Part shown: one piece after another, positions 1 to 64,000 of the stretch
Layout of the letters: every line of letters begins with the position of its first letter
Numbering within the stretch: position 1 is the first letter of the stretch
Assembly (NCBI GenBank): GCA_023663345.1
Contig: JAMPHR010000002.1
Location: 62,001 to 126,000, forward strand
Length of the DNA stretch: 64,000 nucleotides
DNA from: Paenibacillus sp.
Lineage (GTDB): Bacteria; Bacteroidota; Bacteroidia; Bacteroidales; Muribaculaceae
Reading direction: 5' to 3'
Made by a program: the position numbers and the translations under genes
Notes under the pieces: generated by a model
Told to the model about the DNA's origin: nothing
The model's input: the letters and a program-made list of their open reading frames with translations, nothing else
Databases searched by the model: none

Positions 1-2518
1 TCTCGCCGATATTCTCGGTGTAGGAGGGGAAGCCGAGCGAGGGGGCTACGGTGACCGATGCGAGGAGGTTGGTGGTGCGGCGCTTGTAGATGTCGAAGGT
101 GAAGCTGAGGCGGTCGTTGAAGAGGCCTATGTCGGTACCGCCGTTGATCACCTTGGTCTGCTGCCATTTCAGGTCGTTGTTGCCGAGGCCCATCATGGTG
201 GCGGGAATGATGCCGGCATACTGGTGGGCGATGTTGTACTGGTACTTGCAGATGGCCTGATAGGGCGAGAAGTTCTGGGCGGCGGTCACGCCGTAGGAGC
301 CACGGAGCTTGAGCTGGCTGAACACGCCCCCTTCGAGGAAGGCTTCCTTGTGGATGTTCCATCCGGCACCTACCGACCATACGGGAGCGTAACGCTGGTT
401 GGCTCCGAACTGGGACGAGCCGTCATACTTGAGCGACGCGTCGAGGAGATATTTGCTGTCGTAGGCGTAGTTGGCAGTGAGGAGGATACCCGCAAGGCGG
501 TTGATATTATAGGTGGATGTGGGACGGCTGTCCTTGTAGTACTGCTTGGCGAAGCTGATGTCTACCATGTTCTGGCTCGGGAAGCCTTCGGCACGCACGG
601 TGCGGGTCTCGGCAGTTGTCTGGGATACGTTGACTCCCATCACGGCATACAGGCTGTGCTTGCCGAACGACTGTCCGTAACGGAGGTTGATGTCGCCGAG
701 TACGCTGAACATCTTGCTTGTGCCCCAGGTGAAGGAGCCACGGCGCATGTATTCCTCGGGATCGGTGACGGGATCGCCCATCTCGGCAAAGCTGGAGTGC
801 TGGGCGGGGAGGAAGTAATTGGTCTCGCCTGTCTGCCTGGTGATGCTCACGCGGGCCATGAGGGTGAGGAAATCGGTGATGTTCCACTCGAGCGAGAAGT
901 TGTTGACAAAGTTGAAGTAATCCTCGCTGTCGGTGATATTGAGCCCGGCATCGTAGAGGGGATTGTTGTTGTAGCCGGTGAAGTAGCGGGGCGCGTCCTT
1001 GTCAAACTGCTTCACGAGACGGCCATCGGCATCGGTGGGGCGCTGATAGGGGTTCATGGCCACGTAGGTGGAGAACTTGCCGTAGGGGGAATTGTCGGCA
1101 TCGTTGTAGGTGAGCTGAAGGTCGTTCTTGAATATCAGGCCCTTGACGCGGTAGGATAGGAACATGCCTCCCTCGTAGCCGGTACGGCCCGATCCCTTCA
1201 TGACACCCGGAGCGTTGCGGGCGGTGAGGTTGATGCTGTAGCGCACGGTATTGTCGCCACCCTCGAGGCGCACGTTGTGACGATGCTCGAAGACGGTGTG
1301 GACGGGCTGTGCGAGCCAGTCGGTGTTGACCCCCTCCTCGACATTGCGTTTCAGGCGCTGGTAGTAGTCCTGGAGGGTGTTGTAGTTGGTGTTGTCGGTG
1401 GCATCGAAGTGTCCGGCATCGACCTGGAGCTGGAGTTTCTCGCGAGCCGATAGCATGTTGTAGTCGCTGAGGTCGGGGGTGACTACCGCATAGTCGCCGG
1501 CATAGTTGACGCGGATGCGTCCGCCCTCGGGGGCGAGGGTCTCGATGACGATTACACCGTTGGCCGAGCGGGAACCGTAGAGGGCGGCTGCCGACGCGTC
1601 CTTAAGGATGGTGATCGAGGCCACGCGGTTGGGGTCCATGTCCATCACGCGCTGGAGGGTGGTCTCGAAGCCGTCGAGGATGAAGAGTGGCTGGTTGGGG
1701 TTGCCGGTGTAGTTGGCATCAAGGTCGGTTATGCCGTTGGCACCGCGCAGCTCCACCTCGGGGAGAGCGTTGGGGTTCGATCCGGCCAGGTTGTTGTCCA
1801 CGAGCTTGATGGAGGGATCGAGGGTGCGGAGACTCTGGAGCAGATTCTGGTTGCCCACCTGTTTCAGCTCCTTGGCCGAGAGGGTGGTGGAGGCTCCGGT
1901 GGCCAGCTCCTTGTTGCGACGGAATATACCGGTGACCACCACGTCGTGGAGAGTCTCGGGGTTCTCGCGCAGGGTCACGTTCATTGTCGAGCTCTTGCGC
2001 ACGGCCAGTTCCTTGGGTTCCATGCCCACGAACGAGTAGACGAGGACGGGGCTCTTGGTGCCCTTGGGTATGGGGAAGTTGTAACGGCCGTCGATGTCGG
2101 TGCTGGTGCCGTGTTTGGGATTGCTTTTCAGGAGGATGGTGACACCGGGGAGTGGTTCTCCGTCCTCGCCGGTGACTGTGCCTGTGATGGTCGATACCGG
2201 GACGGCTGCCGCCGAGGTATCCTCGGAGAGTGATACCGAGTTACCTAAAACCTTATAGGAAAGGCCGAGCTGCCGGTTGACTGTGGCCGAGAGGAGATCA
2301 TCGAGGGTAGTGTCGGTGAAGGTGCCGTTGACGGTGGCACCGTTGTCCTTCAACAGTTCTTTCTGATACACGAAGTCGTATCCTGTACACTTCTTCAGGA
2401 TCTGGATCGCTTCTTCGGCGGATGCCTCGCGGAATGTGGCACTGTACCGGCTCTGGGCCAAGGCGGAGAAGTGTACACACATCACCAACGCAAGCAACCA
2501 TAGGAGTCTTGGTTTCAT
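1..2518 (-). CDS. SusC/RagA-type TonB-dependent receptor with STN domain (partial)
   Basis: Outer-membrane glycan/nutrient import receptor, cut by the left edge: the first 839 residues are visible with no stop, the rest of the barrel lies outside. Seen: ATG at 2518, signal peptide ending near ALAQ (residue 22), a secretin/TonB N-terminal (STN) segment at about 25-100, a carboxypeptidase-regulatory-like domain (GTVTGEDGEPLPG) at about 112-200, then a plug starting at DVVVTG. An STN extension is typical of receptors that signal through a FecR-type anti-sigma factor, and one lies 50 bp upstream on the same strand. The N terminus is very similar to the second STN-SusC of the window (6147-9650). 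A SusD partner is expected beyond the edge (inference). Family call is secure; substrate unknown. Confidence 0.93.
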   Translation of the reverse strand, partial: MKPRLLWLLALVMCVHFSALAQSRYSATFREASAEEAIQILKKCTGYDFVYQKELLKDNGATVNGTFTDTTLDDLLSATVNRQLGLSYKVLGNSVSLSEDTSAAAVPVSTITGTVTGEDGEPLPGVTILLKSNPKHGTSTDIDGRYNFPIPKGTKSPVLVYSFVGMEPKELAVRKSSTMNVTLRENPETLHDVVVTGIFRRNKELATGASTTLSAKELKQVGNQNLLQSLRTLDPSIKLVDNNLAGSNPNALPEVELRGANGITDLDANYTGNPNQPLFILDGFETTLQRVMDMDPNRVASITILKDASAAALYGSRSANGVIVIETLAPEGGRIRVNYAGDYAVVTPDLSDYNMLSAREKLQLQVDAGHFDATDNTNYNTLQDYYQRLKRNVEEGVNTDWLAQPVHTVFEHRHNVRLEGGDNTVRYSINLTARNAPGVMKGSGRTGYEGGMFLSYRVKGLIFKNDLQLTYNDADNSPYGKFSTYVAMNPYQRPTDADGRLVKQFDKDAPRYFTGYNNNPLYDAGLNITDSEDYFNFVNNFSLEWNITDFLTLMARVSITRQTGETNYFLPAQHSSFAEMGDPVTDPEEYMRRGSFTWGTSKMFSVLGDINLRYGQSFGKHSLYAVMGVNVSQTTAETRTVRAEGFPSQNMVDISFAKQYYKDSRPTSTYNINRLAGILLTANYAYDSKYLLDASLKYDGSSQFGANQRYAPVWSVGAGWNIHKEAFLEGGVFSQLKLRGSYGVTAAQNFSPYQAICKYQYNIAHQYAGIIPATMMGLGNNDLKWQQTKVINGGTDIGLFNDRLSFTFDIYKRRTTNLLASVTVAPSLGFPSYTENIGE

Positions 2519-2568
2519 AGGCAGAAATGTGATTGAATAATGATTGATATGTGATAGAATAGATTGGT

Positions 2569-3738
2569 TCAGACGGGGGAGATGAGGATGGTATTGTCGG
2601 GGGTTACGGAGAAGCTTATGCCTCCGCAGTTCTCGAGGATCTGTATGGCTGTGCGGAAGTCGGCGTAGCGGTGTATGCTACCCATGAACACGCGCGAGCG
2701 CAGGGAGTCGTCGGAAAATTCGTAACGGAAGTCATACCATCGGCTCAGGTCCTTCATGATGCGCTCGAGCGGCTGGTCGTCAAACACGAAGCGCCCGTGA
2801 CGCCACGAAGTGACCGTCTCGGGGTCGACCACGGCCATCTTCAGCTGGCCTGCCTTGTGGTCGAGGATGGCCTGATGGCCGGTGGCGAGGAACACTTCGC
2901 CCGAGAGGGAGGTGTTCCGCCTCAGTGACACGGAGCCTGATTCGAGGGTGGTGAAGGTGGCTTCCTCGTCGGGATAGGCGCGCACGTTGAACGAGGTGCC
3001 GTAGACGCGGATCACCTGGCGGTCGGTCTCGACGTAGAAGGGTCGGTCGGCATCCTTGCTGACATGGAAATAGGCTTCGCCGGTGACGGCCACACGTCTC
3101 TCGCCGGCGCTGAATGTCTCGGGATAGCGGATGGTGGACTCGGAATTGAGCCACACTTCGGTGGAGTCCTCGAGTATGACCTTGAATTCGCCACCACGGG
3201 GCACTTCGAGACACAGCTCGCGAGGCTCGCTCACGGTGGGGGTGGCAAGGGCGGCGGCTGTCTCGGTGCCTGACTCCTCGGCCGAGAGGGCTACGGTCTT
3301 TCCGCTGGAGTCGGAGATGATGGCGAGGGATTTTCCTGCCACGATGTCATCTATGGTAATGACACGGTGGGACGCGGCTATAGCGGGACTGTCGGTCGAT
3401 GCGGTCGACAGCGACGAGGTGGAGGTGAAGTGCCACGCGGCACCTGCGGCCACCACGATGGCCAGTATGGCGGCTGCGCGCATGACGATTCGGGCTGTGC
3501 GGGCACGGCGACGTGAGGCGATGAGGCGGAGCATGTCGCGTGCGGGACGCTCGTAATCGATCACACTGCGAGAGAGCATCTCCTCGTGCAACATCCCGGA
3601 GTCGGAGATGCTGTCGTAGAACCGCCGGTGGTCTGCTGACTCCTCGAGCCAGCGGTCCAGCATCTCGCGTTCGGCGGGAGTGATGGTGCCTATGAGGTCG
3701 CGGTAGATCAGTCGTGTGATACGTTGGTCGTAATACAT
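2569..3738 (-). CDS. FecR-family anti-sigma factor
   Basis: Inner-membrane anti-sigma factor relaying the state of the adjacent STN-SusC receptor to an ECF sigma factor. The 389 residues show a cytoplasmic N-terminal region (1-83), one hydrophobic membrane segment at about 84-104, a periplasmic FecR domain (about 175-275, containing LEVPRGGEFKVILEDSTEVW and GEAYFHV), and a C-terminal DUF4974-like domain (about 315-389, QPLERIMKDLSRWYDF). It lies 50 bp upstream of susC and is divergent from the sigma gene at 3920. It is a close paralogue of the protein at 9668-10846, strongest over the FecR and C-terminal domains. Regulation by the divergent sigma factor is inferred from arrangement. Confidence 0.94.
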   Translation of the reverse strand: MYYDQRITRLIYRDLIGTITPAEREMLDRWLEESADHRRFYDSISDSGMLHEEMLSRSVIDYERPARDMLRLIASRRRARTARIVMRAAAILAIVVAAGAAWHFTSTSSLSTASTDSPAIAASHRVITIDDIVAGKSLAIISDSSGKTVALSAEESGTETAAALATPTVSEPRELCLEVPRGGEFKVILEDSTEVWLNSESTIRYPETFSAGERRVAVTGEAYFHVSKDADRPFYVETDRQVIRVYGTSFNVRAYPDEEATFTTLESGSVSLRRNTSLSGEVFLATGHQAILDHKAGQLKMAVVDPETVTSWRHGRFVFDDQPLERIMKDLSRWYDFRYEFSDDSLRSRVFMGSIHRYADFRTAIQILENCGGISFSVTPDNTILISPV

Positions 3739-3919
3739 GGATATGATTGGTATCTATATCCAAGATTACACGCATGGTTAAATAAAGTATATCATATTTT
3801 TCAATATTTTTTCAAAAAATATGAAAAACGAGGTGAAAAGTTGACACAAGTCATAAAAACAGAATGATTTTGTAAATTATAACAAAACTCCGTATCTTTG
3901 CCGTAATCCTAATCAAGAA
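3739..3919. promoter_or_regulatory. Divergent control region between anti-sigma and ECF sigma genes
   Basis: For the rightward sigma gene there is an excellent Bacteroidetes promoter: -33 TTTG at 3869-3872, 20-bp spacer, -7 TATCTTTG at 3893-3900, 19 bp before the ATG. A perfect AT-rich inverted repeat (ATATTTTTT-C-AAAAAATAT) lies at 3804-3822; its core TTTTTTCAAAAA recurs between the paralogous pair at 10908-10919. No housekeeping-type box was found for the leftward anti-sigma gene, so the shared element is a candidate recognition site of the ECF factor itself (inference). Confidence 0.7.
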
Positions 3920-4516
3920 ATGATAGATTACGAGTCGCTATACAATAGTTTCATGTCAGGCCGGATGTTACCTTTTTACAAGTCGATGTATCCCGGCCTG
4001 CTGACTTTTGCGTCGCGTATGCTCGGGCCGTCGCTCGCGTTCATGTCGGAGGATTGTGTGCAGGATGCGGTGCTGTCGACCTACGAGCACAGGGATGAGA
4101 TAGAGGATGCCGTGCATTGGCGCTGGTATCTGATGCAATGTGTGAGACGGCGCGTGTCCAATCTGCTCCGCCACAAGGGGGTGGCCGATAATTATGCTAC
4201 GGCTGTCAACGATGGCGGAGGAGAGTCGGATGCTATTGAGCCTGACCACTCCTATTCGCTTATGAGGCAGGAGGCGTTGGATACACTCTTTGAGGCCATA
4301 GGACGCCTGCCCGAGCAGTATCAGGAAATATTCAGGCTGAATTTTGAGGAGGGACTTAAGAATCAGGAGATAGCCCGGATGCTCGATGTGGCCGAGATTA
4401 CGGTGAAAAAACGCAAGGCACGCATGTTGGAGTTGCTGCGTGCCTATCTTGGATCGGATGCCGATACCCTCATCGTCCTCTTCCTGCTTATGAAGGTGAC
4501 GGAGAGGGTAGGGTGA
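3920..4516 (+). CDS. ECF sigma-70 factor (FecI/Bacteroidetes type)
   Basis: RNA polymerase sigma factor of the extracytoplasmic-function class, 198 residues. Region 2 is at about 15-85 (SEDCVQDAVLSTYEHRDEIED, then HWRWYLMQCVRRRVSNLLR) and region 4 at about 118-175, with the helix-turn-helix NQEIARMLDVAEITVKKRKARM. Divergent FecR-type anti-sigma gene at 2569-3738; together with the STN-SusC receptor they form a trans-envelope signalling cassette. ATG chosen 19 bp downstream of a well-matched TATCTTTG box. Closely similar in its region-4 end (HTH then LGSDAD) to the sigma factor at 10995-11564, indicating module duplication. Confidence 0.93.
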   Translation: MIDYESLYNSFMSGRMLPFYKSMYPGLLTFASRMLGPSLAFMSEDCVQDAVLSTYEHRDEIEDAVHWRWYLMQCVRRRVSNLLRHKGVADNYATAVNDGGGESDAIEPDHSYSLMRQEALDTLFEAIGRLPEQYQEIFRLNFEEGLKNQEIARMLDVAEITVKKRKARMLELLRAYLGSDADTLIVLFLLMKVTERVG

Positions 4517-4598
4517 CGGCGGGAGCTGGCCTCAGTTGACGAGACCGGAGATTATGAGGATGTTAAGCACGCTCTAATAATACAAATTATACATATGA

Positions 4599-4630
4599 AA
4601 AGCACCGGCCTGATTATGTGCCGGTGCTTT
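4599..4630. terminator. Bidirectional hairpin terminator
   Basis: Perfect 11-bp stem (AAAGCACCGGC at 4599-4609 with GCCGGTGCTTT at 4620-4630) around a 10-nt loop, A-rich before and T-ending after. It sits between the rightward sigma gene and the leftward SusD gene and could serve both. Confidence 0.75.
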
Positions 4631-4662
4631 GGTATTGGTTGGATATACTAATAAAGTTATAA

Positions 4663-4720
4663 ATTCAGTCAGATATTTAGAGGTTGTTTAAAAACTACCC
4701 CTTAGTAATTCTGACTGAAT
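4663..4720. repeat. Inverted repeat overlapping the 3' end of a susD gene
   Basis: An 11-bp perfect inverted repeat, ATTCAGTCAGA at 4663-4673 and TCTGACTGAAT at 4710-4720. The right arm is inside the last codons of the SusD gene (ends 4702). A smaller nested hairpin (4682-4699, GGT.GTTT/AAAC.ACC) occupies the loop. It would fold the mRNA 3' end, possibly for termination or stability. Confidence 0.55.
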
Positions 4721-6123
4721 GAGTCGTTGTACAGCAGAACGTTGGCAGGGAAGGGTATTATCCACAGGGGACTTTCGGGAGTGAGAGTATATGTTTTTAA
4801 TCCGGGGACTTCGCGACTGATTGTCTTCTTGTATTTGTCCTCAGTGTTCCAGCGCTTCTGGTCAAAGAAGTTCTCGTAGGTAGCGAGGTTTTCTATAAAA
4901 CGGGCCGGCTGGTACAGAGCCATGGCATCCTCTTCATTGTTGGCAGTAAACGGGGTGTAGAAGTCGGGATGGATGCGGTGTTTACGTACCTCGTTCACAA
5001 GATCAAGACCCTTCTGGGGTTGACCGGTGCGAATGTAGCACTCAGCGGCCAGATACATTATGCGTTCAACTGTGAGTCCCCAGCAGTTGGTGAAAACATC
5101 ATAAGTCGCCAGTTCGCAACAACCTTTTATACCGCTGTCGCTTTGTCCATAGTTGTAATTGTAGGCTTCATTACCCGGAACAACTCGGCCGTTGGCATAT
5201 GCGTAGTCTTTGGTCAGGTCGCCGGGCTCAAATAACCTGATGGTCTCAAGGCTAAGTTGCTCATAGTTGACGGCGGAACTTGTGGACTGCGATGAAATAT
5301 ACCAGAAATTGTTTGTCGAGGCTGCTTTCAGTATCCATCGGTGAGTGTCGGCGATGTATGAGCGGTCCTCTATTGAATAGTCTCCCTTGAGAGCTTCGAG
5401 CGCATATTTCAACGCTTCGGGATAGTTCTTCATCTGGAACAATATGCGTGATTTGATGGCATATCCGGAGTATTTTGACAGTCGAACGACGTTGGTATAA
5501 TCGGGAAGTAACTCGATCTCATCATCGTTCAGATCCTGCATTATATTGGCATATACCTTGTCGAGAGTGAGCTGTCTTTTCTGCTCATCATTGTTATAGT
5601 CAGTAACGTAGGCAATGCCACCGGTATTGGCGGCAGTCGCTTCGTCGTATTGTGCGGCATACATTCCGGCTAAGAGGAAGTGATAGTAGGCGCGTTCAAT
5701 CTTTGCTTCGGCTTTGAGCCTCTGCTTGTGATCTGCGTCACCCGATGTTTCATCAACTTTTCCCAATACGATATTAAGTCCGTTGATGAGTTTGTATATA
5801 TCGGTGTAGCGTTGGTCGGTGGTTGCGAGTAGCGCACGGTCAATGTTTGCATCGTATGAAAGATAGGCGGCCGCGAGGGTATTTCCGCGATTTATGCGAC
5901 CGACTACTCCTGCCGAGTAATCGTTGCCGTATGACTCGTTCACGATGATTGAAATGTCAGTAGAATATGGGAATGCCTGTGTGAAATTGGCTGTATTCAT
6001 CAGATATTCCAGCTCGGCTGTGGTATCCAGTGTGGTTTCGCCTTTCGGCACCAGCTCAATGTCGCAAGAGTTTAGCGACAGAAGCGCGGTAACGGCGGCT
6101 GCGGTGAATATTTTTGATTTCAT
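4702..6123 (-). CDS. SusD/RagB-family outer-membrane lipoprotein
   Basis: Surface substrate-binding lipoprotein that caps its SusC partner. The 473-residue product has a lipoprotein signal (lipobox LNSC, Cys about 20) followed by typical SusD features: TPR-like helices with AKIERAYYHFLLAGMYAAQYD in the middle and a C-terminal region with RRWN-like FFDQKRWNTEDKY and a tail ending in PANVLLYNDSF. It lies 23 bp downstream of the SusC gene (6147-9650), so both are probably one transcript. No glycan-degrading enzyme accompanies the pair, so the ligand cannot be guessed. SusD family call is firm; sequence is on the short side for the family. Confidence 0.9.
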   Translation of the reverse strand: MKSKIFTAAAVTALLSLNSCDIELVPKGETTLDTTAELEYLMNTANFTQAFPYSTDISIIVNESYGNDYSAGVVGRINRGNTLAAAYLSYDANIDRALLATTDQRYTDIYKLINGLNIVLGKVDETSGDADHKQRLKAEAKIERAYYHFLLAGMYAAQYDEATAANTGGIAYVTDYNNDEQKRQLTLDKVYANIMQDLNDDEIELLPDYTNVVRLSKYSGYAIKSRILFQMKNYPEALKYALEALKGDYSIEDRSYIADTHRWILKAASTNNFWYISSQSTSSAVNYEQLSLETIRLFEPGDLTKDYAYANGRVVPGNEAYNYNYGQSDSGIKGCCELATYDVFTNCWGLTVERIMYLAAECYIRTGQPQKGLDLVNEVRKHRIHPDFYTPFTANNEEDAMALYQPARFIENLATYENFFDQKRWNTEDKYKKTISREVPGLKTYTLTPESPLWIIPFPANVLLYNDSFSQNY

Positions 6124-6146
6124 CTTAGATAGTCAGTGTTAGAGGT

Positions 6147-9100
6147 TTAGAAAATGGCATTGATGCTGAATGTGAAGCTACGAGGAGTGCCCACTGACCA
6201 TACTCCGGTCAACGCATTCACACGTTCAGGATCGACACCTTCATTATTACGAACCCAGGTAGCTACGTTGTTGGCTTGTGCCCGTACACGAAGTGTCGAC
6301 ATGCCGATTTTGTTACATATGCTTGATGGGAACGAGTATGTGAGCACTATGTTACGCAGTTTCAGATAATCGGCATGGTCAACATTCTGATCGGAATAGT
6401 ATACATTTCCAGGCATGAATGAACATTCGCTCATCATATATCCGTTACCGATCATATTCTTGCGGGCCTCGGGTGAAGCTTGCCAATATGACAGATATTC
6501 GCGGGGAGCGGTCGAACCATAGGAACTCGAGTAAGAGTATGTCCACTTGTTATAGTTTGAACGGAAATAGTGTCCGAGATAGAATGATGCCATGGCGCTT
6601 AATGTGAAATTCTGGTAGGTAACGGACGGTGTGATAGAACCGCTCCATTTTGGGTCGAGACCACCGCTGAATAGTACGTCATCGGGGGTAAAGTTGACAC
6701 GTTGTATATCAGAGTCATATTTGGTGCCATCGGCCGCAGTCCATAATATCTGCTGGTATCCATTCTCATCATATTCTACACCGCCATATTTATAGGAATA
6801 CAGGGAGTTTACCGGACGCCCTTCTTTGTAATCGGATGATTGTATGGCATCCCAACCTTTTGTGGCTATATGTGATATTTTGGTAACCTTATTGTTGTTG
6901 TAAGCAACGTTGATTCCGATATTAAGACCGACTTGACGTGGCGAGTGTGCACGTAAAATCTCCCCGTTCAATTGCAGTTCAATACCACGGTTTCGGGTAT
7001 CGGCGTTGTTGATGTATGATGAGTTCCATCCTGTAGTGGGATCAAGGTCAACAAGGCTGAGAAGGTCGGAGCCCTGTTTGTTGTAATAGTCGATAGAACC
7101 GTTGATCCTATAATTCAAGAATGCGAAGTCAACACCGATATCAAATGTCTTTGTTTTTTCCCATCGCAACTGGTCATTAGGTGGCGTATTTAGTAAAGCT
7201 CGTTTGTCGGCGATCACACTGTTGGTGGTAATGCGGGCTGTGAGGTATGACGAGTAATTGGTGTTGATGTTACCGGTGACACCGTAGCTGAAACGCGGTT
7301 TCAGAAGGCTTATCCAGGTGAGATCTTTCAAGAACGATTCGTTGTGGGCATTCCAACTTGCACCAAACGACCACAGTGGACGACGGGTGAATTTTTTATC
7401 GGCACCAAACAGGTCGGCCTCATCAATACGGAAGCTTCCTGATGCTGTATAGCGGTGGTCAAATGTATAATTGGCGGTTGCATAGTAGGAGAGGAATTTA
7501 TGCTCAACCTCCGAGATATATCCGAAGTCATTGGCCATAAACAGTTTGTTAGGAGAATATAGGTTTCCTAATGCTGATGATGTCGCATTGATGATGTCAT
7601 CGAAATTGGTGTTTCCGTTCATTTGAGTCAATGTCTTCTCATCATATCCCGTAAGGGTATATTTTTTTGCGCTGTTTTTAAAATGGCGGTATTCAAAACC
7701 GGCTACGGCATTGATGGCATGTTTTTCTTTGATAGTTTTGTCGTATGTTCCCTGGAGACGGAATGTATACGAGTTGTCACTCGTGTTAGTTTCATCAAAA
7801 ATGCCACCTTCCGGAAGCAAGTGTGTCTTGGCATCCTGAGTATATAGATTGTAAAGGTGACGGGCCGAGTATTGCTCTCCAACGACAGTGTTGCTGCGTT
7901 TGCCTGTCAAATCCTCATACTGGAACATTCCTGTAAGTTTCAGTTCAGGGATGGGGAATACATTCAAATGTACATAGCCACGTGTGTAGGTTGACCTGAA
8001 CAACGAGTAGTTCCTATCCAATTCTTCGGTTGGGATATATCCCTCGTCTTTTAGTCCTAACGAACTGTCGCTTAGGCTCGGTTCATTCAGATAGACATAA
8101 GCTTGCAGGCGAGCCGGTGTGCCATCGGGATTATAGAATGAGAGGTATTCCGGGAATGATGTACGACCAGAGGGGTCCATGGTCCCTACATAATGTCCCT
8201 TTTGTCTCACGTTGTCAACTTGTAGTCCAACGGTTGCCGTGAGCCATTTGGTTGGCGTGAGGTCACCTACATAGTTTAACGATAGCTTGTTGTCATAAGA
8301 TTTAGTGCTATATGTGTCGTCTCCGGTCCAATTGACAGCAATATTGTTGCTCAACACGTTACCTTTGGTGCGAACCGAAAGATTGTATCGTTGCTGGAAG
8401 CGATTATGTGTCATGTAATCCTCCCAATCTCCCGAGTAGCTGTTTTGTCCCCATTGATCAACCTGCTTGCGATACTCAGCATCAGAAATATTTCCGAGCT
8501 GGCGTTCCATCATCAGTCGGTTCATGGGATTCCATAGTGTACCACGTATTCCATACTGGTCGTTGAGGTAGGTTTTTGCCTCGGATTCGTTCATCATCCA
8601 GTTGAAATTATTTTCTTCAAGCCATAACAATTCTGAAGCACTGGTTTGATTAAGATCATCGTAGTCGGGCTTGTTGAACACAGTGAAATCGGCATTGAAC
8701 TCAACCTGTAGTTTCTCGGAAACGCCTTTCTTAGTAGTGACTACTATAACACCATTAGATGCTCGGGCTCCATAAATGGCTGCCGCCGCCGCGTCCTTCA
8801 GTACGTAAATGTTTTTTACTTCGAACGGATTGATGTCGTTGAGAGAACCCTCGATTGGTAAGCCGTCAACAACGATAAGCGGAGATGTGTTGGCATTGAG
8901 TGTTCCGATACCACGGATCTGTATCTGGTCATTATAAACGACCATACCGGCCACCTTACCCTCAAGGTTGCTTGTGAGAGATGCTACAGAACGAGTGTCG
9001 AGATCCTTGGCTGAAATTTGCTGGAAAGCTCCGGTGGCGTTTTCGCGCTTGATGTTCTGGTAACCGGTCACGACCACTTCCTCCATAGTGGATGCGTTGG

Positions 9101-9650
9101 TGGTCATTTTTACGGTCACGGGGTGGTGGATGTCGTCGTGGGTTATGCGGATAGTGCGCGGGTACATTCCTACGTATGTCACTTCAAGCTCGGGGTCGGA
9201 TTGATTGACCATGATGGAAAAGTGTCCGTCAATATCGGCGCTGACACCATGTTGGGTCCCTTTGAGCATGACTGAGGCTCCGGCAAGCGGTTCCCCCTCG
9301 GAGTCGACAATTCTGCCTGATACTTTGCCATTTATAATCTTTGTTGAGCGGTCGGCTGTGGAGAGTGACACGGTCTTGTCCACTACTTTATAGGCCAGGC
9401 CGAGCTGGGCTGATACAGTGGATTCGAGCAACCGGTCGAGCGAGACATCACGGTAGGTCCCGGTGACGGTGGAGTTATTGTCTTTGAGGAGATTTTTCCG
9501 GTATACGAAATTATAGCCGGTAGCTTTTTTGAGAATTCTTATCGAGGTTTCGGGCGACGTGTTGTCGAATGTCGCACTGTAGGTCTGGGCTGAAACTGCA
9601 ATGCCTACGTATAGTGTCATCAGCAGTAGCCATAGAAGACGTTTTCTCAT
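6147..9650 (-). CDS. SusC/RagA-type TonB-dependent receptor with STN domain
   Basis: Complete 1167-residue outer-membrane receptor. Signal peptide (MRKRLLWLLLMTLYVGIAVS), STN domain about 25-97, carboxypeptidase-regulatory-like domain about 107-190 (GRIVDSEGEPLAGASVMLKG), plug from EEVVVTGYQ, and a beta barrel ending in the aromatic residue-rich FTFSINAIF (terminal Phe, as expected for barrel insertion). The STN extension plus the FecR-type gene 17 bp upstream (9668-10846) show a regulated, signalling receptor. SusD partner follows after 23 bp. Paralogous to the receptor at the left window edge over the N-terminal 200 residues. Confidence 0.96.
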   Translation of the reverse strand: MRKRLLWLLLMTLYVGIAVSAQTYSATFDNTSPETSIRILKKATGYNFVYRKNLLKDNNSTVTGTYRDVSLDRLLESTVSAQLGLAYKVVDKTVSLSTADRSTKIINGKVSGRIVDSEGEPLAGASVMLKGTQHGVSADIDGHFSIMVNQSDPELEVTYVGMYPRTIRITHDDIHHPVTVKMTTNASTMEEVVVTGYQNIKRENATGAFQQISAKDLDTRSVASLTSNLEGKVAGMVVYNDQIQIRGIGTLNANTSPLIVVDGLPIEGSLNDINPFEVKNIYVLKDAAAAAIYGARASNGVIVVTTKKGVSEKLQVEFNADFTVFNKPDYDDLNQTSASELLWLEENNFNWMMNESEAKTYLNDQYGIRGTLWNPMNRLMMERQLGNISDAEYRKQVDQWGQNSYSGDWEDYMTHNRFQQRYNLSVRTKGNVLSNNIAVNWTGDDTYSTKSYDNKLSLNYVGDLTPTKWLTATVGLQVDNVRQKGHYVGTMDPSGRTSFPEYLSFYNPDGTPARLQAYVYLNEPSLSDSSLGLKDEGYIPTEELDRNYSLFRSTYTRGYVHLNVFPIPELKLTGMFQYEDLTGKRSNTVVGEQYSARHLYNLYTQDAKTHLLPEGGIFDETNTSDNSYTFRLQGTYDKTIKEKHAINAVAGFEYRHFKNSAKKYTLTGYDEKTLTQMNGNTNFDDIINATSSALGNLYSPNKLFMANDFGYISEVEHKFLSYYATANYTFDHRYTASGSFRIDEADLFGADKKFTRRPLWSFGASWNAHNESFLKDLTWISLLKPRFSYGVTGNINTNYSSYLTARITTNSVIADKRALLNTPPNDQLRWEKTKTFDIGVDFAFLNYRINGSIDYYNKQGSDLLSLVDLDPTTGWNSSYINNADTRNRGIELQLNGEILRAHSPRQVGLNIGINVAYNNNKVTKISHIATKGWDAIQSSDYKEGRPVNSLYSYKYGGVEYDENGYQQILWTAADGTKYDSDIQRVNFTPDDVLFSGGLDPKWSGSITPSVTYQNFTLSAMASFYLGHYFRSNYNKWTYSYSSSYGSTAPREYLSYWQASPEARKNMIGNGYMMSECSFMPGNVYYSDQNVDHADYLKLRNIVLTYSFPSSICNKIGMSTLRVRAQANNVATWVRNNEGVDPERVNALTGVWSVGTPRSFTFSINAIF

Positions 9651-9667
9651 TGGCGTAGAGGTTATGG

Positions 9668-10846
9668 TTAATAGATCAGTATTTTATTATTGGAAGATAT
9701 CGAGAAGTGGATGTTGCCGCAATTCTCGAGTATCTGTATTGCTGTATGGAAATCGGAGTATCGCGGGATGCTTCCCATGAATATCTGTTGGGCCAGTTCG
9801 GGATTTGCGAATTCGTATCGGAAGTCATACCATCGGCTCAGATCGCGCATGATGCGGTCGAGTGGCTGGTCCTCGAATACAAACAGGCCGTTGCGCCACG
9901 ACGAGACGGTCTCGGGATCCACCACGGTCATCTTTAGGTCCTCGGCCGGATGGTTGAGTATGGCCTGGTGGCCTTTAGCAAGAAATATCTCGCCCGATGG
10001 GCCTGAGAGATTCTGACGGAGGGATATTGAACCTGATTCGAGAGTTGTGAACGTAGATTCTTCATCGGGGTAGTCCCTTATGTTGAAAGTGGTGCCGTAG
10101 ACTCGTATCTGCTGGCCGCGAGTCTCGACGTAGAATGGACGGTCGGGGTCCTTATGAACGGCGAAGTAAGCTTCGCCCGATACTTCCACCCGACGTTCGG
10201 ATGGGCCGAAAGTCTCAGGATACCGCAACGTGGATTCGGAATTGAGCCACACAATGGTGGAATCTTCAAGGACGATTTTGAATTCTCCGCCACGTGGCAC
10301 TTCGAGGCATAGTTCCTGAGGGACGAGTGGTGAATCAAGGATGTTTTTTGAGATTATCTCCCGGCTTGCTATCACCGATGCGCCGGAGTTGAGTGCGATA
10401 CTTTTTCCCGAGGCGTTGTGCAGGAGGGCTTTTGTCACTCCGGGCTTTATTACCGGCAGTCGAGTGCTGTTGCCCATAGCCATGGTGGCGCGGGCTACGG
10501 ACGAGGTATCAAGGTCAACCGAAGGTGTATTGAACCATAAGATGCTTACAACAACGATGGAGGCAATGGCCGCGGCGGCGGATATTATCCGGTTTCTGCG
10601 GCGGCGTGGCGCTTCGGCGAGCATGATGCGTGCTTTCATCTCCAGATAGGCCGACCGGGAGTCGACAAGTGATTGCTGACGGTATTCGCGCGTCAGTTCC
10701 GCTTGGTCGAGTATCGTGTCGGCCAATTGACGGTGGCGCTTGTCGGCCTGTATCCAGGCTTCGAGCCTGTTTTCTTCCTCGGGGGTAAGGCTCCCGAGCA
10801 AGCTTTTCAGAAACAGTGATCTATATGATGTGGCTTTTTGTGGCAT
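9668..10846 (-). CDS. FecR-family anti-sigma factor
   Basis: 392-residue inner-membrane anti-sigma factor. Cytoplasmic N-terminal region to about 95, single membrane segment about 96-115 (IISAAAAIASIVVVSILWF), FecR domain about 180-280 (LEVPRGGEFKIVLEDSTIVW, GEAYFAV), C-terminal DUF4974-like domain about 320-392. It begins the anti-sigma-susC-susD run, all separated by under 25 bp, and is divergent from the ECF sigma gene at 10995. From residue 180 onward it is nearly the same protein as the anti-sigma factor at 2569-3738, whereas the region 105-175 between membrane and FecR domain is divergent. Confidence 0.95.
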   Translation of the reverse strand: MPQKATSYRSLFLKSLLGSLTPEEENRLEAWIQADKRHRQLADTILDQAELTREYRQQSLVDSRSAYLEMKARIMLAEAPRRRRNRIISAAAAIASIVVVSILWFNTPSVDLDTSSVARATMAMGNSTRLPVIKPGVTKALLHNASGKSIALNSGASVIASREIISKNILDSPLVPQELCLEVPRGGEFKIVLEDSTIVWLNSESTLRYPETFGPSERRVEVSGEAYFAVHKDPDRPFYVETRGQQIRVYGTTFNIRDYPDEESTFTTLESGSISLRQNLSGPSGEIFLAKGHQAILNHPAEDLKMTVVDPETVSSWRNGLFVFEDQPLDRIMRDLSRWYDFRYEFANPELAQQIFMGSIPRYSDFHTAIQILENCGNIHFSISSNNKILIY

Positions 10847-10994
10847 TGGTTGGGTCAGATGTCCGTTGTTTATCCTTTATTACGGATGAAATGACAAAGG
10901 GTATATGTTTTTTCAAAAATATTTACATCAGTTTGGTTAAATCGATTAAAAAATATACTTTTGCGATGTACCTCTAAAGCTTTCCGGCCTCTCT
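10847..10994. promoter_or_regulatory. Divergent control region of second sigma/anti-sigma pair
   Basis: For the rightward sigma gene: -33 TTTG at 10932-10935, exact 20-bp spacer, -7 TACTTTTG at 10956-10963, start codon at 10995. The element TTTTTTCAAAAA (10908-10919) repeats the core of the palindrome at 3804-3822 in the first module. No standard box precedes the leftward anti-sigma gene; TACCCTTTG on the minus strand (about 10897-10905) has one extra base between TA and TTTG. Confidence 0.65.
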
Positions 10995-11564
10995 ATGCCT
11001 GATTATGACGATATATTTGCCTCATTCGTGAAGGGCGATATCAAGCCGTTGTACACCCATGTATTTCCGGCTCTGTTGCGCTATGCCCGTAAACTTACGG
11101 GTGATCAGCTGGGGTATCTGGCCAAGGATTGCGTGCAGGATGCCATTTTCCAGTGCTATATGCACAGGAAAGATTATAAGGATATGGCTCATTGGCGTAA
11201 CGCTCTGTTCATGAGCATACGCAACCGGGTGATTGATCTTATGCGCAAGGCTAATTGTGATCAGGACTACCTGGCCCACTTTACTCTCATCAGCGATGAT
11301 GTGGAAAAGGATGTGTCACTGGCGATAATATACCAGGATGCTCTCGATGTTATATATGCGGCCGTGGACGCATTGCCTGAGGAATATAGAGAGCTTTTCC
11401 GATTGAGTTTTGAACAGGGGCTGAAAATTGCTGAGATAGCCGAGATGATGCATGTGTCGGAAATCACAGTGAAGAAACGCAAGGCTCGTATGCTTGAGAA
11501 GATCCGCCGTATCCTTGGATCGGATATTGACAATTATATAATATTCCTGCTGTTGGCGGCTTGA
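10995..11564 (+). CDS. ECF sigma-70 factor (FecI/Bacteroidetes type)
   Basis: 189-residue ECF sigma factor with region 2 (LAKDCVQDAIFQCYMHRKDYKD, HWRNALFMSIRNRVIDLMR) and region 4 containing the helix-turn-helix KIAEIAEMMHVSEITVKKRK. Divergent FecR partner at 9668-10846. Promoter matches the housekeeping signature, so sigma synthesis itself is probably constitutive and control is through the anti-sigma factor. Paralogue of the protein at 3920-4516. ATG at 10995 fits the family length. Confidence 0.94.
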   Translation: MPDYDDIFASFVKGDIKPLYTHVFPALLRYARKLTGDQLGYLAKDCVQDAIFQCYMHRKDYKDMAHWRNALFMSIRNRVIDLMRKANCDQDYLAHFTLISDDVEKDVSLAIIYQDALDVIYAAVDALPEEYRELFRLSFEQGLKIAEIAEMMHVSEITVKKRKARMLEKIRRILGSDIDNYIIFLLLAA

Positions 11565-11588
11565 GTATATGCGGTAGAATATAATGAG

Positions 11589-11628
11589 AGCCGGGCCATG
11601 TACCTTGTGATGGGTATGGCCCGGCTTT
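11589..11628. terminator. Bidirectional hairpin terminator after hisIE and sigma gene
   Basis: Stem AGCCGGGCCAT (11589-11599) with ATGGCCCGGCT (11616-11626), extended by TACC/GGGT pairing in the loop, followed by TTT on the plus strand. Lies between convergent 3' ends of the sigma gene (11564) and the his operon (11660). Confidence 0.7.
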
Positions 11629-11659
11629 AGGGTAGTTATAAGGTTGTCGTTGTTTGGGA

Positions 11660-12259
11660 TCAGGAGTGGCGGTTGAGGAGTTCGCGTTCGATGGTGGAGA
11701 GGGGGACGGACATCTGCTCGAGGAGGACGAGGTAGTGGTACATGAGGTCGGCGGCTTCGTAGATGAAGCGGTCGCGGTTGCCGTCGACGGCTTCGATGCC
11801 GGCTTCGATGGATTCTTCGCCTACTTTCTGGGCGATTTTTTTTACCCCTTTGATGAAGAGGCGGGTGGTGTAGGAGTCCTCGGGCATCTCGGCGTGACGG
11901 CGCGAGATGAGTGAGGCGAGGCTACGTATGAATCCGTCCTCGGCGGGAGTGTCGAAACATGCTGTGGTGCCCCGGTGGCATGTGGGACCGGTGGGTATGG
12001 CTTTGATCAGAAGGGTGTCCATGTCGCAGTCGGGGTACATGTCCACGACGCGCAGATGATTGCCCGAGGTTTCGCCTTTGGTCCAGAGGGTCTGGCGGGT
12101 GCGGGAGTAGAATGTGACGAGGCCGAGAGCAACGGTTTTGTCGAAGGCTTCGCAGTTCATGTAGCCGAGCATGAGGACGCGCAGGGTGGTGGCGTCCTGG
12201 ATGATGACGGGAAGAAGCCCGTCGGAGCATTTATCGAGATTGAAGTCGGAAAAAGTCAT
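11660..12259 (-). CDS. hisIE: Bifunctional phosphoribosyl-AMP cyclohydrolase / phosphoribosyl-ATP pyrophosphatase
   Basis: Steps 2 and 3 of histidine synthesis in one 199-residue cytosolic protein. HisI domain about 1-115 shows QDATTLRVLMLGYMN, TFYSRTRQTLWTKGETSGN and the metal-binding DCDMDTLL / GPTCHRG cysteine region; HisE domain about 112-199 shows GVKKIAQKVGEESIEAGIEA and EAADLMYHYLVLL. Last gene of the his operon, 189 bp after hisF; that gap is filled by an inverted array of a 9-bp repeat, so its expression relative to the upstream genes may differ. Normal family length. Confidence 0.97.
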   Translation of the reverse strand: MTFSDFNLDKCSDGLLPVIIQDATTLRVLMLGYMNCEAFDKTVALGLVTFYSRTRQTLWTKGETSGNHLRVVDMYPDCDMDTLLIKAIPTGPTCHRGTTACFDTPAEDGFIRSLASLISRRHAEMPEDSYTTRLFIKGVKKIAQKVGEESIEAGIEAVDGNRDRFIYEAADLMYHYLVLLEQMSVPLSTIERELLNRHS

Positions 12260-12265
12260 ATTTTT

Positions 12266-12455
12266 GAAGTATAGAGTATAAAGTATAGAGTATTTCTAAG
12301 TATAGAGGTTGAAGTATAGAGTATAGAGGGGAGAGTTTTAGTATAGAGTATAGTGTATAGAGAGAGGGCAGGTTGGTGGCATGAGAGCTAATCACTATAC
12401 TCTATACTTTAATCTCTATACTAAAATCCCTCTATACTTAAAAAATCTCTATACT
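12266..12455. repeat. Inverted array of AGTATAGAG / CTCTATACT nonamers between hisF and hisIE
   Basis: Six exact AGTATAGAG copies (starting 12268, 12282, 12299, 12313, 12320, 12340) are followed by four exact reverse complements CTCTATACT (starting 12400, 12414, 12430, 12447). The last copy contains the hisF TAG stop codon. The two half-arrays face each other around a 50-bp centre, so the intercistronic RNA can fold into many alternative hairpins. The same nonamer fills the hisD-hisCB gap. Confidence 0.9.
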
Positions 12456-13213
12456 AAATTCCTAACAGGAATACCCCGTGTTGCGAGGAGGGTTTTGAGG
12501 TCGTGGATGGTGATTTCGCCGTAGTGGAAGATGCTGGCGGCAAGGGCGGCATCGGCTCCGCCGAGGGTGAGCACGTCGGCAATGTCGGCAGGACTTCCCG
12601 CGCCACCCGAGGCGATCACGGGGATGGAGAGGGAGGATGTGAGACGGCGGTAGAGGTCGCAGGGGTAGCCCGAGCGGGTGCCGTCGTGGTCCATGGAGGT
12701 GAACAGTATCTCGCCGGCTCCGCGCTCCTGAGCCTCGCGGGCCCACTGGAAGAGTTCGCGGTCGGTGAGGCGTGAGCCTCCGTGGGTGGTGACGTGCCAC
12801 AGACCGTCGTCGCCACTGCGGGCGTCGATGGCTACGACCACAAACTGACTTCCGTATTTCCCGGCAATGTCACTGATGAGTTGCGGATTTTTCACAGCCG
12901 CGCTGTTGATGGATATTTTGTCGGCCCCGGCGTCGAGCAACGAGGCGGCATCATCAAGCGAGGATATACCTCCCCCCACGGTGAAGGGGATGTTCACGCG
13001 GTCGGCCACGCGCTCCACAAGGCGGGTGAAAGTGCCACGCCCCTCGCGTGAGGCCGAGATGTCGAGATACACCAGCTCATCGGCCCCATCGAGGGCATAG
13101 CGAGCTCCTAATTCCACCGGGTCACCTACATCGGCAAGTCCCTCGAAGTTAATGCCTTTCACGGTGCGGCCATTCTTCACGTCGAGGCAGGGTATGATGC
13201 GTTTAGTGAGCAT
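12449..13213 (-). CDS. hisF: Imidazole glycerol phosphate synthase cyclase subunit
   Basis: TIM-barrel cyclase that, with HisH, converts PRFAR plus glutamine-derived ammonia to imidazole glycerol phosphate and AICAR. 254 residues, standard length. Seen: [18 protein letters not shown] with the first catalytic Asp (residue 10), FTVGGGI phosphate loop, VVAIDAR with the second catalytic Asp, and ASGGAG near the C terminus. Its start overlaps the hisA end by 11 bp, implying translational coupling. Its TAG stop codon is the first three bases of a TAGTATAGAG repeat. Confidence 0.98.
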
Positions 13214-13937
13214 TTTCTGAGAATTTCTGTAGTTCGGAAAGAGTGATATGCCCCTCGTAGAGCGCCTTGCCCACGATCACGCGGTGCAGACCGAGGGTGT
13301 CGAGTTTCTCGATGTCGGCCATCGAGGATATGCCTCCCGACACGGTGAAAGTGATGTCGGGATGAGTGTCGCGCAGGGTGGTGTAGAGGTCGAAGTTTGG
13401 ACCCTGGAGCATACCGTCGCGCGAGATGTCGGTGACGATTACCTGGGAGAGCCCGAGGGGACGGAAACGGCGTATGAGATCGTCGGCGGTGAGATCCTCC
13501 TCATCGGCAGTCCATCCGCTCACGGCTATACGTCCGTCGCGCATGTCGGCACCGAGTATCATGGTGTCGCCGCCATACCGGCTGAGCCAATGGTTGAACA
13601 GCAGGGGCTGGCGGGCGGCCACACTGCCTATCACGGCCCATGAGCCTCCGGCATTGAACAGATCGCGCAGGTCCTGATCGGTCTTCAGGCCTCCGCCCCA
13701 CTCGATGAGGGCACCGTCGACGGCAGCCATCTTCTCGAGGGTGGTGAGCGCCGAGGGGTGGCCCAGGCGAGCGCCGGTGAGATCGACGGCGTGTACACGG
13801 GTGAAGCCGTGGTCGACGAAGCGTTTCACCATGTCGACGGGCGAGGGGGAATAGGTGGTCTGCGTGGCATAATCACCCTTGGTGAGCCTCACGCATTTGC
13901 CGTCGATAATGTCGATGGCGGGAATTATTTCGATCAT
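13203..13937 (-). CDS. hisA: ProFAR isomerase (phosphoribosylformimino-AICAR-P isomerase)
   Basis: TIM-barrel isomerase for step 4 of histidine synthesis, 244 residues. Catalytic Asp in [20 protein letters not shown] (residue 8) and the second Asp near residue 129 ([15 protein letters not shown]), with phosphate-binding VSGGIS and [10 protein letters not shown] late in the barrel. Overlaps hisH upstream by 4 bp (ATGA) and hisF downstream by 11 bp, a tightly coupled hisHAF block. Normal length. Confidence 0.98.
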
Positions 13938-14527
13938 AGCTGGAGGAAGTTTCTGAGGATTCGTTCACCCACGTCGCCACTTTTTTCGGGGTGGAACTGG
14001 GTGCCGTAGAAGTTTTCATACTTGAGTGCCGCGCTGAACATCATCCCCTCCTCGCCGAAGCGGGTGGTGGCGATGGTGTCGGGGCACAGGTGGGCGAAAT
14101 AGGAGTGGACAAAGTAGACGTAGGAGCCGGGGGCTATCCCCTTGAACAGACCTTTCTCGAGATTGTGGATGGAGTTCCAGCCCATGTGTGGCACCTTGTC
14201 GGCCGGTCCGGGGGTGAAACGGCGCACGTGGGCGTCGAATATGCCGAGCCCCTCGGCGTCCCCCTCGGCTGTGTCGCGACACATCATCTGCATCCCCACG
14301 CATATTCCCAACACCGGACGGCGCAGGTCGCGTATCACGCTGTCGAGTCCCGACTGGCGCAGACGGGCGAGGGCTTCGCCGCAATGTCCCACGCCGGGGA
14401 GCAACACGCGGTCGGCCCGGCGTATGGTGTCGGGGTCGGCTGTGAGTGTCCATTCGGCCCCTATGCGGGAGAGGGCGTTTTCGACCGAACGGAGATTGCC
14501 GGTGGAGTAATCTATAATTGCTACCAT
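13934..14527 (-). CDS. hisH: Imidazole glycerol phosphate synthase glutamine amidotransferase subunit
   Basis: Class I glutaminase supplying ammonia to HisF, 197 residues. Catalytic triad is visible: Cys in VLGICVGMQMM (about 78) and the His/Glu of TQFHPEKSGD near the C terminus; oxyanion strand LPGVGHCGEA. Ends with a 4-bp overlap with hisA. The upstream gap to hisCB (91 bp) is made of an octamer array plus degenerate copies of the hisCB 3' end. Confidence 0.98.
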   Translation of the reverse strand: MVAIIDYSTGNLRSVENALSRIGAEWTLTADPDTIRRADRVLLPGVGHCGEALARLRQSGLDSVIRDLRRPVLGICVGMQMMCRDTAEGDAEGLGIFDAHVRRFTPGPADKVPHMGWNSIHNLEKGLFKGIAPGSYVYFVHSYFAHLCPDTIATTRFGEEGMMFSAALKYENFYGTQFHPEKSGDVGERILRNFLQL

Positions 14528-14530
14528 ATA

Positions 14531-14570
14531 TTTATGGGTTTATGGGTTTATAGGTTTATAGGTTTATGGG
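14531..14570. repeat. Five-copy 8-bp tandem repeat TTTATRGG
   Basis: Five back-to-back octamers: TTTATGGG (14531, 14539, 14563) and TTTATAGG (14547, 14555), ending 4 bp upstream of the hisH start codon. On the mRNA this is CCYATAAA repeated immediately before the initiator, so copy-number change would alter the hisH ribosome loading region. Units are perfectly 8 bp apart. Confidence 0.92.
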
Positions 14571-14574
14571 CATT

Positions 14575-14627
14575 TCATATTAGACCTATTATATTATCCC
14601 TTTATATTATCCCCGATATCATATTAT
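14575..14627. repeat. Degenerate TYATATTA copies starting at the hisCB stop codon
   Basis: TTATATTAT followed by CCC recurs at 14589-14597 and 14602-14610, with TCATATTAT at 14619-14627 (its TCA is the hisCB TGA stop) and a decayed TCATATTA at 14575-14582. It looks like serial duplication of the hisCB 3' end. Confidence 0.65.
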
Positions 14628-16271
14628 ACCCTTGGAGGAGGGGAGGGTGTAGTGAAACGGGTCACGGCGTATGGCCATCTTGAGGGCGCGGGCTGTGGCC
14701 TTGAATATACCCTCGATGATGTGGTGGCAGTTGTCGCCGGTGGCCGAGATGTGGAGGTTGGCGCGAAGGGCCGAGGCGAACGACTGGAAGAAGTGGCTGT
14801 ACATCTCGGTGGGAGTGTCGCCCACATATTCGCGGTCGAGTGTCACGTCCCACTTGAAGTCGATGCGTCCTCCAAGGTCTATCAGCACCATTGCCCGGCT
14901 CTCATCCATAGGAAGCACGAATCCGTATCGCTCTATTCCGCGCTTGTCGCCGAGGGCGGTGCGTATGGCATCGCCGAGGGCTATGGCCACATCCTCCATC
15001 GAGTGGTGCTCGTCGACCTGAAGGTCGCCACGGCAGATGATGTCGAGGGCGAAGCCTCCGTGGTGAGGCAGCTGCGAGAGCATGTGGTCGAAGAATTTCA
15101 GGCCCGTGTCGATCACCGAGGCCGAGGGATCGCCGTCGAGGTCGAGCACGATCTCTATGTCGGTCTCCGAGGTGCGTCGCGTAACCTCGGCCCTTCGTGG
15201 GCTGAGAGTTCGGCTGTCGGTGCCAGAGGTCGCGATGTCGGCGTTGCAGTATTCCGCCACGGCCTTGAGCATACGGTCGTTTTCGGAGCGTGTGCCTATG
15301 GTGATGCGGAGCATTCTTGAGCAGTGGGGCACACGGGTGCGGTTGCGCACCAGCACGCCATGGGCCACGAGGAAGCCATACAGCCCGTCGGCATCCGTCA
15401 CTTTCACAAGCAGGAAATTGGCATCGGAATGATACACACGCTCCACACACGGAAGCCGGTCGAGGCTTTCGGCCACGCGGGTGCGCTCGGCCTTTACCAT
15501 CTCCACCTGAGGGGTGATGTCGCGGTCGAGCTGGCGCATGATCTCGCGCTGGGTGGGTCCGTTGAGGTTGTAGGGATATTTTACGTTGGCAAATATCGCG
15601 GCGATGCGCGGGTCGGCAAAAGCCATGCCTACGCGCAGGTTGGCCAGACCCCACGCCTTGGAGAATGTCTGGAGGACTATGATGTTGGGGTGTGATGCTA
15701 TAAGCGGGAGAGCCGATGGATAGGGGGAGAAGTCGATATATGCCTCGTCCACAGCCACTATGCCGTCGAAATTATCGGCAAGTCGCAAGATATCCTCCGG
15801 AGGCACGGCAAGCCCGGTGGGATTATTGGGCGAGCATACCCATATCACTTTGGTGTGGGGATCAACGGCTTTGAGGATTTCATCGACCGGAAAGGCGAAA
15901 TCAGGCCCCGGTGCTACCTCGCGGTATTCCACATTGTTGATGGCCGCCGCCACGGAATACACGCCGTAGGTGGGCGACATGGCCAGCACATTGTCGATGC
16001 CCGGCTCGCAGAATATACGGTAGATGAGGTCGATGGCCTCGTCACTGCCGGCTCCGCCAATGAACACGGTGGAGGGATCCACCCCCTTCAGCTCGCCGAT
16101 GCGTTGCTTCAGCTGTCGGTGGCGAGGGTCGGGATAGCGGTTGAATCCGGTGTGAAACGGTGATTCGTTAGCGTCGATAAACACGCTTATATCTCCCCCC
16201 TTGAACTCATCGCGTGCGGTGGAGTAGGGGCTCAGGGCGAGGATATTTGGACGGACGTACTTAAGTGGCAT
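14619..16271 (-). CDS. hisCB: Fused histidinol-phosphate aminotransferase - imidazoleglycerol-phosphate dehydratase
   Basis: A 550-residue fusion of two consecutive histidine-pathway enzymes. Residues 1-342 are a PLP-dependent HisC (substrate loop IDANESPF, CSPNNPTG, VDEAYIDF, PLP Lys205 in TFSKAWGLANLRVG, Arg in LRITIG). A short linker (343-358) leads to HisB 359-550 (RRTSETDIEI, FFDHMLSQLPHHGGF, DEHHSMEDVAIALG, GDNCHHIIEGIFKATARAL). HisB makes imidazole-acetol phosphate and HisC aminates it, so the product could pass directly. The HAD-type histidinol-phosphatase domain common in bifunctional HisB proteins is absent, and no other phosphatase is in the operon, so that step must be encoded elsewhere. 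No frameshift or internal start is needed to read through. Confidence 0.96.
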   Translation of the reverse strand: MPLKYVRPNILALSPYSTARDEFKGGDISVFIDANESPFHTGFNRYPDPRHRQLKQRIGELKGVDPSTVFIGGAGSDEAIDLIYRIFCEPGIDNVLAMSPTYGVYSVAAAINNVEYREVAPGPDFAFPVDEILKAVDPHTKVIWVCSPNNPTGLAVPPEDILRLADNFDGIVAVDEAYIDFSPYPSALPLIASHPNIIVLQTFSKAWGLANLRVGMAFADPRIAAIFANVKYPYNLNGPTQREIMRQLDRDITPQVEMVKAERTRVAESLDRLPCVERVYHSDANFLLVKVTDADGLYGFLVAHGVLVRNRTRVPHCSRMLRITIGTRSENDRMLKAVAEYCNADIATSGTDSRTLSPRRAEVTRRTSETDIEIVLDLDGDPSASVIDTGLKFFDHMLSQLPHHGGFALDIICRGDLQVDEHHSMEDVAIALGDAIRTALGDKRGIERYGFVLPMDESRAMVLIDLGGRIDFKWDVTLDREYVGDTPTEMYSHFFQSFASALRANLHISATGDNCHHIIEGIFKATARALKMAIRRDPFHYTLPSSKGII

Positions 16272-16293
16272 CTTGATCTTGTTATACTAAAAA

Positions 16294-16337
16294 CTCTATA
16301 CTATTTTCTCTATACTCTATACTTTATACTCTATACT
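16294..16337. repeat. CTCTATACT nonamer array between hisD and hisCB
   Basis: Four exact copies of CTCTATACT (starting 16294, 16308, 16315, 16329) in the 64-bp gap. The rightmost copy includes the hisD TAG stop codon (minus strand TAGTATAGAG). Same unit as at 12266-12455, more than 3.8 kb away. Confidence 0.9.
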
Positions 16338-17610
16338 ATCCCAATCTCACTGTCACAGCCGCAACGTGGGCGTCGAGACCCTCGGCTGTGGCCATGGCGG
16401 TGATCACCGGGGCGAGGGAGCGGAGGCCGTCAGCTGTCAGCTCCTGGAACGTGATCTTGCGCATATAGCTGTCGATGTTAACTCCGCTCATTGACCGCGC
16501 CCATCCGCCGGTGGGGAGAGTGTGGTTGGTGCCCGATGCGTAGTCGCCCGCGCTCTCGGGGGAATAGTTTCCGATGAACACGCTTCCTGCCGCGGTGATG
16601 CCCGAGGCTACGTCCCAGGGATCGGACATGGAGATGATGAGGTGTTCCGAGGCATAGAGGTTGGCAAACTCGGTCATATCCTCGCGCGATGGGAGTACAA
16701 TGATGCGGCTGCGTGACAGCGAGCCCTCCACCAGTTCGCGACGTGACAGCAGGGCCGTCTGTCGCTCAACCTCCTCTGCCACGGCCGATGCGAGCCGGGG
16801 TGAATCGCACAGGGCTATGGCCTGACTGTCAGGGCCATGTTCGGCCTGCGAGAGCATGTCGGCGGCCACAAATGCCGGCGAGGCTGTGTCATCGGCCATG
16901 ATCATCACCTCGCTCGGACCGGCCGGCATGTCAATGGCCGTCACGGTCGAGACGAGCTGTTTGGCCTTGGTGACGAAACGGTTGCCGGGGCCGAATATCT
17001 TGTCAACCCGCGCGATGGATTCCGTGCCGTAGGCCATAGCCGCTATGGCCTGCGCTCCTCCCACCTTATATATACGGTCCACGCCGGCCACACGGGCGGC
17101 ATAGAGTATCTCGGGAGAGATAGGATGCGAGCCTGACGTGGGGGTACACATTATCACCTCGGGACATCCGGCCAGACGGGCAGGAATCGCGAGCATGAGC
17201 ACTGTGGAGAACAGCGGGGCGCGTCCCCCTGGGATATATAGCCCCACTCGCCTGATGGGCACAGCCCGCTGCAGGCAACGGACTCCGGGCGCGGTCTCCA
17301 CCTCCACCGGGGCCGGAAGCTGGGCGCGGTGGAAGGCCGAGATATTGGCGGCCGCCGAGTCGATGGCACGGGCCACCTCGGCGGGCACCCGTGCTATGGC
17401 CTCGGCGATCTCCTCATCCGACACGAGCAGGGAGTCGATCTCCGCGCCGTCAAATTGCCTGGCGTAGTCGATCAGAGCCTTGTCGCCCCCTTCGCGCACT
17501 CCGGCTACTATACGCTCCACGGCCTCGGTGACCTGCGGATCATCGGCCGGAATATTTCGGGCGGTGAGGGCCGTCCATTCTTTTCTCTCAGGATTTATTA
17601 TGATATTCAT
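16336..17610 (-). CDS. hisD: Histidinol dehydrogenase
   Basis: NAD- and zinc-dependent oxidation of histidinol to histidine, last two steps of the pathway. 424 residues, standard length. Diagnostic features: VYIPGGRAPLFSTVLM, KVGGAQAIAAMAYG, KIFGPGNRFVTKAKQ, the zinc-ligand segment DMLSQAEHGPDSQAI and GTNHTLPTGGWARSMSGV. Second gene of the operon, 16 bp after hisG. Its stop codon is embedded in the first repeat copy of the following array. Confidence 0.98.
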   Translation of the reverse strand: MNIIINPERKEWTALTARNIPADDPQVTEAVERIVAGVREGGDKALIDYARQFDGAEIDSLLVSDEEIAEAIARVPAEVARAIDSAAANISAFHRAQLPAPVEVETAPGVRCLQRAVPIRRVGLYIPGGRAPLFSTVLMLAIPARLAGCPEVIMCTPTSGSHPISPEILYAARVAGVDRIYKVGGAQAIAAMAYGTESIARVDKIFGPGNRFVTKAKQLVSTVTAIDMPAGPSEVMIMADDTASPAFVAADMLSQAEHGPDSQAIALCDSPRLASAVAEEVERQTALLSRRELVEGSLSRSRIIVLPSREDMTEFANLYASEHLIISMSDPWDVASGITAAGSVFIGNYSPESAGDYASGTNHTLPTGGWARSMSGVNIDSYMRKITFQELTADGLRSLAPVITAMATAEGLDAHVAAVTVRLG

Positions 17611-17626
17611 TGTGTGGTGGTCTGGG

Positions 17627-18478
17627 CTATCTGATTATATTTTCGAGGTTGAGGATGAGGATGTCCTCGGCGCCTATCTCCTTGAGCTGTTCTATTTTCT
17701 CCCACAGTTCGCTCTCGGGGATCACCACGTGGAGCGAGCACCATTCGGGATCAGTAAGCGGAAGCAGGGTGGGGCTCTTCATGCCTGGGAGTATCTTCAC
17801 GGCCTGATCCACGGCTGTGCGGGGCAGATTCATGAGCACATACTTCATGCCACGGCTGTCGAGGATGGAGTTGAGGCGGAATTTCAGTTTGTCCAGATCG
17901 GCCCGCTTCTCCTCGGGAAGTCCGGGGGTAGCGATCAGCACAGCTTCGGAGAAAAACACCTGCTCCACCTCGCGCAGACCGTTCTGTATGAGGGTACCGC
18001 CCGATGATACTATGTCAAATATAGCGTCGGACATACCTACAGCCGGGGCTATCTCCACCGATCCTGCTATCTCGTGGATCTCGGCCGAGATACCGTTTTC
18101 CGCGAAGAAGCTCCGCAGGATATTGGGATAGGAGGTGGCTATGCGCTTGCCGTTGAGCCATTCGGTGCCGGTGTAGTCCACCTCGCGGGGCACGGCTATG
18201 GAGATGCGGCACGCCCCGAAGCCGAGCGGGAGTATCTGTTCCACTTTCTCCCCCTTTTCAGTGATCTCGTTCATGCCCACTATTCCTATGTCGGCCACTC
18301 CCATTGCCACCGCCTGGGGAATATCGTCGTCGCGGAGATAGAGTATCTCCATCGGGAATCCTTTGGCCTTGGTGATGAGTTTGCGGTTGCCCGACGATGC
18401 GCTTATGCCGGCATCGGCGAGGAGATCCATACTTTGTTCGTTTAATCGGCCCTTGGCCTGTATAGCTATCTTAAGCAT
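17627..18478 (-). CDS. hisG: ATP phosphoribosyltransferase (long form)
   Basis: First committed step of histidine synthesis. The ATG at 18478 gives MLKIAIQAKGRLNEQSMDLL, the normal HisG beginning, and 283 residues. The C-terminal HisG_C regulatory (ACT-like) domain is present (about 205-283, WCSLHVVIPESELWEKIEQL), so this is the long, hexameric, histidine-inhibited form that needs no HisZ. An in-frame upstream TTG at 18532 lies inside the attenuator stem and is rejected as a start. First structural gene of the operon, 24 bp after the terminator T-tract. Confidence 0.97.
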   Translation of the reverse strand: MLKIAIQAKGRLNEQSMDLLADAGISASSGNRKLITKAKGFPMEILYLRDDDIPQAVAMGVADIGIVGMNEITEKGEKVEQILPLGFGACRISIAVPREVDYTGTEWLNGKRIATSYPNILRSFFAENGISAEIHEIAGSVEIAPAVGMSDAIFDIVSSGGTLIQNGLREVEQVFFSEAVLIATPGLPEEKRADLDKLKFRLNSILDSRGMKYVLMNLPRTAVDQAVKILPGMKSPTLLPLTDPEWCSLHVVIPESELWEKIEQLKEIGAEDILILNLENIIR

Positions 18479-18501
18479 GTTGTTTTGATAAGTTGGTACA
18501 C

Positions 18502-18535
18502 AAAAAAATGATTGCCCTTGTGGTAAAGGCAATCA
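18502..18535 (-). terminator. his attenuator: intrinsic terminator
   Basis: On the transcript, TGATTGCC (18535-18528) pairs perfectly with GGCAATCA (18516-18509) around an 11-nt loop, followed directly by seven U (18508-18502). It stands 24 bp before the hisG start codon and after the His-rich leader peptide, i.e. where an attenuator terminator should be. Confidence 0.9.
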
Positions 18536-18605
18536 ATATGGGGTAATATTAAAATGCAGGAAAAAGGTAGATGGTTTTGCCTGATATCACACTATATGGA
18601 TTGCC
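18528..18605 (-). promoter_or_regulatory. his attenuator: alternative antiterminator pairing
   Basis: The segment GGCAATCCATAT (18605-18594), inside leader-peptide codons 13-17, can pair with ATATTGATTGCC (18539-18528): 11 of 12 positions match. This uses the same bases as the 5' arm of the terminator, so the two structures exclude each other. A ribosome stalled on the His codons (18634-18614) would leave the segment free; one reaching the stop codon (18587) would cover it. The switching logic is inference from known attenuators. Confidence 0.8.
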
Positions 18606-18643
18606 GACTGCTCATGATGATGGTGGCCATGATGGAGAGTCAT
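18587..18643 (-). CDS. hisL: His-operon leader peptide, seven His codons in 18
   Basis: Short leader gene encoding MTLHHGHHHHEQSAIHIV then TGA. His occupies codons 4, 5, 7, 8, 9, 10 and 16. An in-frame ATG at 18679 would extend it to 30 residues with one more His; that start follows an A/T-rich stretch typical of Bacteroidetes and cannot be excluded. Located about 40-75 nt after a predicted transcription start and 52 nt before the terminator stem. A His run followed by a terminator before hisG is the hallmark of classical attenuation; the gene's function is control, not the peptide product. Confidence 0.9.
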   Translation of the reverse strand: MTLHHGHHHHEQSAIHIV

Positions 18644-18725
18644 GACTGCCGAAGAGTTATGTCGGTTAGTGCGATACATATATTTATTAAACAAACTGGA
18701 TATGATATATTGTTTGTTTCGGTCG

Positions 18726-18733
18726 CAAAAGTA
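18726..18733 (-). promoter_or_regulatory. Predicted his operon promoter (-7 box)
   Basis: TACTTTTG on the minus strand matches TAnnTTTG exactly. A -33 TTTG is not obvious 19-21 bp upstream, so the box stands alone. Transcription would start near 18718 and give a leader of about 240 nt before hisG. Confidence 0.6.
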
Positions 18734-18811
18734 CAATAATTTTATCGGAAATATCGCGATTGTGTAAGTGAAAATATTGCAGTATTAATAATTTTTAATG
18801 ATTTGATGTGG

Positions 18812-18838
18812 ATATGGGGCGACATTATCGCACCATAT
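18812..18838. promoter_or_regulatory. 27-bp dyad upstream of the his promoter
   Basis: Quasi-palindrome ATATGG-G-GCGA-cattA-TCGC-A-CCATAT with ten of twelve arm positions paired (outer 6 bp and inner 4 bp perfect). It is 79 bp upstream of the his -7 box and 28 bp from the yebC terminator. Could be a repressor/activator site; no family is recognised. Confidence 0.35.
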
Positions 18839-18866
18839 CATGCGTGATGCGGTCTTATCTTTGCGG

Positions 18867-18918
18867 AAAAAACTCCCCCCGCACACCTGACTTGCGGGAG
18901 CAGGTATGCGGGGGGAGT
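18867..18918 (-). terminator. Intrinsic terminator of pheT-yebC
   Basis: 12-bp perfect stem ACTCCCCCCGCA (18872-18883) with TGCGGGGGGAGT (18907-18918); on the minus strand it is followed by a run of T (18872-18867). Starts 27 bp beyond the yebC stop. Confidence 0.88.
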
Positions 18919-18944
18919 GATGGGGGATGATGGTGGTGGCGGGA

Positions 18945-19685
18945 TTATTCGCCGTCCTCCTCCTTCATGTTGTGGAATACGTTCTGAACGTCCTCGTCCT
19001 CCTCGATCTTCTCGAGAAGCTTCTCGATAGCTGCGCGCTGGTCGGGAGTAACCTCCTTGAGATCGTTGGGGATGCGCTCAAACTCTGAGGAAATGATCTC
19101 GAAACCGTTGTCCTCGAGGTACTTCTGGATATTGGCATACTCCTCGAAAGCACCGTAGAGTACAATCTGCTCGTTGCCGTCCTCATCCTCATCGTGGCCG
19201 AGTTCGTCTACGCCATAGTCGATGAGCTCGAGCTCGAGATCGTCGAGCGACACACCGTCCTTGGGCTGGATCTTGAACACACTCTTGTGATCGAAAAGGA
19301 ATGTGAGCGAACCCTGAGTGCCGAGCGAACCGCCGTGCTTGGTGAAATAGGAGCGAACGTTGGCTACGGTACGGGTATTGTTGTCGGTGGCAGCTTCCAC
19401 GAAGATAGCAATGCCGTGGGGTCCGTATCCCTCGTAGGTGATCTCTTTGTAGTCGCCGGCATCCTTATCGGTAGCCTTCTTGATGGCGCGTTCCACGGTG
19501 TCCTTGGGCATGTTGGCAGCCTTGGCGTTCTGCATGAGGGCGCGTAGGCGGGGGTTGGTGGAGGGATCGGGACCGCCGGCCTTTGCGGCGATGGTGATTT
19601 CCTTGCCTATGCGGGTGAATGTACGGGACATGTTGCCCCAGCGTTTCAGCTTGCGTGCTTTACGGTATTCAAATGCTCTTCCCAT
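18945..19685 (-). CDS. yebC: YebC/PmpR family protein
   Basis: 246-residue cytosolic protein of the YebC family, implicated in transcriptional regulation and, in recent work on the family, in translation of difficult sequences. Typical N terminus MGRAFEYRKARKLKRWGNMS, then FTRIGKEITIAAKAGGPDPSTNPRLR, and a central EGYGPHGIAIFVEAATDN. The acidic C-terminal tail (KIEEDEDVQNVFHNMKEEDGE) is usual. 36 bp downstream of pheT on the same strand, so probably co-transcribed; strong terminator follows. Confidence 0.95.
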   Translation of the reverse strand: MGRAFEYRKARKLKRWGNMSRTFTRIGKEITIAAKAGGPDPSTNPRLRALMQNAKAANMPKDTVERAIKKATDKDAGDYKEITYEGYGPHGIAIFVEAATDNNTRTVANVRSYFTKHGGSLGTQGSLTFLFDHKSVFKIQPKDGVSLDDLELELIDYGVDELGHDEDEDGNEQIVLYGAFEEYANIQKYLEDNGFEIISSEFERIPNDLKEVTPDQRAAIEKLLEKIEEDEDVQNVFHNMKEEDGE

Positions 19686-19721
19686 TGTAGAGAGTTTATA
19701 TTGTGTTTATTGATTGATCGA

Positions 19722-22190
19722 TTAACGCAGTTCGGCTCCGAGTTGCTTGGTGAGGTTGGCGATCACCTTGTTCATCACAGCCTCGATCTGCTTGTCCTGC
19801 AGGGTCTTCTCATCATCCTGAAGTGTGAGGGTGATGGCATAGGACTTCTTGCCTTCGGGGAGGTTCTTGCCCTCGTACACGTCGAAGAGAGCTACCTCCT
19901 TGAGCAGGCGTTTCTCGCTGGCACGTACTGTAGCCTCTACGCGCTCCATGGTCACGCCCTTGTCGAGCAGTAGTGCGAGGTCGCGTTTCACAGCCTGACT
20001 CTTGGGCAGGGGCGAGAAGGTGACCTTCTTCTTGACCGAGAGACCAACGAGTGCATCCCAGTCAAACTCGGCATACATCACCGGTTGCTTGATATCGGCC
20101 TTGTTGAGCAGCTTTTTGGAGAGGATACCCATCGAGCCGAGATATTTGCCTGAGCGTGTGGTGATGTCGAGACCGGCTGCAAAGAGTTCCGAAGCGGTCG
20201 GGACGGTCTTGAGCTCGGCGTTGCTTATGCTGAGTCGGGCGATGATATTTGCCACCACAGCCTTGAGATCGTAGACGGTTACCTCGGCGGCCTGACGTGC
20301 CCATGAGGCGGGACGCAGGAGTCCGGTCATCCACAGGGCCAGACGCGCTCCCTGCTTGTAGGGGGCGAGCACGGCGTCGGCATTGCCGGAGGCCTCAGGG
20401 TTGAAGCTGTACACGTTGCCGAACTCATACATCAGCAGGTCGCTCTCGCGGCGGTTGATGTTGTGCGACAGCGATTCGAGACCTCCGAAGAGGAGGGTCT
20501 GCCTCATCACGTTGAGATCGTTGCTCAGGGGATTGAGGAGCTTGACGCAATGCTCGGCCGGCATCTGGGCGAGGTCGGCGTAGTAAGCCTCGCGGGTGAG
20601 TGAGTTGTTGAGTATCTCGTTGAATCCCTCGCCGGTGAGCTGTTCGCTTATGAGGTTGCGCAGGGTGTTCTCCTGGTCCTCGCGGCTCTTATATGAGAGC
20701 GATGAGTGTACGGTCGAAGAGATCTCCACATTGTTGTAGCCGTAGATGCGGAGCATATCCTCAACCACGTCGCAGGGACGGGTAACGTCCACGCGGTAGG
20801 TGGGCACCTTGACGGCCACATGCTCGGGTGTGATCTCGGTCACTTCCATCTCGAGCGAGCGGAGGATGGATATGATGGTGTCGGCGGGGATCTCCTTGCC
20901 CACAAGACGGGTGGTGTAGTCGAAATCAAGGGTGACTTCGGCGGGATTTATCTTGGTGGGATAGAGGTCGATCTCAGGACCGGTGATGGTGCCTCCGGCA
21001 AGCTCCTTGACCATGAGTGCGGCCAGGCGGAGCACATAGAGGGTATTGTTGGGATCGACACCGCGCTCGAAGCGGAACGATGAGTCGGTGTTGAGGCCGT
21101 GACGGCGGGCTGTCTTGCGCACCGAGGTGGGGTTAAAATATGCGCTCTCGAGGAATACCGAGGTGGTCGATTCGGTTACGCCCGAGTCGAGTCCGCCAAA
21201 TACTCCGGCGATGCACATAGGCTCATGGGCATTGCATATCATCAGGTCGCGCGAGTCGAGGGTGTGTTCCACGCCGTCGAGAGTCACGAACTTCTCGCCC
21301 TGGGTGGCGTTCTTCACTAACACCTCTCCGCCGGCGATCTTGTCGACATCGAAGCAGTGCAGGGGCTGGCCCATGCCGTGGAGCAGGAAGTTGGTGATGT
21401 CCACGATATTGTTGATGGGGCGCAGACCTATGGTCGAAAGCGCGTCCTTAAGCCATTTGGGCGACTCCTTTACGGTGACACCGGTCACGGTGACGCCACA
21501 ATAGCGGGGACAGGCCTGGGGATTCTCCACCTTTACGCTCACGCCTCCGGCAGGAGCCTCCACGGCGTAATACTCTACCGACGGGCGGGTCAGCTCGGTG
21601 GCTTCGGCATGGCAGGCGAGCCAGGCCGAGAGATCGCGGGCCACGCCATAGTGCGAGGCTGCGTCGATGCGGTTGGGGGTGAGATCCACCTCGAGCACGT
21701 AGTCGGAGGTGAGGCCGTAGTACTCGGCTGCGGGTGTGCCAGGCTCTACATCATCCTTGAGCACGATGATGCCATCGTGGGATGTGCCTACGCCTATCTC
21801 ATCCTCGGCACATATCATGCCGAACGATTCCACGCCACGTATCTTGGATTTCTTGATCTGGAACTCCTCGCCTTCGGGACCATACAGGGTGGTGCCCACG
21901 GTGGCTACCACTACGGTCTGTCCGGCGTCGACGTTGGGCGCGCCACACACTATCTGGGTGGCCTCCCCGTCGCCGAGATCTACTGTGGTGATATGGAGAT
22001 GGTCGCTGTTGGGGTGCTCCACGCATGTAAGCACTTTGCCTATGACGATTCCGCGGAGACCTCCGCGTATGGATTCTACCTCTTCGACTCCGCCTGTCTC
22101 AAGACCTATCGAGGTGAGCGTTGCGGCCACTTCCGAGGGAGTGAGATTGAAGTCGAGGTATCTTTTAAGCCAATTATAGGAAATATTCAT
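19722..22190 (-). CDS. pheT: Phenylalanyl-tRNA synthetase beta subunit
   Basis: 822-residue beta chain of the alpha2beta2 PheRS. Domains in order: B1 start MNISYNWLKRYLDF, EMAP/OB tRNA-binding domain about 40-155, B3/B4 editing domain about 215-385 (DITNFLLHGMGQPLHCFD), B5 about 405-480, catalytic-like core to about 700, and C-terminal FDX-ACB anticodon-binding domain (about 727-822, SPLPKSQAVKRDLALLLDKGV). Promoter: -33 TTGG (22242-22245), 20-bp spacer, -7 TATCTTTG (22214-22221), start codon only about 24 bp after the box, so the mRNA leader is very short and no Phe attenuator fits. Confidence 0.98.
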   Translation of the reverse strand: MNISYNWLKRYLDFNLTPSEVAATLTSIGLETGGVEEVESIRGGLRGIVIGKVLTCVEHPNSDHLHITTVDLGDGEATQIVCGAPNVDAGQTVVVATVGTTLYGPEGEEFQIKKSKIRGVESFGMICAEDEIGVGTSHDGIIVLKDDVEPGTPAAEYYGLTSDYVLEVDLTPNRIDAASHYGVARDLSAWLACHAEATELTRPSVEYYAVEAPAGGVSVKVENPQACPRYCGVTVTGVTVKESPKWLKDALSTIGLRPINNIVDITNFLLHGMGQPLHCFDVDKIAGGEVLVKNATQGEKFVTLDGVEHTLDSRDLMICNAHEPMCIAGVFGGLDSGVTESTTSVFLESAYFNPTSVRKTARRHGLNTDSSFRFERGVDPNNTLYVLRLAALMVKELAGGTITGPEIDLYPTKINPAEVTLDFDYTTRLVGKEIPADTIISILRSLEMEVTEITPEHVAVKVPTYRVDVTRPCDVVEDMLRIYGYNNVEISSTVHSSLSYKSREDQENTLRNLISEQLTGEGFNEILNNSLTREAYYADLAQMPAEHCVKLLNPLSNDLNVMRQTLLFGGLESLSHNINRRESDLLMYEFGNVYSFNPEASGNADAVLAPYKQGARLALWMTGLLRPASWARQAAEVTVYDLKAVVANIIARLSISNAELKTVPTASELFAAGLDITTRSGKYLGSMGILSKKLLNKADIKQPVMYAEFDWDALVGLSVKKKVTFSPLPKSQAVKRDLALLLDKGVTMERVEATVRASEKRLLKEVALFDVYEGKNLPEGKKSYAITLTLQDDEKTLQDKQIEAVMNKVIANLTKQLGAELR

Positions 22191-22213
22191 AAAAAGAATT
22201 CTTTTTCAGTCGG

Positions 22214-22245
22214 CAAAGATACAAATTTTTCATCAAAATCACCAA
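22214..22245 (-). promoter_or_regulatory. pheT promoter
   Basis: -7 TATCTTTG at 22214-22221 and -33 TTGG at 22242-22245 with a 20-bp spacer on the minus strand, giving a leader of about 17 nt. Confidence 0.7.
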
Positions 22246-22276
22246 CCATTTAATCCCATAGCCCGCCATAACCATC

Positions 22277-22304
22277 AAAAAAATCCCCTGCCACGGCAGA
22301 GGAT
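22277..22304 (-). terminator. Intrinsic terminator of the outer-membrane barrel gene
   Basis: On the minus strand ATCC.CTGCC pairs with GGCAG.GGAT, one internal mismatch, followed by seven T (22283-22277). Confidence 0.75.
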
Positions 22305-22391
22305 ATATAGGGACATGAGTCAGATGTTTCTATGTCGCTGAAATTCTGTACTTGTATTGTCAGGAAACGGGTTGGGAAAGGAAATTGAGGA

Positions 22392-23057
22392 TTAGAAATT
22401 ATAACCGAGGCTGAATGTCACGCGGTTTTCGTGGAATTTCACGTCGGGAACGTCCATCAGATTCAACATTCCGATGCCTCCGTTCACGCCGAAGTAGAAA
22501 TGCTGATAAGTGATGCCGGCACCGATGCCCCATAGCAGGTTTATACGGTTCATGCCTCCGTCATCGCCATATACGCTTTCCGATGCGCTGACATTACCGC
22601 TCTTCACATGGCCTTTAGCCAAGAAACCTACTTCCAGCTCAGGGCCGGTGAATACTGAAACCTTGATATCGTCGGTGAAGTCGAAATGATAACCGGCCAT
22701 TACAGGAATACGCATACCGAACTTTCTGATCGAGCAGCTGGAATTGTCATCCAGTATGGCATCCAGGAAATCTTTTTTGATGGAATAGGTGTCGTAATAT
22801 AGTTTGAGGCCCGGTTCGATATAGAAGTTTGCGACAACGGGAATATTGTAAATTCCTCCGAATTCCACGCCCCCACCGGTACTGAAAGCGCTGACGCCTA
22901 CATTATTGGCCGAGACATCTCCGGGGCAGGTGACATCGCCACCGATGCGTAGACCGAAATAGGCTTTGTTGTTAGGATTGTTCACGATGCTGTTCTGAGC
23001 GGTCATTGACACGCAGGCCAGGACAACCAAAATCACTGAGACAAGATACTTTTTCAT
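22392..23057 (-). CDS. Outer-membrane beta-barrel protein (porin-like, OMP_b-brl type)
   Basis: 221-residue exported protein with a signal peptide (MKKYLVSVILVVLACVSMTAQ, cleavage after about 21) and alternating amphipathic strands with repeated glycine-aromatic turns (AYFGLRIGGD, FYIEPGLKLYYD, YHFDFTDDIKVSVFTGPELEV, HFYFGVNGGIGML) ending in VTFSLGYNF, a C-terminal Phe expected of barrel proteins. Probably an eight- to ten-stranded small barrel. Function cannot be assigned. Monocistronic, with its own promoter far upstream and a 255-nt leader carrying a long hairpin. Confidence 0.8.
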   Translation of the reverse strand: MKKYLVSVILVVLACVSMTAQNSIVNNPNNKAYFGLRIGGDVTCPGDVSANNVGVSAFSTGGGVEFGGIYNIPVVANFYIEPGLKLYYDTYSIKKDFLDAILDDNSSCSIRKFGMRIPVMAGYHFDFTDDIKVSVFTGPELEVGFLAKGHVKSGNVSASESVYGDDGGMNRINLLWGIGAGITYQHFYFGVNGGIGMLNLMDVPDVKFHENRVTFSLGYNF

Positions 23058-23135
23058 ACTTTCTCGCGTTTCCCCACAGGCTCAATGAGGAGGGTTAAAT
23101 TGATAATCAAAAACGTGAGCCAGCTATGCCACGTC

Positions 23136-23256
23136 TTTGTTGATGGTCGTAGGAAACCTTTGATGCAGATGTAACAATAGTGACCCACGCTATGAGCGTG
23201 AGAACCACTATGCTATCTCTTGCATCGATATGAAAATTTCCTACGTTTTCAACAAA
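23136..23256. repeat. 121-bp quasi-palindrome in the leader of the barrel gene
   Basis: Five stacked complementary pairs of segments: TTTGTTGA (23136-23143)/TCAACAAA (23249-23256), CGTAGGAAA (23148-23156)/TTTCCTACG (23237-23245), GATGCA (23162-23167)/TGCATC (23221-23226), ATAGTG (23177-23182)/CACTAT (23206-23211), CACGC (23186-23190)/GCGTG (23196-23200). It would form one long hairpin in RNA, 80 nt before the start codon at 23057. Could be a structured leader RNA or a MITE-like insertion. Confidence 0.75.
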
Positions 23257-23317
23257 CAAGATAAGCATAACGCTTCTTAATCCAAAATGTCTTTAATGGA
23301 GTTTAATCCATCGGAAG

Positions 23318-23325
23318 CAAAGTTA
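23318..23325 (-). promoter_or_regulatory. Predicted promoter box of the barrel gene
   Basis: TAACTTTG on the minus strand, exact TAnnTTTG; no clear -33. Would give a leader of about 255 nt including the 23136-23256 hairpin. Confidence 0.5.
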
Positions 23326-23433
23326 ATCAGAATAATTGATATGAGCTATATTTTCAAGGAAAAAATTATAAGACTTCCAAAGTTTCCAATAAACTAATGG
23401 GTAGAGTTTTTCCAAAATATGTGTTATTTGATC

Positions 23434-23515
23434 GATTGCTAAGTTTATTCGAGAGTCTCATTGTCGCTATGCTCTAATTTCTCGAAACTTTGCGAGCTGC
23501 AATCCGCGACTTAGC
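23434..23515. other. Possible structured RNA element with mutually exclusive stems
   Basis: One fold pairs GATTGC (23434-23439)/GCAATC (23499-23504), AAGTTT (23441-23446)/AAACTT (23485-23490) and CGAGA (23450-23454)/TCTCG (23480-23484). A competing 7-bp helix pairs GCTAAGT (23438-23444) with ACTTAGC (23509-23515). Upstream of the kinase promoter, so not part of that mRNA. No match to a class I know. Confidence 0.35.
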
Positions 23516-23587
23516 GGGGGGAGAAAAACATAGGATGGAATGAGTCAACAAATCGGACAATATATTGGTTATAATGTTAATTAAGTC

Positions 23588-23617
23588 TTGCCTGTTGGCA
23601 AAAATTTATTAACTTTG
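23588..23617 (+). promoter_or_regulatory. Promoter of the nucleoside kinase gene
   Basis: TTG at 23588-23590, 19-bp spacer, TAACTTTG at 23610-23617; leader of about 65 nt to the ATG at 23690. Confidence 0.65.
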
Positions 23618-23689
23618 GGGTAATTCATTCACATTTGAGAGAGGGTCTCACTTCGGGAGGCTCCGCCCCTGATCTAATTCATCGAAATT

Positions 23690-25348
23690 ATGAAGCTATA
23701 TTGCGTAAATCTTAAAGAATATATCCCCTTCACCGGAGGGGAGACGCTACAGAATGTGGCTGACCGCCTGGGCGAACGTCTGGGCATAGTGCCTGTGAGC
23801 GCTCGTGTCAACAACAAAGAGGAGGGGCTGTCGTTTCCGCTCTATGCTCCCAAGCAGGTGGAGTTTGTGCCTGTGGACGATCCCGCCGGACAGCGGTGCT
23901 ACATACGCTCGCTGTGCATGGTGCTCTACCGTGCCGTCACCCGCGTGGCTCCCGGAGCCAGACTTGAGATATGCAATGCGGTGTCGGGCGGATACTATGT
24001 GCGCATCACCGATACCGATGTCGACCGCGAGATGATGGCCCGCGATGTGGCCGATGAGATGAGACGGCTCATTGAGGCCGACATGCCTATCGAGAGAAAA
24101 GAGAAACCCACCCCCGAGGTCATAGAGCTGTTCCGCGAACAGGGACTGACCGCCAAGGTGAAACTTCTCGAATCACTCCACGAACTCTATACGATATATT
24201 ACCGTCTTGACGGACTGGCCGATACCACGCTGTCGCCTTTGGTGCCGAGGACCGGGTTGCTGGGCGGTTTCGGTTTCATGCCTTATGAGGAGGGCTTCCT
24301 GTTGCTCGGTTGCGATCCCCGCAATCCCTCGTGTGCCACTTCTCCGAAACCTCAGCCCAAACTGTTCAGGGCGTTTACAGCCTATCAGGAATTCAACCGC
24401 ATCATCGGCATCAGCAATGTTGGCTCGCTCAACACTGCGGTGGCCGAGGGTGAATCGGGCATGATGATCAATGTGGCCGAGGCCCTGCACACCAAGCACA
24501 TCCGTGAGATAGCCCAGGCTATCACCGACCGTCACCGCGAGGGTGGTGCCAAGGTGGTGCTCATTGCCGGTCCCTCATCGTCGGGCAAGACCACTTTCAC
24601 CAAACGACTGGCCATAGAGCTGCTCACCAATTTGCTCCGCCCCGTGATGATCTCGCTCGACGATTATTTCGTGGACCGTCATCTCACCCCGCTCGACGAG
24701 ACCGGCGATTACGACTACGAATCTATCAAGGCTCTGGACTTAGAGCTGTTCAACGCCCACCTGTGTGCCCTGATACGTGGCGAGGAGGTGGAGCTACCCA
24801 CCTATAATTTCGAGAAAGGATCGAGGGAATTCCGTGGCAAGCGCATTTCGCTACCCGAGGACGGCGTGCTTCTCATCGAGGGAATCCACGGTCTCAATCC
24901 CGAACTCACAAGCGCTGTGGAGGACAGCATGAAATACCGCGTGTATGTCTCGGCGCTCTCCACCATCCAGATTGATGACCACAACTGGGTGTCGACCACC
25001 GACAACCGTTTGCTCCGTCGTATAATCCGCGACTACAAGTATCGTGGCACATCGGCCCTGTCGACCATACGCCGTTGGCCGAGTGTGAGACGCGGCGAGG
25101 AGAAATGGATATTCCCCTATCAGGAAAATGCCGACTCGATGTTCAACTCATCGTTTATCTTTGAGCTGAGCGTGATGAGAGACGAGGCCGAGCGTGTGCT
25201 CCGCACCGTGCCCCGTGACGTTCCCGAGTATGCCCAGGCCCATCGCCTCAGGCACTTCCTCAGCTACTTCGCCCCCGTATCGTCACGGCTCATTCCGCCC
25301 ACCTCGCTCATGAGGGAATTCCTCGGCGGATCCTCATTCAAATATTGA
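23690..25348 (+). CDS. Uridine kinase-like nucleoside kinase with N-terminal TGS/ThrRS-like region
   Basis: 552 residues. The N-terminal third (1-65 TGS-like; about 65-200 resembling the threonyl-tRNA synthetase second additional domain, though the region lacks an obvious HxxxH zinc site) is fused to a P-loop kinase: Walker A GPSSSGKTT at 294-302, SLDDYFVDR, ETGDYDYESIKALDLELF, and GVLLIEGIHGLNPELT. The C-terminal part contains RRIIRDYKYRG..ALSTIRRWPSVRRGEEKWIF, typical of this fused family. Likely phosphorylates uridine or cytidine for salvage, but family members are little studied. Monocistronic. Confidence 0.88.
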   Translation: MKLYCVNLKEYIPFTGGETLQNVADRLGERLGIVPVSARVNNKEEGLSFPLYAPKQVEFVPVDDPAGQRCYIRSLCMVLYRAVTRVAPGARLEICNAVSGGYYVRITDTDVDREMMARDVADEMRRLIEADMPIERKEKPTPEVIELFREQGLTAKVKLLESLHELYTIYYRLDGLADTTLSPLVPRTGLLGGFGFMPYEEGFLLLGCDPRNPSCATSPKPQPKLFRAFTAYQEFNRIIGISNVGSLNTAVAEGESGMMINVAEALHTKHIREIAQAITDRHREGGAKVVLIAGPSSSGKTTFTKRLAIELLTNLLRPVMISLDDYFVDRHLTPLDETGDYDYESIKALDLELFNAHLCALIRGEEVELPTYNFEKGSREFRGKRISLPEDGVLLIEGIHGLNPELTSAVEDSMKYRVYVSALSTIQIDDHNWVSTTDNRLLRRIIRDYKYRGTSALSTIRRWPSVRRGEEKWIFPYQENADSMFNSSFIFELSVMRDEAERVLRTVPRDVPEYAQAHRLRHFLSYFAPVSSRLIPPTSLMREFLGGSSFKY

Positions 25349-25388
25349 AAAGTCTGCTATTGAAAGGTTTTCTATTGAAAAGTCTACC
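25344..25388 (+). repeat. Three-copy 15-bp tandem repeat across the kinase stop codon
   Basis: Units ATTGAAAAGTCTGCT (25344), ATTGAAAGGTTTTCT (25359) and ATTGAAAAGTCTACC (25374). The first unit contains the TGA stop codon (25346-25348), so the coding 3' end seeds the array. Confidence 0.85.
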
Positions 25389-25402
25389 AGGCATTGAATA
25401 AA

Positions 25403-25440
25403 AAACGGCCCGGATGCATCATGTGACATCCGGGCCGTTT
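25403..25440. terminator. Bidirectional hairpin terminator
   Basis: 14-bp perfect stem AAACGGCCCGGATG (25403-25416) with CATCCGGGCCGTTT (25427-25440), A-run before and T-rich after; between convergent kinase and thioredoxin-fold genes. Confidence 0.9.
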
Positions 25441-25482
25441 ATACATAGACCGGTCTTATCCGCATCCTGCCTGATAACAATT

Positions 25483-26313
25483 CTATCGGTTGATTAAAGG
25501 CGCGAATTCGTCGTAACTGAATCCGGTTAGGGTCTTCACGAGTTTTCCTTCGCGGTCAAACAGAAAGCACGTTGGAGATGCCTGCGATGCATAATCTATG
25601 CGTATGGGCGAGGCTTCCGAAAGGAAATCGCTTATGGTGAGAATGGGAAGGTCGTATTGTCCGGATTTTTTAGCCAGATCTTTGGCGTCTGATGAGTTGA
25701 GATACACGAGAATTTCCAGCTTCTCAGGCGAGAAATCTTTCCGGAGTTGTGCCAGATTATCACGCCCCGATTTCCCCATGCAGGAAAGCCCCTCGTATAT
25801 CAGCAGTAGGTGTTTTCCTGAGGTCTTATCCCAGTTGTAGGCCACATTGTCGGGAGTGACGGCCGGGAATCGCCTTACTGTATCTCCTATGGTCAGCTGT
25901 TGGGTATTGATCCACCGGTCAATAAGGAGGCCGTGGCTGGAGCCTTTCATCTCGGGTGACAATGTATCCAGGAGCATCCTTAGGGTGTCCTTCTCAATAA
26001 TGTTTCTCACCATGTAGACCCTGTGCAGTCCGCTCGGAGTAGAGGAGTATTTCATAGCCAGCTCAATGTTTTGGCGCAGAGCCTCATCATAGAGTTTTTT
26101 ATACACGGCCCGTAGGCTGTCGGCCTTTTCAGGTTCCCGCTCCATTCTCTCGAAGCAGACCGCCGATTTAGCCTCTAACCTATTCCATAGAGCCGAGTCG
26201 GCTTTCAGATAATTGGATTCAGTAATTTCACTATCCTGAGCCGAAACACCCAAGCCGGAAAGCATCAACGCAATGGCGGTAAGTTTCCTCAGAAACGGAT
26301 TTTTTATTGTCAT
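25483..26313 (-). CDS. Exported thioredoxin-fold protein lacking CXXC (DUF5106-like)
   Basis: 276 residues from the ATG at 26313 (an upstream in-frame TTG at 26319 is less likely). Signal peptide to about AQD (residue 26), a helical charged N-terminal domain, then a thioredoxin-like domain from about 150 (HLLLIYEGLSCMGKSGRDNLAQL, PTCFLFDREGKLVKTLTGF). Where TlpA-type proteins have WCGPC, this one has SCMGK with only one Cys, so dithiol exchange is unlikely. Bacteroidetes encode many such periplasmic proteins. It follows the nuclease-like gene by 13 bp on the same strand, but its exported, housekeeping look suggests the adjacency may be coincidental. Confidence 0.7.
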   Translation of the reverse strand: MTIKNPFLRKLTAIALMLSGLGVSAQDSEITESNYLKADSALWNRLEAKSAVCFERMEREPEKADSLRAVYKKLYDEALRQNIELAMKYSSTPSGLHRVYMVRNIIEKDTLRMLLDTLSPEMKGSSHGLLIDRWINTQQLTIGDTVRRFPAVTPDNVAYNWDKTSGKHLLLIYEGLSCMGKSGRDNLAQLRKDFSPEKLEILVYLNSSDAKDLAKKSGQYDLPILTISDFLSEASPIRIDYASQASPTCFLFDREGKLVKTLTGFSYDEFAPLINR

Positions 26314-26326
26314 TATCAATGTGTTT

Positions 26327-26989
26327 TTATAATGAAATTCTATAAGAATTATTTCCGGCCGGAACTTCTATCAGCCGGAACTTCATGTCGGGACATATAA
26401 GCGGATGCCAATATCTCGAGCAACGTGCTGAAGGCATATCGTAATTCCCGTGTTCATGAAGATGCAGGCAGAAGCGGCCGCGAGGATCTGTGATATCTTT
26501 TATGTTCGAGAGTCGTTCTGTGGTGGGCTCATGGACCACTATATATCCCACCATGTCAAAAGTTTTTCCAATAAAAGATTGCAATGGATACAACAAATGC
26601 AGAAGTTTCAGGTAACTTCCGGTTATCTGATTCTTGGCTTTGGTGATATCTTCAAGATTGAAAGAACTTTTTAGCTCAAACACGTGGAAAGTCACAATGC
26701 CGTTGTTTTCAGTGCAGAACAATCCATCACATTCTTTCATCATTATGTCGTGACATTCCTTTTTGACAAATGTCGCGGATCTTGACTGGGCTTTGTCGTG
26801 AAAAGACTTGGTTTTTTCCAGTAGATCTCTGGAAAACTCCCAGCCTTCAATATTCTCGATTGTTATATACTTGATAGTACCCGGTCTATCGACATTCTCA
26901 TATTCGCGGATAGTCAGATCACAACCATCAAGTTTTCTGGCTGAGAATGCGGGATAGAGCTTGTTGAAATCATTGATCAGTGGCGTCAT
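26327..26989 (-). CDS. Predicted PD-(D/E)XK nuclease-like protein paired with an AAA ATPase
   Basis: 220 residues from the ATG at 26989 (a TTG at 27016 would overlap the upstream gene). No signal peptide or membrane segment. A nuclease-like signature is visible: KECDG (Asp88), then VFELK (Glu105, Lys107) at the end of a beta strand, and Gln121 in the following helix (AKNQITGSYLKLL), the D-ExK-Q layout of the restriction-endonuclease fold. The fold call is from motif spacing only. It lies 10 bp downstream of the ATPase gene, implying one operon and probably one complex. Base composition is more AT-rich than the flanking housekeeping and PUL genes, consistent with transfer. Not recognised as a named family. 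Confidence 0.55.
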   Translation of the reverse strand: MTPLINDFNKLYPAFSARKLDGCDLTIREYENVDRPGTIKYITIENIEGWEFSRDLLEKTKSFHDKAQSRSATFVKKECHDIMMKECDGLFCTENNGIVTFHVFELKSSFNLEDITKAKNQITGSYLKLLHLLYPLQSFIGKTFDMVGYIVVHEPTTERLSNIKDITDPRGRFCLHLHEHGNYDMPSARCSRYWHPLICPDMKFRLIEVPAGNNSYRISL

Positions 26990-26999
26990 AATCCTGGGA

Positions 27000-28331
27000 T
27001 TAAGAACGATTATCAATCATAGATTCGAGATCGTCATACAATTGGGAACTGCGTTGCATATTCGAGTCAATAACAGTCCGGAATGTGTCGAATGGAACTC
27101 CCATTGATGAATCCTGATGCTCAATCTCCGATAATCCGTCAGCTCTCATGCGTATATAATAGGCTCCTACAAGATCAGGAGATAAAGCGGTAAAACTATC
27201 ATAGTTGAGACTTTCAGCATACCGGATAAATTCGTCTATGTCCTTCATCAATGACCGGATTATACCCAGCCGGATCATGTCATTTATATGTCGGAGCAGA
27301 TAATCACTGTGGGTTGTTATCTGCAAATGAGCACCTGAATTTATCGCGTAACATAATAGTTCCGCCACTTTAACCTGCAGTTCAGGATGAAGATGGGATT
27401 CCGGTTCCTCAAACAATGTTGCATATTGGCCGAGTTGTCCCTTTTGCATCATGATGGCGAATGGCGCCAGTTCTTTTATGGAAGAGGCTGCTGCGGAAAT
27501 GGGTACAGTGAGGTTGTCCGAGTCAAGTTTATATACGATCTCATCATCATCTATCATTATATCTCCCCGGAGTATCCTGTTGTGAAGTACGTTCTGCGCC
27601 TTCTTGAAGTTCGGATCGATTTTTTGATATTGTGCATTAAGAGACACAAGATTTTTAATAGCCGACATGTCATTCAGGAATTCCCGGTACATGCCTTTGA
27701 TGGTGGCTCTTACGCTTTCGGGTAATGAAATGAGGCTTCCTCGCGATGGAGGCATGAAGAACGTGGCATTTACGTTTATTCCATATTTCTCTCTAAGGAA
27801 TAATGAAATGAGAAACCGGAATGGTATGGTGCCCCAAGTCACGCTGTCAGTGGGAAGATTGAGAGGCTTATCCATCTCTTTCAATGACAGAGTTTCCACG
27901 TGTTCCACTATATTACCTTCGTCAAGACTGAGTGTGCTTCTGCCATACAGGAAGGTAAAGTGCTCGGGAAGATCGGGAAATTCAATTTTGAAATCAGCGG
28001 TAAGATCAGGATTTCCCAACATCTCCCGGAGATATGTTACAGCTTCCAGATTGACCAGATCCATGAACTCGGTGGTCGGGATTTTGCACAACACTGTACT
28101 ATCGTGGGGAAGTGCGGCTCTAAGCTGTTCGTAATTAAGCTCTTTTAATTGTAGGATTTTATTGAGTTCATCGCCGGTGAGTACCCGGTATATGTAATGG
28201 ACAAGGAGTGACAGATAACTTTTCCCGACACCTGAGATTCCGGAAAAAATCATAAATGGCCTTAATTCAACCTTTACAGGTCCGATGATTGGCCCAAGAC
28301 GGTTGATGTGTAGGTTAATGCCTGATATCAT
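27000..28331 (-). CDS. AAA15/AAA21-type (ABC-like) ATPase
   Basis: 443-residue cytosolic ATPase of the OLD/SMC-like ABC superfamily. Walker A GISGVGKS at 31-38, a long insertion, signature-like SAAASSIKELAP at 279-290, Walker B ATLFEEPESHLHPELQ at 304-319, H-loop His341 in QITTHSDYLL. The roughly 100 residues after the H-loop do not look like a TOPRIM nuclease, so the effector activity is presumably in the adjacent nuclease-like protein. Such ATPase plus nuclease pairs are common in anti-phage systems (Septu, Gabija, PARIS-like), but this pair does not match one I can name. Own promoter: TATCTTTG on minus at 28361-28368. Confidence 0.82.
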   Translation of the reverse strand: MISGINLHINRLGPIIGPVKVELRPFMIFSGISGVGKSYLSLLVHYIYRVLTGDELNKILQLKELNYEQLRAALPHDSTVLCKIPTTEFMDLVNLEAVTYLREMLGNPDLTADFKIEFPDLPEHFTFLYGRSTLSLDEGNIVEHVETLSLKEMDKPLNLPTDSVTWGTIPFRFLISLFLREKYGINVNATFFMPPSRGSLISLPESVRATIKGMYREFLNDMSAIKNLVSLNAQYQKIDPNFKKAQNVLHNRILRGDIMIDDDEIVYKLDSDNLTVPISAAASSIKELAPFAIMMQKGQLGQYATLFEEPESHLHPELQVKVAELLCYAINSGAHLQITTHSDYLLRHINDMIRLGIIRSLMKDIDEFIRYAESLNYDSFTALSPDLVGAYYIRMRADGLSEIEHQDSSMGVPFDTFRTVIDSNMQRSSQLYDDLESMIDNRS

Positions 28332-28360
28332 TATGCCGTGGTATAATTAAATGAACATCA

Positions 28361-28368
28361 CAAAGATA
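28361..28368 (-). promoter_or_regulatory. Promoter box of the ATPase-nuclease operon
   Basis: TATCTTTG on the minus strand, exact TAnnTTTG, 29 bp before the ATPase start codon. Confidence 0.55.
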
Positions 28369-28472
28369 GTCAATAGAAATATTAAAGAAAAATTTTAATT
28401 GATATTATTGTTTGGTATTAGTGGCAGGATTTGTAATGTGTGATGTGTTACAGGGCAGAGAGAGGATATGAA

Positions 28473-28505
28473 ACAGTCCAGTTGCTGATGAGACAACCGG
28501 ACTGT
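28473..28505 (-). terminator. Hairpin after def
   Basis: ACAGTCC.GTTG (28473-28484) pairs with CAAC.GGACTGT (28494-28505), one mismatch, 9-nt loop, short TTT on the minus strand. Likely ends the ruvX-def transcript. Confidence 0.55.
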
Positions 28506-28542
28506 GTATTGTGTGATTGGAATATGTCGAACTGTTGCCGGG

Positions 28543-29106
28543 TTATTTTTTGCGGGGGGCGTATTTTACGGGGTAGTCGCAACGGGTGCGGCCGGTGATG
28601 ATGCCGTTGAGTTTGCCCTTGATGAGCTGACGGCGTATCATGGAGATGTGGTCGATGTAGAGTTTGCCCTCCAGGTGGTCACACTCGTGCTGAACGATGC
28701 GGGCCAGGAAGCCCGAGATTTCCTCCTCGTGGGGCTGGAAATTCTCGTCGACCCATGTGAGGCGTATGTGCTCGACACGGGGCACATCCTCCGAGAGTCC
28801 CGGGAGGCTGAGGCAACCTTCCGAGCGGGTGATCTTGTCGCCGTCGAGGATCTCGACGGTGGGGTTGATGAGCACGAATTTACGGCCTGCACATTCGGGG
28901 AACGAGTCCTTCACGGGGTCGGCATCGATCACTACGATACGTTCGGCGAGGCCTATCTGGGGACCGGCAAGGCCTACGCCCTCGCTGGCATACATGGTGG
29001 CGAACATATTTTCGACCAATTCTTTCAGGCCCTCGCGGTCGGCGGCGAGGTCGGCACATTCCTTGCGGAGCACGGGGTGGCCGTAGAGATATACTGGGAG
29101 TCGCAT
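28543..29106 (-). CDS. def: Peptide deformylase
   Basis: Removes the N-formyl group from nascent proteins; essential metalloenzyme, 187 residues. All three motifs are intact: GVGLAGPQIG, EGCLSLPG (metal-ligand Cys) and QHECDHLEG (HEXXH). Begins 13 bp after ruvX, so co-transcribed with it, a common Bacteroidetes arrangement. Basic tail APRKK at the C terminus. Confidence 0.98.
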   Translation of the reverse strand: MRLPVYLYGHPVLRKECADLAADREGLKELVENMFATMYASEGVGLAGPQIGLAERIVVIDADPVKDSFPECAGRKFVLINPTVEILDGDKITRSEGCLSLPGLSEDVPRVEHIRLTWVDENFQPHEEEISGFLARIVQHECDHLEGKLYIDHISMIRRQLIKGKLNGIITGRTRCDYPVKYAPRKK

Positions 29107-29119
29107 TATGGTAAGTTTC

Positions 29120-29539
29120 TTATTTTAACGGTGATGCTGAGAGATAGGAGTTGAGTATGATGACGGCGGCCATGCGGTCGATCGCGCCCTTGTCGCGCCG
29201 GCCGCTTTTCTTGACTCCGGCATCGATCATGGCCCGGTGGGCCAGGGTGGAGGTGAAACGCTCGTCCCACATGGTGAATTTCATCGCGGGGAATTCCTTG
29301 CGCAAGCGTCCGAGCGCAGGGGTGATGTAGCGCATGGAGTCGGATGGCTCGCCACGCATGGTGGTGGGGAGGCCCACCACGATCTCGTCGACAGTCTCAC
29401 GCGATATGTAGTCCTTGAGAAAGGCCACAAGCTCGGCAGGGGGGATCGTGGCCAGTGCGGTGGCCACGATGCGCAACGGGTCGGTCACTGCAAGTCCGCA
29501 GCGACGTCGTCCGTAGTCTATGGCAAGTATTCGTCCCAT
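29120..29539 (-). CDS. ruvX: Putative pre-16S rRNA nuclease / Holliday junction resolvase-like YqgF
   Basis: 139 residues with an RNase H-like fold: MGRILAIDYGRRRCGLAVTDPL (catalytic Asp), VVGLPTTMRGE, WDERFTSTLAHRAM (Glu) and KGAIDRMAAVIIL (Asp). The ATG at 29539 is chosen because an upstream TTG (29554) falls inside the -7 promoter box. The family matures the 16S rRNA 5' end in E. coli and has been linked to recombination. Transcription start is predicted within a few bases of the ATG, so the mRNA is almost leaderless. Confidence 0.93.
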   Translation of the reverse strand: MGRILAIDYGRRRCGLAVTDPLRIVATALATIPPAELVAFLKDYISRETVDEIVVGLPTTMRGEPSDSMRYITPALGRLRKEFPAMKFTMWDERFTSTLAHRAMIDAGVKKSGRRDKGAIDRMAAVIILNSYLSASPLK

Positions 29540-29551
29540 ATTCAGCGGGTG

Positions 29552-29583
29552 CAAAGGTACTTAAAAAAAATCAGTTGGACAAA
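29552..29583 (-). promoter_or_regulatory. ruvX-def promoter
   Basis: Full consensus on the minus strand: -33 TTTG (29580-29583), 20-bp spacer, -7 TACCTTTG (29552-29559). The ATG is only 13 bp below the -7 box. Confidence 0.8.
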
Positions 29584-29609
29584 CTTATATCCCCGTGGGA
29601 AATAGTATA

Positions 29610-29644
29610 GCCCCGTGTGAAATCGCCTGGATCTCACACGGGGC
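29610..29644. terminator. Hairpin downstream of the ROK kinase gene
   Basis: 11-bp perfect stem GCCCCGTGTGA (29610-29620) / TCACACGGGGC (29634-29644). A partial copy CCCCGTGGGAAAT precedes it at 29591. No T-tract on the minus strand, so termination efficiency is uncertain. Confidence 0.6.
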
Positions 29645-29721
29645 CTGTTGAATACCGATATGATGCTTGGTTGTGTGCCGGGGACGGGTGCTGATGGTGG
29701 CTACCCGGCAATGGCGCGGGC

Positions 29722-30825
29722 TTACGCTTCCTTGTCAAGCTCGGTGAGAGCGTAGACGTAGGCTCCGGCCGATATGGCCTGGGATGCGCCGAGTTTCGAG
29801 AGGATGATGCCGGTGCGCTTCATGGTGTCGTAGGTCACGGTCTTGTCGGTGCCATAGACGGGGATCTCCTGAGGCTCTCCCACCACGAATTTGGCAAATT
29901 CGAGCTCGTCGTCGAGGTCGAACACGCGGGGTTGCACACGGTTGACAGTCTCGCCTGTGACTGTGAGCAGTGTCGAGCGCATCTCGCGGAGCAGTGCTGG
30001 CTTGATGTACTTCATCGCGCCGGTGAGTCCGCCACCTATCACCACGAGCGAGTCGGTGAGCGTCACGGCTGTGGCGAATGCGTCGCCGGCAATCTCGCCA
30101 AACAGTTCGAAGGCCTTCTTGGCAGCCTCGGGGTCGCCGGGCTTCTCACCCTCGGCTATCAGGTAGATGTCGTAGGGGGTGAGGTCGGTCGATTCCACAC
30201 CTGTCAGGCGGGCATATTCGCGCTTGATGGCACGGATTGAGGCTCCTTCCTCGAGTATGATCGAGGTGTCGCGCTTGTTGCGGAGGCAGAATGTCTCCAC
30301 GCAGGAGTTGTTGCCCAAGTTGAGCTGGCCGTTGATCACCGAGCCAATGCCGAGGCCTGTGCCGAAGGTGTAGCCGAGCAGATTGGTGTAGCGGCGTTTG
30401 CCACCCAACTCCTGGATGCGGGTATTGATGTCGTTGAGGGCGCCGATCGTGGCCTCGCCGAAAGCGAAGAGGTCACCGTCGTTGTTGATGTAGACCGGGA
30501 TACCGAAAGTGTGGCGCAGGAACGGACCGAGAGCCACGCCGTCGCGGAACGAGGGGAAGTTGGGGAGGTAACCGCCGATGATTCCGGCACGATAGTCTGC
30601 CGGACCGGGGAATGCGAAACTGATGGCCACCGGTTTTTCATCGAGCTTGTCGATAACTTCGCGGAAACCCTTCACCATAGTGTCGAGACACAGGTCGAGG
30701 TCATGGGAATTGGAGGGGTAGGTGACAGGATCAATTATGAATTTGCATCCGCGCATCGCGCAGAACACAAAATTGGTGCCCCCGGCGTCGAGGGTGATTA
30801 CGGTGCGGTTGTCGGTACGGTACAT
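29722..30825 (-). CDS. ROK-family sugar kinase (glucokinase-like)
   Basis: 367-residue cytosolic kinase. N-terminal phosphate loop VITLDAGGTNFVFCAM, sugar-binding SFAFPGPADYRAG and YINNDGDLFAFGE (catalytic Asp in NNDGD), and C-terminal VVIGGGLTGAM. Residues NRVQPRVFDLDDE and a longer C terminus fit a Bacteroidetes glucokinase-type ROK subgroup; the canonical zinc-binding CXCGXXGC motif of many ROK proteins is not evident. Third gene of the GH88-DUF4861-kinase operon, 31 bp after the previous gene, so it may phosphorylate a monosaccharide released by the locus. Confidence 0.85.
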   Translation of the reverse strand: MYRTDNRTVITLDAGGTNFVFCAMRGCKFIIDPVTYPSNSHDLDLCLDTMVKGFREVIDKLDEKPVAISFAFPGPADYRAGIIGGYLPNFPSFRDGVALGPFLRHTFGIPVYINNDGDLFAFGEATIGALNDINTRIQELGGKRRYTNLLGYTFGTGLGIGSVINGQLNLGNNSCVETFCLRNKRDTSIILEEGASIRAIKREYARLTGVESTDLTPYDIYLIAEGEKPGDPEAAKKAFELFGEIAGDAFATAVTLTDSLVVIGGGLTGAMKYIKPALLREMRSTLLTVTGETVNRVQPRVFDLDDELEFAKFVVGEPQEIPVYGTDKTVTYDTMKRTGIILSKLGASQAISAGAYVYALTELDKEA

Positions 30826-30856
30826 GGTATTGTAATGAGATATGAGAGGGGGGATA

Positions 30857-32056
30857 TTATTTATGAGAACGGGAGAATGATTCGAGATATTGTCTCCACT
30901 CCTCCATGTTCCTTATGTCGGTCTTGTCCCAGGCAAATCCCCAGTAGTATTCGAGGGTATCGCCGGGGGTGTAGTCGGTCACGCCGAGGATATGGCCGTC
31001 GCGCTCGCAAGTCTCGCGTATGCCGGCGGGGAAATATACTCCGAGCAGTGCGCGGCCATTGTCGGGACCCTGGGTGGGGTCGGCGTATGCGATTATGCCG
31101 GCGGTGGCATCGGCTATCGACGCGGTATCGTCACGGCGGGGGAGTCCGGCGGTGATGGGGGTCGGTTCGGTCAGGCCCTCGTACCACACACGGGTGCGGT
31201 TCATGTGGCTTCCGGCATCAAGCGATATCAACCGGTGCTCCACTACGGCGCTGTCGGCACCGATAGCCTTGGGGGCGAATGTGAGTTCCACGGTGAAACG
31301 CAACGGGCCGTTGTCGAGCACCTCGGCCTTGTCGTAGCACCAGGGGAACGCGATGCTGTCGGTCGGCATAAGCGCGGCCACTCCGGCACCGAGTGTAGGA
31401 CCTACGGCGTAGCAGTCCATACCCTTGCCATGGTCGATGTGATAGGAGAACGATTTGATGAACTCCTCGGCGAGCGCGGGGTCGATGGCACGGAGCGAGT
31501 CGACCTTGACCCATGTTGCAGGATCGGTCTCGGGGCGGTAGAGATCCTCCACCACCAGGCCGGTTCCGGGATATTTGAAGAATATATCGTATCCGAAAGC
31601 CTTCTCCCCTTTGGCCTGGGTAGCGGGGCCGTAGATGCGGAATCCCACCAGATCGTTTTCCCATGCTATGTCGTCGGCACGCTCGGGATAGAGGCGACCG
31701 AACACCAGCGCATCCTTGGCCGGAACGGGCTTGCCGTCGCTCACGGTTGTAGCCGTATCAGTCGTGGCGGAAGCGGGCACAATCTTATAGGTGCCGTCGG
31801 CCCCGGGGAATATCAGCTTGTTGTCGTGAGTGAGCTGTGACATCACGGTGTCGCCTGACTGGGCCACGACCAGCAGACGGTCTGTACCGAGCTGATCAAC
31901 GATATTGCCGGCCGGAATCTCCACAATGTCGCCCGAGCGGGGTGTGGACGGATCGACCGTCACCTCTACTTCGTTACCGGTGCATGACGAGACTATGAGC
32001 ATGAGTGCGGCACCCGTGAGGACCGCCGATGAGCTGAGGGGGAAGGTGATTTTCAT
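30857..32056 (-). CDS. DUF4861-family lipoprotein
   Basis: 399 residues with a lipoprotein signal peptide (lipobox LIVSSC, Cys about 25). The body is beta-rich, with DDIAWENDLVGFRIYGPATQAKGEKAFGYDIFFKYP, YHIDHGKGMDCYAVGPTLGAG and VWYEGLTEP, features I associate with DUF4861, a family usually found beside unsaturated glucuronyl hydrolases in Bacteroidetes PULs. Biochemical function is unknown to me; the conserved His/Asp-rich GKGMDCY segment may bind sugar. Overlaps the GH88 gene by 4 bp (ATGA), so the two are translationally coupled. Confidence 0.68.
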   Translation of the reverse strand: MKITFPLSSSAVLTGAALMLIVSSCTGNEVEVTVDPSTPRSGDIVEIPAGNIVDQLGTDRLLVVAQSGDTVMSQLTHDNKLIFPGADGTYKIVPASATTDTATTVSDGKPVPAKDALVFGRLYPERADDIAWENDLVGFRIYGPATQAKGEKAFGYDIFFKYPGTGLVVEDLYRPETDPATWVKVDSLRAIDPALAEEFIKSFSYHIDHGKGMDCYAVGPTLGAGVAALMPTDSIAFPWCYDKAEVLDNGPLRFTVELTFAPKAIGADSAVVEHRLISLDAGSHMNRTRVWYEGLTEPTPITAGLPRRDDTASIADATAGIIAYADPTQGPDNGRALLGVYFPAGIRETCERDGHILGVTDYTPGDTLEYYWGFAWDKTDIRNMEEWRQYLESFSRSHK

Positions 32057-33294
32057 TTCTTGGCTATGAGAGGAGTTGAGGTCTCGAGTTTTTTCAGGCG
32101 TGAAAGCGCCTCGATGTAATAGTAGTCGGCATAGATGATGGAGGCATCGATCTCACTACCGGCAGGATGATGGCCGGTGGAGTGGTCGAGGAACGATGTG
32201 CGCTTCTCGCCCGAGCGGTAGGCCGGGGTGGCAAGCGAGGCGAGCATCTGCCTGGCGGCGCCTGAGTAAGTCGCGGCTTTCTCCTCATCGCAGTATCTCT
32301 GAAGCTCGAGCAGGGCCGAGGCCACAACGCAAGCGGCCGAGGCATCGCGGGGAGCATTGGGGATGGCGGGATCATCGAAATCCCAGTAGGGGATATAGTC
32401 CTCGGGCAGACGCGAGAGATACACGTCGGTCACCTTGCAGGCGAAGTCGAGGAAACGCGGATCGCGGGTCTCGCGGTATATCATGGTGTAGCCGTATATG
32501 CCCCATGCCTGGCCACGTGCCCACATGGAGTTGTCGGCATATCCCTGATGGGTCATCCCCTTGATGAACTCTCCGCTCTCGGGGTTGTACACAGCCACAT
32601 GATAGGAGGTGTAGTCGGGGCGGAAGTTGTATTTCATCGTGGTCTCGGCATGTTTCACGGCTATGTCATAGAGGCGGTGGTCGCCACCGTTCTTGGCGGC
32701 CCAGAACAGCATCTCGAGGTTCATGAGATTGTCCATGATGGTGTTGTGTCCGCCCAGCATCTCCACGTTGCGGGGCCATGAGAGGATGGTGCCCACGCGG
32801 GGATTATAGAGGGTGGCGAGCGAGTCTGCGGTGTCGAGTATCACCTGTTTGAACTTGGGGTTGCCGGTAAGGCGGTAGCCGTTGCCGTAGCTGCAGAACA
32901 TGAGGAAGCCGAGGTCATGGTCGAAGGCGGGTTGCTTGGAGAGGTATTCGAGCGATGCGGTGTATCGTTCGGCCTCCTCGCGCACGAGTTCGTCACGCGA
33001 CATCTCGTAGTTGTACCACAGTATACCGGGCCAAAATCCGGCGCACCACTCATCGGCAGTGGCCTTACGGCAGTGCCAGGTGGTGTCCTCCCCAGTGATG
33101 TTGCGGGGCATCATTGTGTAGTCGGTGGAACCGGCAGAGTGGAGTACCTTGAGCGAGCGGTCCACCTGGGCGGCGCAATAGTCAAGGTCGGCGTCGACAT
33201 CTACGTTGACGCTTTCGGCCTCGGCACTGGTACATGCCGTGACAATGAACGGAATGGTCAGGATTCCAATGAATTTTTTAAGCGTGTTGACCAT
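32053..33294 (-). CDS. GH88 unsaturated glucuronyl hydrolase
   Basis: 413-residue exported (alpha/alpha)6-barrel enzyme that removes the 4,5-unsaturated uronic acid left at the non-reducing end by polysaccharide lyases. N-terminal lipobox TAC at Cys 21. Diagnostic segments: WCAGFWPGILWYNYEMS, FLMFCSYGNGYRLTG, NTIMDNLMNLEMLFWAAK (first catalytic Asp), YADNSMWARGQAWGIYGYTM, and PRDASAACVVASALLEL (second Asp). Its presence implies lyases act upstream, matching the two predicted lyases in the PUL. Own promoter at 33314-33343. Confidence 0.92.
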   Translation of the reverse strand: MVNTLKKFIGILTIPFIVTACTSAEAESVNVDVDADLDYCAAQVDRSLKVLHSAGSTDYTMMPRNITGEDTTWHCRKATADEWCAGFWPGILWYNYEMSRDELVREEAERYTASLEYLSKQPAFDHDLGFLMFCSYGNGYRLTGNPKFKQVILDTADSLATLYNPRVGTILSWPRNVEMLGGHNTIMDNLMNLEMLFWAAKNGGDHRLYDIAVKHAETTMKYNFRPDYTSYHVAVYNPESGEFIKGMTHQGYADNSMWARGQAWGIYGYTMIYRETRDPRFLDFACKVTDVYLSRLPEDYIPYWDFDDPAIPNAPRDASAACVVASALLELQRYCDEEKAATYSGAARQMLASLATPAYRSGEKRTSFLDHSTGHHPAGSEIDASIIYADYYYIEALSRLKKLETSTPLIAKK

Positions 33295-33313
33295 GATTTT
33301 ACAATGATAAGTG

Positions 33314-33343
33314 CAAATTTAGATAAGAACTAATAAAAAACAA
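33314..33343 (-). promoter_or_regulatory. Promoter of the GH88-DUF4861-kinase operon
   Basis: Minus-strand TAAATTTG (33314-33321) with TTG (33341-33343) 19 bp upstream. Suggests the operon can be expressed apart from the main PUL transcript. Confidence 0.65.
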
Positions 33344-33425
33344 TCTTTTTTACCTCGAATCAAGAAAAATTTCTGTAGATATGTATCCTATGTATCAGAT
33401 AATACGGCGATGGATGGTTAAATAC

Positions 33426-35297
33426 TCAATCGACAGGGGAAATTTTTATCGCCACGCCTCCGCGCGGAGCCAGATCGAATTTAAGTTTGTCCTTGGCCGA
33501 TACTTTCTTCTCGGTGATTCTCACGTGGGTAGCGGTCTCAACCTTAGGATCGTCGGTGTAGATTGTGGCCAGATATTTTTTGCCGGGTGTGAGGAATGAG
33601 AGGTCTATCTCCTCATCGCGGGCACCGTCGTTGTTGGTCATGGCGGCAGCCCACCAGGTCTCCCCCTTGCGACGGGCCATCTTTATGCCCTTGCCGGGGT
33701 AACCGCCCAGCACGCGGGTGTCATCGAATGTGGTCTCCAGATCCTCAAACCATTTCACCTCGGGCTCGCCGTGGTACAGGGCGGGGGTGTCGTACCAGAA
33801 TATGGTCTGCAACGGGCTGAAGAACACGAGCGAGGCCGCAAGCTGATGGGCGTGGGTGTTCTTGAGGCGCTTGTCGTAGTAACAGATGGTGTAGTCGGCG
33901 GCACCGTTGAGCATACGGGTGAAGGGGAGAGTGACGTTGTGGGTGGCATCGGGCCACTCCTCGTTACCGCATATACCCTCCTGGGTGAGCAGGTTGGGAC
34001 AGGTGCGCGAGAAGCCCGAGGGTCGGAACTCGTCGTGGATGTTCATCAGCAGTTTGTTGTCGGCGGCCTTGCGCACCATGTCGTGGAGCCAAGTGGCCCA
34101 GCGGTGGGAAGCATACTGGACGAAGCCCGATTTCACTCCGGCCACGCCCCACTCGTGGAGCAGGGGGAACAGCTCGTCCATCTGCTTCATCAGCGCGTGC
34201 TGGTTGACATATAGCCACACGCCCACACCTTTCTCCTTGCCGTAGTCGATGACGCGTTGCATGTCGAGATTCTCAACCACTTTCGTGGCATCACCGTCAT
34301 GACTTGTGCAGGGCAGATACCACAGCCAGTCAAAGAGCATGTAAGGGATATTATGCTCGGCGCAGAAGTCTATGTTTCTCAATCCGGCATTGGTATCTAT
34401 CTTGGTGCATCGCATTATCTTGCCGGGCTTCACCCAAGAGAAATCGCCCTCGGCACGGGGATTGAGGTTGAGCACGATGTCATTGTTCTCGAGCAGCTGG
34501 CCGGGAGTGTCGGCGGTCATGATTATCTTCCAGGGGGTGGCATAGTAGGTAACAATGTCGACCGGCGAATACATCACAGATTGCAGGGTGCCCTCCTTGC
34601 CGGGACGGGAGGTGTACTTGGTGAGGCACCAGTCATCGACATCGGCATCGAGCAGGGCCACCCATTTGCCCGAGGGGAGCTCGAGGGTGAGGGCGCGCTC
34701 CACGGGACGGGCGATGCTGTCGACCGGAGTGTAGTCAAATGTCGCCTGGGCCCACTTCTCGCTCCAGGCCATTGTACCGCGCGGGAATGTATAGTCGGTG
34801 AGGTCACCGGTGACCTTGTGGAATATGGCGGCGGGATGCTCGGGGAAGAAATAGCGGAAGGCTATGCCCTCGTCGTAGGCTCTCACCTGCACATCGAGCC
34901 GGTAGTCGCTCTTGTCCTTACGCGACATGTGGAGCGTGGCCGAGTTGAAACGGTCGCGCACAGTGGAGCGCTCGCCATATTGCGGATGCCACACACTGTC
35001 GACCGGAGCATGGACTGTCACGCTGTCGACCTCAAGAAGATCCATCCAGCATTCGGGCTGGACAAGATCGCGCTTGCCGAGGGCCATTTCCCATGCCCAG
35101 TTGTCGACTTCGAGTCCGGCACGTGAGGGGAGTATGGTCTCCTTTCCGTCGACGCTCACGGTGTAGGTGAGTTCGTTGGCCGGTTTGGAGAATGTCACGG
35201 TGTTGCGTCCGTCGGGCGACGTGAGGGTGAGAGTGGCATTGGCACCTGCACTCAGCGAAGTCAGCGCGAGGAGCAGTGATAGACTGGTTTTCATCAT
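33426..35297 (-). CDS. GH97 glycosidase, inverting (SusB-like) subtype predicted
   Basis: 623-residue exported enzyme, signal peptide to about GANA (21). GH97 layout: N-terminal beta-sandwich, central TIM barrel, C-terminal sheet. In the barrel, WGVAGVKSGFVQYAS aligns with GVKGIKVDFFGGD of the second GH97 (60455-62401); the nucleophile Asp of retaining members is replaced by Gly here. NIHDEFRPSGFSRTCPNLLTQEGICGNE carries the glutamates used by inverting members such as SusB. So an inverting alpha-glucosidase-like mechanism is predicted (inference), substrate uncertain. Last enzyme of the main PUL run, 57 bp after the GH127/146 gene. Confidence 0.9.
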   Translation of the reverse strand: MMKTSLSLLLALTSLSAGANATLTLTSPDGRNTVTFSKPANELTYTVSVDGKETILPSRAGLEVDNWAWEMALGKRDLVQPECWMDLLEVDSVTVHAPVDSVWHPQYGERSTVRDRFNSATLHMSRKDKSDYRLDVQVRAYDEGIAFRYFFPEHPAAIFHKVTGDLTDYTFPRGTMAWSEKWAQATFDYTPVDSIARPVERALTLELPSGKWVALLDADVDDWCLTKYTSRPGKEGTLQSVMYSPVDIVTYYATPWKIIMTADTPGQLLENNDIVLNLNPRAEGDFSWVKPGKIMRCTKIDTNAGLRNIDFCAEHNIPYMLFDWLWYLPCTSHDGDATKVVENLDMQRVIDYGKEKGVGVWLYVNQHALMKQMDELFPLLHEWGVAGVKSGFVQYASHRWATWLHDMVRKAADNKLLMNIHDEFRPSGFSRTCPNLLTQEGICGNEEWPDATHNVTLPFTRMLNGAADYTICYYDKRLKNTHAHQLAASLVFFSPLQTIFWYDTPALYHGEPEVKWFEDLETTFDDTRVLGGYPGKGIKMARRKGETWWAAAMTNNDGARDEEIDLSFLTPGKKYLATIYTDDPKVETATHVRITEKKVSAKDKLKFDLAPRGGVAIKISPVD

Positions 35298-35354
35298 TAT
35301 ATCGTGGAGGGGTGTAGTTTAAGGTGGATAGTTCGGTAATAATGGGGAGGACGG

Positions 35355-37274
35355 TCATTTCAGATCCCAGTACACCACGTAGCGGCAACGGTGGGCGTCG
35401 TAGAGGGGGAGAATGGAGCGTCCGTCGGGAGTGGCGAAGCGCAGGCGATCGCTTGTGCGCTTGATCGAGGCCGAGGGGTTTGACAGGTCGACATCGAGCG
35501 AGGTGTTGAGGCCGGCCGGTATCTTATAGTCGTAGGTGTAATAGTCGTTTCTCACAGTGGGGTCGGAGAAAGGAGCGGGCGAGGTCATCCCCTCGGTGCC
35601 CATGTCGCCGGCGAGCACCACCGGGCCGTAGAGCAACGCTCCGCGCGAGGGGGTGTCGGGCGCGGTCTCAACGCGCAGACTCATAGGGTAGGTCACCTCC
35701 ACCACGTCCCCCTCGCGCCACTTGCGCTTCACGGGGATGTAGGATGAGGGCTTGCCTTTCACGGCCACCTTGCGCCCGTTGACCTTGACCACAGGCTTAC
35801 CGCTCCATGAGGGATAGCGGAGCGAGAGGGTCAGCTCGCCTGCCGGAGCCTTGTCGATGGTGAGGCGGGTGGTTTCCGACTCGGGGAACGAGGTGGTCTG
35901 GGTCAGTATCAGCCCCTTCTCGGCCCAATTGAGGCGCGAGGGGATGAACAGGTTGACATACAGATTGTCGTCACCATGATAATATATCCCCTCGGCATAC
36001 TTGGCGTGGCTCTCGAAACCGCTACCCACACAGCACCAGAACGACTGCTCGGGGGTGGAGTAGACCTTGTGCGATCCGCTCAGCAACGGGAGGAAATAGC
36101 ACACCATGCCCGAGAGGGTGTCCTGCTGGGCGAGGATGTGGTTATAGAGGGCACGTTCGTAGTAGTCGGCCACGGCGGGGGAGGGATCCCAGGTGAATAG
36201 GTGGCGCGAGAGTTTGAGCATGTTGTAGGTGCAACAGGTCTCGCCGGTGTAGCCGTTGATGAAGCGGGAGAATTGGGCTGGATCGAAGAAATGCTCCTTC
36301 TGACTGCACGAACCGGTGACGAACGAGTGGTGGCCGGTGGTCTCGTCCCAGAACAGGCGCGCTATGCCCTGACTGCGCCCGTCGCCTGTCAGCTCGTAAT
36401 TGCGGGCCTCGGCTATCACTTTGGGGATGAAAGTATTGGTGTGCTTGGTTCCGAAATCGGTCTCACCATTCGCCAGCGGATCTATCACGTCGTTGTGATA
36501 GAAATAGCGGGCGAGATTGCGGTAACGAGTGTCGCCGGTGACGGCATAGAGATTGTAGAAAGCCTCGTTGACACCGCCAAATTCGTTGCGGAGCATGAGC
36601 CGGCGGGTCTCCTCGGGTTGTCCCATGAGTTTACCGTAGGCCCAGTCGCCCATCTTCACGGCAATATCGAGAGCCTGGCGGTTGTCGGAGTACAGATATT
36701 GGTCGATGAGGCCCGAGAACAGTTTGTGGAGAGTGTACCACGGAGCCCACACGCTCTTACCGCGCAGGTTGCGGTTGATCAGCTCCTCGGGAAACGCGCT
36801 GAGGTATCCTCCGCCCAGCGCATCCTGCACCTCGGCGAGTCCGCTCACCAGACTGTCGCCCTTGAGCTTGAACACCTCGGCACCGGTGGCTGCATACATG
36901 AGTCCGTAGGCCGAGAGGAGATGTCCGGTGGTGTGACCGCGCAGGTCGCAGTCGAGCGACTCCCATCCGCCGAGCTTCTTCACGCTCTCATATCCGCCCT
37001 CAAGTCCGGCAAACGTGCCGGCGTTGTTGCGGAAGCTGTGGAGCAGACGGCCCACGGGGATCGACACCATCCAAGCCGAGTCGCGCTCCAGATTGTCGCG
37101 TACACGGCCCGGCAGGAGCTTCACATCCTTGAGGTCGAAGCTGAGGGCTCGCACCGGAGCCGTGGTCTCGACTTTCAGTTTCCCCTCATGCTGTCCGGGA
37201 TATATGGATTGGGCCGAGGCCGGTGTCAGGCAACCTATAGCCAATGCCAGAGCAAGAGTAATATAAGATTTCAT
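35355..37274 (-). CDS. GH127/GH146-type beta-L-arabinofuranosidase (DUF1680)
   Basis: 639 residues, signal peptide to PASA (about 20). (Alpha/alpha)6 core with [19 protein letters not shown] and [17 protein letters not shown], then the zinc/nucleophile motif: [12 protein letters not shown] (Glu and Cys) and [13 protein letters not shown] (paired Cys, one the catalytic thiolate in characterised members). C-terminal beta-sandwich. Expected to release beta-L-arabinofuranose from arabinan or arabinogalactan side chains. Placement between GH127 and GH146 is not certain; the longer form and SFWCC resemble GH146. A distinct GH127 is at 62416. Confidence 0.88.
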
Positions 37275-37328
37275 TCGTAAGGTATTCGGAAAAATGCTAA
37301 AGGTATTAGGGAAGTACTATCAGGTTAT

Positions 37329-38723
37329 TTACTTGAATTTTATGTCGCTTATGTAGCGGTTGGTCACGAAATCTTTCAGGCTCGTGAGTTTCTCACCGTT
37401 GATCATGACGTTCTCGAATGTCACGTCGGTAACATCCCTCTCGCGGTCATATCCCAGGATCTCCGACTTGGATTCTCCATAGCCGTTGTAGGTGATGTTG
37501 CGGAAACGTATGTTCTCGATTTTCCGGCCCGGAGTCTTGTTGTACTTGGGATTGAACTGTACCTCGAGGTGAAACAGCATCCCTTCTTGGATGCTTTCCA
37601 CGCGTATGTCGTCAAACGTGATGTCGCGGGCTATATTGTTGTCGCCGAGCACGATGCACATCGCGCCACGGTAGGGCGGATCATCCTCGTCGTGCTCGAG
37701 GATGTCGATGTTGCTGAATGAGAGCCTCTCTATCACCTCGCCCTCCTCATTGTCGGGGTCGCCGTGGCCACCGATGTTGATGGGGTGGGCGATGTCGGCC
37801 CACAGCACCGAGTTCTTCACGGAAATGTCCGATGAACCGCCTTTCCAGTCCCAGCGGTGGTTGTAGAGGGCGATGCAGTCGTCGCTGTTGCGCATGAACA
37901 CGTTGTCGATCTCCACATTCCGACAGCACATCATGTCGATACCGTCGCTCCAGCCCTTGATGCTGAACGATTTGAGATTCCGTATGATAATTCCCTCGCT
38001 TCCGCCACCAAACACGGTGTAGTGGTCGGGGTTGACCACGGTAACGCCGTCGATCTCGACATTGCGCGAGTTGGTCACCTCGATGCCACGTATGGGGTGG
38101 TCGAGGATGCCTCGCCCTATGATCCTGACGTTCTCGGCATGGTCGACAAGGAGCTTCGCCCTGATTACAGCGCCGTGTGCCAGGAATACAGTGGTGTTGG
38201 AGGGGATGCGGATCTGATTGTTGGGCAGGTCGCCGGGGCGATGCACTCCGGGGCCGAAGTAGAGTACTCCGGGGCCTGACTCGGTGTAGACCTCGCTCAT
38301 CACCGGATTGGCAAACAGGTGAAGGTTGTGGAGACGGTCTCCGTCAAATTCCACCGACAGGTAGCGTGGTTCGTCGATGCGGAATGTGATGGTGTTGCCC
38401 TTGCGGTCATAGTTGATCGAATGGCGGAGCGGGCGCACATCGACCTGCGAGAAGATGCCGTTGTTCTTCTTCACCATCACTTCCACCGGCTCGTCCATGT
38501 CAAACTGTACCATCGAGGCATCCTGCGGACGGTCCATGTCGACCTGCACCTTGTACTCATACAGGTCCTGCCATTCCCCGCCGATGGTCCTCACCTTTAC
38601 GGTGAAGTCATCGTTGTGGGGCATATTGGGGTTGCCTGACGGATACACGTTGAGCGTGGCGTTGGCCATCATGGCCATGAAGCAGGTCGCAAGGGTGAGG
38701 ATGGAGCGTAGGGGGTGGTTCAT
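37329..38723 (-). CDS. Right-handed beta-helix glycosidase (GH28/GH49-like)
   Basis: 464 residues, signal peptide to about NATLN (23). An N-terminal beta-sandwich (about 25-140) precedes a parallel beta-helix with regularly spaced coils (ENVRIIGRGILD, NVEIDGVTVVNP, GIIIRNLKSFSIKGWSDGID, NVEIDNVFMRNSDDCIALY). The pair of aspartates in NSDDCIALY and the preceding WSDGID resemble polygalacturonase-type catalytic acids. Exact GH family is unclear. Paralogue of the protein at 41195-42655. 23 bp separate it from the heparinase-like gene upstream. Confidence 0.75.
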   Translation of the reverse strand: MNHPLRSILTLATCFMAMMANATLNVYPSGNPNMPHNDDFTVKVRTIGGEWQDLYEYKVQVDMDRPQDASMVQFDMDEPVEVMVKKNNGIFSQVDVRPLRHSINYDRKGNTITFRIDEPRYLSVEFDGDRLHNLHLFANPVMSEVYTESGPGVLYFGPGVHRPGDLPNNQIRIPSNTTVFLAHGAVIRAKLLVDHAENVRIIGRGILDHPIRGIEVTNSRNVEIDGVTVVNPDHYTVFGGGSEGIIIRNLKSFSIKGWSDGIDMMCCRNVEIDNVFMRNSDDCIALYNHRWDWKGGSSDISVKNSVLWADIAHPINIGGHGDPDNEEGEVIERLSFSNIDILEHDEDDPPYRGAMCIVLGDNNIARDITFDDIRVESIQEGMLFHLEVQFNPKYNKTPGRKIENIRFRNITYNGYGESKSEILGYDRERDVTDVTFENVMINGEKLTSLKDFVTNRYISDIKFK

Positions 38724-38745
38724 GAGCGGATCATTTGTGGGGATT

Positions 38746-41031
38746 TCATTTGCGGAATTTCACGTTCACCATGTTGCCGTCCTTCTTCACGGGATGCGAC
38801 TTGCCGTTGACGGTGAGGGATGTGGGGGAGCCCTTGATGTTCATGTTGACACGGGGCTGGCCGGTGACCTGCAGGTCGAGCTTGCGACCTTCGGGTCGGG
38901 CTATCACGTTGAGCTTGGAGAGCGACGAGAAATAGGTGTCGCCACCACGGCGCAGGGCGCTTCCGTGTCCGATGAAGGTCTCGGAGGGGTCGGCGGGGTT
39001 GCCACCCTCGGGATAGCTTACGGCGAGCATATAGGCATCGGTGCTCCATCCGTCGGCATCCATCCACGAGTTGAGGTGCATGAGACGGCCGTCGGCCTGC
39101 TGATTGATGTAGAGGTCGGTGATCTTGCCCTTGTTGGTGATGCGGAGGCCTATCCAGCCGGTGCCCTCGCGACGCTCTATCACGGGGAGCTCCTCATTTT
39201 TCTGCGAGGGGGAGTCCTTGAGTATTATGGCTGTCACGCCCTTCACGCGGTCGGTCACGCCGGGCAGGTGGAAGCTCCAGTAGGTCTCGGTGCCCTGCAG
39301 ATCCTCGGTGGGACCCTCGTGGGTCTCCCAGTACATATCCTCGGGATAATCGTGTACAAAGTTGCTGTAGGCCAGCGGGCGGGGATAGAGGGGACGGATG
39401 AGCGCGGCCGACTCGCCGTTGGTGATCTCGAGGTCGAAGCCTCTCTTGACGGCCTCGCCACCGGGGTGCCACACCCACTCGAAGTTGCCGGGCTGATGGC
39501 TGTGGAGGTCGTCGATGACGTAGATCGCATTGTCGATCCACAGGAAGTGGCGGAAGTTGCGGTCGAGCAGATGCGACATGGGGCCGGTGCCGTCGGCCAG
39601 CACATACTTGATGTTGCCGCCGTCCACCAGATTGCTCACCGAGCCGGGGAGCATGGTGCCGTGATACTGCTGATAGGTGGGCTGGCCCTGACCGTTGAAT
39701 TTCACAACGTTGTGGGCATCGGTCTGGAAGAAGTAATTCCGGTACTCGGGCTTGCCGTAGCTGCAGTTGCCGGCATCCTTGATGATGTCCACTCCCTTGT
39801 GGAACACTATGAGCGAATTGGCGTCGGCATGGGAATGGTTCCATGTCATGCCGCTCTTCACGGCGAGCATGGTGGCATCCTTGTCCCAGGAGTCACGCAT
39901 TGTGGCCCAGCCGAAATCCTCCCACAGATGCGAGGTGGGGAGGCCGGGGGTGGCGGGAGCCTTGTCGAGCGAGGGGGTGTAGAGAAATCCCATGGGGAAG
40001 ATGCGGGGGAAGCCTTCGCGGTGCTGTCCGGGCTCAATCTGGGTGGCATACCACAGTGTGGCGGGGTTCTCGGCACCCATATTGTAGGCGAGTATCATCG
40101 AGCTTTCGCCGGTCACATTCTTGTGGGAGTCGCCGAAATTGATGCTGTGGAGCTGACCGGTGCGGGGATAGGCCACGTGGCAGAAGAAAGGAGCGAGCTT
40201 CTCCATCTGAGGGATATCCTCGAGCTTGGCGCCGGGGTGGGAGTTGAGCCATGCCATGCGCAGGAGCAGGGCCTCGGTCACGCCGAAGCTCGCATAGTTG
40301 ATGCTCTCGTACATACCGCCGTCGCGGTCAAATGTCTTGGGCTTGTGCTGAATGATGTCGCCGTCAAATTCAAACCACTCCGGCATGGCCTCGACAGTAC
40401 GGCGGGCAGCCTCGGCGGCCTGGGGGAGTTCGTTGCCGATCGAGAGGGCGAGGAGTCCGCCCATGCCGGCACATGAGGTCCACCAGTTATGGCCCATGGA
40501 ATTGAGCGAATGTATGCGCGAGGGCTCAAGGATCCAGTCGCCGAGCAGAGGCTCCACGGCCAGGCGCCACATCCCCTCGGCTATCTCCTTGCGCTCGGCG
40601 GGAGTGAGGCGGTCGTATATCACATCGTAGGCCACAGCCACCTGAAAACTGCGGTGGGCCATCTGCAGCTCGCTACGCCATGCCGGCTTGCGGGCCAGCA
40701 TCTCGCGGTCGCCCCACGAGCGGGTCTTGGCGGTGGCGAGGAGCACACGTTTGATACAGTCGGCATACTTGTCGTCGCCGGTCATCATGTAGGCGAGGGC
40801 GGGATACTCGAGTTTTCTCACATCCCCCTTACCATCGGCCTGCTCATCGGCCACAGCCTTAATCTGTTGCCAGGCGCGGGCCATTACGGAGTCGTTCTTC
40901 ACGGCTTTCTTGGCTGTCTCCACCCTGTCGGGGGTGAAGAGGAGTGACGGATGCTTGATTTTCTGAGCCTGCGCGATTGCGGCACACATCAGTATGGCGG
41001 CAAGTGCCGGAAGCAGTCGGCGTAAAGTCAT
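38746..41031 (-). CDS. Heparinase II/III-family polysaccharide lyase
   Basis: 761 residues, signal peptide ending IAQAQ (23). N-terminal alpha/alpha toroid (about 30-400) with DRDGGMYESINYASFGVTEAL, then the heparinase II/III-like beta-sandwich (about 410-700) with WNHSHADANSLIVFHKGVDIIKDAGN and YFFQTDAHNVVKFNGQ, the His/Tyr/Asn-rich region used for proton abstraction in this superfamily. Likely cleaves uronic-acid linkages by beta-elimination, feeding unsaturated ends to GH88. PL family number cannot be fixed by eye. 163-bp gap upstream contains repeats. Confidence 0.85.
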   Translation of the reverse strand: MTLRRLLPALAAILMCAAIAQAQKIKHPSLLFTPDRVETAKKAVKNDSVMARAWQQIKAVADEQADGKGDVRKLEYPALAYMMTGDDKYADCIKRVLLATAKTRSWGDREMLARKPAWRSELQMAHRSFQVAVAYDVIYDRLTPAERKEIAEGMWRLAVEPLLGDWILEPSRIHSLNSMGHNWWTSCAGMGGLLALSIGNELPQAAEAARRTVEAMPEWFEFDGDIIQHKPKTFDRDGGMYESINYASFGVTEALLLRMAWLNSHPGAKLEDIPQMEKLAPFFCHVAYPRTGQLHSINFGDSHKNVTGESSMILAYNMGAENPATLWYATQIEPGQHREGFPRIFPMGFLYTPSLDKAPATPGLPTSHLWEDFGWATMRDSWDKDATMLAVKSGMTWNHSHADANSLIVFHKGVDIIKDAGNCSYGKPEYRNYFFQTDAHNVVKFNGQGQPTYQQYHGTMLPGSVSNLVDGGNIKYVLADGTGPMSHLLDRNFRHFLWIDNAIYVIDDLHSHQPGNFEWVWHPGGEAVKRGFDLEITNGESAALIRPLYPRPLAYSNFVHDYPEDMYWETHEGPTEDLQGTETYWSFHLPGVTDRVKGVTAIILKDSPSQKNEELPVIERREGTGWIGLRITNKGKITDLYINQQADGRLMHLNSWMDADGWSTDAYMLAVSYPEGGNPADPSETFIGHGSALRRGGDTYFSSLSKLNVIARPEGRKLDLQVTGQPRVNMNIKGSPTSLTVNGKSHPVKKDGNMVNVKFRK

Positions 41032-41147
41032 GATATTTCGGAGTTTTAAGATGATGTTCAGATGTAATGTGATGAGATATTAAGGAAAGCGGGGAGCGTA
41101 GAAATGAGGAAGCGGAATCACGGGTCGAATATAGCAAAAAATCCCGT

Positions 41148-41211
41148 CATAACCTCATAACCCTATCACCCCATAACCTTCATCGCGAGATGAATTATCG
41201 CGAGATGAATT
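41148..41211 (-). repeat. 15-bp tandem duplication at a stop codon plus CATAACC repeats
   Basis: ATCGCGAGATGAATT occurs twice in tandem (41182-41196, 41197-41211); the coding 3' end of the beta-helix gene (stop at 41195) lies in it. Just downstream on the transcript are three CATAACC copies (41148, 41156, 41172), the reverse of GGTTATG, reminiscent of the TTTATGGG octamers in the his operon. Confidence 0.8.
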
Positions 41212-42655
41212 TAACATTGTCGACATGTTCGCCGATGAAAATGCGGGCCATGTCGCCGGTCTTGTACCACTTGGGCTTGCCGGGCATATCGTCGGAGATC
41301 TTCTCGCCGTTGATCACCAGATTCTCGAAAGTGATGTCGCTCACCTTGCGGTCCTGGTTGTATCCGGCTATGATCGACAGCTCGTCGCCCGAGCCGTTGT
41401 AGACCACATCCCTGAACAGCACATTCTTCACGCAGGTGCCGGGAGCCTTGCAATATTTCTCGTTGAAGAAGATGCGGATGTTGAACAGCTGGCCCTGACG
41501 GAAATCCTCGACGCGGATATTGTCGAAAGTTATGTCCTTGACCAGATTGTTGTCGCCACAGTTGATGGCGAAGCAACCCTGATAGTCGATCTGCTTCTCC
41601 TGATGGTCGAGGATGTCGATGTTGCGGTACATGAGGTTCTGGATGGTATCGGCCGGAGCGTCGGTGCCAAGCTCGGCGGCACTGCCGTGGAGACCTATCA
41701 TGATTGGGTGGGCCACGTCGGCCCACAGCGTGGAGTTCTCCATGGTGATGTTCCTGCATCCGCCGTTGAAGCCCTTGCGGGTGGCATACACGGTATTGCA
41801 GTCGTCGCTGTTGCGGCAGAACACATTATTATAATGCACATTGTCGCTGGCAAACACGTTCATGCCGTCGCCCCAGCCGTAATAGCTGATGGCCTTGACA
41901 TTGTTGATGCTCACCGAGTCGCTTCCGCCCACCGGGATCTGGGTGACGATGATGCCGTCGGCCTCGATGTTCTTGCTGCGCTTGATGTACACGCCCTCGC
42001 CACGTCCGCGGGGATGCACCTCGCCACGGCCGTAGAATTTTACGTCGCTCACGCCGTTGGCTATCAGCTGGCCATACACGCGGGCTCCGCCGTCGATATA
42101 AACTGTGGTGCCCGAGGGGACGCTGAGGGTGTCGCCGGGCAGATTGTGTACGCCGGGAGCGAAGTATATCAGATCCTTGTGCTTCTTAAGGTTCTTGAGC
42201 ACCTTGGCTGAGGGGCGGTGGGTGTCGATGGGGTTGGCGAAGAGGTGTAGGTTGTGGAATATGTCGCCGTTGACCTCGACCGAGAGATTGCGGGGCGAGG
42301 AGAGCGAGAAGGTCAGAGTGTCTCCGCTGACCGCCGGAGTGATATTGTAGGAGAGGGGACGCACACGGGCCTCGGTGACCGGGGCGCGGTGGGCGATGAC
42401 GCGCACGTCGACGGTGCCGTCAAAGTCGAAATAGGCCATCGAGGCCGTTTCGGGAGTGTGTTTTGTTCCGCGCACCTCGTCCACCTTCACGGGATAGACG
42501 GCTACTGACTGCCATGGAGTCTCAGCGCCCTGGCGCACCTCCACGGTGAAATCATCGAGCGTTTCCACCCCCGGTCCGGCAGGGTAGGTGACGAGTTCGG
42601 CTTTGCCGGGCAAGAATATGGCTAATGCAAGAGTCAGGAGTGATAAATGCTTCAT
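41195..42655 (-). CDS. Right-handed beta-helix glycosidase (GH28/GH49-like)
   Basis: 486 residues, signal peptide to about GKAE (20). Same architecture as 37329-38723: N-terminal sandwich with LDDFTVEVRQG, then the beta-helix. The paralogous acidic segment reads VFCRNSDDCNTVYATRKGF, and STLWADVAHPIMIGLHG parallels SVLWADIAHPINIGGHG of the other copy. Probably attacks the same glycan at a different linkage. Follows the lyase-like gene after a 211-bp gap with a strong hairpin. Confidence 0.75.
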   Translation of the reverse strand: MKHLSLLTLALAIFLPGKAELVTYPAGPGVETLDDFTVEVRQGAETPWQSVAVYPVKVDEVRGTKHTPETASMAYFDFDGTVDVRVIAHRAPVTEARVRPLSYNITPAVSGDTLTFSLSSPRNLSVEVNGDIFHNLHLFANPIDTHRPSAKVLKNLKKHKDLIYFAPGVHNLPGDTLSVPSGTTVYIDGGARVYGQLIANGVSDVKFYGRGEVHPRGRGEGVYIKRSKNIEADGIIVTQIPVGGSDSVSINNVKAISYYGWGDGMNVFASDNVHYNNVFCRNSDDCNTVYATRKGFNGGCRNITMENSTLWADVAHPIMIGLHGSAAELGTDAPADTIQNLMYRNIDILDHQEKQIDYQGCFAINCGDNNLVKDITFDNIRVEDFRQGQLFNIRIFFNEKYCKAPGTCVKNVLFRDVVYNGSGDELSIIAGYNQDRKVSDITFENLVINGEKISDDMPGKPKWYKTGDMARIFIGEHVDNVKFISR

Positions 42656-42809
42656 GACGCGGTGTATAGATTGGGTTTATATAGGGAGATAGACAGGGAG
42701 CGGGGTAGTGCGGGATAAAATACCGGTCGAGCGGGGAGGGAGCTCCCATCCCTCCCCGGCCCGTTCCGGTAAAGAAAAGTGATTCGTGGCGATTGAAGTC
42801 CCCGCGTGG

Positions 42810-42832
42810 CGGGAGGGGGGCTGCCCCTCCCG
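42810..42832. other. Intercistronic GC-rich hairpin in the PUL
   Basis: Perfect 9-bp stem CGGGAGGGG (42810-42818) / CCCCTCCCG (42824-42832), 5-nt loop, 34 bp after the lyase stop-to-start boundary on the far side. No T-tract; may block RNA decay or mark a processing site rather than terminate. The rest of the 211-bp gap shows no gene and no promoter box. Confidence 0.5.
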
Positions 42833-42866
42833 TCGGCGAGGGAAACAATCTGATTCACCTTGAATA

Positions 42867-44249
42867 TTATTCGCGATGGTGCATGAGGGTGGAGAATCCC
42901 AGCTGGTCGAAACCGCCCGATGAACTGCCGTAGTGACCGCCACCGCCGTCGGGACGGTAACGCTCGGCAAATTCAGTGATATAGGTGGCCTTTACGCCGT
43001 GGGATTTGCAGTATCCTGCCCAGATATCCCATCCGGGACGTACCGAGCCACGACCGTCGGCCGAGATCTTGGTCATGAGGTTACCGCTATAGGTGTATTC
43101 CTTGAACGGCATGGAGCTTTCGGGATACTTGAACGAAGCGTCGGTAGAGCCCGAGGTCACGCCCTCTTTGAGCAGGTTGTACTTGGCTACGTACTGGGCG
43201 AAAGCGATGGCGCGTCCGTCCTCGAAAGCGAAGAGGTCCTCACCGATGCTGTAGGCCATCTGGCAGAAAGCTCCAACCATAGCGGCACACAGGGTGTTGT
43301 GGCCCTGGTCACGACCGGCCTCATTGCCTTGGGCGAGCTTCTCGCCGGTGCCCGAGGGATCATCGAATACGGCGATCACACCCTTGCGCATGATACAGCC
43401 GGGACCTTCACCTTGCTTGAAGTGGAGTATAGCCTCGTTGACCATATCCTGATCCTCCATGAGAATACCCATCGAGAGAATGGCGGTCATTGACGCGAGG
43501 TCCCAGTTCATCCACGAGTGGTTGGAGGTGTTGTTGGCGATGAATTTAGAGCAGAAAGGATAGAAATGGTTTCTCATCCAGTCGGATACCTTGGTGAATC
43601 CGGCCGACTTGTCCCAGTTGTTGTAATCACGCACCAGTTCGGCGGCGTTGGCGGCCTGATGGATCTGGAACATGATCAGGTACTCGTTGGGGTCGATCAC
43701 CTCGTCCTTGTAGTTCTTGCGACCGAGGAGCAGACCCTGATTTACGTTGGCCCAGTCCTCGAGGATCTCGATAGCGTTGGCTGCGGCAGCTGCATCGCCC
43801 GAGATTTGCCATTTCAGTGCGAGCTGGTAGGCTGCAGCGCAATCGCGGAAGAAGTTGGTGTAGTTGTTGTGGATACCGGGATAGAACTCGTCGCGCAGAC
43901 CTGCGTCATCCCAGCGTCCGCCACCGTCACCCCAGTTGCCGGCATCGAGGCGGGCAAGATACTTCACGGGGCTGGCTTTGTAGCCGACATTGCTGTATCC
44001 GCTGGTCTCGAGTTTCTGATAGGCGTCCGACCAGGGCGACTGGCTCAGGTGCTGTTTCACGTAGTCGATATCGGCACGTGTGTGGAGCATGCACGGGTGC
44101 TTGCTCAGATCGTATGTCTGAGCGTCATAGGTGGGCAGTGGCATCTCCCATGAATCGATGTCGTTTACGCCGTCCTCAAGCTCGCTACAGGCTGATGAGA
44201 GGGTGAGCATTGCGACTCCCGACATGAATATTGAAAATATCTTTTTCAT
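42867..44249 (-). CDS. Alginate-lyase-like (alpha/alpha toroid) polysaccharide lyase, lipoprotein
   Basis: 460 residues with lipobox SSAC (Cys 21). The body matches the alginate_lyase Pfam-type toroid: HPCMLHTRADIDYVKQHL, NEYLIMFQIHQAANAAELVRDY, NNTSNHSWMNWDLASMTAILSMG (Asn/His active-site region) and NEAGRDQGHNTLCAAMVGAFCQMAY (Arg/His/Tyr region). Such proteins cleave uronan backbones; the relationship to PL38-type glucuronan lyases seems plausible but is not proven. Directly follows the surface glycan-binding lipoprotein gene, so it is probably cell-surface exposed. Confidence 0.78.
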   Translation of the reverse strand: MKKIFSIFMSGVAMLTLSSACSELEDGVNDIDSWEMPLPTYDAQTYDLSKHPCMLHTRADIDYVKQHLSQSPWSDAYQKLETSGYSNVGYKASPVKYLARLDAGNWGDGGGRWDDAGLRDEFYPGIHNNYTNFFRDCAAAYQLALKWQISGDAAAAANAIEILEDWANVNQGLLLGRKNYKDEVIDPNEYLIMFQIHQAANAAELVRDYNNWDKSAGFTKVSDWMRNHFYPFCSKFIANNTSNHSWMNWDLASMTAILSMGILMEDQDMVNEAILHFKQGEGPGCIMRKGVIAVFDDPSGTGEKLAQGNEAGRDQGHNTLCAAMVGAFCQMAYSIGEDLFAFEDGRAIAFAQYVAKYNLLKEGVTSGSTDASFKYPESSMPFKEYTYSGNLMTKISADGRGSVRPGWDIWAGYCKSHGVKATYITEFAERYRPDGGGGHYGSSSGGFDQLGFSTLMHHRE

Positions 44250-44286
44250 TATGATATGTATCGGATTGATTGGTGTTTATTGAGTT

Positions 44287-44329
44287 TTCCGCTATCCCCG
44301 CCCCGCATTGGAGCGGGGAATACGCGGAA
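44287..44329. other. Intercistronic hairpin between PUL genes
   Basis: Outer stem TTCCGC (44287-44292)/GCGGAA (44324-44329) and inner stem CCCCGC (44301-44306)/GCGGGG (44313-44318), loop ATTGGA. Lies in the 96-bp gap between the surface lipoprotein and lyase genes. Confidence 0.5.
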
Positions 44330-44345
44330 TAATCATCTCAGTGGG

Positions 44346-45752
44346 TTATTTACCTTGGGCTACCTCGTTCTCGGCAAACTTCTTGGCTTCGTCGGCACTG
44401 GTGAATGTGCGGATCCAGAAGATGTCATACCAAGGCTTGGAGGGATCCACCATATTGTTGGGGATATCGGCGATCTTGACCTGGAAGAGGTTGAATTCGT
44501 GGTAGGGGGTGCCCCAGCCCGAGAACTTGTTGGTAAGGTCCATCATGATCAGGCGGGTTCCGTCGGGCAGATCATATCCGGCCTTGTCGTGGGGATTGCC
44601 TGAATCGCTTACGTCCCATGTGTTGTCGCCACCCTTCGGTACATTGCAACGTATCGCCATGACGGGATGAGATGAATGCATAGTGAAGGGGAGATTGGTG
44701 ATCTTGATATCGCGACGCCACTTGCCTGTACCGGCATCGGGGAAATGTACGCGCCATGTGTCGTTGCGTTCCTGCGGAGCCTGTGAGGCGTTGGAGCAAT
44801 CCCAGCCGTTCCAGCCATTGCTTGCATCCCAGATGTACCAGCCGGGTTCTACGGTGACGGTCACTGACTGCACGTCGCCGGTTGAGGGGCAGGTGGCCGA
44901 GATGGTGCATGTACCGAATCCTACGGGGGTCACGCGGCCACGGTTGATCTTACAGATGCTCTCGTCGTCCGACTCCCATTTCACTGCGCCGATAGTAGCG
45001 CCGGTGGGGAAGTAGGTGACATCGAGGTCAAATGCTCCGTGAGAGATACATACAGGGTTGTTGACGGGCTTGATCTCCACGCGCTCGGCTTCAACGAGCT
45101 TGTAGAAGTGGAACTTGTATTCTCCGGCCACGTTGCTGCGGTCGGTGGCGATGGCACGGATAGTCACTTCGCCCTCGCCCACTGCGGTCACGAGACCGTC
45201 GGCGTTGACTGTTGCAATTGATTCATCCGAGCTTGCCCAGCGGAGCAGGTCGTAGGTGTGGTCGGCGGGAAGTATGGTGGCCTTGAGCTGGATCTCATCG
45301 GTCACGTAGTAGTAACCCTCCTCGCTCGGAGCGGTCTCGCAATCGATGATGATCTCGGTGGCCTTGATCAGTTCGGGGATCACGTTCACTTTCAGCACTG
45401 CCTCGGCATCGTACACCTTGAATCCGAGTGACGAGAGGGCGGTGATGGTGGTCTCGCCCACGCTCACGCCACGCACGGTGCCGTTTTCATCTACGGTAGC
45501 GATAGATTCGTCGGCCGATTTGAAGTACACCTTGGGATCGGTCACATCGGTGGGGCCGTAGGTGTAGACAAGTGTCGAGTCCATGCCCACTGCGAGTTTC
45601 AGGGTCTCGCTGCACTCGATGTTGATGCTTTCGAGCATGCGTCCCTCCTCGGCGTTGAGGGTGAGCTGCTTGTCGTCGTCACACGAGGCGAGGAGGCCTG
45701 TGGCGAGAGCTGCGCTCATCAGCATGGATAATGATTTGCTTATATTTTTCAT
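44346..45752 (-). CDS. Surface glycan-binding-type lipoprotein with bacterial Ig-like domains (SusE/F position)
   Basis: 468 residues, lipobox LLASC (Cys 24). Three BIG2-like Ig domains (about 40-125, 130-215, 220-300), each with the signature of the form SADESIATVDENGTVRGVSVGETTITA. A C-terminal domain (about 305-468, starting GWYIWDASNGWNGWD) is tryptophan-rich and probably binds glycan; it resembles DUF4979-like modules seen in SusE/F-position proteins, not certain. Position directly after susD supports a surface glycan-binding role. Confidence 0.78.
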   Translation of the reverse strand: MKNISKSLSMLMSAALATGLLASCDDDKQLTLNAEEGRMLESINIECSETLKLAVGMDSTLVYTYGPTDVTDPKVYFKSADESIATVDENGTVRGVSVGETTITALSSLGFKVYDAEAVLKVNVIPELIKATEIIIDCETAPSEEGYYYVTDEIQLKATILPADHTYDLLRWASSDESIATVNADGLVTAVGEGEVTIRAIATDRSNVAGEYKFHFYKLVEAERVEIKPVNNPVCISHGAFDLDVTYFPTGATIGAVKWESDDESICKINRGRVTPVGFGTCTISATCPSTGDVQSVTVTVEPGWYIWDASNGWNGWDCSNASQAPQERNDTWRVHFPDAGTGKWRRDIKITNLPFTMHSSHPVMAIRCNVPKGGDNTWDVSDSGNPHDKAGYDLPDGTRLIMMDLTNKFSGWGTPYHEFNLFQVKIADIPNNMVDPSKPWYDIFWIRTFTSADEAKKFAENEVAQGK

Positions 45753-45782
45753 TATTCTGTTTCTCTTAAGTTATGGTAATGA

Positions 45783-47468
45783 TTACCAGCCGGGGTTCTG
45801 GCCAAGGTTGGGGTTGAGCTGGAGCTGGTCGATGGGGAGGGGGTTGAGATAGTTCTTCTCGGCCCAGTGGCGACCGGTCTCGATGATGTTGTTGCCATCG
45901 GAATTCTGGAGATAGGACGAGGAGATGTTGCGTGACCCCAGGAAGTCCATGGGCATCTCGGTCTCAGCTGTCTTCCAGCGCTTGAGGTCGTCGAGGCGGA
46001 AACCTTCGTTGAAAAGCTCGATGGTGCGCTCGCGGCGTATTTCCTGACGCATGTCGAGGCCGTTGGCGCTCACGAATTCATTGGTCAGGGCGGGCATCTC
46101 CTTGTTGAGACGCTGGCGGGTAAGGTTGATCGAGATCTTCAGGTCATCGTTGGAGATGTGTCCGTCGCGCTCGTACACTGCCTCGGCATAGTTGAGAAGC
46201 ACCTCAGCGTAGCGGATAATGGGGAAATCGTAGCTCTGCTCACCGTCGGTCACCTCGCGCTCGGTAGCCCACTTCTGGGGGAAGTAGAGTGCGCCCGAGT
46301 TCCATGAGGGCTGCCACTTGGCGCGGGCGAGCTCGGCGTCCGATCCGCTCCAGTCGAGACGGCTGTTGGCGGCCGAGTTGGTGAAGTAGTACTGGCCGGG
46401 GGCCATGAGGGTGGTCTTCATGCGCAGGTCGCGGTTCTGCCACTCGCTTGTGGCCTTGCCGTAGCCCTGGAATTTGGGGGATTTCTCGATGGGAAGACCG
46501 TCGGAGCACAGGTACATGTTGGCAAACTTGGCCGAGACATACTGGGCGTTGGCGAGCACCTCGGTGTTGAGGTTCTTGCCGATCTTCTTGAGGGTGGGGT
46601 GGAAGCAACGTTTCAGGATATACTCCTTGTTGGCATCCTTCTTGAGTCCGGCGGGGTTGCTCTGCACATCCTCGAGGATAAAGAGGTATTTGAGCGAGGT
46701 CTCGCCGAGGGCATTGTTGTAGAACAGCTGGAACTTGTTGCCGTCGATCACTTCCTTGGAAGCCTTGGCCGAGATGTCGAGCAGCTCCTTGGCGCGGGTC
46801 TCGTTGCCACGGAATTTCTGCCATGTGCCTTCGAATAGGGCTACACGTCCGAGGAATGCCTGGGCACCTTCACGGCCTACGCGGCCGTCGGCCAGTTCGG
46901 CGGTGGGTTTGAGGTTGCTGATTGCGTTTCTGAGGTCGTCGATGATGAAGTCGATTACTTCGCCACGGTCATTGCGTGATGCGAAAAGCAGTGGATCGTC
47001 GGTGTCGAGCGAGCGGTTAACGATGATCACGTTGCCGAATTTCTGCACCAGCTGGAAGTAGCACCATGCGCGGAAGAAGTAGGCTTCTCCAAGGGGCTGG
47101 GCTATCTCGGCCTTATTGGCAAATCCCTGGGATTTCTCCAGGAGCAGGCAGCAACGGCGTATGTGGTCATAGTTGCCCGAGTAGTCGCCATCGCTCGAGG
47201 GGACGGTATTGATACCGGCACTCACCTCGTCGGGCGAGGAGCTGCGGTCACGCAGTATATCGGAGTGCTTGTCGGCATGGATGGTACCGCTGTACACCAT
47301 GTCAAAGTTGGGGAACCAATCGTAGAACTTGTTGGAGAAAGCCTGGAAGTCTCCGGCTTTGTTCCACAGGTCGGGATCGGCGAGCTGTTCCTTCGGATCG
47401 AGCTCGAGGCACGATACTGATGCCAGGGCTACGGACACAGCAGCTATATATCGGAATATTTTTTTCAT
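45783..47468 (-). CDS. SusD/RagB-family outer-membrane lipoprotein
   Basis: 561-residue lid protein of the main PUL transporter. Lipobox ASVSC (Cys 20), SusD_N region with PLGEAYFFRAWCYFQLVQKFGNVIIV, RagB/SusD C-terminal region with FPIIRYAEVLLNYAEAVYERDG and RRERTIELFNEGFRLDDLKRW, tail YLNPLPIDQLQLNPNLGQNPGW, all classical. 21 bp after susC. Binds the polysaccharide or large oligosaccharide at the surface. Confidence 0.96.
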   Translation of the reverse strand: MKKIFRYIAAVSVALASVSCLELDPKEQLADPDLWNKAGDFQAFSNKFYDWFPNFDMVYSGTIHADKHSDILRDRSSSPDEVSAGINTVPSSDGDYSGNYDHIRRCCLLLEKSQGFANKAEIAQPLGEAYFFRAWCYFQLVQKFGNVIIVNRSLDTDDPLLFASRNDRGEVIDFIIDDLRNAISNLKPTAELADGRVGREGAQAFLGRVALFEGTWQKFRGNETRAKELLDISAKASKEVIDGNKFQLFYNNALGETSLKYLFILEDVQSNPAGLKKDANKEYILKRCFHPTLKKIGKNLNTEVLANAQYVSAKFANMYLCSDGLPIEKSPKFQGYGKATSEWQNRDLRMKTTLMAPGQYYFTNSAANSRLDWSGSDAELARAKWQPSWNSGALYFPQKWATEREVTDGEQSYDFPIIRYAEVLLNYAEAVYERDGHISNDDLKISINLTRQRLNKEMPALTNEFVSANGLDMRQEIRRERTIELFNEGFRLDDLKRWKTAETEMPMDFLGSRNISSSYLQNSDGNNIIETGRHWAEKNYLNPLPIDQLQLNPNLGQNPGW

Positions 47469-47489
47469 TGTTATGTGCGGGTCTGGAGG

Positions 47490-50400
47490 TTAGAATGTAA
47501 GGTTAGCACCGAAGGTCCATGTGCGCAGGAAGGGGTAGCGGGCACTTGCCGATACGTAGGAAGCAGCCTCGGGGTCCCATCCGTCGTGGATCTTGCAGGT
47601 CTCCCACAGGTCGGTTCCGGTGACATAGATGCGCACGTTGGAGAGGAAGCGGGTCTTTTTGATCAGCGACTCGGGCATTGTGTAGCCGATAGTGAGGTTC
47701 TTGAGACGCAGATAGGTACCGTCACTCATGAGCCATGACGAGGGCTGATAGTTATATTTTCTGATACCATCCTGGAATGTGAGCGGAGGATAACGACCAT
47801 CGGGGGTCTCGGGGCTCCATACATTGCCTACCCATTGGTTGGATCCGCCGTGATACATGTCACGCATGGGGATCTGCCAGGGGTCGGTGGCATCAGCCTT
47901 GTTTTGCTCACGACGGTAGACAGTGCGCTTGGTTGCACCCTGGAACACTACATTGAAGTCGAAACCGTTCCACTCGAAACCACCGTTGAAAGAGAACTGG
48001 ATCTTGGGATCGTCGGTACCCAGATACACGAGGTCGTCGAGGTCGAGCTTGCCGTCGCCGTTGACATCCTCATACATGTTGTCGCCTACGCGGATCTGAT
48101 CGATATTACCTTCGCCGGTACCGTAGGTTGAGCCATTTTTGTAGCGGGCCTTGTATTTCTCGAGCTGTTCCTCGTTCTGGATCTTGCCGATGTAGCGCAG
48201 ACCCCAGATAGAGTTCAGGGGATAACCCTCCTGGTCGGAGCGACGGCCGAATCCCTTGGCTCCGCTGCCTCCGTTGTCCACAAGTTCGTTGTCGGCGTAG
48301 GTGAATGTACCTCCGATATGATAGTTTACGTTGCCTATGCGGTCGTTCCAGGTCACGTTGCCTTCGTAGCCCCAAGCCTTGAATTTACCCCTGTTTGCTG
48401 TCGGGGCCTTGTCGCCGAGGATGCCGGGATAGAGCACGTCGATGAGCATGTTGTTGGTCTTCTTCCAGAATGCGTCCACCGATCCGTTGAGGCGATTGTT
48501 GAGGAACCCGAAGTCGAGACCGATATCATAGTTATGCACGCGCTCCCATGTACGGTCGGTGCTGACGAGCTTACCGTTGGTATCCAGAGTATTGACCAGC
48601 TGTCCGCCGATAAGGTTGCCACCCTGCGATGACACGTTCCACAGCAGTACGCCCGAATAGCGGTCGATACCGCTCTGGTTACCCACATTACCGTAGGAAG
48701 CACGCAGTTTGAGGTTGCTGATCACGGGGCTGAGGGGCTGCATGAAGCTCTCCTCGCTGATGCGCCAGCCGAGTGAGGTGCCCCAGAAGAATGCCCAGCG
48801 GTTATCTTTCTGGAATTTGGAGCTACCGTCGTAGCGGAACTGGCCCTCGATCATGTATTTGCCCTTGTAGTCATAGTTGGCACGACCGTAGTAGGACATG
48901 ATCGATTCCTCCCAGTTGTTGGCTCCGGTGATGGATTTCTCTCCTGCACCGTTGATGATCTCGAGTTCGGGCTGGATGTCCATGGCCTTGAACTTGCTGA
49001 ACTGGTATTGCTTCATGTTGTACTGAAGACCGGCCATGAGGCTGAGGTTGTGGGCCTCTTTGAATGAGCGGGTCCAGTTGAGATAACCCTGCACGGTGTA
49101 GAAGTCGGTTGTCGAGAAACTGTTCTCGTAGTAGGTATCGCTTTGGCTCTGGCCCTTGATAGGTTCGGGAGTCACGCCGTCATATTGATAGTAGTCCACG
49201 GCGAGCTGTTTGGTGTCGCGTGTGGCAGTGGAGTGGTTGTAGCCGAGCACGGCATTGGCGGTGAAGCCCTTGAGTATTTCGTAGCGGAGTGTTTCGCTGA
49301 TGTTCAGAGCGTTGACTTTCAGCTTATTATCCCCCCCTAATTCGCATTTCCAGTTGGGAGTGGCCCAGTCGTTACCCCAGCCGTAGGGCTTGCCGTCGAT
49401 AGTCGATGTGGGGAAGCCGGGCTGCTGCGAGTTGACAGTGAGCGCACCGCTTATCTGGGTGGGAGCCACTTGGTCCTGACGGTTGTAGCTGATCACGCTC
49501 TGGATAGTGAAGTTGTCGGTGAGGGTGAACTTGTTGTTCAGTCGCAGGTTGATACGCTGGTTGTTGTTGTTACCCCACTTGAGGTTGGAGTCGTCATACA
49601 TGTATCCGAGCGAGAAGCGGTAGGTGTTCTTGCCGCCGCCTGACACTGAGAGCTCGTGGTTGGTGCTCCAGCTGTCGCCCCACATCACGTCCTGCCAGTC
49701 GGTGTCGAAGAATGTCATGTCGTCGACGTTACCCATGTTGAGAGGGTTGCCGTTGATCCACTGGTTACGGTATTCTTTGGCAAGTGTGGCATACTTGTAC
49801 CAAGTGTTGTTCTTGGGGTCTTCGGTGGTGAGGCCCAGGTTGTAGTCGTTGTAGAGACCGGTGATGATACCTGTGCTCCACTCGTCGAGGCTCATGAGCT
49901 CGGCGCTCAGACCGATGTGCTTGTAGGTATAGGATCCGTTGTAGTCCACTTTCACCTTGCTGTCGCCCTTGGCCTGCTTGGTGGTGATGAGCACAACGCC
50001 GCCGGCGGCCTTCGAACCGTAGATTGATGCGGCGGCATCCTTAAGGAAGTTCATCGACTCGATATCGGAGGGGTTGATGAGTCGCAGGTCGTTGACGCTC
50101 TCATATTCCACACCGTCGATGATGATGAGGGGACTGGCTGAGTTCTTGGATACGGCACCGCGCAGAGACATGTTCCATGACTCATCGCCGGGAGCCGAGC
50201 TGTTGCGGGTGATGATTACACCGGGCACCTGGCCCTGGAGAGCCTGCACGGGGCTTGAGAGGTTACCTTTGTTGGCGAGAGCGTCGGCACCTACTGTAGC
50301 CACGGCTCCGGTGAGGGTGGCTTTCTTCTGTGTACCGTAGCCCACTACCACTACTTCATCGAGCATGGCGGTGTCATCGGCGAGGGTGATTACAAGGTTG

Positions 50401-50726
50401 TCGGAATTCACATTCACTTCCTGTGTCTTGTAGCCTACGTAGCTCACTACGAGGGTCGCGCCCATGGGTACGTTGAGAGTGAAACGGCCGTCGATGTCGG
50501 TGGCGACGCCCTCGGATGTACCCTTGACCATTACGCTTGCGCCGATGAGCGGTTCGCCTGTGGCATCGAGCACCTCACCGGTCACTTTGGCTGCCGCCGG
50601 AGTGGCCTGGACGGTAGCCGGCGTGGCCTGAATCGAGGCGGGCGACAATGCCGTGAAGCATGCCGCCATCACTCCTCCTATCAGCGAGCCTCGCCATGGA
50701 TAGATTTTAAGATTACTTTTAATCAT
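47490..50726 (-). CDS. SusC/RagA-type TonB-dependent transporter
   Basis: 1078-residue outer-membrane oligosaccharide importer. Signal peptide to about QATP, carboxypeptidase-regulatory-like domain (about 48-125, GEVLDATGEPLIGASVMVKG), TonB-box/plug start MLDEVVVVGYGTQKK, barrel ending LRTWTFGANLTF. No STN domain, unlike the other two SusC proteins here, consistent with regulation by a separate sensor rather than a FecR protein. First gene of the PUL transcript, 55 bp after the ECF sigma gene. Confidence 0.97.
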   Translation of the reverse strand: MIKSNLKIYPWRGSLIGGVMAACFTALSPASIQATPATVQATPAAAKVTGEVLDATGEPLIGASVMVKGTSEGVATDIDGRFTLNVPMGATLVVSYVGYKTQEVNVNSDNLVITLADDTAMLDEVVVVGYGTQKKATLTGAVATVGADALANKGNLSSPVQALQGQVPGVIITRNSSAPGDESWNMSLRGAVSKNSASPLIIIDGVEYESVNDLRLINPSDIESMNFLKDAAASIYGSKAAGGVVLITTKQAKGDSKVKVDYNGSYTYKHIGLSAELMSLDEWSTGIITGLYNDYNLGLTTEDPKNNTWYKYATLAKEYRNQWINGNPLNMGNVDDMTFFDTDWQDVMWGDSWSTNHELSVSGGGKNTYRFSLGYMYDDSNLKWGNNNNQRINLRLNNKFTLTDNFTIQSVISYNRQDQVAPTQISGALTVNSQQPGFPTSTIDGKPYGWGNDWATPNWKCELGGDNKLKVNALNISETLRYEILKGFTANAVLGYNHSTATRDTKQLAVDYYQYDGVTPEPIKGQSQSDTYYENSFSTTDFYTVQGYLNWTRSFKEAHNLSLMAGLQYNMKQYQFSKFKAMDIQPELEIINGAGEKSITGANNWEESIMSYYGRANYDYKGKYMIEGQFRYDGSSKFQKDNRWAFFWGTSLGWRISEESFMQPLSPVISNLKLRASYGNVGNQSGIDRYSGVLLWNVSSQGGNLIGGQLVNTLDTNGKLVSTDRTWERVHNYDIGLDFGFLNNRLNGSVDAFWKKTNNMLIDVLYPGILGDKAPTANRGKFKAWGYEGNVTWNDRIGNVNYHIGGTFTYADNELVDNGGSGAKGFGRRSDQEGYPLNSIWGLRYIGKIQNEEQLEKYKARYKNGSTYGTGEGNIDQIRVGDNMYEDVNGDGKLDLDDLVYLGTDDPKIQFSFNGGFEWNGFDFNVVFQGATKRTVYRREQNKADATDPWQIPMRDMYHGGSNQWVGNVWSPETPDGRYPPLTFQDGIRKYNYQPSSWLMSDGTYLRLKNLTIGYTMPESLIKKTRFLSNVRIYVTGTDLWETCKIHDGWDPEAASYVSASARYPFLRTWTFGANLTF

Positions 50727-50781
50727 AAATATTGGTAAATTGGTATAGAAATATCTATATATTGTGTGTTTGGCGTGGATG

Positions 50782-51318
50782 TCAGGCTATGGCCCCGAGA
50801 TAGGAGCGCACATCGTTGCGACCCATGCGCAGGTGATTCTCCACGGTGCGCACCGACAGTTGCAGACGCTCCGAGATGTCCGATGCCGACAGGCAGTCGT
50901 ATCGGCTCATCACATATATTATACGTCTCTGCTTGGGCAGGCACTCAACACGCTCGCGTTCTATTTCCTCAAGATCGCGTGCGTATATCTCGGGCTCGAT
51001 CGAGTAGGCGTATTCGGCCTCCTGCTCGGCTGTGGAGATAGCGCTCCGGCGTATGTCGGTGTGGGCTTCGGTCACGTGGTAGTGGTGGCGCAGATAGTCG
51101 TTGACAAGGTTGCGGGCGATAGTGTGGATGAATGTGGTGATGCTGTCGGCCGAGATCTCGCGGGTGTATTCGAGTAGACGCAGCCACACCATCTGTGTCA
51201 GATCATCGGCATCCTCATTATTATTGATGCGGTAACCTATGTAGCGGCGCACTTTCTCGCGCTCGGTGAGGTAGCTTTGTGTTATCAAGGCCTCGTTGTG
51301 CATCCTTGCTTTTTTCAT
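50782..51318 (-). CDS. ECF sigma-70 factor without adjacent anti-sigma gene
   Basis: 178 residues: region 2 (RRYIGYRINNNEDADDLTQMVWLRLLEY, FIHTIARNLVNDYLR) and region 4 with a helix-turn-helix LSASDISERLQLSVRTVENHLRMG. It differs from the two FecI-type sigma factors of the window, ends 55 bp before susC and is on the same strand. No FecR-type gene is nearby. Promoter fits the consensus (51373-51403). It may amplify PUL expression downstream of the AraC sensor at 51501 (inference). Confidence 0.9.
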   Translation of the reverse strand: MKKARMHNEALITQSYLTEREKVRRYIGYRINNNEDADDLTQMVWLRLLEYTREISADSITTFIHTIARNLVNDYLRHHYHVTEAHTDIRRSAISTAEQEAEYAYSIEPEIYARDLEEIERERVECLPKQRRIIYVMSRYDCLSASDISERLQLSVRTVENHLRMGRNDVRSYLGAIA

Positions 51319-51372
51319 GGCGTGGTGTTGACTTGTGTGATGGATCGGTCAGTGTTTTCATTTGATCCGATG

Positions 51373-51403
51373 CAAAGTTATAGCCAATCCCACTCTTGGC
51401 AAA
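51373..51403 (-). promoter_or_regulatory. Promoter of the PUL ECF sigma gene
   Basis: Minus-strand -7 TAACTTTG (51373-51380), 19-bp spacer, -33 TTTG (51400-51403). Leader about 50 nt. Confidence 0.78.
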
Positions 51404-51432
51404 ACTTTTTTACCCGCCTTTCATCTCAATTC

Positions 51433-51467
51433 GTTTAGTTGGATATATCTATATGCAACTGTTTAGT
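51433..51467. promoter_or_regulatory. Possible activator sites upstream of the sigma promoter
   Basis: GTTTAGT occurs as a direct repeat at 51433-51439 and 51461-51467, 28 bp apart, about 30 bp upstream of the -33 box. Direct repeats at such spacing are usual for AraC-family activators, and an AraC-domain sensor is encoded next door. Confidence 0.35.
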
Positions 51468-51485
51468 CCTTATGTGTTTACACGG

Positions 51486-51504
51486 GTGAGACTAAGTGTC
51501 TCAC
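51486..51504. repeat. Inverted repeat at the 3' end of the sensor gene
   Basis: GTGAGAC-TAAGT-GTCTCAC, 7-bp perfect arms, overlapping the sensor stop codon (51501-51503). On the plus strand it is followed by AATTTTTT, on the minus strand by no T-tract, so it is not a convincing terminator for the leftward gene. Confidence 0.45.
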
Positions 51505-54332
51505 AATTTTTTGAGACTTTTTAGATACTCGGCCGGGGTGCTTCCGGTGAATTTCTTGAAGTATCGGAAGAAGCTTGCCCGCGAGCTGAATCCGCATTTT
51601 GCCGACATGGCACTTATTGTATATTTTACAAGATTGGGGTCCTTTTCAAGCATCTCCTTGAACGCCTTCACGCGGTGTTCGTTCACATAGTCGTAGTAGT
51701 TGGTCTTGAGATACTGGTTGAACGTGTACGACAGGGCGTGGGTGTTGTATCCGATCATAGTGGCGAGGTCCGACACCTTGAGGTCGGGATTGGTGAACGG
51801 TCGCTCCGTGCGCATGATGGCATCAAGCTTGCGTAACACGCGCCGGCACTCCACGTCGCTCAGTCGGGTGGTGCGGTACTTGGTGTCCTCGCCTCCGGCC
51901 GATGCATCAGCCGTCTTCCCCAGCGCCTCATCATCAGCGCTGTCATACATGGCGGCATATTCCCCTTGGGCGATTCCGGCCAGTATGCGGCGGTGGCGTA
52001 TGTACAGGTACACGGCCACAGCCACGGCTATGAGGGCGATAGCTATGAGCACCCATTCAAATGTCGAGAACACGTGGCTCATCCTCACGTCCATGCGGCT
52101 CTCGGTGGACGGCGATCCGGCCTGGCGCACCTTGAAGGTATAGCGCCCGGTGGGGATGTCGTAGTAGGTGGCCGACGGGTCGGCCTCGGCCATGATCCAC
52201 TCGTCGTCGTATCCGTCCAGTTTGTATTCATATTTGTGCCGCTCGTCGCTGGTGTAGCCCAGATCGGAGAAATATATGGTGAACGACCTGTTGTTGGAGT
52301 TGAGCGAGAGCACCGGATGGCGGGCCGAGCCCTTGAGGCTCCCCATCATGGAGTGTCCTCCGGCCACCACGTCGGTGATGCGTGGCACCCGCTGGGTCTT
52401 GGCGTTGGTCTTGAAGTTCTCGTAGTCGAGGTGTACCAGTCCGCCCGTGCAACCCATCCACAGGTCCCCCTTGTCGTCGCGTATGGGCGGACAGAAGGTG
52501 AACACCGGCGAGGGGATGCCGTCCGAGGCCGAGAAGTGTCTTACCTCCTTGTCGCGGTCATACTGTATGAGACCGTCGTCGGTGCCTATCCACAGGTTGC
52601 GGTCGGTGTCCTCGGTGATGAAAGTCACGGTGGGCACACGGCCTCCGGCACTCAAGGGCAGAGGGCTGAAACGGGTGAGGGCGAGGTCGCTTTTCACCAC
52701 GTCGCCACGGTCGGGCACGAAGTACAGGTTGTGCTCCCCGTCCTCGTAGATGTCGCGGATCTTCTGGTTGTTGACAAATCCCTTGGGGAAATTGTCGGCT
52801 CTCAGCGCTCCGTCCTGAAGCACGGCCATGCCGTTCTCGGTGCAGAACCATCCCCTGCCTGCGCTGTCGAAGAATATCTCGAACACCTCGCCACGGGGCA
52901 GACGCGAGTTGGCATAAGTGTAGGAGTCCTTGAGCTTTCCGTCGCGGAACGAGTAGGCGCCCAGCGATGATCCTACCCACATGTCGCCGTTGCTGTCGGG
53001 CGTGATCACAAACACATTGGTATTCTCGAAGGCGGGTCCCACGGGATTGAACCTCGATATGCTCAGTGTCGCGGGATTGAAGGTGTACATTCCTCCGCCG
53101 TATGTGCCTATATAATATAGGTGGTCGGCGGGATTGTAGGTGGTGGCGAATATGATGTTGCTCCTGATCGCCGGGGTGGCGAACGAGGCCGTGAGACCGT
53201 TTTCGCGGTTCAGATAATACAGCCCCTCGCGGGTGCCTATGAGCATCTCGTCGCCGTTGATGGCCACGGCACGCACGGTCATCTGCGAGGTGTCGAAATA
53301 GTTGGAGTAGCTGAATATGTCGAAGATCCGGCTTGCCTCGGGGGTGTAGTCGAGCCCCGACTGGTAGTAGCCTATCCACAGCAATCCCTCGCTGTCGGTC
53401 TCGATGGAGTAGACTGAGTTGGAGCTGAGGCTTTCGCCCTGGGGAGCGAGACGCTCGTGGGTCAGATGATTGGCCATAGCTCCGCGCCGGGTGGAATAGA
53501 TATATACCCCGTCTCCGTCGGTGGCAATATTGAGCATCCCTTCGTCGGGGTCGACACTGATGGCCGATACCAGGTTGCACCCGGCGTTGATGGCCTGGCC
53601 CCAAGCCCTGGAGCTGATGTCAAATGTCAATACTCCCTCGCCACGGGTGGCGATGTACAGGATGTTGCCTATGCGGGCCATGTCGGTGAACTCGGCGTTG
53701 ACCGATGCGTTGGGATACTCGGTGAAGATCCTTTCCTTGAGGTTGAGATACATGAGCGAGGATCGCGAGGCGAGCCATAGGGCATCGCTCGATGCCGGGT
53801 CGGGCTGGAGAGATTTTATCACATTGTTGGCCGAGAGCACGTCGCTACGTGGCATGAACCTCTCCACATGCCGCTCATCGCCCGAGAGCAGATACACCCC
53901 CTGATCGGTGGCGGCAAACAGTGTGTCGCCCTGCAGGAGCAGTCCGTTGACCGGAAAGTTTATGCGGTTTCGGGCCATAGGGATAATGTCGCTCCCCCCG
54001 GCCGGCAGGCGGAACACCCCCTCGCCGTTGGCGATATACACTGTCCCGTCGCGTCCCGAGGTTATGTCGGTCACGCGCTTCAGGTTTAGCCTTTCGCCCG
54101 GTATCGTGTACTTCTTCACCCTCACGCCGTCATATCGGTCGACGGTCTGCCCGGTGCCTATCCACACATATCCCGTGGCGTCGCGGTGTATGGCGTTGAC
54201 CAGCCGGTCCGATGTGCTCACCTGGCGGAATGTCTGCGCTCCTGCCGGCAGTGCCGTCAGGAGGATTATTGAAAATATAATATATAGGTATATCCCTTGG
54301 GTGCGTATGTAGTGCGTGTGTTGGCGGTACAT
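51501..54332 (-). CDS. Membrane sensor with beta-propeller, Y_Y_Y domain and cytoplasmic AraC domain
   Basis: 943 residues. Signal/membrane anchor about 12-32, periplasmic two-component-regulator propeller repeats (about 35-650; repeated WIGTGQT, WIGYYQSG, MWVGSSLGAYSF, LWIGTDDGLIQYD), a Y_Y_Y sandwich (about 665-745, YEYKLDGYDDEWIMAEADPSATYYDIPTGRYTFKV), one membrane helix about 758-778, then only 165 cytoplasmic residues ending in an AraC HTH (about 845-943, VSDLATMIGYNTHALSYTFNQYL, ISAMSAKCGFSSRASFFRYFKKFTG). The histidine kinase and receiver domains of a hybrid two-component system are absent; there is no room for them. It is expected to activate the PUL in response to a periplasmic oligosaccharide. 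Leftward, upstream of the sigma-susCD run. Confidence 0.93.
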   Translation of the reverse strand: MYRQHTHYIRTQGIYLYIIFSIILLTALPAGAQTFRQVSTSDRLVNAIHRDATGYVWIGTGQTVDRYDGVRVKKYTIPGERLNLKRVTDITSGRDGTVYIANGEGVFRLPAGGSDIIPMARNRINFPVNGLLLQGDTLFAATDQGVYLLSGDERHVERFMPRSDVLSANNVIKSLQPDPASSDALWLASRSSLMYLNLKERIFTEYPNASVNAEFTDMARIGNILYIATRGEGVLTFDISSRAWGQAINAGCNLVSAISVDPDEGMLNIATDGDGVYIYSTRRGAMANHLTHERLAPQGESLSSNSVYSIETDSEGLLWIGYYQSGLDYTPEASRIFDIFSYSNYFDTSQMTVRAVAINGDEMLIGTREGLYYLNRENGLTASFATPAIRSNIIFATTYNPADHLYYIGTYGGGMYTFNPATLSISRFNPVGPAFENTNVFVITPDSNGDMWVGSSLGAYSFRDGKLKDSYTYANSRLPRGEVFEIFFDSAGRGWFCTENGMAVLQDGALRADNFPKGFVNNQKIRDIYEDGEHNLYFVPDRGDVVKSDLALTRFSPLPLSAGGRVPTVTFITEDTDRNLWIGTDDGLIQYDRDKEVRHFSASDGIPSPVFTFCPPIRDDKGDLWMGCTGGLVHLDYENFKTNAKTQRVPRITDVVAGGHSMMGSLKGSARHPVLSLNSNNRSFTIYFSDLGYTSDERHKYEYKLDGYDDEWIMAEADPSATYYDIPTGRYTFKVRQAGSPSTESRMDVRMSHVFSTFEWVLIAIALIAVAVAVYLYIRHRRILAGIAQGEYAAMYDSADDEALGKTADASAGGEDTKYRTTRLSDVECRRVLRKLDAIMRTERPFTNPDLKVSDLATMIGYNTHALSYTFNQYLKTNYYDYVNEHRVKAFKEMLEKDPNLVKYTISAMSAKCGFSSRASFFRYFKKFTGSTPAEYLKSLKKL

Positions 54333-54378
54333 GAGAAATAAGGCTGTTAAGTAGAGCGAGTGTTTTCACTGCGTCATG

Positions 54379-54411
54379 CAAATTTAATCATTGCACCCGC
54401 AACTATCCAAA
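54379..54411 (-). promoter_or_regulatory. Promoter of the sensor gene
   Basis: Minus-strand -7 TAAATTTG (54379-54386), 21-bp spacer, -33 TTTG (54408-54411). The remaining 265-bp divergent gap holds only this and the antitoxin promoter. Confidence 0.7.
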
Positions 54412-54566
54412 AAAGCACCCATAAAAAATCACCGCCCGGGGAGTTTTATATGGACTTTTTTTGTAAGCCATATCCGGTAAGCCGGTCATGCGCATCACAA
54501 TGTGATAATAGCTGAAAAAATATATTAAAAATATGGCTATGAACATATTATTCAGAATATTAGTTG

Positions 54567-54574
54567 TATATTTG
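54567..54574 (+). promoter_or_regulatory. Promoter box of the Panacea pair
   Basis: TATATTTG, exact TAnnTTTG, 23 bp before the ATG at 54598. No clear -33. Confidence 0.5.
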
Positions 54575-54597
54575 CATACTTTAATACACATAAAGAT

Positions 54598-55155
54598 ATG
54601 AAGACTCCTCAACAGATAGCAAAGATTAAAGCGGTTCTGCTATACATCATGCAGAATTTCCATGACGGGGTTGATTATATAAAACTGTTCAAGATATTAT
54701 ATTTCGCACAGCAGGACCATCTTGTCAGATACGGCAAGGTCATAGTGGATGATTCGTTCCGGGCTTTGAAGCATGGACCGGTACCGACTTACACATATAA
54801 GGCGCTCCAGATAGCGGAAGGAAAACCGCTTGAAGGAGATTTCGATGAATTTCTGAGCAATATATCGGTCAGGGACAAAAAGGTGTACACCACTGCGTTG
54901 CCTGACATGGATTATATATCGGGCGCCGACCGGAAATGCCTTGACGCGGCAATCGCCAAGTATAAGGATACCGACCCATATGATCTCTCCGACCTATCGC
55001 ACGATGCGGCATGGATGGAAGCGATAAGCAGAGTCCAGGACGACCCGCAGAAGAATTTCATCACTCTGATAGATATTGCCCGGGCCGGATGTGCCTCGGA
55101 ACCGATGGTCGACTATATCCGGGAAAAGCAGATAGTGAAGAATGCATTATCTTAG
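54598..55155 (+). CDS. Panacea-domain (DUF4065/SocA-like) predicted antitoxin
   Basis: 185-residue cytosolic protein. The segment about 20-70 (YIKLFKILYFAQQDHLVRYGKVIVDDSFRALKHGPVPTYTY) is the signature of the Panacea/DUF4065 family, with LFKILYFAQ, then the HGPVP loop. Family members neutralise many unrelated toxins and are encoded next to them. The next gene starts 5 bp downstream, so the pair is one operon. More AT-rich than the flanking PUL genes, in keeping with a mobile accessory unit. Antitoxin role is by family and context, not shown by the sequence alone. Confidence 0.8.
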   Translation: MKTPQQIAKIKAVLLYIMQNFHDGVDYIKLFKILYFAQQDHLVRYGKVIVDDSFRALKHGPVPTYTYKALQIAEGKPLEGDFDEFLSNISVRDKKVYTTALPDMDYISGADRKCLDAAIAKYKDTDPYDLSDLSHDAAWMEAISRVQDDPQKNFITLIDIARAGCASEPMVDYIREKQIVKNALS

Positions 55156-55160
55156 AGATA

Positions 55161-55643
55161 ATGGAGGATAAAGACGGTGTATTAGCCAGATTGCAGGCAC
55201 GGATTGCCGACGCTGAACTTGTGGATATGTCATCCGTCAGGATTGGCGACATTATCTATGTCCCGTTGGATGAGGATGACGGTCTGACCCTGACCGGCGG
55301 TTATGATACCCGTAAGAAATATATCGTGATCATAGGGTTCACCCCTGAGGGGATAGCTGTGGGCGCTTTGCTCATTAACTCGGAAATAGACCCCTCCAAA
55401 AGATCTCAGGAAATGATGGATTGTCAATATCCTCTCTTGTTGAGGGATTATCGGGGCATATTGGACTATGACAGTTGGCTTGATTGCTCCGATATATTTG
55501 AATTATCAAAACAGAAGGTTGCTGAGCGGAAAGGTCGATTGAAGGGTCGGTTGATAGCTTCCGACAGGGAGCGGGTCATGCAATTCCTGAAAGAGACCGA
55601 GGTATTTGATAATGTGACGAAGAGAAGATATGGCCTGATTTGA
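55161..55643 (+). CDS. Partner of the Panacea protein, candidate toxin
   Basis: 160 residues from the ATG at 55161, 5 bp after the antitoxin stop; the same frame is open further upstream but that extension overlaps the antitoxin gene and is rejected. I do not recognise the family. Visible: no signal or membrane segment; SVRIGDIIYVPLDEDDG then KKYIVIIGFTPEGIAVGALLINSEID and YDSWLDCSDIFELSK, a strand order that recalls the SH3-like barrel of MazF/PemK toxins (weak, motif-level only). C-terminal charged helix KGRLIASDRERVMQFLKETEVF. Toxin role inferred from its neighbour. Confidence 0.55.
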   Translation: MEDKDGVLARLQARIADAELVDMSSVRIGDIIYVPLDEDDGLTLTGGYDTRKKYIVIIGFTPEGIAVGALLINSEIDPSKRSQEMMDCQYPLLLRDYRGILDYDSWLDCSDIFELSKQKVAERKGRLKGRLIASDRERVMQFLKETEVFDNVTKRRYGLI

Positions 55644-55662
55644 ATTTGATTCATAATAATAT

Positions 55663-55697
55663 GACGGTCCCGGGGCATAGTATGTTCCGGGACCGTC
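55663..55697. terminator. Hairpin between convergent genes
   Basis: 11-bp perfect stem GACGGTCCCGG (55663-55673) / CCGGGACCGTC (55687-55697). No long T-tract on either side, but it sits 20 bp after the candidate toxin stop and 47 bp after the GH43-GH35 stop. Confidence 0.65.
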
Positions 55698-55743
55698 CGT
55701 TAGAGTGACTTCAGTTGCCAAAAATAGGGGACTGAATAGGAAT

Positions 55744-58700
55744 TTAGATCTTGAAGCGGGTGCTTTTCACGTACACGTTGAAATCCTTGATGGCGCCGGG
55801 TGCGCCTGACTCCATGCGGGGCAGATATTGGATCCCGCTCAGTGTGCGTTCGGCGCCGAGGTCTATCACTATGCTGTGGGGAAACGGGGCGGTGCGCCTT
55901 GTGCTCCAGTAGGTTGACTCCTGGAGGTCAAACACCTTGTCGGCCGAGCAGTTGACTTTCGATACGTCCTCGCTGTCGGCATACACCACCGTCCACGGTT
56001 CGCGTGAGAGTCTTTCCCCCTCGCCGTCGGTCACATACAGTTCGGCGATGGCCGTGTTGTTACCGCTGTTGATGCCGTTGAGCGATTCCAGGCAGATGTA
56101 CCGGCCTGTCACGGGGGTGTCGAATATCACCTCCTGCCAACCGTTTCCGGGCTTGAACGAGCCCGATGCCACCGGCTTTTCCCCGCTCAGATCGAGGGCC
56201 TCCCCCTCATTGCGGTGGGTGAGGGGTTTGGGTGACTGGAGCTTATCGATTATCGGCTCGGTCAGACCCTCGCTCACAGCCTCGCGCGGGCCGAGGATAT
56301 CCACTACCAATATCTCGTTCTGCCCCTTTTTCAGCCAGCATCCCGGCATGTAGAGGGTCTGTTGCGGGCCTATCTCCCAGATACGTCCCATGGGATGGCC
56401 GTTGACATACACCAGTCCTTTGCCCCAGGTCTCGAAGTTCAGGAAAGTATCCGACGGCTTTTTCACCTCGAAAGTACCCCGGTACACGCCCCGTGGCAAA
56501 CGCCCGTCCTCGCCGGGAGTGAACGCACCCAAAGGCAGATACTCCATCGAGTCGTAAAATTCCATCGAGTCGTCCAGATTGAATACCTCCCAACCGCTCA
56601 GTCGGGTGTCAAACCGGTGTCCGTCGCAGCTCACGCTCACGGTCACATTGTCGGTGATCCCCTTGAAGTCCTTTATGGCGCGTCCGAAATTGATGCGGCC
56701 CATCGCCTCGACCAGAATATCGAGCCTGGCACCCTTTTCACAGGGGGGCAGTTTCACCGACTTTTCACCCAGGCGGCGGTCGATGGTGCCTATGTACAGG
56801 TCGTTGACAAATATCTGTCCGTAGTCGTGCAGGTCGTTGACAGTCAGCAGGCCACCGTCGGGGAGTGAGGGGAGGGTAGTGCGGTAGAGGATACTTCCGA
56901 ATCCCTGGTCATACTCCTCCATTGTCTTTATATCTATCGAGCGTTTGGGCGCGGGCAGGTTGGCAAACAGCGGGGCCACCTCGGTAAGCTCAAACTTCTT
57001 GACCGCTATCGGCTTGATGGTCGCGGGGATGGCCGGGAGCTTCTTCCCGTCGTTGTATTTGGCCATCATTTCCCTGAGCTCGTGATATTTGGGTGTCACC
57101 TGTCCCGACTCACTGATGGGTGCGTCGTAGTCGTAGGAGGTCACGTCGGGCGCGAATCCGGGCGAATTGGCTCCGGCCCAGTGGCCCCAGTTGGTGCCTC
57201 CGTGGGTCATGTAGAGGCTGAACGAGATCCCCTTGGAGAGCATTTCGTCCATGCCGGCCACCATGTCGGCTGCCGGACGGGTCTCATGATTGGCTCCCCA
57301 CTTGTCAAACCATCCGCTCCAGAACTCCGAACACATCAGCGGGGAGTTGGGCCGTGCTTTCTTGAGAGGGGCAAACTGCTGGTCGATGTTGGCTCCGGTG
57401 CCGAAATTGATGGTCCATATCAGGTCGTGCAGACCGTTGTTGAGGAAATTGGACGACCAGTCACACTGGAACATGGTCACATCCTTCCCGAAATTCTTGC
57501 GCAACATGTCGCGGATGGTTCCCACATACTCCTTGTCGATGCCGTAGGATCCATACTCGTTTTCCACCTGTATCATCACTATGGGGCCACCCTTGTCGAT
57601 GGTCATGTCGCCCACCTGAGCGGCCACAGCCTGCTGGAACTTGTCGACACGCTCCAGGAAATAGGGGTCGGATTCGCGCAGGCGTATATCCTTCTTCTTG
57701 AGCAACCACCATGGCAGTCCGCCCATCTCCCACTCGGCACACACGTAGGGGCCGGGGCGCAGTATCACTTTCATGTCGTTGGCCTCGCACAGTCTCACGA
57801 ACTCGGCCAGGTCGTTCTGTCCCGTGAAGTCAAATTCCCCCTCGCGCGGTTCATGGGCGTTCCAGAACACATAGAGACACACGGCATTCATTCCCAGGGC
57901 CTTGCACAGCTTGATGCGCTGGTCCCAATAAGGGCGGGGGATGCGGGGATAGTGCAGCTCGGCCGCTTTCATCACGAAAGGCTCGCCGTTGAGCAGGAAT
58001 GTCCCGTCGCCCGCCTCAAACCGCGGCTGATCCTCGAATTCATCCATGCTCCAGCTGTCACGCCAGGGGATCGAGATCTTTCCGTCCTCGAACGTTATGG
58101 GGAGCCACACGTAGCGCGAGTTCTCCAGGTCGGTCTTGTTCCAGCGGTCAAACATCGCCACGTAGCAATCCTTCTTCCCATACACCGGTTGCACGTAGGT
58201 GCTCTGGGCATAAAATGTCTTGTCGGCATCCTTTCCCGTGCAGGGATTGCCTATCACGGTCCACGGTCCCATTATCGAGTCGGCCATGGCCAGTTCGGCC
58301 TGGTTGGGGTCCCAGCCCGTGCAACCCGATGAGAGCATGTAGTATTTGCCTCCGTGCTTGAACACGGCGGGAGCCTCGCGGCTCATACCGATGAAATTGC
58401 GGGTGAACCGTCCCGTGGGACGCAGATAGTCGTCGGTCAGTTCGTTGATATAGAGCGTGGCGTTGCTTTCGGATGATGCAAACTGGTAGGCCTTGCCGTC
58501 GTCGTCCACATACACCGTCTGGTCCCTGCTCATGGCATTATTGGGTCTGAAACTGCCCAGATATTTGAACGGGCCGGTGGGCGAGTCGCTCACGGCCACT
58601 CCGGCGGCGGCCTTGCTGTAGTCGGCGCTTTCGACGTGGGCCCACATCACGAATTTTCCTGTCTTGGCATTGTACACCACCTTGGGGCGTTCCAGCACCT

Positions 58701-59046
58701 TGCTCGGGTGCAGGTCGCTCGTCTCGTCATCGGGCTCGGCGGGGAGCACGATCCCCTCGAAAGTCCAGTTCACCATGTCGGGCGACGAGTAGCACCCCAC
58801 GCCGGTCACATCCGTGCGGTAGCACTCCCATGTGGCCCACTCGGGCAACACGGTCTTTCCCTTCTTGTATTCTCCATACCAGTAGTACTTGCCGTTGTGG
58901 TGCAGGATTCCGCCTCCATGGGCATTGATCGGCGCGCCCGAAGTGTCAAGCCATTCCGCCCCGGGGACAATGGTCACGTTCTTGGCCTCGGCCACTGAAG
59001 CCACGGCCAGCAATGCGAGAAGTAATGTGATAATTTTTGTTTTCAC
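55744..59046 (-). CDS. GH43-GH35 fusion with discoidin-like C terminus
   Basis: 1100-residue exported multi-enzyme, GTG start at 59046 giving signal peptide MKTKIITLLLALLAVASVAEA. Residues about 23-340: five-bladed propeller like exo-beta-1,3-galactanases of GH43 (AHGGGILHHNGKYYWYGE at the first blade). About 345-690: GH35 beta-galactosidase with RPGPYVCAEWEMGGLPWW, acid/base Glu497 in VENEYGSYG and nucleophile Glu574 in MCSEFWSGW. About 700-955: galactose-binding jelly-roll domains. About 965-1100: F5/8 type C-like domain (WSTRRTAPFPHSIVIDLG). Two galactose-removing activities in one chain fit a beta-1,3-galactan backbone. Promoter box TATATTTG on minus at 59093-59100. Confidence 0.92.
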   Translation of the reverse strand: MKTKIITLLLALLAVASVAEAKNVTIVPGAEWLDTSGAPINAHGGGILHHNGKYYWYGEYKKGKTVLPEWATWECYRTDVTGVGCYSSPDMVNWTFEGIVLPAEPDDETSDLHPSKVLERPKVVYNAKTGKFVMWAHVESADYSKAAAGVAVSDSPTGPFKYLGSFRPNNAMSRDQTVYVDDDGKAYQFASSESNATLYINELTDDYLRPTGRFTRNFIGMSREAPAVFKHGGKYYMLSSGCTGWDPNQAELAMADSIMGPWTVIGNPCTGKDADKTFYAQSTYVQPVYGKKDCYVAMFDRWNKTDLENSRYVWLPITFEDGKISIPWRDSWSMDEFEDQPRFEAGDGTFLLNGEPFVMKAAELHYPRIPRPYWDQRIKLCKALGMNAVCLYVFWNAHEPREGEFDFTGQNDLAEFVRLCEANDMKVILRPGPYVCAEWEMGGLPWWLLKKKDIRLRESDPYFLERVDKFQQAVAAQVGDMTIDKGGPIVMIQVENEYGSYGIDKEYVGTIRDMLRKNFGKDVTMFQCDWSSNFLNNGLHDLIWTINFGTGANIDQQFAPLKKARPNSPLMCSEFWSGWFDKWGANHETRPAADMVAGMDEMLSKGISFSLYMTHGGTNWGHWAGANSPGFAPDVTSYDYDAPISESGQVTPKYHELREMMAKYNDGKKLPAIPATIKPIAVKKFELTEVAPLFANLPAPKRSIDIKTMEEYDQGFGSILYRTTLPSLPDGGLLTVNDLHDYGQIFVNDLYIGTIDRRLGEKSVKLPPCEKGARLDILVEAMGRINFGRAIKDFKGITDNVTVSVSCDGHRFDTRLSGWEVFNLDDSMEFYDSMEYLPLGAFTPGEDGRLPRGVYRGTFEVKKPSDTFLNFETWGKGLVYVNGHPMGRIWEIGPQQTLYMPGCWLKKGQNEILVVDILGPREAVSEGLTEPIIDKLQSPKPLTHRNEGEALDLSGEKPVASGSFKPGNGWQEVIFDTPVTGRYICLESLNGINSGNNTAIAELYVTDGEGERLSREPWTVVYADSEDVSKVNCSADKVFDLQESTYWSTRRTAPFPHSIVIDLGAERTLSGIQYLPRMESGAPGAIKDFNVYVKSTRFKI

Positions 59047-59427
59047 GGTCAGTGTGATAATGTATGATGATGAGATGTGGGTTTACTGTATGCAAATATA
59101 CGTATTCAGTGCCTCAATTTACTCATGTCAATAGTTCATTTAATGTATTTAAATCGTTCATTTCTGTCGTTTGACCGATTCAGCACCCCTTTTTGAATGA
59201 TTAATACCGCGTTTGCATGGTGGAATATTATAAATTTGCAATACCAAATTTTTGATGTTCATATTGTAATTAATAACAGGATTGGGTATTCTCAGTTTCC
59301 GTCAGGATGATTTCTCAGGGGAAAAAGATTGTGATTAGGCCTTCGTTTTTTTGAAACCCCGTGAATTAATACTATTTTTGAAGCATCGGAGATGTTTTCC
59401 CGATGCTTCGCGATAAAAGTAACTGCG
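59047..59427. other. Divergent promoter region of GH43-GH35 and GH43 genes
   Basis: 381 bp. Leftward box TATATTTG (59093-59100). Rightward: best promoter TTTG (59350-59353), 19-bp spacer, TATTTTTG (59373-59380); a second box TAAATTTG at 59231-59238 lacks a well-placed -33. A 10-bp hairpin follows the rightward box (59380-59409). No gene in the region. Confidence 0.6.
59380..59409 (+). promoter_or_regulatory. Hairpin at the 5' end of the GH43 transcript
   Basis: GAAGCATCGG (59380-59389) pairs perfectly with CCGATGCTTC (59400-59409), 10-nt loop. It starts at the last base of the -7 box and ends 18 nt before the ATG at 59428, so it is either an operator dyad or a stabilising mRNA 5' hairpin. 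Confidence 0.5.
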
Positions 59428-60426
59428 ATGAACTGTATCAAGAGAGCCATATTGCTCATGATGATTATCTCCCCGCTGGCGGTTATGGCCGGTGGTGGCA
59501 ATCCCGTTCTGCCCGGTTTCCATGCCGATCCCGAGATACTCTACGCCGAAAAGACCGGTAAATACTACATTTATTCCACCACCGACGGGTTCCATGGCTG
59601 GGGTGGCCATTATTTCCGCGCATACTCCTCCGACGATCTCTCCCGATGGACCGATTGTGGAATCATGCTTGACCTCAAAGGCCCTCAGGTGTCATGGGCT
59701 GTAGGAAATGCCTGGGCTCCGGCCATAATCGAGCGCAAGTACCCCGACGGATCCTATAAGTATTTCTTCTATTTCAGCGGACATTCGCCCGAGGCTAACC
59801 GCAAACAGATCGGCGTGGCTGTTGCCGACGATCCTGCCGGGCCGTTCCTCGATCTTGGCCATCCCATAGTGACCGATTCCCCGGTGGGACGCGGACAGCA
59901 GATCGATGTGGATGTGTTCCACGATCCCGTGTCGGGCAAATATTATCTCTATTGGGGCAACGGCTACATGGCCGGAGCCGAGCTTGTCGACGACATGACC
60001 TCCATAAAGCCAGAGACAATCACGGTTATGACTCCCGAAGGTGGCACTCTTGCTACCTACGCCTACCGGGAAGCTCCCTACGTGTTTTTCCGCAACGGCA
60101 CCTACTATTTCATGTGGTCGGTCGACGATACCGGCTCCCCCAACTATCATGTGGCCTATGGCACATCCGATTCGCCCCTCGGCCCCATCAAGGTTGCCGA
60201 CGACCCCATCGTGCTTATCCAGGATCCTGAAAAGCAGATCTACGGTCCGGCTCATAACTCGGTGATCAACCTTCCCGGCACCGATGAATGGCTCATCGTG
60301 TATCACCGTATCAACAAGGACTACATCGAGCGCGACAAAGGCCCCGGATTCCACCGTGAGGTGTGCATCGACCGCCTCGAATTCAACCCCGACGGAACCA
60401 TCCGCCGTGTAACCCCAACCAAATAA
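59428..60426 (+). CDS. GH43-family glycosidase
   Basis: 332 residues from the ATG at 59428 (MNCIKRAILLMMIISPLAVMAG signal peptide); an ATG at 59392 lies in the leader hairpin and is rejected. Five-bladed propeller with catalytic acids visible: FHADPEILYAEKTGKYYIYST (base Asp), VSWAVGNAWAPAIIER, and YREAPYVFFRNGTYYFMWS (acid Glu). Probably arabinofuranosidase or galactanase-type; subfamily not assigned. First gene of a rightward operon with GH97 and GH127 (28-bp and 14-bp gaps). Confidence 0.9.
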   Translation: MNCIKRAILLMMIISPLAVMAGGGNPVLPGFHADPEILYAEKTGKYYIYSTTDGFHGWGGHYFRAYSSDDLSRWTDCGIMLDLKGPQVSWAVGNAWAPAIIERKYPDGSYKYFFYFSGHSPEANRKQIGVAVADDPAGPFLDLGHPIVTDSPVGRGQQIDVDVFHDPVSGKYYLYWGNGYMAGAELVDDMTSIKPETITVMTPEGGTLATYAYREAPYVFFRNGTYYFMWSVDDTGSPNYHVAYGTSDSPLGPIKVADDPIVLIQDPEKQIYGPAHNSVINLPGTDEWLIVYHRINKDYIERDKGPGFHREVCIDRLEFNPDGTIRRVTPTK

Positions 60427-60454
60427 TACCATACCTTTTAATTTTATACCGTTG

Positions 60455-62401
60455 ATGAAAGCTATATCTTGTCTGATACTGATGATGGCACCATTGATGG
60501 CTGTGGCCGTCGAGCATAGTGTGGCCGGGCCCGACGGGCGCCTGGTACTTACCGTAAATGATGCCGGGGGAAACGGTGCTCCCACCTATTCCATCACCTA
60601 CGATGGAAAGGTGATGCTCTGTCCGTCTCCGCTCGGATTTAATTCCAGTCTGGGTGATTTTACCCGCGATCTCATAATGAAAAGCCACTCGGAGGCTCCT
60701 GCCGTGGTGGATTATTCGATCCCCCACATCAAGAAGTCTCATGTCACCGGTGGATACAACCGTCTGGTCACCGGCTGGACAGATGCTTCGGGGCGCCAGA
60801 TAGAGATTGAGTTTATGGTGGGTGACAATGATGTCGCTTTCCGTTATGTGATCCCCAGGCATGGCGAGTGTGGAGCGGTGAGGATACTCAATGAGTCGAC
60901 CGGATTCCGCCTGCCCGAGGGGACAACCACATTCCTCTCTCCCCAGAGTGATGCCATGATAGGATGGAAACGCACCAAGCCGAGCTATGAGGAGAAGTAT
61001 AGGGCCGATGCTCCGATGGATACAGTGTCGCAGTATGGTCACGGTTATACTTTCCCGGCTCTGTTCCACACTCCCGGTGACGGTTGGGTACTCGTGAGCG
61101 AGACAGGTGTCGACAGTCATTACTGTGGCTCCCGTCTGAGCGATTTCAGCAACGGCCTTTATACTGTCGAGTTTCCTATGCCCGAGGAAAATAACGGCAA
61201 TGGTACATCCGAGCCGGCTTTCGCGCTGCCCGGAGCTACTCCGTGGCGCACGGTCACTGTAGGATCCACGCTTGCGCCAGTAGTGGAGACTACCGTCACG
61301 TGGGACATGGTCGCTCCCGTCTATTCGACCGATAAGGCTTATAAGCCGGGTCGTGGCACATGGAGCTGGATCCTATGGCAGGACAATAGTATAAACTATG
61401 ATGATCAGGTGAAGTTTATCGACCTTGCCGCCGCCATGGGATATGAATATACTCTCATAGACAATTGGTGGGATACCCGTATAGGACGGGAAGGTATAGA
61501 GAAGCTTGCCCGTTATGCCGCATCCAAGGGAGTCAGCCTCATAATGTGGTACAGCTCCAGTGGCTATTGGAACGATATAGAGCAGAGTCCCGTCAACCAC
61601 ATGGACAATTCCATAGTCCGCAAGCAGGAGATGAGATGGCTCCGGGACATAGGCGTGAAGGGTATAAAGGTCGATTTCTTCGGTGGCGACAAGCAGGAGA
61701 CTATGCGCCTGTATGAGGAGATTCTGAGTGATGCCGATGACAATGGTCTCATGGTGATTTTCCACGGGTGTACTCTTCCTCGTGGTTGGGAACGCATGTT
61801 CCCCAACTATGTGGGCAGTGAGGCTGTGCTTGCATCCGAGAATATGGTGTTCAGTCAGCAGTCATGCGATGAAGAGGCATTCAATGCGGCTCTTCACCCG
61901 TTCATACGAAATACCGTTGGTTGCATGGAATTTGGAGGCTCGTTTCTTAACAAGCGTCTCAACCGTGGCAACGATGGCGGGTCGCGTCGTGTGACCTCCG
62001 ATGTGTTTCAGCTTGCCACAGCCGTTCTGTTCCAGAATCCGGTACAGAATTTCGCTCTCGCGCCCAATAATCTCACCGATGCTCCTGCCGTCAGCCTCGA
62101 TTTCATGCGGGCCGTGCCTACAGTATGGGATGAGATCAGATTTATCGACGGATATCCCGGCAGGTATGTGGTGCTTGCGCGCCGAAGCGGGGCCACATGG
62201 TATGTGGCCGGTATAAATTCTACAGGTGAGCGACTGAGGCTGAAGACCGATCTGTCGTTTCTGGCCGGGAAGAAGGGTGACGTGTACCTCGACGGAAAGG
62301 AGGGTGTCCCTGTAAGAAAGTCGGTTGAGATTCCGCGCAATGGTGCTGTGGAGCTTGATCTCGCTCCGGCCGGAGGAGTGGTGTACGTGGTGGACAATTG
62401 A
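60455..62401 (+). CDS. GH97 glycosidase, retaining (alpha-galactosidase-like) subtype predicted
   Basis: 648 residues from the ATG at 60455. Signal peptide to about AVAVE (20). Central barrel with WSWILWQDNSINYDDQVKFIDLAAAMGYEYTLIDNWW and RDIGVKGIKVDFFGGDKQETMRLYEEIL, where the Asp of KVDFF is the nucleophile of retaining GH97 enzymes. FHGCTLPRGWERMFPNYVGSEAVLASEN carries the conserved acid. C-terminal sandwich closes with ELDLAPAGGVVYVV. Predicted to remove alpha-linked galactose. Compare the Gly-substituted enzyme at 33426-35297. Confidence 0.93.
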   Translation: MKAISCLILMMAPLMAVAVEHSVAGPDGRLVLTVNDAGGNGAPTYSITYDGKVMLCPSPLGFNSSLGDFTRDLIMKSHSEAPAVVDYSIPHIKKSHVTGGYNRLVTGWTDASGRQIEIEFMVGDNDVAFRYVIPRHGECGAVRILNESTGFRLPEGTTTFLSPQSDAMIGWKRTKPSYEEKYRADAPMDTVSQYGHGYTFPALFHTPGDGWVLVSETGVDSHYCGSRLSDFSNGLYTVEFPMPEENNGNGTSEPAFALPGATPWRTVTVGSTLAPVVETTVTWDMVAPVYSTDKAYKPGRGTWSWILWQDNSINYDDQVKFIDLAAAMGYEYTLIDNWWDTRIGREGIEKLARYAASKGVSLIMWYSSSGYWNDIEQSPVNHMDNSIVRKQEMRWLRDIGVKGIKVDFFGGDKQETMRLYEEILSDADDNGLMVIFHGCTLPRGWERMFPNYVGSEAVLASENMVFSQQSCDEEAFNAALHPFIRNTVGCMEFGGSFLNKRLNRGNDGGSRRVTSDVFQLATAVLFQNPVQNFALAPNNLTDAPAVSLDFMRAVPTVWDEIRFIDGYPGRYVVLARRSGATWYVAGINSTGERLRLKTDLSFLAGKKGDVYLDGKEGVPVRKSVEIPRNGAVELDLAPAGGVVYVVDN

Positions 62402-62415
62402 ATATATCAGGATAT

Positions 62416-64000
62416 ATGAGAAGAATAGCTCTGGCAGTCATAGCCGCTGTTACCTGTGTGATACCGGTGTCATCTGCCGATAAAAGCACCGTGGGCCATC
62501 ACGGCTATCCTATTAATCCCGTGCCGTTCACGGCTGTATCGGTCGACGATCCTTTCTGGTCGCCCCGCCTCGAGGCCGCCCGCACTACCACTATCCCTCT
62601 CGCGTTCAGCAAGTGTGAGGAGACAGGCCGTTACGAGAATTTCAGGAAGGCCGCCCGCCCCGACACCACCTATGTGGTCGAGGGATTCTCATTTGACGAC
62701 ACCGATGTCTACAAGACCATCGAGGGCGCAAGCTACATGCTCCAGACCTATCACGACTCCCGGATGGTGGCCTATATCGACAGTGTGCTCGACATTGTGG
62801 CCACTGCCCAGGAGCCTGACGGATACCTCAATACCGGTTTCACCATGAATCCCGTGCATCCCCATCAGTGGATGGGCCCCGGCCGTTGGGACCGCGTGGA
62901 GGAACTGAGCCATGAGTTCTACAACCTCGGCCACATGGTCGAGGGTGCGGTGGCCCATTGGCAGGCTACCGGAAGCCGAAAGTTTCTCGACATAGCCATA
63001 CGCTACGCCGACTGTGTGTGCCGGTCCATCGGCGACGGCGAGGGGCAGGTGGCGCGTGTGCCGGGTCATCAGATTGCCGAGATGGCTCTTGCCAAACTCT
63101 ATCTCGCCACCGGCGACCGCAAATATCTCGACCAGGCAAAATATTTCCTCGACAAGCGCGGCTACACCTCACGCAAGGACGCTTACAGTCAGGCCCATAA
63201 GCCGGTGGTGGAGCAGGACGAGGCCGTGGGCCACGCCGTGAGAGCCGCCTACATGTATGCCGGCATGGCTGATGTGGCCGCCCTTACAGGTGACTCAGCC
63301 TATATCCATGCCATCGACCGTATATGGGATAATATCGTAAGCAAGAAAATATACATCACCGGAGGCATCGGTGCCCGCCATAGCGGTGAGGCTTTCGGTG
63401 ACAACTATGAGCTCCCCAACCACTCGGCCTATTGCGAGACCTGCGCTGCCATAGGCAATGTGTATGTCAACCATCGCCTTTTCCTCCTTCACGGCGGATC
63501 CAAGTATTACGACGTTCTCGAGCGCACCCTCTACAACGGCCTGATCTCGGGCATCTCGCTCGATGGCGGGGCGTTCTTCTACCCCAATCCCCTTGCGAGC
63601 GACGGCGGATATTCGCGCAAGCCGTGGTTTGGATGTGCGTGCTGTCCCTCCAACCTCGCCCGCTTCATCCCCTCGCTCCCGGGCTACATCTACGCTGTCA
63701 ACGGCGATGATCTCTATGTCAACCTCTATATCGGCAACAGCGCCGATCTCGATGTCAACGGCAAGGCCGTCAAGCTGGTACAGCAGGGCGACTATGCACG
63801 TGAGGGCCGGATGGACGTGACCGTAGCCGCCAACAAGGCCGGTCGCTTCACCATGCGCCTCCGTCTCCCCGGATGGGCCCAGGGCACCCCGCTCCCCTCC
63901 GATCTCTACTCCTATGCCTCTCCGGCCACAGGCCAGGGCTTCACGGTCATGGTCAACGGCACCCCCGAGGAGGCTGTGATCGAGAACGGTTACATCACCC
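62416..64000 (+). CDS. GH127-type beta-L-arabinofuranosidase (partial)
   Basis: First 528 residues, cut by the right edge. Signal peptide to about SSAD (21). GH127 core: PFTAVSVDDPFWSPRLEAARTTTIPLAF at the N terminus, ELSHEFYNLGHMVEGAVAHWQATG, VVEQDEAVGHAVRAAYMYAGMAD, and the zinc/nucleophile motif AYCETCAAIGNVYVNHRLF (Glu and Cys) with WFGCACCPSNLARF (paired Cys). Same family level as, but clearly different from, the protein at 35355-37274. Starts 14 bp after GH97. Releases beta-L-arabinofuranose. Confidence 0.93.
   Translation, partial: MRRIALAVIAAVTCVIPVSSADKSTVGHHGYPINPVPFTAVSVDDPFWSPRLEAARTTTIPLAFSKCEETGRYENFRKAARPDTTYVVEGFSFDDTDVYKTIEGASYMLQTYHDSRMVAYIDSVLDIVATAQEPDGYLNTGFTMNPVHPHQWMGPGRWDRVEELSHEFYNLGHMVEGAVAHWQATGSRKFLDIAIRYADCVCRSIGDGEGQVARVPGHQIAEMALAKLYLATGDRKYLDQAKYFLDKRGYTSRKDAYSQAHKPVVEQDEAVGHAVRAAYMYAGMADVAALTGDSAYIHAIDRIWDNIVSKKIYITGGIGARHSGEAFGDNYELPNHSAYCETCAAIGNVYVNHRLFLLHGGSKYYDVLERTLYNGLISGISLDGGAFFYPNPLASDGGYSRKPWFGCACCPSNLARFIPSLPGYIYAVNGDDLYVNLYIGNSADLDVNGKAVKLVQQGDYAREGRMDVTVAANKAGRFTMRLRLPGWAQGTPLPSDLYSYASPATGQGFTVMVNGTPEEAVIENGYIT

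Follow-up and report, generated by a model that had tools for sequence, protein, structure and literature searches.

A predicted ribosome-mediated histidine attenuator before hisG in a Muribaculaceae genome whose closest relatives carry leaderless his operons

We describe an element before hisG that is very probably a ribosome-mediated transcription attenuator of the classical his type. This reading was put forward in an initial annotation of the same DNA and our analysis supports it: every component expected of a classical his attenuator occurs here, in a consistent geometry. The element lies in a window of 64,000 nucleotides (the whole stretch of DNA that was analysed), from a genome of the same genus as Duncaniella muris. 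Sequence and computation show which parts are present, that their pairings exclude one another, how they are placed in a fold model and that relatives have a similar layout; the behaviour in vivo is a prediction.

The operon is encoded on the minus strand. Its first structural gene, hisG (17627-18478; PF01634 and PF08029; ATG at 18478), is followed by hisD, a hisC-hisB(IGPD) fusion, hisH, hisA, hisF and hisIE (11660-17610). The fusion joins the HisC aminotransferase and HisB dehydratase (IGPD) domains in one 550-aa protein (14619-16271, minus strand), in which no phosphatase domain was matched at E<=1e-5. Upstream, yebC (18945-19685, minus strand) is followed by a terminator-like hairpin, read by eye, and is separated from hisG by an intergenic region of 466 nt. 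Past this hairpin, the stretch 18820-18865 is matched over 22-46 nt, at 80-100% identity, in three other parts of the genome and is possibly a repeated intergenic motif.

The promoter -7 box, TACTTTTG, has the form TAnnTTTG and lies at 18726-18733 (minus strand), so that transcription probably starts near 18719. The leader ORF, MTLHHGHHHHEQSAIHIV (18587-18643, minus strand), carries the presumed regulatory codons at positions 4-10 (18614-18634, minus strand), which read His His Gly His His His His, that is, six His in seven codons. Both the box and the leader with its His run had been pointed out in the initial annotation and are present in the sequence; when the 466-nt intergenic region was shuffled 20,000 times, a His cluster this dense arose once, counting any of the three forward frames and requiring no start codon. 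A possible longer ORF of 30 aa, starting MYRTNRHNSSAVMTLHH (18587-18679, minus strand), is in frame with the shorter one, and its ATG at 18679 has an AU-rich context. Because both candidate ATGs, at 18643 and 18679, have a poor start context (1st-4th percentile of homologous starts), we leave the leader start as two candidates; the ATG at 18643 sits inside a hairpin in the unbound fold. An intrinsic terminator, identified by folding and by a terminator scan, stands between this short ORF and hisG (18502-18535, minus strand). It consists of an 11-bp hairpin (18535-18509) and a U7 run (18508-18502). The U7 run before hisG had been recognized correctly, but with an 8-bp stem and 24 nt of spacing; we count 11 pairs, including G-U, and 23 nt between the end of U7 and hisG. 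Terminator-like sites in 11000-20000 occur at chance number (7 found vs 6.4 in shuffles); this one has 11 pairs and seven T. We dropped the idea that a proximal promoter box had left the U-run as a remnant, since no alignment supported it.

Folding of the minus-strand leader, which the initial annotation had called for, gives a minimum-energy structure of -48.9 kcal/mol for 18720-18480 (z -4.17; 0 of 200 shuffles as low) that holds both the terminator and a protector. The annotation had found no convincing protector hairpin; here, segment 1, the protector 5' arm (18661-18677, minus strand), pairs with 18608-18584 through 11 bp (18677-18667 with 18594-18584) and 5 bp (18665-18661 with 18608-18604), a duplex matched by 27 of 20,000 shuffles of its 5' arm. 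The protector 3' arm is also the antiterminator 5' arm, and this segment 2 (18584-18608, minus strand) spans the last leader codons and the stop codon. Segment 3, the antiterminator 3' arm (18528-18549, minus strand), overlaps the 5' arm of the terminator. The proposal that the 12-nt leader segment 18605-18594 pairs at 11 of 12 positions with that arm (18539-18528) is borne out (a duplex as good came up in 285 of 20,000 shuffles and in 66 of 20,000 synonymous recodings), and the antiterminator turns out to be longer than stated, reaching from 18605 to 18528. The RNA 18606-18515, folded alone, forms a single long hairpin of -21.6 kcal/mol in total (2 of 1,000 shuffles as good). Its helices are 18605-18599:18534-18528, 18597-18594:18539-18536 and 18590-18584:18549-18543, and its loop contains a small hairpin (18557-18583, minus strand) that is likewise part of the minimum-energy structure, whether no ribosome or a stalled one is assumed. 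In the fold computation the antiterminator and the terminator exclude each other, and there are three mutually exclusive helices in all. Segment 2 is thus common to protector and antiterminator, and segment 3 to antiterminator and terminator. The predicted pairing follows the 1:2, 2:3 and 3:4 logic of classical attenuators.

In the mechanism that we propose, RNA polymerase would start near 18719 and a ribosome would translate the leader. With ample His-tRNA, the ribosome would reach the stop codon and cover segment 2, so that the antiterminator would be blocked, the terminator would form and transcription would end before hisG. When His-tRNA is scarce, the ribosome would stall in the His cluster with its leading edge just short of 18605, leaving segment 2 free. 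The antiterminator (18605-18584 with 18549-18528) would then form before the 3' arm of the terminator is complete, and the operon would be transcribed. If the leader is not translated, segment 1 would pair with segment 2, making termination the default. The starts of transcription and translation, the co-transcriptional order of these events, the termination itself and the response to histidine are what we infer.

The initial annotation had also predicted that a ribosome stalled at the His codons frees the antiterminator and that one at the stop codon masks it. This agrees with an edge model in which the downstream edge of the ribosome is set at P-site +16, nothing pairs across the ribosome and folding is at equilibrium. 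With the RNA 3' end at 18515, stalls at His codons 4, 5, 7, 8 and 9 free segment 2 from 18605 and give an antiterminator probability of 0.90, and a stall at His codon 10 frees it from 18603 and gives 0.73. A ribosome at the stop codon, or at the lone His codon 16, gives 0.00 for the antiterminator and, after the U-run, 0.96 for the terminator. An earlier fold that only masked the ribosome footprint, superseded by the edge model with its ban on pairing across the ribosome, agreed for the codon 7 stall (antiterminator) and not for codons 4 and 10, where the protector was kept. Once the terminator is fully transcribed, the antiterminator of the stalled state stands at 0.42-0.60 (His codons 4-9) or 0.21 (codon 10). 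Because these end states are nearly balanced, the decision must fall during transcription. The protector is also leaky: the antiterminator still holds 0.60 of the ensemble when no ribosome is present and the 3' end is at 18515. Trust in the edge model is restricted by an E. coli control, in which it did not reproduce the known his switch, the D:E antiterminator reaching 0.95 at the stop codon vs 0.64-0.87 in stalled states (3' end 13 nt before the U-run). The switch was missed because equilibrium folding ignores which hairpin forms first. The E. coli switch depends on an earlier hairpin, whereas that of the window would work by direct masking of segment 2.

Similar elements recur in Bacteroidales. 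We collected hisG upstream regions from 80 loci of named genomes, from 67 of the 70 match rows of a family search (149 genomes; three fragment rows, two of G068 and one of G085, were left out) and from six congener loci. These 153 regions were reduced to 133 distinct ones, the window among them, by removing two that were too short (L029 and L061) and 18 that were duplicates in their last 250 nt. A leader was scored as an ORF of 7-60 codons with a His-cluster score >=3 in the last 350 nt, and terminators were sought in the last 170 nt. By this definition, 73 of the 133 regions carry a His-rich leader ORF, a count inflated, like the others over relatives, by kinship, which it ignores; five shuffled sets gave 2, 2, 0, 2 and 0, and the reverse complement 0 of 133. 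A terminator within 105 nt of hisG, a limit set after seeing the data, is found in 63 of the 73 regions with a leader vs 6 of the 60 without. In 61 of the 73 regions with a leader, no more than 60 nt separate a TAnnTTTG box from the leader ATG (median 21 nt). In leaderless regions the box lies within 60 nt of the hisG ATG instead (25 of 60, median 30 nt), an arrangement seen in only 2 of the 73 leader-bearing ones; shuffles gave 2.6%.

Pairing of the leader with the terminator 5' arm could be tested in 63 of the 73 leaders (eight had no terminator found, and in two the terminator overlapped the leader). It reached p<=0.05 in 34 of them, 19 at p<=0.01, and fell short of p<=0.05 in the other 29; the window stands at 0.012. 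The pairing starts 11-22 nt after the first nucleotide of the cluster's last His codon in 56 of 63 vs 27% when shuffled, a range set after seeing the data. The recurrence of leader, terminator and pairing makes it likely that a large group of Bacteroidales his leaders work by the mechanism we propose for the window. The initial annotation had noted that the genome does not depend on Shine-Dalgarno signals, and this fits the starts examined: SD-like 4-mers stand before the hisG start in 6 of 133 cases and before the leader start in 3 of 73 (shuffles 4.7%). A His-rich ORF before hisG was also seen in a Sphingobacteriaceae record (L082) and in an unclassified bacterium (L081), so such leaders may extend past Bacteroidales.

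The window shares with the leaders of Alistipes, other Rikenellaceae and Muribaculaceae the gene that follows, a similar layout and a similar spacing between antiterminator and last His codon. It differs in detail: in Alistipes the leaders finish with an antiterminator of the GGGGUAG type and the terminator is GCUCACCCC, neither of which is found in the window, and the GCCGGCUUCC-type terminator of many Muribaculaceae leaders is likewise absent from it. Covariation, which had been suggested as a check, gave a divided answer in an alignment of 9 of the 16 Alistipes-clade leaders. In the terminator, 3 of the 9 sequences have a C-G pair replaced by U-A, a double change that preserves the pairing. 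The antiterminator, which was derived from one of them, is 93.7% paired vs 36.5-62.2% when slid, but its two double-changed pairs were matched by 107 of 500 shuffles and are no excess. For the window copy, covariation is unavailable because no congener carries the element.

A scan of the window with Rfam gave no match at gathering, the T-box riboswitch included, and the six sub-threshold matches in 18400-18800 all belong to unrelated families. The His_leader family (RF00514, gathering 49 bits) has no match at the his locus of the window and none above cut-off in the 27 congeners; sub-threshold matches at E<=1 occur in 20 of these 27, none at the window's his locus. It also matched none of 19 other Bacteroidales leader loci (19 of 72 were run), vs 131.6 bits for E. 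coli. By this search the element is not a member of RF00514, although it would work like the his attenuator of E. coli and Salmonella. We also built a covariance model from the nine Alistipes leaders. The 68 sources on which it was run comprise the window, seven leaderless loci and, out of the 72 other leader loci, 60, among them L021, which is itself in the model. It found 41 of the 60 leader loci at E<=1 (13.7-149.6 bits), 27 of the 60 at E<=0.01, and none of the seven leaderless ones.

The phylogenetic setting of the window is quite different from this wide recurrence. The HisG tree (96 rows, with 37 upstream-only loci left out) came from a quick search with SH-aLRT supports only and has several long branches. 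It places the window in a group of 49 rows (support 90, not starred), 47 of which have no leader. The smallest starred set that holds the window adds only two loci, L005 (G117) and L006 (G151), both leaderless. Both genomes have a hisC-hisB fusion like that of the window, and among the 27 congeners searched a full-length match to the fusion was found only in the window and these two; in the nine other hisG-bearing congeners, the HisC and HisB parts are separate matches. L005 also shares the yebC-hisG neighbourhood, and a motif search found the end of yebC before hisG in no other upstream region besides the window. In its yebC-hisG intergenic region, which is 169 nt long, a plain promoter box precedes hisG, and this region cannot be aligned with the 466 nt of the window. 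The HisG proteins of Muribaculaceae seem to fall into two deep types, one about 67-87% identical to that of the window and mostly leaderless, the other about 50-58% identical and mostly with a leader. The sole other leader of the 49-row clade is an ORF ending SHHWHHRHCAHSGL in L094 (G108, 1150-1500), with a promoter box before it. The scan found no terminator there and the Alistipes model gives it 2.2 bits, so it may not be an attenuator.

The initial annotation had held that hisG relatives that keep the operon but lack both the His codons and the pairing would speak against the attenuator. Literally, such relatives are what we found: all 11 congeners with hisG are devoid of a His-rich leader ORF, as are the 47 clade rows. 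Leaderless regions mostly lack the terminator as well (6 of 60 have one), and we read them as unattenuated operons, not as evidence against the element.

An independent origin of the attenuator of the window appears probable from these data. Our tentative reading is a loss of the attenuator at the base of the Muribaculaceae HisG clade, followed by its de novo re-invention in a single Duncaniella lineage once this had separated from the species that has the same yebC-hisG neighbourhood and hisC-hisB fusion. The HisG tree alone cannot separate gain from loss. It is possible, if somewhat doubtful, that the attenuator was inherited, the ancestor of the HisG clade having had it, the lineage of the window having kept it and the relatives having lost it many times. 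In favour of this, His-rich leaders occur widely in Bacteroidales and a good number of them seem to be homologous, given how many the Alistipes model finds; the same model finds the window in the correct register, weakly (14.5 bits, E 0.48). However, this model gives 11.5 bits to the his leader of E. coli, which is unrelated, so the score of the window is hardly evidence of descent, and ancestry of the Alistipes type is not visible. The low score does not argue for an independent origin either, as 19 of the 60 other leaders fall below any match and it is not distinctive. The tree speaks against inheritance. With 47 of 49 clade rows leaderless, retention from the clade ancestor needs at least eight losses on this quick tree, an approximate count because several forks are weak. 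The alternative is one loss and two gains, or one gain if L094 is not real. A single loss, with all 47 leaderless rows as one clade, was rejected (p-AU 1.3e-5; the group was chosen after seeing the tree). In addition, although yebC also precedes hisG in L005, the two intergenic regions cannot be aligned. Repeated loss would be a less parsimonious history than either a putative independent re-invention or the putative import of a cassette from an unsampled species.

Of these two, import of a promoter-leader cassette by recombination seems unlikely. It would account for a yebC-hisG intergenic region that differs as a whole from that of L005 (466 vs 169 nt) between related flanking genes, but the leader-region DNA has only short matches in the genomes searched. 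Besides the window itself, the search of 27 congeners returned one 26-nt match, inside a gene for a His-rich protein, and that of 397 family genomes, with the two best candidates per genome scored, returned only two matches of 32-33 nt. Import and multiple loss are both kept as serious rivals of an independent origin.

Two further explanations deny that the element is an attenuator at all. It is very improbable that the His-rich ORF encodes a small metal-binding or otherwise functional peptide and that the terminator belongs to a separate small RNA: other proteins do have His-rich stretches, and a short DNA match in G157 lies in a gene for such a protein, but the peptides before other hisG genes share little beyond His and small size, the spacing between His cluster and antiterminator is kept, and leader and terminator co-occur before hisG. 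A chance assembly of ORF and hairpin is likewise very improbable, for all the poor start context, the chance number of terminator-like sites in the region and the lack of conservation of this copy in congeners, because His cluster (1/20,000), protector (27/20,000) and antiterminator region (2/1,000) are each rare in shuffles and stand in the right order before hisG.

The window element resembles hisL of E. coli and Salmonella in its leader with clustered His codons, its alternative pairings, its terminator before hisG and its extra hairpin between leader and terminator; the attenuation model for these species is set out in PMC1183508. Unlike hisL, the window has a His run broken by Gly, no SD sequence, a TAnnTTTG box and an antiterminator that reaches the last leader codons. 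In Firmicutes, according to PMC9413887, his attenuators of the Bacillus cereus group, of C. difficile and its kin, and of Erysipelotrichales have short leaders with three to five consecutive His codons, a terminator and an antiterminator; the short His leader and both hairpins are shared with the window, a likeness by description to another phylum. Bacteroid-trp RNA (RF01692), which we take to be a Trp attenuator, concerns a different operon and has no match in the window or in any of the 27 congeners. PMC2864571 presents it as a putative cis-regulatory RNA of Bacteroidetes. PMC9723704 reports strong clues for leader-peptide attenuation before amino-acid biosynthesis operons of Flavobacterium, and PMC7366714 mentions leader-like short ORFs in B. 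thetaiotaomicron. On origins, PMC2965389 discusses whether leader ORFs emerged repeatedly or spread horizontally, and PMC3766115 assumes that amino acid attenuators arose in gamma-proteobacteria and were seldom transferred. Among the matches listed in a search of the open-licence literature (titles and the beginnings of abstracts), no description of a his attenuator in Bacteroidales was found. The abstract of Vitreschak et al. 2004 reportedly names Bacteroidetes/Chlorobi among the groups with candidate attenuators, so this kind may already be in print.

The hisG gene itself is patchily distributed in the family. It was not found in 15 of 27 congeners nor in 80 of 149 family genomes, or 64 of 109 when only genomes >=90% complete and <=5% contaminated are counted. 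Its apparent absence from so many genomes suggests that histidine auxotrophy is widespread in the gut family Muribaculaceae.

Altogether, our results point to leader-peptide attenuation as a common control of histidine synthesis in Bacteroidales. This control would operate at starts that, where examined, bear no Shine-Dalgarno signal, and the Rfam His_leader model is blind to all 19 leader loci on which it was tried. The kind of switch is classical, and the copy in the window belongs to a lineage whose relatives are without it, so it may have evolved anew. With the same operon under a plain promoter in close relatives, the locus lends itself to studying the gain or loss of such a switch. If re-invention de novo is the true history, it would represent a recent and traceable birth of a complete switch of leader peptide, protector, antiterminator and terminator.
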